From a virus: a stretch of DNA of 21,730 bases. The notes under the pieces were generated by a model. It did not search any database. It worked only from the letters and a program-made list of their open reading frames with translations, and was not told the origin of the DNA. The stretch covers positions 1 through 21,730 of the IMG/VR virus record IMGVR_UViG_3300023180_000463. One strand, 5' to 3'. Position numbers and translations under genes: made by a program. Shown here in pieces: positions 1-21,730 of the stretch (positions are counted from its first letter, which is position 1; each line of letters begins with the position of its first letter).

Positions 1-1005
1 CTTGGTTTCATCATCAAAACGATTCACACAAACTTGAATTGCCTTTTCTTTATCACCAAAGATAGAGTAAGCACGAATGATGTGAACCAAACGACGAGTG
101 CTGATCACTTCATCAATACCACCATCATAGAAGGTCTTACGGATAATGTCTGCCCAGTCACAGAGACGCATACAGAAGGTAGCATCATAGACACCCAGTT
201 CCTCAGAAACATTCTTCAGGATCTTTTGTTCAGAAGCAACAGAAGGATACTCTTGCTCAAAGGTAACAGGAAAACGCTCAAGGAATGCTTCATTGAGCAC
301 ATTGGTTCCAACAAAGCGACCATCATCAGATCCTTTGCCTTTGGTGTTTGCAGTGGCAATCACATTGAAACCTTCAGCAGGTTTGACCAGTTTTCCAATC
401 TTCTTCAGGAAAACTCCCTTACCTTCAAGGATAGATTGCAGACACAAGATCTTATTAGATGCCAGATCAAGTTCATCTAAAAGCAGCACTGCTCCACGTT
501 CCAGAGCCTCCACGACGGGTCCATTATGCCAGACAGTTTCGCCACCAACAAGACGAAACCCACCAATAAGATCATCCTCGTCAGTCTCAATGGTGACATT
601 CACACGAATGACTTCCCTATTTAGTTGAGCACATGCTTGTTCAACACCAAAGGTCTTGCCATTGCCAGACAGACCAGTGATGAAAGTGGGATAGAAAAGA
701 CGAGATTGAATGATCTTCTTGATGTCACCAAAATTGCCAAACTTGACAAAAGTGGTGTCTTTCTGAGGAATAAGATTTTGTTCTACAGCAGGCAAAGCAG
801 CAGGTGCATTATAGGTTTGTTCCAGTTTTTCTTGTACAGTCAGATTCCACTTACCATGACCAGACTTATAAGAAGCAAGTTTCTTAGTCACAGTTTGGTA
901 GGTAGTTCCATTCATAGCACACCAAGCACGAACATCAGCAGTGGTGATGTCATCTCCATACAGTGCCTGGAGAGAAGTAACAATGTATTCAGTAGAGAGT
1001 GCCAT
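1..1005 (-). CDS. cobS: CobS-like MoxR-family AAA+ ATPase (partial, C-terminus beyond left edge)
   Basis: The reading frame begins at the ATG complementary to 1003-1005 and stays open for 335 codons to the left edge, so the C-terminus is missing. An AAA+ ATPase core is visible: Walker A GLSGNGKT (111-118), Walker B VLLLDELD (173-180), sensor-1-like TAN (218-220), an arginine-finger-like NEAFLERF (238-245) and STRR (302-305) near the sensor-2 position. Cyanophage genomes usually name this gene cobS after the cobaltochelatase ATPase. The MoxR-type ATPase and its VWA partner just upstream suggest instead a general ATP-driven remodelling pair; no CobN-like chelatase subunit or other cobalamin gene is in the window. 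It follows the CobT-like gene after an 80-base gap holding a hairpin. No good Shine-Dalgarno sequence precedes the ATG. The family is confident, the cellular substrate unknown. Confidence 0.85.
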   Translation of the reverse strand, partial: MALSTEYIVTSLQALYGDDITTADVRAWCAMNGTTYQTVTKKLASYKSGHGKWNLTVQEKLEQTYNAPAALPAVEQNLIPQKDTTFVKFGNFGDIKKIIQSRLFYPTFITGLSGNGKTFGVEQACAQLNREVIRVNVTIETDEDDLIGGFRLVGGETVWHNGPVVEALERGAVLLLDELDLASNKILCLQSILEGKGVFLKKIGKLVKPAEGFNVIATANTKGKGSDDGRFVGTNVLNEAFLERFPVTFEQEYPSVASEQKILKNVSEELGVYDATFCMRLCDWADIIRKTFYDGGIDEVISTRRLVHIIRAYSIFGDKEKAIQVCVNRFDDETK

Positions 1006-1037
1006 TGATTGTTTTGTTCAACATTGATATTATAAAC

Positions 1038-1067
1038 CCACCCCACCCTCAAAAGGGGATGGAGTGG
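1038..1067 (-). terminator. GC-rich hairpin between the CobT-like and CobS-like genes (possible weak terminator or attenuator)
   Basis: On the minus strand, two 13-base arms around a TTTT loop pair at 12 of 13 positions, two of them as G-U wobbles. On the plus strand those two positions would be C-A mismatches, so the fold favours RNA made in the direction of the genes. It starts about 18 bases after the CobT-like stop. Only a short T run (GTTTATAAT) follows, so termination may be partial, letting some transcripts read into cobS. The same run contains TATAAT (1029-1034), but no -35 element lies at the right distance. Confidence 0.5.
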
Positions 1068-1085
1068 ACAGTGGATTGAGTGTCC

Positions 1086-3209
1086 TCAGACAATCAAATC
1101 AATAAATTCACCAAGAACTTTCTTATTTAGTTTTTTAGTCCTGAGAGATTTCTGAAATGCTGATTTGATTTGGGACTTAGTTGCATCATCTGCAACATCA
1201 AATTCTGATGATTGAGAAAGGGCACTGGAAGAAATACCAAAGTACTTTTCATATCCAGTGAATTTCATAGAGAAACTCTTCTGCTTCCTCCAAGATGCCA
1301 TCAGAGCATCATATTCAGGACCAAGATTGAATCCACAATAACGCTTCATGAAATAACTTGCATCCCTCCCCTGAAGAACCCTGATTCCAATAAAGTTCAC
1401 ATCAGGAAACACATCATTCAGATCTTGGAGGAGAATACCAGTAAACAAATGATACTCAAAAGGAATCTTGAAAGTTTTTCCAGTTTTCCTGTTGCGATAG
1501 TAGTCATTGTAGGAATTGATGCGAATACATCCAACATAGGAATGATCAGAAGAACGATGGATGTTCTTACACTTGAGAAGATGACTTGCTTCACCATCAG
1601 TCAAAACAACACACTGAACCTTTTGGGTTTTGAATTGCTTCTTGAATAGAGGAATGATCTTATGGAGTGCCACCAGAGTTTCATTCAGAGGAGTTCCAGA
1701 CAATCCAACACGAGGAGGACAGTGATACTGTTGATAGTGCTGAAGAGAATATGCAACCCTCCAGATATTATGCATCTGAGTATCAAGAATTTTACCAGAA
1801 ACATCTGAAGTGAAGAACTCCATCAGTGAGAACCTATCATCAATGTAGAAGAATCCTTCATCTTTGTTGAAGTGAGGTTGCAGCATAATTGCTTTGCCTT
1901 CCTTATCATACTCAACCACATTGAACTCATAGGTGAAAGCATACACCTTGAAAGGAATACCAACCTTCTTACAGAACCACAGAAGATTATAGAGTTGCTT
2001 TAGGGTGTCCAGAAGAACTTCTCCCATAGAACCAGACCAGTCAAGAATAAAGATCAGACCATGGTTCTTACCATCACGAAGAGTGGTGATTTTCTTGAAC
2101 AGGTCTTCATTGTACTTATAGGTATGAAGTTTGGAGCAGTCCAGAACACCAGTGCGTGCAGTGGTAGAGCGAGCATATGAATCTGCTGCTTTCTTACATT
2201 CAAACTCTTTGACCAGATAGTTGACTTCTTTCTGGGCAGATTTCTTGAATTGTTTGAACTGATGATCAACAAATGCAAATGCTTGATAAGGATCAATCAT
2301 CTCACTGTCCTTCATAAAGTTGTCAAACTCAGTTTGAATATAATTGTGAACCTTTGCATTAGGGTTCACAATAGAACTCAGATTGACATCAGGAAGATGA
2401 ATATAGTTGTTGCTGGTTGCAGTGGAATCAACCAAGTTCTTGATGTTGTCATTTAGTGCCTGATCAGTTTTGACATCAGGTTCTTCCTGCTCAACTTCTT
2501 CTTCCATTTGAGAAGTTGCAGAACCACCACTGGATTCTTCAACAGAAGATTCCTGACTCTCTTCTGTTGTTTCTTCTGACTGATTATCAGAAGTAGTTTC
2601 ACTCATTCCAGAAGTAGATCCAGAAAGGTCAGGAGTTTCTGGGACAATATCTTCTTCTTTCTTACTATCACCCTTGCAATACTCATAGAGAACCTTTGCT
2701 GCTTCTTGAGCATCTTCAAAGGTTTCTGCATCAGCAACCATATTCAGAATATCCTTCTCCTTACCATCTTTGATGGGAACATTGATGAAGTTACCAATCT
2801 TGAACCACAGATTGATGCGGTCTGCCAGGTTCATTTCAGGGACATTTTCATTCTCAAGGCAGAAGAAGTCATCCTCATTCAACTCCTGATAACCCTTGTA
2901 GAAAGTTTTACCAAGACCTGCAAACTTACGCTTGATCAGTTTCTCAATGCGTGCATCTTCAGTCACATTGATGAACTGGTGAGGAACATCAACAGTAGGA
3001 TCTTCATTAGGAGTATAGAGTGCGTGCCCAACTTCATGGGCAACCAACATATCATAAACACTATCACTTGCTTTCTGCCACATAGGCAGAGTCAACACAC
3101 GACGATTGACATCAAAGGATGCAGTAGGAACCTGCTTGTTCTCAATGATTAGGTTTTCAGTTGCCAGCAACTTTGCCAGGTTGCCTTTGACTTCCAGGTT
3201 GACAGACAT
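1086..3209 (-). CDS. cobT: CobT-like protein: N-terminal HExxH metallopeptidase motif, acidic linker, C-terminal VWA domain
   Basis: A 707-residue protein. Near the N-terminus is HEVGH (58-62), a zinc-metallopeptidase HExxH motif, followed by NVTEDARIE (81-89), whose acidic residues could supply a third metal ligand. Residues about 183-247 form a low-complexity Ser/Glu-rich acidic linker. The C-terminal half is a VWA domain with the metal-ion-dependent adhesion motif DWSGS (390-394), then GLSGTPLNET and VLTDGEAS at positions expected for the remaining MIDAS loops. This is the layout of CobT, the VWA partner of CobS, and cyanophage annotations use cobT or peptidase. I infer that it works with the adjacent MoxR-type ATPase as a chaperone or protease-like machine; a cobalt-chelatase role has no support here. 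It starts 30 bases after the terminator that closes the gp55-gp46 operon, so it probably has its own promoter or is read through. Confidence 0.85.
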   Translation of the reverse strand: MSVNLEVKGNLAKLLATENLIIENKQVPTASFDVNRRVLTLPMWQKASDSVYDMLVAHEVGHALYTPNEDPTVDVPHQFINVTEDARIEKLIKRKFAGLGKTFYKGYQELNEDDFFCLENENVPEMNLADRINLWFKIGNFINVPIKDGKEKDILNMVADAETFEDAQEAAKVLYEYCKGDSKKEEDIVPETPDLSGSTSGMSETTSDNQSEETTEESQESSVEESSGGSATSQMEEEVEQEEPDVKTDQALNDNIKNLVDSTATSNNYIHLPDVNLSSIVNPNAKVHNYIQTEFDNFMKDSEMIDPYQAFAFVDHQFKQFKKSAQKEVNYLVKEFECKKAADSYARSTTARTGVLDCSKLHTYKYNEDLFKKITTLRDGKNHGLIFILDWSGSMGEVLLDTLKQLYNLLWFCKKVGIPFKVYAFTYEFNVVEYDKEGKAIMLQPHFNKDEGFFYIDDRFSLMEFFTSDVSGKILDTQMHNIWRVAYSLQHYQQYHCPPRVGLSGTPLNETLVALHKIIPLFKKQFKTQKVQCVVLTDGEASHLLKCKNIHRSSDHSYVGCIRINSYNDYYRNRKTGKTFKIPFEYHLFTGILLQDLNDVFPDVNFIGIRVLQGRDASYFMKRYCGFNLGPEYDALMASWRKQKSFSMKFTGYEKYFGISSSALSQSSEFDVADDATKSQIKSAFQKSLRTKKLNKKVLGEFIDLIV

Positions 3210-3233
3210 TTGACTTTTTCTTCTATAACACCA

Positions 3234-3383
3234 TCATACAAAAAAGACCTCCCCTTTTGGGGAAGCCTTGTACCGCTTCTTGAACTGTTTCAGGCGTGCC
3301 TTCGCTTGCCTGAGTGCTTGTGGTTTTAGTTTTCTCTTCTGGTCTTTCCTTGAGTGGTGTTGCCAGTTGGGAACATTAGTCAC
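3234..3383 (-). CDS. Small basic protein, GTG start, 49 aa, overlapping an intrinsic terminator
   Basis: A short frame opens at GTG (complement of 3381-3383) just before the stop of the 105-residue gene, overlapping it by 8 bases. GGAGG lies 4 bases upstream of the GTG, a strong Shine-Dalgarno match. The 49-residue product is very basic, rich in Lys, Arg and Gln: it begins (M)TNVPNWQHHSRKD, has a probable amphipathic helix in the region QALRQAKARLKQF, and ends SPKGEVFFV. I do not recognise a family; charge and length suggest nucleic-acid or ribosome binding, which is only inference. Its last eight or so codons encode the terminator at 3240-3265, and the gene finishes inside the T-tract. An ATG five bases further in (TAATG with the upstream stop) opens only 16 codons in another frame. 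Confidence 0.6.
   Translation of the reverse strand: MTNVPNWQHHSRKDQKRKLKPQALRQAKARLKQFKKRYKASPKGEVFFV
3240..3265 (-). terminator. Intrinsic terminator of the gp55-gp47-gp46 operon
   Basis: Minus-strand CTTCCCC, loop AAAA, GGGGAGG, then TCTTTTTT: a seven-base-pair stem (one G-T wobble) and a T-tract, the standard Rho-independent form. It sits within the last codons of the 49-residue gene and 30 bases before the CobT-like start. Confidence 0.85.
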
Positions 3384-3693
3384 GTTGCCTCCAGTCGTCT
3401 GTATCTTCTCTTCTGAACCAGTCTACTATCTCATCAGCACTTTGGAAACCCGTTCTGTGATTTGAAGGATCAGGATCTCCTAAGTCCATTTGGTTCATAA
3501 AGTCATCCAGGCTACCTTCTTGCATTTCTGGATTCATTGCTTGCCTTCTTGCCTTTCTTAGCATGGCACCAGCAGATCTATTTGCCTTAGCAAGTTTCTC
3601 TGCCCAGATCATATCCTCTAACTTTACTTCTTCCCCATTTACAATACGCTGACAGATAAACTCCATTCTCAAGCGATATTGTGTAGATAACAT
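3376..3693 (-). CDS. Conserved-looking hypothetical protein, 105 aa
   Basis: A soluble, highly charged protein of 105 residues that I cannot assign to a named family. The N-terminal part (about 1-55) looks helical and basic, with MEFICQRIVNGEEVKLEDM and a stretch rich in Ala, Arg and Lys (LRKARRQAM). The C-terminal half is acidic, rich in Asp, and ends DDWRQRD. No membrane segment, signal peptide or catalytic motif is visible. It lies 23 bases downstream of gp46 in the same direction, and its 3' end overlaps the GTG start of the 49-residue gene, so it is likely co-transcribed with gp55, gp47 and gp46. An octamer TCTAAATA overlaps the gp46 stop 20 bases upstream and could add late expression. 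Position in the recombination operon hints at a DNA-metabolism accessory role, without direct support. Confidence 0.7.
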   Translation of the reverse strand: MLSTQYRLRMEFICQRIVNGEEVKLEDMIWAEKLAKANRSAGAMLRKARRQAMNPEMQEGSLDDFMNQMDLGDPDPSNHRTGFQSADEIVDWFRREDTDDWRQRD

Positions 3694-3713
3694 AGATTTT
3701 CCACTATCTGTAG

Positions 3714-3721
3714 TATTTAGA
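3714..3721 (-). promoter_or_regulatory. Weak late-promoter-like octamer before the 105-aa gene
   Basis: Minus-strand TCTAAATA differs from the T4 late element TATAAATA at one base and overlaps the TAA stop of gp46, 20 bases before the next start codon. Short A+T-rich octamers arise by chance in this genome, so it is a candidate only. Confidence 0.25.
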
Positions 3722-5426
3722 TCATTCTTGAGAAACCTTTGACTTTCTCAAACTTGATCACATTGCCAAACTTATCTTCCATACCACTCTTGTGAGAGAT
3801 GATAAAGATGTTGGCATCTGTAATCACATACCTGATGATTTTGAGAAACTCATCTGTCCCAAAACCATCCAGAGATGAATCAAATACTTCATCCATAATC
3901 AGAAGGTTGGTATTGACTGAGTTCTTATGTCTGGCAACTTCCCTCCAAGTGAAGAGAAGTGCCAGGTCAATACGCATTTTTTCTCCTTCTGAGAAGGATG
4001 AGTACGAGAAGTCCTCGTGGATTGGTGATTGAATTGTCTCATTGAACTCCTCATCAAGCGTGAAGTTGATGTAGAAGTCCATCATCTGCAAATACTTATT
4101 GACCTGCTGATTGATAAGGGGCAGATACTTCTTGATGATTTTGGTTTTTACTCCACCATCTTTGAGAAGATTGTAAGTGAAGTCATAGTAGGAAATATTA
4201 TCCCTTTTATCAGCAAGGTCAGTGTAAGTTTCTTTGAGATTGGTTTTGAATTCTTCTAACTTTACATTCTCAGAATTTCTGTTTGCAAGGTTTTCGGCAA
4301 TTGTTTGAATTTCAAGTTCAAGATTTCTGATTTGTTTTCTACACCCAGAAATCTTAATGTTGTTTTGAGAAATGCCATTCGTTAGTTTAGAGATCTCCTT
4401 AGATAGAGCATTGAATTGACGCTCTCGCTCTTCCTCCTCTTTAATTGCTCCCTCCAGTTCTTTATAACCAGATTGCAACTCCTTTGCTTTATTTTGAGCG
4501 TCTTCAATTCTATTTATTCTAAAGGTCTCATCAATGTCCTGAGTGCAGGTGGGGCAAACCCTATTCTCATTGAAGAACTTGTGCTCTTTAGTAATAGTAG
4601 ATACTTTCTGGGAAATCTTTCCTTTTAGATTCCCTAACTTACGAAGTTTCTCTGTTGCACCAACATACTCATCCAACTTCACCTGAAGAGAATCAAGATC
4701 AGTTTGAATCTGATCACTCTCTTCTATGTAATTGCCAATTTCAGAATCCAGATTGGCAATCTTTTCTTTGTTGGCATTGATGTTGGCATTGCCACTGTTC
4801 TCAATTTCATCAATGAACTTCTTCTGCATCTCTACTTTGTCCTTGAGAGATTGTTTCTTCAATTCCAAAGTTCTGGTTTCTTCCTTGCAAACTCTGATCT
4901 TATCCTTGATAAGAGAGTTCATTGCAGAGAAGATTCTGATATCAAGAAGATCTTCAATGACTTCACGACGATTAGAGGAAGTCAATTGCATAAAGGGAAC
5001 AAAAGTGCTGCTACCCAGAATCACAATCTGAGTAAATGACTTGTAGTTCATCTTCAGAACATTCTGCTCCAACCACTTCTGCTGATCCACTGCAGAAGCA
5101 CTTTGATCCAATGCTTTACCATCTCTATAGATCTCAAAGATGGCAGGTTTGATTCCCCTTACAACCTTCCACTCAACATTGTTTACAGTAAACTCAATCT
5201 CAACTCTACAATCTTTCTCATTGATTGAGTTGACCAGTTGTGGTTTATTAATTTTCCTGAACGCCTTCCCATACAGAGAAAAGGTAAGAGCATCAAGGAT
5301 AGTGCTCTTACCTGCTCCATTTGATCCAATGATCAATGTGGTTCCATTTTCTGTCAAGTTGACTTTGGTTTCGTGCTGTCCTGTTGAGAGAAAATTTTTC
5401 CAACTAATAGTTTTAAACAGTATCAT
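3717..5426 (-). CDS. 46: gp46 recombination endonuclease subunit (Rad50/SbcC-like ATPase)
   Basis: A 569-residue SMC/Rad50-type ATPase, close to T4 gp46 (about 560). Walker A GSNGAGKS lies at 34-41. Long coiled-coil arms (about 175-285 and 300-400) flank a zinc hook CPTC (291-294). The C-terminal ABC signature is FSEGEKMR, followed by Walker B LLIMDE with a D-loop-like SSLD. With gp47 it forms the Mre11-Rad50-like complex that resects double-strand ends for recombination-dependent replication and, in T4, takes part in host DNA degradation. Its start overlaps the end of the 92-residue DUF3110-like gene by 14 bases, so translation is probably coupled. No sign of truncation. Confidence 0.96.
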   Translation of the reverse strand: MILFKTISWKNFLSTGQHETKVNLTENGTTLIIGSNGAGKSTILDALTFSLYGKAFRKINKPQLVNSINEKDCRVEIEFTVNNVEWKVVRGIKPAIFEIYRDGKALDQSASAVDQQKWLEQNVLKMNYKSFTQIVILGSSTFVPFMQLTSSNRREVIEDLLDIRIFSAMNSLIKDKIRVCKEETRTLELKKQSLKDKVEMQKKFIDEIENSGNANINANKEKIANLDSEIGNYIEESDQIQTDLDSLQVKLDEYVGATEKLRKLGNLKGKISQKVSTITKEHKFFNENRVCPTCTQDIDETFRINRIEDAQNKAKELQSGYKELEGAIKEEEERERQFNALSKEISKLTNGISQNNIKISGCRKQIRNLELEIQTIAENLANRNSENVKLEEFKTNLKETYTDLADKRDNISYYDFTYNLLKDGGVKTKIIKKYLPLINQQVNKYLQMMDFYINFTLDEEFNETIQSPIHEDFSYSSFSEGEKMRIDLALLFTWREVARHKNSVNTNLLIMDEVFDSSLDGFGTDEFLKIIRYVITDANIFIISHKSGMEDKFGNVIKFEKVKGFSRMI

Positions 5427-5691
5427 ATGAAATATCAGAGGGAGGAATCACAATGTCATTGGATGTTATTATTGTATAACGGTGTCCATGGATTTCGCAA
5501 GTTTTTATCATTAAATCGTCATCAATCTCCAGAACTTGCATCTCTGGAAATCCATTCTCTTCTTCCAACATCAGTCCATAACGAATGGCATCATCCTCCT
5601 CCTCAAAGATGTAGAGGACTTGATCCCCATCATCATCTGTTACTGAAAATGCACCTTCTTTTTCTTTTCCTGCAACTGTTAGAAGAAACAT
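5413..5691 (-). CDS. DUF3110-like protein (related to cyanobacterial proteins), 92 aa
   Basis: A 92-residue acidic protein with no membrane segment. The run EGAFSV followed by LYIFEEEDDAIRYGLMLEEE, then GFPEMQVLEID and a C-terminal IVIPP, follows the pattern I know from the cyanobacterial and plastid DUF3110 family (EGI...VVLMFE-EDDA-RYA-LLEAQDFP, a later segment with a conserved Cys, then a C-terminal PP). The function of that family is unknown. The gene is wedged between gp47 (TAATG, one-base overlap) and gp46 (14-base overlap), so it is made with the nuclease. The best reading is a host-derived gene kept in the phage operon; T4 has no such gene family here as far as I know. Family assignment is from memory of the motif. 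Confidence 0.7.
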   Translation of the reverse strand: MFLLTVAGKEKEGAFSVTDDDGDQVLYIFEEEDDAIRYGLMLEEENGFPEMQVLEIDDDLMIKTCEIHGHRYTIITSNDIVIPPSDISYDTV

Positions 5692-6737
5692 TAAACTAAC
5701 TCACAAGCCTCTTGGTAGATATCTTTCAGAAGTTTTTGAACAATGGATTTGTCCAGATGTGTTTCTGATTCCTCAATATATCTATCAAGGATAGAAAGAG
5801 TATCTTCTGATTCATATGCCTCTGTTTCATCACCATACCAACCAGTGAACTCATGGTTCTCTACAACTTTCATCTCTGCTACACCAGCAGAATAAAGTTT
5901 GTCAATGAACTTTTCAAACTTGACTGTATCACTCTTCTTACGAACAATGACCTTTACAATCTTGTTTTCATATTCAGAAGCATTGAACAGTTGGTGATCA
6001 TTGTCCTCATAATAGATGTTATGGAACAACTTGTAGGGATTGTTGACTGGTGTGTGCTCTAAAGTTTCAGTATCAAAGATATGAAAACCTCTGGTATCAT
6101 TCACATCAGTCCAGAACATCTCATAAGGATTGCCTAAGTAAAATACTGTTCCATTGTCCGATCGAGTGTGGTAGTGACCAGAGAAGACCTTGGAGAACTT
6201 CTCAAATAGTTTGCTCTCAAGACCGTGGTCCATGACGATTTGACGATTAACTCTAAATCCTGTGAGCTCAAGGTGCCCCATCGCACACTTGCAAGATGTA
6301 TTTTGAATAGATTTGATAGTACTCTCTTCGTTTTCTGCATTGATCCAAGGAATGAATAAGATATTAAGATTATCAACTTTGACTTCTGTTGGTGAAGAAT
6401 AAACCTTTACATTTGAATACTCCCTCAACAGGAGATCAACTGCATTGATAGAGTTGGTGTTTTTGTAATAAGCATCATGGTTACCAACCATCAGATGCAT
6501 ATCAATTCCTCTTTCTTTCAGAGGATCAAAAACAACTCTCTGTGCCCAAGTCAGTGCTTTGAATTCAATACCTTTACGACTATCAAAGGCATCACCCATA
6601 TGAATAACTGTCTTGATACCCTGTTCATCTAAGGTAGGGAAGAAGACATTCTTGTAAAACTGTTCAAAATAATCATGGAACAAGGTGGAAGATTTCCTTG
6701 CTCCATAATGTGTATCAGTGATGATTGCTACTTTCAT
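5691..6737 (-). CDS. 47: gp47 recombination endonuclease subunit (Mre11/SbcD-like)
   Basis: A calcineurin-like metallophosphoesterase of 348 residues (T4 gp47 is about 340). The five phosphoesterase motifs are present: DTH (8-10), GDAFD (48-52), GNHD (85-88), GHLE (154-157) and GHYH (187-190), giving the di-metal site D8, H10, D49, N86, H155, H188 and H190. It is the nuclease partner of gp46. I start it at the ATG ending at 6737, which overlaps the gp55 stop (TGATG); a TTG one codon earlier is possible but less likely because Mre11 proteins begin with Met-Lys-hydrophobic runs such as MKVAIITDTH. Its stop overlaps the DUF3110-like start by one base. Confidence 0.96.
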   Translation of the reverse strand: MKVAIITDTHYGARKSSTLFHDYFEQFYKNVFFPTLDEQGIKTVIHMGDAFDSRKGIEFKALTWAQRVVFDPLKERGIDMHLMVGNHDAYYKNTNSINAVDLLLREYSNVKVYSSPTEVKVDNLNILFIPWINAENEESTIKSIQNTSCKCAMGHLELTGFRVNRQIVMDHGLESKLFEKFSKVFSGHYHTRSDNGTVFYLGNPYEMFWTDVNDTRGFHIFDTETLEHTPVNNPYKLFHNIYYEDNDHQLFNASEYENKIVKVIVRKKSDTVKFEKFIDKLYSAGVAEMKVVENHEFTGWYGDETEAYESEDTLSILDRYIEESETHLDKSIVQKLLKDIYQEACELV

Positions 6738-7243
6738 CAATAGCGAAGTTTAGAGTGGACATTATCTTTGATGCTATTGTAGTCAGAGTAGTTGCCACTG
6801 TCAAGGTCATTAGCATCAAATACTTCATCAAAGTTAGTTTTCTCCAGGATCTTGTTCTTGATCTCTAACTGCTTCTTCTCTTGGGAGATCCTTCTCAGGA
6901 AAGCATAGTAGATGATTTGGGTGAAGTATGCAAATGGATTCTTGGACTTCTCAGGATTAAAATTATGAATATATCTCACACAGTTCTCAATACCATCACA
7001 GATCATATCATCCTTGAACATGTAGTTCACAAAGTTTGGTTTGTATGATAAGTGATTAGCAATCTTCAGAAAGCACTCTCCAATGTAAGAGGGAATCTGA
7101 GGTTTGGGTTTGTCATTTGCTTCTGCCCGCTTGACCTCAGCAAAATAGTTCTCAAGAGCTTCAAGAAACTCTTTGTTATTCACGTAGTGTTCAGAGTTTC
7201 TTCCTCTTTTCATCTGATTAAATCTTGGAGACAGCACTGACAT
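6737..7243 (-). CDS. 55: gp55 RNA polymerase sigma factor for late transcription
   Basis: A 168-residue protein matching T4 gp55 (about 185 residues). It has the N-terminal YVNNKEFLEAL (20-30) and a sigma region 2-like core containing DDMICDGIENCVRYIHNF and KNPFAYFTQIIYYAFLRRI, followed by a basic segment. In T4, gp55 replaces sigma-70 on the host polymerase and reads the minimal promoter TATAAATA; matching octamers precede several structural genes here. The C-terminus ends HSKLRY and lacks an obvious LDFLYE-like sliding-clamp motif of the T4 protein. A sigma-70 promoter sits 21 bases upstream of its ATG, so gp55 can be made by the unmodified host polymerase. First gene of the gp55-gp47-DUF3110-gp46 operon. 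Confidence 0.93.
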   Translation of the reverse strand: MSVLSPRFNQMKRGRNSEHYVNNKEFLEALENYFAEVKRAEANDKPKPQIPSYIGECFLKIANHLSYKPNFVNYMFKDDMICDGIENCVRYIHNFNPEKSKNPFAYFTQIIYYAFLRRISQEKKQLEIKNKILEKTNFDEVFDANDLDSGNYSDYNSIKDNVHSKLRY

Positions 7244-7264
7244 AATATATCTTTATCTGATATT

Positions 7265-7293
7265 AGTATACCAGGAATTCAAATAGTTGACAA
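7265..7293 (-). promoter_or_regulatory. Sigma-70-type promoter driving the gp55-gp47-gp46 operon
   Basis: Minus strand: -35 TTGTCA (complement of 7288-7293), a 17-base spacer, and -10 TATACT (complement of 7265-7270). Each hexamer matches consensus at five of six bases with ideal spacing. Predicted transcription start is near 7258, leaving a leader of about 15 bases before the gp55 ATG. It lies in the 110-base gap after the Sm-like gene, the longest gap in the window; no other gene is seen in that gap. Confidence 0.75.
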
Positions 7294-7353
7294 GTTCTGG
7301 AATCTTGAGTAGGATAGGTTTGTTCCTTTTGAAGATAAGTAATAGCTTGAAGC

Positions 7354-7746
7354 TTAGCTGTTATTAAAGATCTTCTCTAAGACCTCTTTTGCTTCAGAGA
7401 CAGTAGAAATAAATCCCATCTCTTTACTTGGTTTGGTATTGTTACCATCTCCTTTGAACATCTTTCTAATGAAGTCCTGGTAATTGACAATCATTTCTAC
7501 ATCAGATGATTCACTCATAGTAAGAACATCACTCATGTCTACTATGAACATATCTTCTGTAGTTGTCTTCAACCAAGGTTCAAACTTGTACCCTGTTACT
7601 TTACCTCTGATCTTTACTTCCTCTACAACAATAGGATTAGATAAAATTAGTAAAGTTCTATCACCTTCATCAGATGCTGCTACTTTGGTAAAGATTTCAT
7701 CACCACATTTGAATTTGATTGTTGCATAAAAATCATCTTCCATCAT
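7354..7746 (-). CDS. Sm-like (LSm/Hfq-fold) cyanophage protein, 130 aa
   Basis: A beta-rich soluble protein. The N-terminal part, FYATIKFKCGDEIFTKVAAS followed by TLLILSNPIVVEE, has the alternating hydrophobic pattern of an Sm1 motif, with the GDEI turn typical of Sm folds. After an insert with EPWLKTTTE comes DMFIVDMSDVLTMSE, which looks like an Sm2 strand pair. I recall a structure described as an Sm-like protein of putative cyanophage origin, and this sequence fits that family; Sm rings usually bind RNA, so an RNA role is possible but unproven. I chose the ATG ending at 7746: GGGAG lies 8 bases upstream, while the TTG two codons earlier would sit too close to it. It follows uvsW by 16 bases and is separated from gp55 by a promoter. 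Confidence 0.65.
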   Translation of the reverse strand: MMEDDFYATIKFKCGDEIFTKVAASDEGDRTLLILSNPIVVEEVKIRGKVTGYKFEPWLKTTTEDMFIVDMSDVLTMSESSDVEMIVNYQDFIRKMFKGDGNNTKPSKEMGFISTVSEAKEVLEKIFNNS

Positions 7747-7762
7747 AAGCAATACTCCCTTT

Positions 7763-9226
7763 CTAATCTTTTATGTCAATAGAAATAATGTCATAATTGA
7801 ACTGTTCTTGAACATAAATCTTGATTCTTTCAATAAAGTGATTCAATGTATAATTCTTTCTTGACCCTGTAGTAAGGTCATCAGCAATATCATATAATCT
7901 TGCTTTTACTTTGTCTTTGCCTTTTCTTAGGACTCTACCAATACTTTGTAAGTTTCTAACTCTTGATTTGGATGGAGAGGCAAAAATAACGTTGTGTAGA
8001 TTCTTGATGTTGATACCTGTGCTGAAGGTTCCATAAGATGCAACAATAATTGCATCCTTCTCTTCCTCAGTAATTTTTCTTACAAGTTCTCTATCTTCAG
8101 CATCTACGCCACCATGAATGAAGAATACTTTTCTTTCACTGGTTACCTTGCTATTTATTATTTCAAAAAGTACCTTACCGTGTGCTTCTACTCTTGAGAA
8201 AAGAATAAGAGTATTACCTGTTAGATCAATAGCAAGATTAGTGATGAATTTGTTTCTTTTCTCATGACCAATGAGGAATTGAATTTCATCTTCATAAGTT
8301 TCAAACTTCTGTGGTTTGTACTTGAGAACTAAACACTGAATATCAAGAGTAGAGAGATGACCTTCATCAATCAGTTTCTTAGTTCCAGTAACTTTATATG
8401 ATGGACCAAATAATCCTTCCAATACCCATTTGTGGGTTTGTGTTCCATCAAGTGTTCCAGTGAAACCATATCGATACTTAGCATGATGCAACTTGTCCAT
8501 GATACCTATCAATGACTTGCTCTTGAACAAGTGTGCTTCATCTCCAATTACAACATCATATTCTTCAAAGAATGATCTATCTAAGTTGTAAACAGATTGC
8601 CAAGTTGTAATAGTGACTTCACTGGTATTGCTTCTATCTCTGCCAGCATAGATTCTGTGGCAGTAGTTTTCTGCATCCCACCCATAATCCTGGAAGTCCT
8701 TGAACATCTGCTCTACAAGGGACGTAGTAGGCACTACAAGAAGGATCTTTTTACCTAATGCCACAAAGTACCTAACAATGGCATAAATCATGAATGACTT
8801 GCCAGATGCTGTTGGTGAGATGAGAAGTTTTCTGTTATATCTCAGAGCATCATATACTGCTTCAATCTGATAATCTCTTGGAGTAAAGGTAGTGATGGAC
8901 TTCATATAATCCTTCACTCCTTCCATTGAAATCATTTCATTGACTTCAAATGGAGGACCGTAAAACTTGTTGTTTGCAAACTGATATGAGTATCCAGCAT
9001 TCTCACAGAACGCAACAATCTTATCAAGAAGACCTACATAGATCCTCTTGGTTTTCATATTGAACAGATGAACGTATCCATCCCAGTACTTGCTTCTGTA
9101 CTGAGGCATGAATTTCTTATTGGGAACCTCAAAAGTGAATCTGTCCCTCAACTCATACTCAATGTGAGGTTCAGTTTCAATCTTGAGGTAAACTTCATTC
9201 ACCTTCTGGATTGTCAAATCTGCCAT
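7763..9226 (-). CDS. uvsW: UvsW superfamily 2 DNA/RNA helicase
   Basis: A 487-residue helicase (T4 UvsW about 503). The N-terminal domain includes HIEYELRDRFTFEVPNKKF and YWDGYVHLF, like the UvsW DNA-binding region. Motif I is SPTASGKS (137-144), motif Ia VVPTTSLVEQM, motif II DEAH (229-232), motif III FTGT (255-258), and the C-terminal RecA domain carries VASYGTFSTGINIKNLH and motif VI QSIGRVLRKG. UvsW unwinds branched intermediates and R-loops, driving the switch from origin to recombination-dependent replication. It lies 27 bases downstream of uvsY, the reverse of the T4 order. AATAAATA precedes it by 21 bases, overlapping the uvsY stop. Confidence 0.96.
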   Translation of the reverse strand: MADLTIQKVNEVYLKIETEPHIEYELRDRFTFEVPNKKFMPQYRSKYWDGYVHLFNMKTKRIYVGLLDKIVAFCENAGYSYQFANNKFYGPPFEVNEMISMEGVKDYMKSITTFTPRDYQIEAVYDALRYNRKLLISPTASGKSFMIYAIVRYFVALGKKILLVVPTTSLVEQMFKDFQDYGWDAENYCHRIYAGRDRSNTSEVTITTWQSVYNLDRSFFEEYDVVIGDEAHLFKSKSLIGIMDKLHHAKYRYGFTGTLDGTQTHKWVLEGLFGPSYKVTGTKKLIDEGHLSTLDIQCLVLKYKPQKFETYEDEIQFLIGHEKRNKFITNLAIDLTGNTLILFSRVEAHGKVLFEIINSKVTSERKVFFIHGGVDAEDRELVRKITEEEKDAIIVASYGTFSTGINIKNLHNVIFASPSKSRVRNLQSIGRVLRKGKDKVKARLYDIADDLTTGSRKNYTLNHFIERIKIYVQEQFNYDIISIDIKD

Positions 9227-9247
9227 AGATATAGATTCTCTTAAAGG

Positions 9248-9255
9248 TATTTATT
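9248..9255 (-). promoter_or_regulatory. Late-promoter-like octamer before uvsW
   Basis: Minus-strand AATAAATA, one base from TATAAATA, overlaps the TAA stop of uvsY and lies 21 bases before the uvsW ATG. In T4, uvsW is a late gene, which supports the assignment; the motif alone is short. Confidence 0.45.
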
Positions 9256-9688
9256 ACCCCAATCCAGAAGAGAATCTCATGAATTCGATAGCATTCTTGA
9301 TTTGATATGTTCTGTTGGTAACTTGTTTGAGAATATTCTCAAGATACTCCAACATAGTATCATAGTAATCAATTTTGAGAGAAGCATTTGATAACTTCTC
9401 ATCAGCATCCAAATATTTGGTCATTGTATCCTTGTCTCTAATTTTCTTAGGAAAGGGATTGTCAATGTAAACTTCTGGGTCTGCTTTACCTGAGAAGTAT
9501 TCATACCTCTCATGTCTGATGTTCTTTCTTTGTTGTTCTGCTTTCTTTCTCAGCAGAAGTATGTTGTTGTACAATTCATAATATTTTGCATGGAGGATGG
9601 GGATGTTCAAAGATTCAGTATGTAGATTGTCTGGATCTATCTTTGCATCTTCTGACCACATCCTCTGAATAGTGTCAAGGTCAACCAT
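9254..9688 (-). CDS. uvsY: UvsY recombination mediator protein
   Basis: A 144-residue helical protein (T4 UvsY 137). The segment HAKYYELYNNILLLRKKAEQ, the motif YEYFSGKADPEVY and a later KYLDADEKL, ending with a helical region around KNAIEFMRF, run in the same order as in T4 UvsY (KLQYEAANN...LDYYSGRGD...VLSADKDVL...IKHIQDMRAF). UvsY loads the UvsX recombinase onto single-stranded DNA coated with gp32. It starts 3 bases after the stop of the tail-tube-like gene, implying co-transcription with a structural protein. Confidence 0.9.
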   Translation of the reverse strand: MVDLDTIQRMWSEDAKIDPDNLHTESLNIPILHAKYYELYNNILLLRKKAEQQRKNIRHERYEYFSGKADPEVYIDNPFPKKIRDKDTMTKYLDADEKLSNASLKIDYYDTMLEYLENILKQVTNRTYQIKNAIEFMRFSSGLG

Positions 9689-9691
9689 AAA

Positions 9692-10258
9692 TTATGTGCA
9701 AGGGTTACAACTGATTTCACGTATATTGTAGATAGTATACTTGAAAGTGACCTCTGCTGTAAAGTATTCCACATCAGTTTGTGTAGCATCAAAGTCAAGT
9801 GTGGTCAAGTTGACTGGGAACAAATTTTCAAAAATGACTTTGAACTTTGCATTTTGCATTGAGTCCAAAACAGTCAGTGTTCCGTCTGAATACAGATTCA
9901 GTTGTGTTTTGTCTGGTTGTACAAGATCATAATCTTCTCTCTGGAAATCATATATCTCTTGCAAACTGTCTGGGAATGCAGTACCTCTCATCCAGTTTTG
10001 GATTTCCATATAGTTCTCAAGATTTTCATCAACTAAAAATCTGATGGTCAAATCCTCAAAGTCCATCACAGTTCCTGGAAGAGGAATGTGCTTCAGATAA
10101 GTATTCATCTGTGCTTCAGGGAAGTTGAGCGCAGGAAGATTCACTGCACTACCAAAGAATGCCAACTTTGGTGCTCTATTCACTTGAAACCTAAAACCTG
10201 TAGGTGTCAGAAAGTTTCTATTTGTAATTTGACCTTTTATTGGTTTCTTCGTTGCCAT
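9692..10258 (-). CDS. Tail-tube-fold structural protein (position of cyanophage gp3, tail completion/sheath stabiliser; also resembles gp19/gp54)
   Basis: A 188-residue protein with the same order of conserved blocks as the gp19 tube protein of this genome: an N-terminal FRFQV strand, LPALNFPEA (gp19 has LPASTISEV), the block FEDLTIRFLVDENLENYMEIQNWM (gp19 has a similar run through FERWMN), then FENLFPVNLTTLDFD (gp19 YDIFPTNIDAIDLSYD) and a C-terminal VTFKYTIYNI. It is therefore probably a tube-fold paralogue acting at a tail end, such as an initiator (gp54-like) or terminator. Cyanophages usually carry a gene labelled gp3 between gp23 and uvsY, which is this position, so that label may apply. 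It starts the segment after the gp23 terminator and abuts uvsY. Confidence 0.75.
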   Translation of the reverse strand: MATKKPIKGQITNRNFLTPTGFRFQVNRAPKLAFFGSAVNLPALNFPEAQMNTYLKHIPLPGTVMDFEDLTIRFLVDENLENYMEIQNWMRGTAFPDSLQEIYDFQREDYDLVQPDKTQLNLYSDGTLTVLDSMQNAKFKVIFENLFPVNLTTLDFDATQTDVEYFTAEVTFKYTIYNIREISCNPCT

Positions 10259-10273
10259 GGTATCTTTTTTAAG

Positions 10274-10281
10274 TATTTAGA
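10274..10281 (-). promoter_or_regulatory. Weak late-promoter-like octamer after the gp23 terminator
   Basis: Minus-strand TCTAAATA lies 9 bases after the T-tract of the gp23 terminator and 15 bases before the start of the tail-tube-like gene. A promoter is expected somewhere here because the terminator should isolate the downstream genes, but the leader would be very short. Confidence 0.35.
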
Positions 10282-10290
10282 TGTAGGCAT

Positions 10291-10317
10291 AAAAAAAGAG
10301 GGGTCTCTTGACCCCTC
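10291..10317 (-). terminator. Intrinsic terminator after the major capsid gene
   Basis: Minus-strand GAGGGGTC, loop AAGA, GACCCCTC, then seven T: a perfect eight-base-pair GC-rich stem with a T-tract, 23 bases after the gp23 stop. A terminator directly after the most highly expressed gene is expected. Confidence 0.92.
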
Positions 10318-10340
10318 CAGTAAACTCTTGTGAGTATGAA

Positions 10341-11771
10341 TCACATGAGGTTCTTGACAGCAACTCTTCTGTAGTATCTGTTGCTGTTAACTCTGAGTCT
10401 ACCCAGACCCTGATCAATGCCCTCAGCAAATGGGTTAGCAACCAGACCATATCTGGTCTTGAAGCCAATCTTAGGCTGGAAGCTGTTCTCACCAACGGCA
10501 CGAACCATTTGGAGAGGAACATATGGGCAGTAGAACAGACCTGCATCATAAGGGGAAGAACCCTTATAACCTACAACATAGTACTGGTTACCTGCATTGG
10601 TTGCAGTGTTAGCACCTGCCAGGTTAGCAGCATATGGGTCAATGTAAACTCTGAACTTACCATTGATTGTACCAGCAAAGGTGTTGCCAGTGTCATCAAC
10701 ATTCAGGTTTGCATTCAGTGCAGGGGTGTAGTCCAGGATGCCTGCCATGGTGAGTGCAGAAGCAACATCAGCAGAACAAAGGACGATGTTGCCCTTTCCT
10801 CTACGAGTTCTCTGTGCAATAGCATTTGCATCTCTTTCGATCTGGAACAGAAGTCCTTTGAACTTCTCAACAGACCATCTACCATTGGAGTCAATATCCA
10901 GGTCGAATACACCAGCAGTTGCAGTGTTGGAAACAGCACCTTGCTCAGCAACCTTATAGATGGTTCTGATAACTTCTCTGTTGATCTCAGCAAGGATCTC
11001 AGTGGAGAGAATGTTAGCAAGTTCTGCTTCTGCATTCAGACCATGAATTGCCTTCAGGTCTTGTGCAAGCTCAAGGCTGTATTCTGCCTTCAGTGCTCTT
11101 GACTTTGCAGTTACAGTGACTTTCTCAATCGAGAATGCCATCTGGTTGAATGCATCATCACCTGTGCCTGACAGGTTCTCTGCATCACCAGTAACCATGC
11201 CCTGACCAACGTCATAAGCAGTGGAGGTTGCAGTGCCAACAGGGTTCAGAACTGATGGGTTGGTGCCTGACTGAGCAGTTGTACCAATACCAGCATCAAC
11301 ATCAGAGAAACCTGCTGTGAGATCGAATCCAGCATTCTGACCAGAGAATGCAGAATCAACTTCATTGTAGAATGTCTCAGATCCAGACTGATTCTCATAT
11401 CTGGAACGCATTGCAAAGATCAGTCCAGTAGGACCATTCATTGGCTGAACACCTGCCAGGTCATATGCAACCAGGTTAGGCATTGAGCGTCTGATCAGTG
11501 AGATCAGAACAGGGTCGAAACCTGCAACAGGACCAGCAGGCTCAGCACCACCACCGAAACCACCTGAAGCACCAGCAGCATTAGCGCTGTTGGTTGGGGT
11601 TTCCATCAGGTTGATACCTGAGTTAAATGCTTGCTCTTCCTTAAGGAATCTTTCTTGGTTTTCCAGCAGGACAGCGGTTACTGCTCTTCTGTGGGAATCT
11701 CTGATTGGATCAAGACCCTCATAGTCGAGAAGTGGACTCCACTTTTCCTGCAGATGCTCTGATTGGAACAT
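10341..11771 (-). CDS. 23: gp23 major capsid protein precursor
   Basis: A 476-residue HK97-fold capsid protein of the T4 type (T4 gp23 521). Recognisable blocks are ERFLKEEQAFN, FDPVLISLIRRSMPNLVAYDLAGVQPM (about 84-110), the GPTGLIFAMRSRY run, KVTVTAKSRALKAEYSLELAQDLKAIHGLNAE in the middle, and a C-terminal SFQPKIGFKTRYGLVANPFA. The first 57 residues look like a prodomain: NLME ends at E57 and fits the gp21 cleavage rule (Ile/Leu-x-Glu), giving a predicted mature N-terminus TPTNSANAAG. GAGGT upstream of the ATG is a good ribosome site. No late octamer was found directly before it, so it probably relies on the gp22 promoter. Followed by a strong terminator; no gp24 vertex gene follows, unlike T4. 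Confidence 0.97.
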   Translation of the reverse strand: MFQSEHLQEKWSPLLDYEGLDPIRDSHRRAVTAVLLENQERFLKEEQAFNSGINLMETPTNSANAAGASGGFGGGAEPAGPVAGFDPVLISLIRRSMPNLVAYDLAGVQPMNGPTGLIFAMRSRYENQSGSETFYNEVDSAFSGQNAGFDLTAGFSDVDAGIGTTAQSGTNPSVLNPVGTATSTAYDVGQGMVTGDAENLSGTGDDAFNQMAFSIEKVTVTAKSRALKAEYSLELAQDLKAIHGLNAEAELANILSTEILAEINREVIRTIYKVAEQGAVSNTATAGVFDLDIDSNGRWSVEKFKGLLFQIERDANAIAQRTRRGKGNIVLCSADVASALTMAGILDYTPALNANLNVDDTGNTFAGTINGKFRVYIDPYAANLAGANTATNAGNQYYVVGYKGSSPYDAGLFYCPYVPLQMVRAVGENSFQPKIGFKTRYGLVANPFAEGIDQGLGRLRVNSNRYYRRVAVKNLM

Positions 11772-11823
11772 TTGCTTTTACCTCTATAAAAAAGTTAGTT
11801 GTTTGTTTGAATTAATGTTAAAT

Positions 11824-12888
11824 TCAGTTCTGTCTAAATGCACCCAGGCTTCTGAGATATGCATCCATACCACCTGCTTGTGGAGCAGGGGTGCTGTCTA
11901 CACCCTCTGACAGAGTTTGGGGTGCTTCCGACTTAGTAGCAGGAGTTCTGGAGAAGTATGACTCCTTCAGAGTTTCCAGCTTTTCACGATATTCTTCTTC
12001 ACTTTCAAACTCAACACTTTCGGCAAGTGAAGCGAGCTTCTCTTTCTGAGAAAGTGCAAGACCCTCTGAAACGGAATCAAGGATTCCATCAGCAACTGAC
12101 TCTGCCAGGCGCTGGTTGAGGGAGATGTTCTTCTCAATCTGCTCGTTGAGTTTTGTCTCCATATCATCAAGTTTTTCTACCATGCTCTCAAGCACATCAT
12201 ATTTATCTTCAGGGATTGTTACATAATGTTCTTCAAAAAGACCCTTCATTCCTGAAAGGAATGATTCAGTCATTTCAGTCTTAAGTCCATGCTCAACTGC
12301 AAGAGCATTTTCTACCATCCACTCTTCAGCAACATATTCAAGGTAGGCATCAACTCTGTCAGTGAGTTCTTCCTTAAGACCTTCTTTTGCTTCATCCAGT
12401 TTTTCAGCATACTGGACTTCCAGTGCTTCTTGGATTTCTTGTACTTTAGAATTCAGAGCAGCTTCAAAGACCATCTTTGCTTTTGCTCTGAACTCCTCGG
12501 AGAGTTCTTCACCACCAAGGAGAGCATTGACATCTTCTTCAATGTCATATGCTTCTTCTTCTACAGTTTCTGCTTCTGCAACGACTTCCTCTTCAGAGAT
12601 CTCTTCCTCTTCAGTTTCAATCTCTTCCTTAGCCATCTTCTTCATTGGCTCAGCAGCCTTTGCACCCTTATTGACTACATCACTGACAGTTTTGATCTTA
12701 GGCTCTCTGAGCTTTGCAGAATCATCATCAGGTCTGTAGTTTTCTGGAGTAGGTCCACCCAGATCCTCATAGGATCCAGATTGACCAGGGGTGATGTTAG
12801 CGACACTACCTTGTGCCTCAGCAGGCTTGGCGTTCGCATTCACAGCAGTCTTAGATTGCTCCATTTCTTGTAAATCTCCACGAGACAT
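11824..12888 (-). CDS. 22: gp22 prohead scaffolding core protein
   Basis: A 354-residue, very acidic protein, predicted largely helical, between the prohead protease and the major capsid gene, where T4 has gp22 (269 residues). A Glu-rich stretch (about 95-130) is followed by heptad-like coiled-coil segments such as FEAALNSKVQEIQEAL and VLESMVEKLDDMETKLNEQI. The first 90 residues are Pro/Ala/Gly/Ser-rich and probably disordered, making it longer than the T4 protein. The scaffold core templates the gp23 shell and is later degraded by gp21; Leu/Ile-x-Glu sites are abundant. GGAG lies 7 bases before the ATG and a perfect TATAAATA 35 bases upstream. Confidence 0.9.
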   Translation of the reverse strand: MSRGDLQEMEQSKTAVNANAKPAEAQGSVANITPGQSGSYEDLGGPTPENYRPDDDSAKLREPKIKTVSDVVNKGAKAAEPMKKMAKEEIETEEEEISEEEVVAEAETVEEEAYDIEEDVNALLGGEELSEEFRAKAKMVFEAALNSKVQEIQEALEVQYAEKLDEAKEGLKEELTDRVDAYLEYVAEEWMVENALAVEHGLKTEMTESFLSGMKGLFEEHYVTIPEDKYDVLESMVEKLDDMETKLNEQIEKNISLNQRLAESVADGILDSVSEGLALSQKEKLASLAESVEFESEEEYREKLETLKESYFSRTPATKSEAPQTLSEGVDSTPAPQAGGMDAYLRSLGAFRQN

Positions 12889-12923
12889 TTGAACTCTCCG
12901 ATTAACCTATTTTAATCTATATT

Positions 12924-12931
12924 TATTTATA
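12924..12931 (-). promoter_or_regulatory. Late promoter (TATAAATA) before gp22-gp23
   Basis: A perfect T4-type late element TATAAATA on the minus strand, 35 bases before the gp22 ATG and 12 bases after the gp21 stop. It would drive the scaffold and major capsid genes through gp55-programmed polymerase. Confidence 0.7.
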
Positions 12932-12943
12932 AATTAGAAACCT

Positions 12944-13594
12944 TTACAGGTTATTGAGAAAATCATTGAATAATTCAATTTTCTTCTCATCTAATTGTCT
13001 TTGTGTAACTAAAGTGTTAATTTGTTTGTATGTCTTTTGAGCATACTTCTCACGAAGGATGCCTCCATCCCATACCCACTCTTTACCTTCCATGATGCCT
13101 TCAACAAAAGCATCAGGAGCAGAAGGATCAGCAACAATATCAGCAGCAGTTGCTAACATGAAATCATCGCCTACTATATTTACACCTTCTCTGGTAGGTC
13201 TCAGTGAACCAATACCTCTTGAAGATACTCCGAGTCTTACACCTTCACCAATAAGTGATTCTGCAATCTTACCCATTGGGGTGCTGAGAATCTTTGCCTT
13301 ACCAATAAAGTTTGAACCGTTTTCCTTGAGGGAAACAATCTTGTGTGAAACTCTATCAAGGTTTACAGTTGGACCATCAGGATGACCCAACTCACCAAGA
13401 GCTCTTCCTGCCATAACATGATTTTCATTGTATCTGGCAACTTCTCTTCTGAGAGTTTCCATTGGATACATTCTGCCATTTCTGTTCTTGAGATCACCTT
13501 GCAGGAAGATGCCCTCAATGAACATGGATTTTTTACCGTTCTTTTCTTCAACGATAAAATCAACTGATTCGATTTCTTCTCTGATTAGTTTCAT
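12944..13594 (-). CDS. 21: gp21 prohead maturation protease
   Basis: A 216-residue serine protease of the T4 gp21 type (T4 212). Expected catalytic blocks are visible: the His block ELGHP (68-72), the Ser block LGVSSRG (121-127) and an Asp-containing ADIVADPSAPDAF (151-163). RNGRMYP (38-44) is also typical of the family. In T4 the protease activates itself inside the prohead, cleaves gp23 and gp22 after Ile/Leu-x-Glu, then degrades itself. It starts 8 bases after the stop of the 183-residue gene, so the two are probably co-transcribed. Confidence 0.95.
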   Translation of the reverse strand: MKLIREEIESVDFIVEEKNGKKSMFIEGIFLQGDLKNRNGRMYPMETLRREVARYNENHVMAGRALGELGHPDGPTVNLDRVSHKIVSLKENGSNFIGKAKILSTPMGKIAESLIGEGVRLGVSSRGIGSLRPTREGVNIVGDDFMLATAADIVADPSAPDAFVEGIMEGKEWVWDGGILREKYAQKTYKQINTLVTQRQLDEKKIELFNDFLNNL

Positions 13595-13602
13595 TGGTGA
13601 TC

Positions 13603-14154
13603 TTATGAATCTTGGACTTGTTGAATAAATGCAGTTCCAGTACCACTATTAGTTTTTACTGCAACTTTGATTGATTTTCTCAATTCTGCATAAGGTGCAG
13701 TAAAAGTAGCTGGATTGCCAGTACTTGAATCATGATCAATGGTAACTCTGGTGTTGTAATAACCACCTACATTTGAAGTGGTATTCACATCAGTCAGAAT
13801 TTTGTGTGTAAAATCATAATCTGACTGACCATTCACTGTTAAAGTGACTGCATCGCCAATAGCAAAAGGACAACCAGTACCCTCAGGGAAGTCAATAATT
13901 GTTGTAGAACCTGTGGTAATACCAACTACTCTTTGAGAAGTAATTGGTCCAATAGTAATTGTCTCTGGTTCATTTTGAGAGACATAGTAATTTTCATTTG
14001 TTGGGGAAGGATTAGTTCCAATAGCAACAAAAACTCCTGCACCTTCAGCCACTACTCTAATAGCATCTGATTGTTGCGATATGGCAGATGTTGTAGTAAC
14101 ACCTGTACTTGTTGACAAAACTGTATTAATCCCAACGGGTTTTAGTGCAGCCAT
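13603..14154 (-). CDS. Beta-rich hypothetical protein, probably virion-associated, 183 aa
   Basis: A 183-residue protein rich in Thr, Ser, Val, Ile and Gly, low in Lys/Arg and without Cys-pairs or catalytic motifs. The segment AIRVVAEGAGVFVAIGTNPS followed by YVSQNEPETITIG resembles short beta-sandwich capsid-decoration or structural proteins common in T4-like cyanophages, although I cannot name a specific family. It lies between the gp67-like gene and gp21, where T4 carries gp68, but its composition is not that of a charged helical core protein, so it is not a gp68 equivalent by sequence. AATAAATA lies 30 bases upstream, indicating late expression. A role on the head is inference from position and composition. 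Confidence 0.7.
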   Translation of the reverse strand: MAALKPVGINTVLSTSTGVTTTSAISQQSDAIRVVAEGAGVFVAIGTNPSPTNENYYVSQNEPETITIGPITSQRVVGITTGSTTIIDFPEGTGCPFAIGDAVTLTVNGQSDYDFTHKILTDVNTTSNVGGYYNTRVTIDHDSSTGNPATFTAPYAELRKSIKVAVKTNSGTGTAFIQQVQDS

Positions 14155-14184
14155 TATTTTAAATTACAATAGTCCTATAGTAGT

Positions 14185-14192
14185 TATTTATT
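14185..14192 (-). promoter_or_regulatory. Late-promoter-like octamer before the 183-aa gene and gp21
   Basis: Minus-strand AATAAATA, one base from the T4 late consensus, starting two bases after the stop of the gp67-like gene and 30 bases before the next ATG. Spacing matches the other late candidates here. Confidence 0.5.
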
Positions 14193-14194
14193 AT

Positions 14195-14410
14195 TTACTC
14201 TTCCTCAGTTGTATCCAGATCTACATCAGATTCAATCTCTGTTTGTGGTTCTGCATCAAAATCTACATCATCTCCAAATAAAGATGCTGCAACAGTTGGT
14301 CTGTATGCATCAACATTAGCAGCACTCTTTTGGAAGAGAATATCTTTGATTTGATCGCTGATCTGTGAAGAAGATCCGTCCTTGATCAAAAGGTCCATCA
14401 GGTCATCCAT
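14195..14410 (-). CDS. 67: gp67-like prohead core protein, 71 aa
   Basis: A 71-residue acidic protein between the portal and protease genes, where T4 has gp67 (80 residues). The N-terminal half is helical (MDDLMDLLIKDGSSSQISDQ onward, then VDAYRPTVAASLFG), and the last 25 residues are almost all acidic or polar, ending TTEEE. T4 gp67 has the same layout: an N-terminal helix with a similar ending before a poly-acidic tail. Gp67 helps build the scaffold core and the head shape. Direct sequence identity is low, so the assignment is by position and architecture. It has its own TATAAATA 26 bases upstream. Confidence 0.65.
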   Translation of the reverse strand: MDDLMDLLIKDGSSSQISDQIKDILFQKSAANVDAYRPTVAASLFGDDVDFDAEPQTEIESDVDLDTTEEE

Positions 14411-14436
14411 GTTATCAAAATCCTATGACTTGAACT

Positions 14437-14444
14437 TATTTATA
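14437..14444 (-). promoter_or_regulatory. Late promoter (TATAAATA) overlapping the gp20 stop codon
   Basis: A perfect TATAAATA on the minus strand whose TAA is the gp20 stop codon in frame. It lies 26 bases before the gp67-like ATG. Confidence 0.65.
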
Positions 14445-16083
14445 TTTCCCCACCAGCAGGGGTTTCAGGTGGCTCTGGATCTTTTGGTGATTCAGGTGCT
14501 GCCATTGCATTAGCACCTCCAGGTTGTGGAGCACCAGGTTCCATCATGACCGCATTTGGATCAGGAATGATGCCCTTTGCAATTTCTTCTTCAATCAACT
14601 TATCCTGCTCAATGATTTCCTCATCAGTTTGACGAAGGATCTTTCTTCTTACATAATCTGCAGAGTAGTATCTTCCAACATATGGGTCTACAAGTTGAGC
14701 AATATTGACTCTTTCTTGCATCAATTCTGCTTCTTTGAGTTCTGCAAAATGGTTATCATACAGGAAGTCATACTGAATATGATCAGACATTACTTCCCAA
14801 TCTTCTGGGGTTACAATGTTCTTCAGGAGAAGTTGAGTTCTGAGCATATCATCAAACATTGCTGAGAATCTCTTTCTCATTCTTCCAACAAACTTGGAGA
14901 ACTTGACTTCATCTCTCAGAATCTCAGAAGAACGACCCAATGAGAATCCACCATCTCCCTGAATTCTTGTTTCAGGAACATTCAGAGATCTATAAAGTTT
15001 CTTCTGGAAGTAGTTGATATCAGTAATTTCACCAAGGTTTTGACCACCAGGAAGTGTGGTGATTTCAGTTCCTCTACCACCTTCTCTTCTTGGTAACCAG
15101 AAGTCCTCCATCATGGACATGAACTTCTTATCATCACGCATTTCACCAGTGTTTGCATCATAGACAAGTTTGTTTCTATAACGCATCATGACATCACGCA
15201 GATATTGTTCTGCCTTCATCTTGGGCAGATTACCAACATCAATGTAGAAAATTCTTCTTTCTGGTGCTCTTGAAAGTCTGTAGATAACAAGAGAGTCCTC
15301 AATCATCATCAATTGATTGAGTGGTTTAATTGCTTTGTGCAACCATGACAAAGTTGATCCCTTATTTCTATCTACCAGACCAGAGGTGCAATATGTGATA
15401 GAATCACGAGTCATTTTGACTCCCTTTTCTTTTGATCCATATCCATAACCACCACCTTTTCCAGAATCTGGATTGTAGATGAAGTACTCTTCAATTTCTG
15501 GGAAGTTATATCCACCACCTTCAGAATCTTGTGCTTGTCTTGTCATAGCCAAGACACTATCTTTTCCTCTCTTCTTGACCTGACGAATATACCTCATCTT
15601 AGAGGCATCAATATATCTCAGTTCTTGAATTCCATCATGAGGATTCTTTTGGTCAATGACTTTATTGTAGTATAATCTACCATCAATATACCAGTTTCTG
15701 AAAATCTCATGTGCTTTCTTATCAAAATCAAGCAGTTCTAAGATATATTTGAACTCTTCTCTAATTCTTTTCTTTAGTCCATCACTTGCATTGAGATTAG
15801 AAAGTTCAATCTCAACAGGACTATCATTAGTATCTGCTACAATTGCTTCATTTACAATATCTTCAATTGCACTATCACATTCTGGATAAAGTGACATCTG
15901 ACGATATCTTCTGATCAGATCTGTTTCAGTTTTATATACTCCTTCAATATCAACATACGAACCAAAGAACCCCGAACTGACGTAGTGTTCATTACCATCA
16001 TTGTTATTTGGTGGTACTGGGGATACTACGCCAGGTGGGGTTCTTTCTGAATCTTCAATGGAGAATCCAAATAATCTCGCCAT
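14440..16083 (-). CDS. 20: gp20 portal protein
   Basis: A 547-residue portal (T4 524), the dodecameric head vertex through which gp17 packages DNA and to which the neck binds. Family blocks include the segment LIRRYRQMSLYPECDSAIED near residue 60, FEYILELLDFD-like text reading FKYILELLDFDKKAHEIFRN, the run GRLYYNKVIDQ, SYLHKA-like SWLHKAIKPLNQL, IYRLSRAPERRIFYIDVGNL in the middle (a hallmark of T4-type portals and of cyanophage gp20 surveys), ETRIQGDGGFSLGRSSEILRD-type text, and FSKFVGRMRKRFS. The last 35 residues are Pro/Gly/Ala-rich and probably disordered. GATAAATA upstream suggests late transcription. It lies 38 bases from gp19. Confidence 0.97.
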   Translation of the reverse strand: MARLFGFSIEDSERTPPGVVSPVPPNNNDGNEHYVSSGFFGSYVDIEGVYKTETDLIRRYRQMSLYPECDSAIEDIVNEAIVADTNDSPVEIELSNLNASDGLKKRIREEFKYILELLDFDKKAHEIFRNWYIDGRLYYNKVIDQKNPHDGIQELRYIDASKMRYIRQVKKRGKDSVLAMTRQAQDSEGGGYNFPEIEEYFIYNPDSGKGGGYGYGSKEKGVKMTRDSITYCTSGLVDRNKGSTLSWLHKAIKPLNQLMMIEDSLVIYRLSRAPERRIFYIDVGNLPKMKAEQYLRDVMMRYRNKLVYDANTGEMRDDKKFMSMMEDFWLPRREGGRGTEITTLPGGQNLGEITDINYFQKKLYRSLNVPETRIQGDGGFSLGRSSEILRDEVKFSKFVGRMRKRFSAMFDDMLRTQLLLKNIVTPEDWEVMSDHIQYDFLYDNHFAELKEAELMQERVNIAQLVDPYVGRYYSADYVRRKILRQTDEEIIEQDKLIEEEIAKGIIPDPNAVMMEPGAPQPGGANAMAAPESPKDPEPPETPAGGEI

Positions 16084-16115
16084 ATCAATATTATACTAGA
16101 AACAACTGTTCTAAT

Positions 16116-16123
16116 TATTTATC
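16116..16123 (-). promoter_or_regulatory. Late-promoter-like octamer overlapping the gp19 stop, before gp20
   Basis: Minus-strand GATAAATA begins inside the gp19 TGA stop and lies 32 bases before the gp20 ATG. It matches the seven-base core ATAAATA of T4-type late promoters. Confidence 0.5.
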
Positions 16124-16754
16124 ACTCAATCAAAACTTCCCCTGCATTAGTTCCATTGGACTCCAGTGAGTTACCAATGGTGAAGTACTGAACCTGGAAG
16201 GTAATTCCAAATTCTTCAATTGCATTCTCATTATCATAGCTCAGATCAATTGCATCAATGTTAGTTGGGAAGATGTCATAGAACTTGTAGGTTCTCAGAA
16301 CTGATGACTGACCACCAGAGTTGGTTTGTGCAAATGGAACTGCACCTCTTCCAAGTTGCTGAACATATGCATCAGTCATGTATGAAGTTGGATTGGTGAC
16401 ACCAGTAGCATCATCCAACTTGCTCAGAACATTCATCCATCTCTCAAATGCTGTTCTCAGTTTGAAGTCCTCATCATTGATGACTGTAACTGTCCAGGTA
16501 TCAAAGCTTCTGTCACCAGCAACTTTGAGTGTTCTACCTCTGAATGGAACTGTTACTTCTGAAATGGTTGAAGCAGGAAGTTGTGCTGCCTTGCAAAGGA
16601 ACTTGAAAGTTCCATTCTCACCATCATCTCCACCATTCCATGCATCAGAAACAGATGCTGGGAAAGAAGGGATTGAAACTTCAAATAGATTGGGGCGGGC
16701 ACCACCACCCGCCAACTTTGATTTGAATTGTGATAGAGTTTTAGTCTCTGCCAT
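16122..16754 (-). CDS. 19: gp19 tail tube protein
   Basis: A 210-residue tail tube subunit (T4 gp19 163), which stacks as hexamers to form the inner tube of the contractile tail. Family features are the N-terminal RPNLFEVSIPSF, KAAQLPASTISEVTVPFRGR, the region DTWTVTVINDEDFKLRTAFERWMN (about 84-107) and the C-terminal FYDIFPTNIDAIDLSYD. Compared with T4 there is extra length in the middle (about 110-150) and at the C-terminus. The ribosome site is a perfect AGGAGG 8 bases before the ATG, as expected for an abundant protein. It lies 32 bases downstream of gp18 with no late octamer between, so both are likely on one transcript. Confidence 0.95.
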   Translation of the reverse strand: MAETKTLSQFKSKLAGGGARPNLFEVSIPSFPASVSDAWNGGDDGENGTFKFLCKAAQLPASTISEVTVPFRGRTLKVAGDRSFDTWTVTVINDEDFKLRTAFERWMNVLSKLDDATGVTNPTSYMTDAYVQQLGRGAVPFAQTNSGGQSSVLRTYKFYDIFPTNIDAIDLSYDNENAIEEFGITFQVQYFTIGNSLESNGTNAGEVLIE

Positions 16755-16786
16755 TTTTAGGTCCTCCTATTGTTATGTATTAATGA

Positions 16787-18979
16787 TCAAACAGTTCCAA
16801 CAACTTCTTCAAATGCAACACCAGTTCTGGTTGCAACGAAGGTCAGAGTGATGTAGTTGATTGACTTAGTTGGCTTCAAGTAAATATCAGCTCTGAACTC
16901 ATTATTATCAATCACATCAGGAGTATTATTTGTTTCATCACAAACAATCAGGAAGTCATAGATTCCTCTCTTTGCCTGAATGTCTCTGAGATAAGGTTCA
17001 ACAATATTGACAAAGTTTGATCTTGTGTTAGCATCATTCAGTTCAAAGAGTTGTGCATTTGCTGCACCCTCAAGTGCTTGCTCAACTGTGAGGAACAATC
17101 TTCTAACATTGATTCTGTCAAATGCAGATGCATATGAAAGACCAGTTTTATCACCAAACAGAACAATTCCAGTTCCTCTTTGAGTAATGATGGAGTTGAT
17201 TCTGGAGGAATAGAGAAGATCTCTTTGTGCCTTGGTTGGGTTGTATGCAAGTTTGATTGCATTGTTCAGAACACCTCTTTGCTGTCCAGCAGGTGAGAAC
17301 CATGGGAAAGCAACAATGTCAGTTCTGACCATCAGACCAGCAATGTCTCCATTGGTTGGGATGTATCTGAACTCATTATTGAATCTATCATAGGTGTACT
17401 TGTAACCTGCATCAAACACTGCATAAGATGAACTTGTCAGTGGTGCAAAGAACCCAAGAACATTGTTTGTCTGAGTTGTTGTGTTGGTTACATCAACAAC
17501 ATTTGCTCTGTGTGGGGAGATTGTAGCAATACAATCCTTTCTGTTCTCAGCAATAGAAATTACCAAGTTTGCTTTTGCTTGTGATTCTGCTTCAGAAGCA
17601 AGACCAGGACCCATCAGCAAGAAGTCAACTGCTTCCTCATCTTTGTTTGAGAAGAGGTTATAGGAAGTTTGGAGATTTCCAAGAGTTGCAGTGTATCCAC
17701 CAGAAGTTGTGTAGTTCTCACCACCACCCAGAGTGTAGGTGACAGCACCAAGTGAACTATAAATTACATCCTGTGCATTTACACCCCATACACCTTGTGC
17801 TGTAGTTCTTGCTGACCATGAACCAGCAGTAGAGAATCCAGCAGCAATTGGTGTAGTTCCCCAGAATCCATCAGTATCATTTGATGGATTGAATCCAGCA
17901 TAGACATACTGTGAATTATCTGCAATGTAATTCTTGTAGTATGACTTTTGAGGTGCATTTCCATCTTGAGTTGCATCAAGTGCCTTAGAAAGGTTCAGAT
18001 GCTTCTCAAGAATGTTGCCTTGGATTCCAGTTACAGATCCATCATCATCAATGACAACAACGTGAATGGTGTCATTTCTACCATTTCTGGAAGAAGAGTA
18101 GTTGCTTGTCAGTGGTTTTGGTGCCAAGCTCTTCCAGTAAACTGTTGAGTTAGTCAGACCAAGTGTTTGTTGATCATACCAATCAGCAACTGTTACAGCA
18201 GTGAAGGAAGAATTTTCAACTGTTCCTTCATTATTTCTGAAGACCAAAGCATCGCTTGCTTCAAATGATCTTCCAGCATCATTCTGTGCATAAGTGATTG
18301 GGTAAACAGTACCTGCTGTTGATACCCTTGCAGTAATTGCAACATTGATTGTGCTATTTGAGTTTACTGCATCAGTGGAAACACCAGTGATGATACCCTT
18401 GAGGTAACCATTGAATTCTGATGTTGAACCAGCACCAGGAATAACCAAACCTGACAGTGCAGTAGTGACAGCATAACCAACTGTAGCACCAATGCCTGCA
18501 GGGTTTGTGGTTGCAATTCCAATAACCTGGTCAGCAGCATTGTCAATAACTGCTACCTTCAGGTTTCTTGCCCATCTACCAGGTGTTTTTGCTGCCCAGC
18601 TGAAGTTTGTTGCAGTTTCGTAATTGGTCTTATAATCATCATAGTTCTTGATCTTCAGAGTGGTGGTTGAAGCAATTCCAACACCAGCATTAGCATTCTT
18701 CAGATCGTCATCATCAGTTCTAACTACCTTCAGAACACCACCATATGAGAGGTATTCTCCTCCAGTCATCCAGTACTCATACTGGCGATCAGTGGAGAGT
18801 GGTTGCCCGAAAGTGTTGAGATACTGCTGTTGAGTATTGATCTGTACAACTTCATCTACAGGACCAATCTCAAAAGGACCAGCGATAGCACCAATGTTAT
18901 CTACAACATTCGCAGCTCTCCCTACTGTTAAATCAACCTCCCTGATTCTTACACCAGGAGATAATTGAGGAGTCGCCAT
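16787..18979 (-). CDS. 18: gp18 contractile tail sheath protein
   Basis: A 730-residue sheath protein (T4 gp18 659). The N-terminus SPGVRIREVDLT is the usual sheath opening. The middle (about 150-430) is a Gly/Thr/Asn-rich variable region forming outer domains. The conserved C-terminal core includes YPWFSPAG-like FPWFSPAGQQRG, IITQRGTGIVLFGDKTG, INVRRLFLTVEQALEGAANA, NIVEPYLRDIQAKRGIYDFL and the closing TLTFVATRTGVAFEEVVG. Sheath subunits wrap the gp19 tube and contract on infection. AAGGAG lies 6 bases before the ATG, and CCTAAATA is 36 bases upstream. Confidence 0.97.
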   Translation of the reverse strand: MATPQLSPGVRIREVDLTVGRAANVVDNIGAIAGPFEIGPVDEVVQINTQQQYLNTFGQPLSTDRQYEYWMTGGEYLSYGGVLKVVRTDDDDLKNANAGVGIASTTTLKIKNYDDYKTNYETATNFSWAAKTPGRWARNLKVAVIDNAADQVIGIATTNPAGIGATVGYAVTTALSGLVIPGAGSTSEFNGYLKGIITGVSTDAVNSNSTINVAITARVSTAGTVYPITYAQNDAGRSFEASDALVFRNNEGTVENSSFTAVTVADWYDQQTLGLTNSTVYWKSLAPKPLTSNYSSSRNGRNDTIHVVVIDDDGSVTGIQGNILEKHLNLSKALDATQDGNAPQKSYYKNYIADNSQYVYAGFNPSNDTDGFWGTTPIAAGFSTAGSWSARTTAQGVWGVNAQDVIYSSLGAVTYTLGGGENYTTSGGYTATLGNLQTSYNLFSNKDEEAVDFLLMGPGLASEAESQAKANLVISIAENRKDCIATISPHRANVVDVTNTTTQTNNVLGFFAPLTSSSYAVFDAGYKYTYDRFNNEFRYIPTNGDIAGLMVRTDIVAFPWFSPAGQQRGVLNNAIKLAYNPTKAQRDLLYSSRINSIITQRGTGIVLFGDKTGLSYASAFDRINVRRLFLTVEQALEGAANAQLFELNDANTRSNFVNIVEPYLRDIQAKRGIYDFLIVCDETNNTPDVIDNNEFRADIYLKPTKSINYITLTFVATRTGVAFEEVVGTV

Positions 18980-19015
18980 GTTTTTCTCCTTAAATAGTCT
19001 CAGTTTATCTGAAAA

Positions 19016-19023
19016 TATTTAGG
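19016..19023 (-). promoter_or_regulatory. Late-promoter-like octamer before gp18
   Basis: Minus-strand CCTAAATA lies 36 bases before the gp18 ATG in the 80-base gap after the zinc-finger gene. It keeps the TAAATA core but differs from TATAAATA at two positions. The octamer lies in a possible loop between CTGAAAA and TTTTCAG arms. Otherwise the gap holds nothing recognisable. Confidence 0.4.
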
Positions 19024-19059
19024 ATTTTGGGTGTTTTCAGTGGGGAAATATGTGGTGAA

Positions 19060-19290
19060 CTACCAATCTGGATAGGACCAATCCACAAATGGTGTAATCT
19101 TCTTTCTTGACTCCACAATTCTGTTTATAGTACACTCTTTGCACTCATAAGAATAGGAAGAAGCAACTGGTCCTCTGTCCTTTCTTGTTCTGTAAAAACT
19201 ATCTATAAGGTTCTTTACTTCTCCACATACTCTACACTTTCTATCATTGAGAAGTAGATGACCTAATTTGATTTGACCATCTAAGTCCAT
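19060..19290 (-). CDS. Small Cys4 zinc-finger protein, 76 aa
   Basis: A 76-residue protein with two cysteine pairs: CRVCG followed by an 'EVKN...SFYRTRKDRG' spacer and then ECKEC with a basic helix start (TINRI). The CxxCG...K...F...CKxC pattern is that of the zinc-binding part of HNH/endonuclease VII-like proteins, but no HNH histidine/asparagine catalytic block follows, so it is probably a stand-alone zinc-binding protein, perhaps nucleic-acid-binding. I chose the ATG ending at 19290, which overlaps the gp17 stop as TAATG with GGGAG 8 bases upstream; a GTG at 19305 would add five residues. Its place between terminase and sheath implies co-expression with gp17. Confidence 0.7.
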   Translation of the reverse strand: MDLDGQIKLGHLLLNDRKCRVCGEVKNLIDSFYRTRKDRGPVASSYSYECKECTINRIVESRKKITPFVDWSYPDW

Positions 19291-20939
19291 TACATATACT
19301 CCCACATGTATGATCTATCACCATACTCATCAACATGCCATCTATCACCATCAGCATCAACAAAACTATTGTCATCTAATCCATCAGAAACAAATCCAAA
19401 TGGTGCCATATCTTGCTCAATCTGATTCTTTTGTTCCTCATAAATTCTCTTTCTGACATCTTGGTCAGTGAGTTCTTTGAAATAGTCCTGAGCAACTAAC
19501 CAGGCATAGATAACCAGACACATCGCAAGGTCATCATTGCAACCTTCTTCTGCCTCAAAGGAGTTGTGTTTAGAAACAAAGGTTGTTAGTTCTGAGATGG
19601 TATCATAATCACATATGAGAAGTTTATTCTCCTCAATCATTGTCTTGAGGTTGAGGGATCCAACCTTTTTCACAGTCTTGGACATTTTGACGCCAAGTTG
19701 TGTTTTCTTACCAGAGAAACCTTGCCCAACAATCTGACCTGCTCTACCTCTCATTGAGCACATCAAAAGGTTCTGATACTCAAGATCATATTGGAGAATT
19801 GCTGCTACCTGATCTCCAACATCATTGACTTCACAAAGAATAAATGCTTCATTATAATTCTTTGCTACCTCATAGATCACACTTGGGAATAGCATAGGTT
19901 TGATTTCATTGTCCCTATACTTTGCTACCATTTTATGAGGGAAATTACTGATGTCTACAACAGTAAATGCAGAGTAGTCACCACCAACTCCTCTTGCAAC
20001 GTCAACTGTCAATAAGTAATCATGTCCTGCTCTGACTTTCTCATAAACATCTAATCCTGCATTTTGGGTTAGAGGATTTTCATAAATGAGAGATCTAAGT
20101 TTTGATGGCGCAATCAGAGTATCAACAGATCCAAGGAATTCACACTCAAACTCAACTTTGAACTGTGCTTCTGATGTGTTCTTGATTGTTTGTTCCTTCC
20201 AAACTTCATCTCTTCCTGGAACTTCAGACCAGTGAACATCTGTAGGAACATATTCATTATTACCTCTTTCAGCATCATGCCACATCCTATAGAAGTGGTT
20301 CATGCCATGAGGCGTTGAAACTATGATGACTTTTGTGCTTTTACCAGAAGTAATAGTAGGATAAACAGATGCAAAGAAGGAGTCAGCGATGTGATTAGGG
20401 ACGAACGCGAACTCATCGAGAAAGAGGATATTGAACGACATGCCTCTGACAGCACTCGCAGATGTAGAAGCTGCCAATATCTTACTGCCATTTTCTAACT
20501 CCAGTGAACCTTTGTTCCATGACAGGATACCCTGCTGCATCCACTTGGGCAAGTTTTCATATGCAATTTGTAACCTACTAAGTAGTTCTCTTGCAGTAGA
20601 TGCTTTGTTTGCCAGGATGCCAATGTTTACGCTGTCATTGAAGATTGCATAGTGTAGCAAAAAAGATACCACAGTTGTGGACTTACCAGTCTGTCTTGGC
20701 ATCTTACAGATGTTGAATCTTTCCTTGTGGAAGTTACTAATCAACTTTTCCTGGAAAGGATACATCTGGAATGGTTGAAGACCATGATCCAGAGTCACAA
20801 TCTGAACATAGTTTTTTGCAAAGTAAACTGGGTCTTCTTTGCATTTGATAAATTCTTGAATCTGCTCTTGAGTAAACTCAATGGCAGTATTTGCTTTTTT
20901 TAGATTAGGATTACCAAGATAAATGTCAGCATTACTCAT
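19290..20939 (-). CDS. 17: gp17 terminase large subunit (packaging ATPase and nuclease)
   Basis: A 549-residue terminase (T4 gp17 610). The ATPase domain has Walker A PRQTGKST (81-88), Walker B ILFLDE (171-176) and the coupling motif VSTP (207-210). The C-terminal RNase H-like nuclease has TVDVARGVGGDYSA with D313, then E370 in LCEVND and the acidic pair D469-D470, matching the catalytic triad of T4 gp17. It cuts concatemers and pumps DNA through the gp20 portal. The protein ends with an acidic, aromatic tail (WHVDEYGDRSYMWEYM). It begins 6 bases after the upstream structural gene and its stop overlaps the zinc-finger start. Confidence 0.97.
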   Translation of the reverse strand: MSNADIYLGNPNLKKANTAIEFTQEQIQEFIKCKEDPVYFAKNYVQIVTLDHGLQPFQMYPFQEKLISNFHKERFNICKMPRQTGKSTTVVSFLLHYAIFNDSVNIGILANKASTARELLSRLQIAYENLPKWMQQGILSWNKGSLELENGSKILAASTSASAVRGMSFNILFLDEFAFVPNHIADSFFASVYPTITSGKSTKVIIVSTPHGMNHFYRMWHDAERGNNEYVPTDVHWSEVPGRDEVWKEQTIKNTSEAQFKVEFECEFLGSVDTLIAPSKLRSLIYENPLTQNAGLDVYEKVRAGHDYLLTVDVARGVGGDYSAFTVVDISNFPHKMVAKYRDNEIKPMLFPSVIYEVAKNYNEAFILCEVNDVGDQVAAILQYDLEYQNLLMCSMRGRAGQIVGQGFSGKKTQLGVKMSKTVKKVGSLNLKTMIEENKLLICDYDTISELTTFVSKHNSFEAEEGCNDDLAMCLVIYAWLVAQDYFKELTDQDVRKRIYEEQKNQIEQDMAPFGFVSDGLDDNSFVDADGDRWHVDEYGDRSYMWEYM

Positions 20940-20945
20940 AAAAAA

Positions 20946-21730
20946 TTACCTACTAATTTCTTCCCAGTCCATTGAGGCATAAACTTCTTCACTACTTGAT
21001 ATTGGAGATGCTGCGACAACAAGTGTTAGTTCATAAGGAGTTCCAGTTAAACCATTTCTTTCTAACTGGAACTTAAATAGTGCTTCCTTTAGAATATCAA
21101 CTGTTGCCGAAGATTGGTTGTTAGATGAGAAGAATCCAGATGCTAATATTCTACCTCCAGTTATGCCAGTTCCATTTAGTTTGTACTCAATCGCACTATC
21201 ATTACCAGCACTGGTCCAGGTTCCTCCAGTAGTAGTTCCTGATGCTCTTACCTGCCAATTGTAATAAATTCCATTATTAACACCCATCAAAGAAAGAGCA
21301 GTCAAGATTACAATAGCATCTAAACGATCTGGAGATGATTTCAATCTTATACTAATTACTGGATAAAAAGTTCCAGCAACGGACATACTATATGGTGATG
21401 TAATTGGTGTTCCTACAGCTTGTTGTAATCCACGCAACTCATAACCACCTTCAGAAATTACAGTAGAACAAACTTGTTTGAGAGTGCTGCTACTTGTAGT
21501 AATACCTGTATTGGCAATCTCATATCTTAGAGGAAGTGATGCTGTTGTAATATAAGTTGATTCAATTAAGTTTGCGTGATGGAAAGAGTGGCAGTGAATC
21601 ATCACTCCATTAATTACAAATCCCATTCTGACTGTACCAAGTCCTAACCACTCAATATCCATCCAAAGAATTTGTGCTTTGGTTTTATCTAAAGTAATTC
21701 CAGAAACTCCAGTACCATCTAACTTATCAA
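20946..21730 (-). CDS. Virion structural protein (partial, N-terminus beyond right edge)
   Basis: The frame is open to the right edge: 22 further codons (DKLDGTGVSG then ITLDKTKAQILW) precede the first in-window Met, so at least 260 residues are present and the true start is outside. The text WMDIEWLGLGTVRMGF followed by HCHSFHHAN is a pattern I associate with large virion structural proteins of T4-like cyanophages. The remainder is Ser/Thr/Gly-rich with beta-strand character (YNWQVRASGTTTGG, SSNNQSSATVDI) and no enzymatic motif. Upstream of gp17, cyanophages usually place neck and structural genes (gp13, gp14, gp15 and others), which fits. Exact role unknown. Confidence 0.75.
   Translation of the reverse strand, partial: DKLDGTGVSGITLDKTKAQILWMDIEWLGLGTVRMGFVINGVMIHCHSFHHANLIESTYITTASLPLRYEIANTGITTSSSTLKQVCSTVISEGGYELRGLQQAVGTPITSPYSMSVAGTFYPVISIRLKSSPDRLDAIVILTALSLMGVNNGIYYNWQVRASGTTTGGTWTSAGNDSAIEYKLNGTGITGGRILASGFFSSNNQSSATVDILKEALFKFQLERNGLTGTPYELTLVVAASPISSSEEVYASMDWEEISR

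Follow-up and report, generated by a model that had tools for sequence, protein, structure and literature searches.

A DUF3110 gene set between gp47 and gp46 in T4-like cyanophages encodes a protein with a predicted Tic22-repeat fold and a possible chaperone or adaptor role

Introduction

What might a small protein of a cyanobacterial family do for a phage that encodes it in overlap with both subunits of its recombination nuclease? This question is raised by the DUF3110 gene, a hypothetical gene present in essentially all T4-like cyanophages, which are very abundant marine viruses, and whose relative in the hosts is maintained by many cyanobacteria, usually in single copy. A sequence-only reading of the stretch of DNA analysed here (21.7 kb in full, hereafter the window) had placed a DUF3110-like gene inside a gp47-gp46 operon and suggested that its product modifies or inhibits the nuclease or connects it to a host target. 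The one paper found to mention DUF3110 gives it no function. Here, we add a predicted fold, the host context and a comparison of the genes occupying the same slot in other phages, which lead to a testable chaperone/adaptor hypothesis.

Organization of the gp55-gp47-DUF3110-gp46 run

Judged by its gene content, the window is a piece of a T4-like cyanophage genome: genes for a gp55-like late sigma factor, gp47, gp46, uvsW, uvsY, tail tube, capsid, portal, sheath and terminase are recognisable, and the closest database records are Synechococcus and Prochlorococcus phages. A tightly packed run of four genes on the minus strand begins with the gp55-like late sigma factor (6737..7243) and continues with gp47, the SbcD/Mre11-like subunit (5691..6740; phrog_100, SbcD-like, in PHROG), the DUF3110 gene (5413..5691; 92 aa, ATG start) and gp46, the SbcC/Rad50-like subunit (3717..5426; 569 aa; phrog_77, SbcC-like). 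The position of the DUF3110 gene and both of its overlaps proved to be as first claimed. Indeed, the gp47 stop codon (5693-5691) has base 5691 in common with the DUF3110 ATG, and the DUF3110 stop (5415-5413) falls within codons 4-5 of the gp46 reading frame, which starts at 5426, resulting in an overlap of 14 bases (5413..5426, minus strand). The mechanical start of the gp47 frame is a TTG at 6740, and its likely true start is the next codon, an ATG at 6737, which shares one base with the gp55 stop codon. Given this one-base overlap, gp55, gp47, DUF3110 and gp46 may constitute one translationally coupled run.

Just downstream of gp46, and in the same direction, lies the gene for a phrog_507 protein (3376..3693, minus strand). 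Between it and a peptidase gene, we observed a short basic reading frame (window 3243-3380, minus strand) with an apparent GTG start (VTNVPNWQHHSRKDQKRKLKPQALRQA...), which is closed by a terminator-like hairpin followed by a T run (3244..3269, minus strand; a pattern match only), located downstream of the gene run.

The window gene is a member of the DUF3110 family

The window protein matches DUF3110 (PF11360) in Pfam-A with an E-value of 7.7e-15 (55.3 bits for a cut-off of 20.2), over positions 5-83 of 84, and phrog_470, to which PHROG assigns no function, with an E-value of 9.7e-30. The family had previously been named from the block FEEEDDAIRYGLMLEEE, corresponding to residues 29-45, and the HMM search, well over the gathering cut-off, confirms this identity; the window gene is almost certainly a DUF3110 member. 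A core motif, F..(E/D)DDA.RY...LE, is common to the phage copy and the cyanobacterial members, and six of its residues (F29, D33, D34, A35, R37 and L42) are invariant in 48 phage and host sequences. Searches of the window protein gave no NCBIfam match and no Pfam match to a catalytic or DNA-binding family, and no solved structures related to it by sequence were found.

Conservation of the slot in cyanophages and its occupants in other T4-like phages

Three scans of viral contigs, IMG/VR loci among them, provided about 225 phage DUF3110 loci. Where the flank was long enough, gp47 lies at most 30 nt upstream of DUF3110 in 207 of 211 loci and gp46 at most 30 nt downstream in 183 of 193. By profile matching, DUF3110 occupies the slot in all 13 cyanophage isolates inspected. 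These isolates cover many Kyanoviridae genera and include nine picked at regular intervals along the gp47 ranking; some of their divergent copies are annotated only as 'hypothetical'. With three family members as query, 385-401 database records were matched, all of them cyanophages or marine virus fragments. The DUF3110 gene is a regular component of T4-like cyanophage genomes; its proposed locking between gp47 and gp46 is conserved across these phages, and the absence from this position in most relatives that would speak against it was not observed.

In the commonest arrangement, the final base of the gp47 stop codon is also the first of DUF3110 (one-base overlap; 178/227 loci). At the other end, DUF3110 and gp46 share 14 bases in 91 of the measurable IMG/VR loci and mostly 4, 23, 29, 17 or 32 bases in the rest, and a universal 14-base overlap was rejected: this length is a lineage feature, true of part of the family only. 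Since the DUF3110 stop is usually supplied by codons 4-5 of gp46 (TTT AAA or TTT GAA), how far the two genes overlap follows in part from the gp46 coding sequence. SD-like runs of at least 4 bases at -16 to -4 are absent from 176 and present in 52 of 228 copies. This scarcity fits a DUF3110 start that would depend on gp47 termination (termination-reinitiation), although SD motifs are not a constant feature of cyanobacterial genes. The suggestion that the product is made in a fixed ratio with the nuclease was drawn from the overlaps only and is not supported as stated.

Some loci depart from this layout. In two cyanophage loci (L364:3483-3968, also L365), a 2OG-Fe(II) oxygenase-like gene lies between gp47 and DUF3110; its match, to PF13640, is weak and below the cut-off, and the gene is different from the oxygenase of phage HTVC008M described below. 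In two other loci (L020:3610-4260 and L041:4120-4790), an insert of ~650 bases between DUF3110 and the gp46 body severs the ATG-proximal gp46 codons, after which comes an ORF resembling, by eye, GIY-YIG homing endonucleases, and gp46 resumes after the insert at a GTG-like start (VIIFETVSWRNFLSTGQ). The loci with inserts gave no Rfam intron match.

Outside the cyanophages, the slot is filled differently. In phage T4, it holds 46.2 and 46.1, which are also overlapping genes; in Stenotrophomonas phage Yut3, it is empty and gp47 and gp46 overlap by four bases; in Pelagibacter phage HTVC008M, a member of Kyanoviridae that infects SAR11, it carries a 2OG-Fe(II) oxygenase gene, again with overlaps. 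The slot regions of these three phages gave no DUF3110 profile match, whereas the gene accompanies gp46/gp47 in 13/13 cyanophages. Since T4, Yut3 and HTVC008M have gp46/gp47 without DUF3110, the complex does not need this protein in general, which is what speaks most against an obligatory role in the nuclease. The slot can take different genes, and DUF3110 is the one specific to phages of cyanobacteria.

A gene in such a position could be a vertically inherited passenger, whose function is unrelated to its neighbours and which is frozen by overlaps with two essential genes. These overlaps make deletion disruptive, the length of the one with gp46 is largely set by gp46 codons 4-5, and relatives have other small genes at this place, all of which would suit a passenger. 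However, dN/dS is ~0.07 between the window gene and its two nearest non-identical relatives (dN 0.03, dS about 0.45-0.48), with a median of 0.10 across 743 family pairs, indicating purifying selection and thus a protein kept for its function. Furthermore, the direct gp47/gp46 overlap of Yut3 implies that loss is feasible, yet none of the cyanophages examined has lost DUF3110. We consider the passenger explanation quite improbable.

DUF3110 is predicted to fold as one Tic22 repeat

The structural model of the 92-aa phage protein (pLDDT 84.7) comprises one repeat of the Tic22 type, with the order strand-strand-strand-helix-strand-helix-strand (encoded at 5413..5691) and a first predicted strand at residues 2-6. 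For fold comparison, solved structures were proposed by Foldseek and then ranked by their VIA-align Z. The best four PDB chains for the phage model were all Tic22, namely those of Plasmodium (Z 9.1), Chlamydomonas (7.8 and 7.6) and Anabaena (7.0), followed by TTHA0547 (6.6) and then 4.4. A host-only model gave Tic22 at Z 9.9, 8.8, 8.4 and 7.7 and TTHA0547 at 8.6, then a drop to 4.3. The Tic22 superpositions of these predicted models have an rmsd of 2.0-2.9 over 74-76 residues, and Foldseek scores Tic22 at E-values of 0.12-0.16, which alone fall short of significance. The phage and host models cover different halves of the Tic22 of Anabaena (residues 165-246 and 44-140), which would follow from DUF3110 corresponding to one repeat of a two-repeat fold. 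In profile-profile comparison, DUF3110 aligned with the C-terminal half of Tic22 with a P-value of 4.9e-4 over 66 columns, the best of 38 unrelated control families reaching 0.18. When 48 DUF3110 sequences were searched at E-values up to 10, Pfam Tic22 (PF04278) did not appear among the 25 of 28 families listed, which suggests a shared fold and probable distant kinship rather than membership.

Collectively, these comparisons of models make a Tic22-repeat fold of DUF3110 very probable. Earlier hints exist in two database records, S-SCSM1, which names its copy 'Tic22-like', and S-CREM1, with 'import protein'; what is new here is that the predicted models of both phage and host DUF3110 match Tic22, in each case over a single one of the two repeats. 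Proteins of the Tic22 family act as holdases (PMC12895209), and the Anabaena Tic22 structure has hydrophobic pockets that were likened to ClpS and BamB (PMC3652856). Against a chaperone role of a single repeat, the groove of Tic22 may need both. An anti-CRISPR role via AcrIC9 was also considered and rejected, the corresponding Z of 4.3-4.4 being too weak.

Context and kinship of the host copies

Of the 244 Cyanobacteriota genomes sampled, 113 have DUF3110, almost always in single copy, and among 14 control genomes only Synechococcus elongatus gave a match, in agreement with the cyanobacterial character first attributed to the family; many of the absences could reflect possibly non-oxygenic genomes in the phylum sample. 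The host gene precedes a MurQ-like SIS-domain gene in 66 of the 70 loci of one set, and in picocyanobacterial-type loci it lies directly after HSP70 (dnaK) and DnaJ genes on the same strand (13/16). In two host genomes, DUF3110 is a domain of large TPR and CHAT protease-domain proteins (L191:1294-5355, minus strand, and L192:4748-9490, plus strand), one of them with an N-terminal Clp_N; these could possibly be chaperone- or adaptor-gated CHAT proteases. None of these surroundings, whether murQ-like, dnaK-dnaJ or fusions, involves a nuclease. For another host fusion (L201), a J-domain N-terminus guessed from sequence had no Pfam support and was discarded. A further cyanobacterial protein (L194:3921-4850, plus strand) has the DUF3110 domain twice in tandem and may in this respect parallel the two-repeat Tic22.

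Host copies extend further, through a disordered linker, to a conserved helix at the C-terminus with the sequence ELDxIRRxLEGLL (109-121 in the host model, the only one to show it); linker and helix are both missing from the phage copies, all 82-95 aa long. Since this helix is outside the Pfam domain, its absence leaves DUF3110 membership intact. In a 54-row tree with no outgroup, a branch with 100/100 support separates the host copies from those of the phages, and the host copies nearest to the phage side are not the marine ones; a recent capture from a marine host was rejected on these grounds. One ancient transfer fits this tree, whose signal comes from only 90 columns, and a host-to-phage direction would be simplest because the host family is broad. 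The cyanobacterial origin proposed earlier is likely, but it is not a recent one. Two contigs with phage-type DUF3110 (L085 and L086) were binned in archaeal MAGs (Euryarchaeota and Woesearchaeota), probably by binning contamination.

The host context brings up another explanation, in which phage DUF3110 would mimic or compete with its host counterpart, taking over the partner of the latter, perhaps DnaK/DnaJ or a Clp system, and, for lack of the C-terminal helix, redirecting or blocking the pathway, while the gp47-gp46 slot would be used only for well-timed expression. A partner in host proteostasis is favoured by the occurrence of DUF3110 only in phages of cyanobacteria, by the gp46/gp47 operons that do without it, including that of HTVC008M, a kyanovirus of a non-cyanobacterium, and by the host gene being beside dnaK-dnaJ and fused to Clp_N/CHAT. 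The lack of linker and helix in the short phage copies and the accommodation of unrelated genes by the slot elsewhere would also be consistent with a mimic. On the other hand, the place beside gp46/gp47 is far more stable than a mere expression slot would require, and the tree puts the phage copies on a side of their own rather than closest to the present marine hosts. We regard such interference with host proteostasis as possible, though somewhat unlikely.

Discussion

The Tic22 match, the dnaK-dnaJ neighbourhood and the Clp_N/TPR/CHAT fusions support a chaperone reading, and we lean slightly towards a DUF3110 that is protein-binding and chaperone-like rather than catalytic. Its client could be the gp46/gp47 nuclease, a tentative assignment favoured by proximity, constant position and a modest partial correlation with gp47. 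Indeed, the partial distance correlation of DUF3110 is 0.35 with gp47, 0.21 with gp55 and 0.17 with gp46, while the known partners gp46 and gp47 reach 0.56; co-variation therefore favours gp47 modestly, and the value for gp46 is no higher than that for gp55. DUF3110 was not seen fused to either nuclease subunit.

The same co-variation with gp47, together with the conserved overlap with both subunits, could also suit a nuclease regulator, as the sequence-only reading suggested, which would inhibit, activate or retarget the complex, for instance to shield phage DNA or to steer gp46/gp47 towards that of the host. However, the protein has no match to catalytic or DNA-binding families, gp46/gp47 manage without it in other T4-like phages, and none of the tests made here points to inhibition or modification, so regulation appears improbable.

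Our preferred, still tentative, explanation is that phage DUF3110 is a dedicated holdase or adaptor for gp46/gp47, co-translated with them and specific to cyanobacterial hosts. Ribosomes terminating on gp47 would initiate on DUF3110 and, in turn, on gp46, and the three proteins would be made side by side. The DUF3110 product, a small and probably non-enzymatic protein-binding protein with a predicted single-repeat Tic22 chaperone fold, would bind nascent or partly assembled gp47 and gp46 in the cyanobacterial cytoplasm, and would either help the Mre11/Rad50-type complex to form or bridge it to a host factor. An evolutionary scenario can be built on this, unlikely in its entirety, in which the cytoplasmic single-repeat form of the Tic22 fold passed from the host proteostasis toolkit to cyanophages, lost its C-terminal helix and became part of the gp47-gp46 operon; co-translated with the nuclease subunits, it would there serve as their assembly chaperone or adaptor, specific to this type of host.

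The predicted Tic22-repeat fold and the dnaK-dnaJ neighbourhood provide a first concrete, testable idea for the phage and host proteins alike. Should phage DUF3110 indeed act on gp46/gp47, a recombination nuclease would have a helper protein that is encoded in its own operon and restricted to one host type; to our knowledge, such an accessory factor has not been described for any Mre11/Rad50 or SbcCD system.

Comparison with known systems

The gene itself is already catalogued as the hypothetical cluster T4-GC 142 (phrog_470), an uncharacterised core cyanophage gene, and the slot gene is labelled T4-GC 142 in the records of the annotated relatives S-SM2, Syn1 and S-MbCM100. Main-text passages of Sullivan et al. 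2010 (PMC3037559) give 25 cyanophage core genes, including 16 hypotheticals, and do not discuss T4-GC 142. The T4 genes 46.1 (DUF5487) and 46.2 (Y03C) resemble the DUF3110 gene in being small, overlapping and located in the gp47-gp46 slot, but sequence comparison places them in other Pfam families with no DUF3110 profile match, and homology to them was rejected. Cyanobacterial DUF3110 proteins (PF11360) share with the phage copy the Pfam match, the predicted fold, the core motif and a C-terminal PP, whereas they are longer, with the disordered linker and the conserved C-terminal helix, and are not encoded beside nuclease genes. Finally, Tic22 (PF04278), the chaperone of plastid import and of the cyanobacterial outer membrane, has two repeats and an N-terminal targeting sequence and acts in the intermembrane space or periplasm, while phage DUF3110 has one repeat and no such targeting sequence; what the two have in common is the predicted fold of one repeat and a remote profile similarity to the C-terminal half of Tic22.
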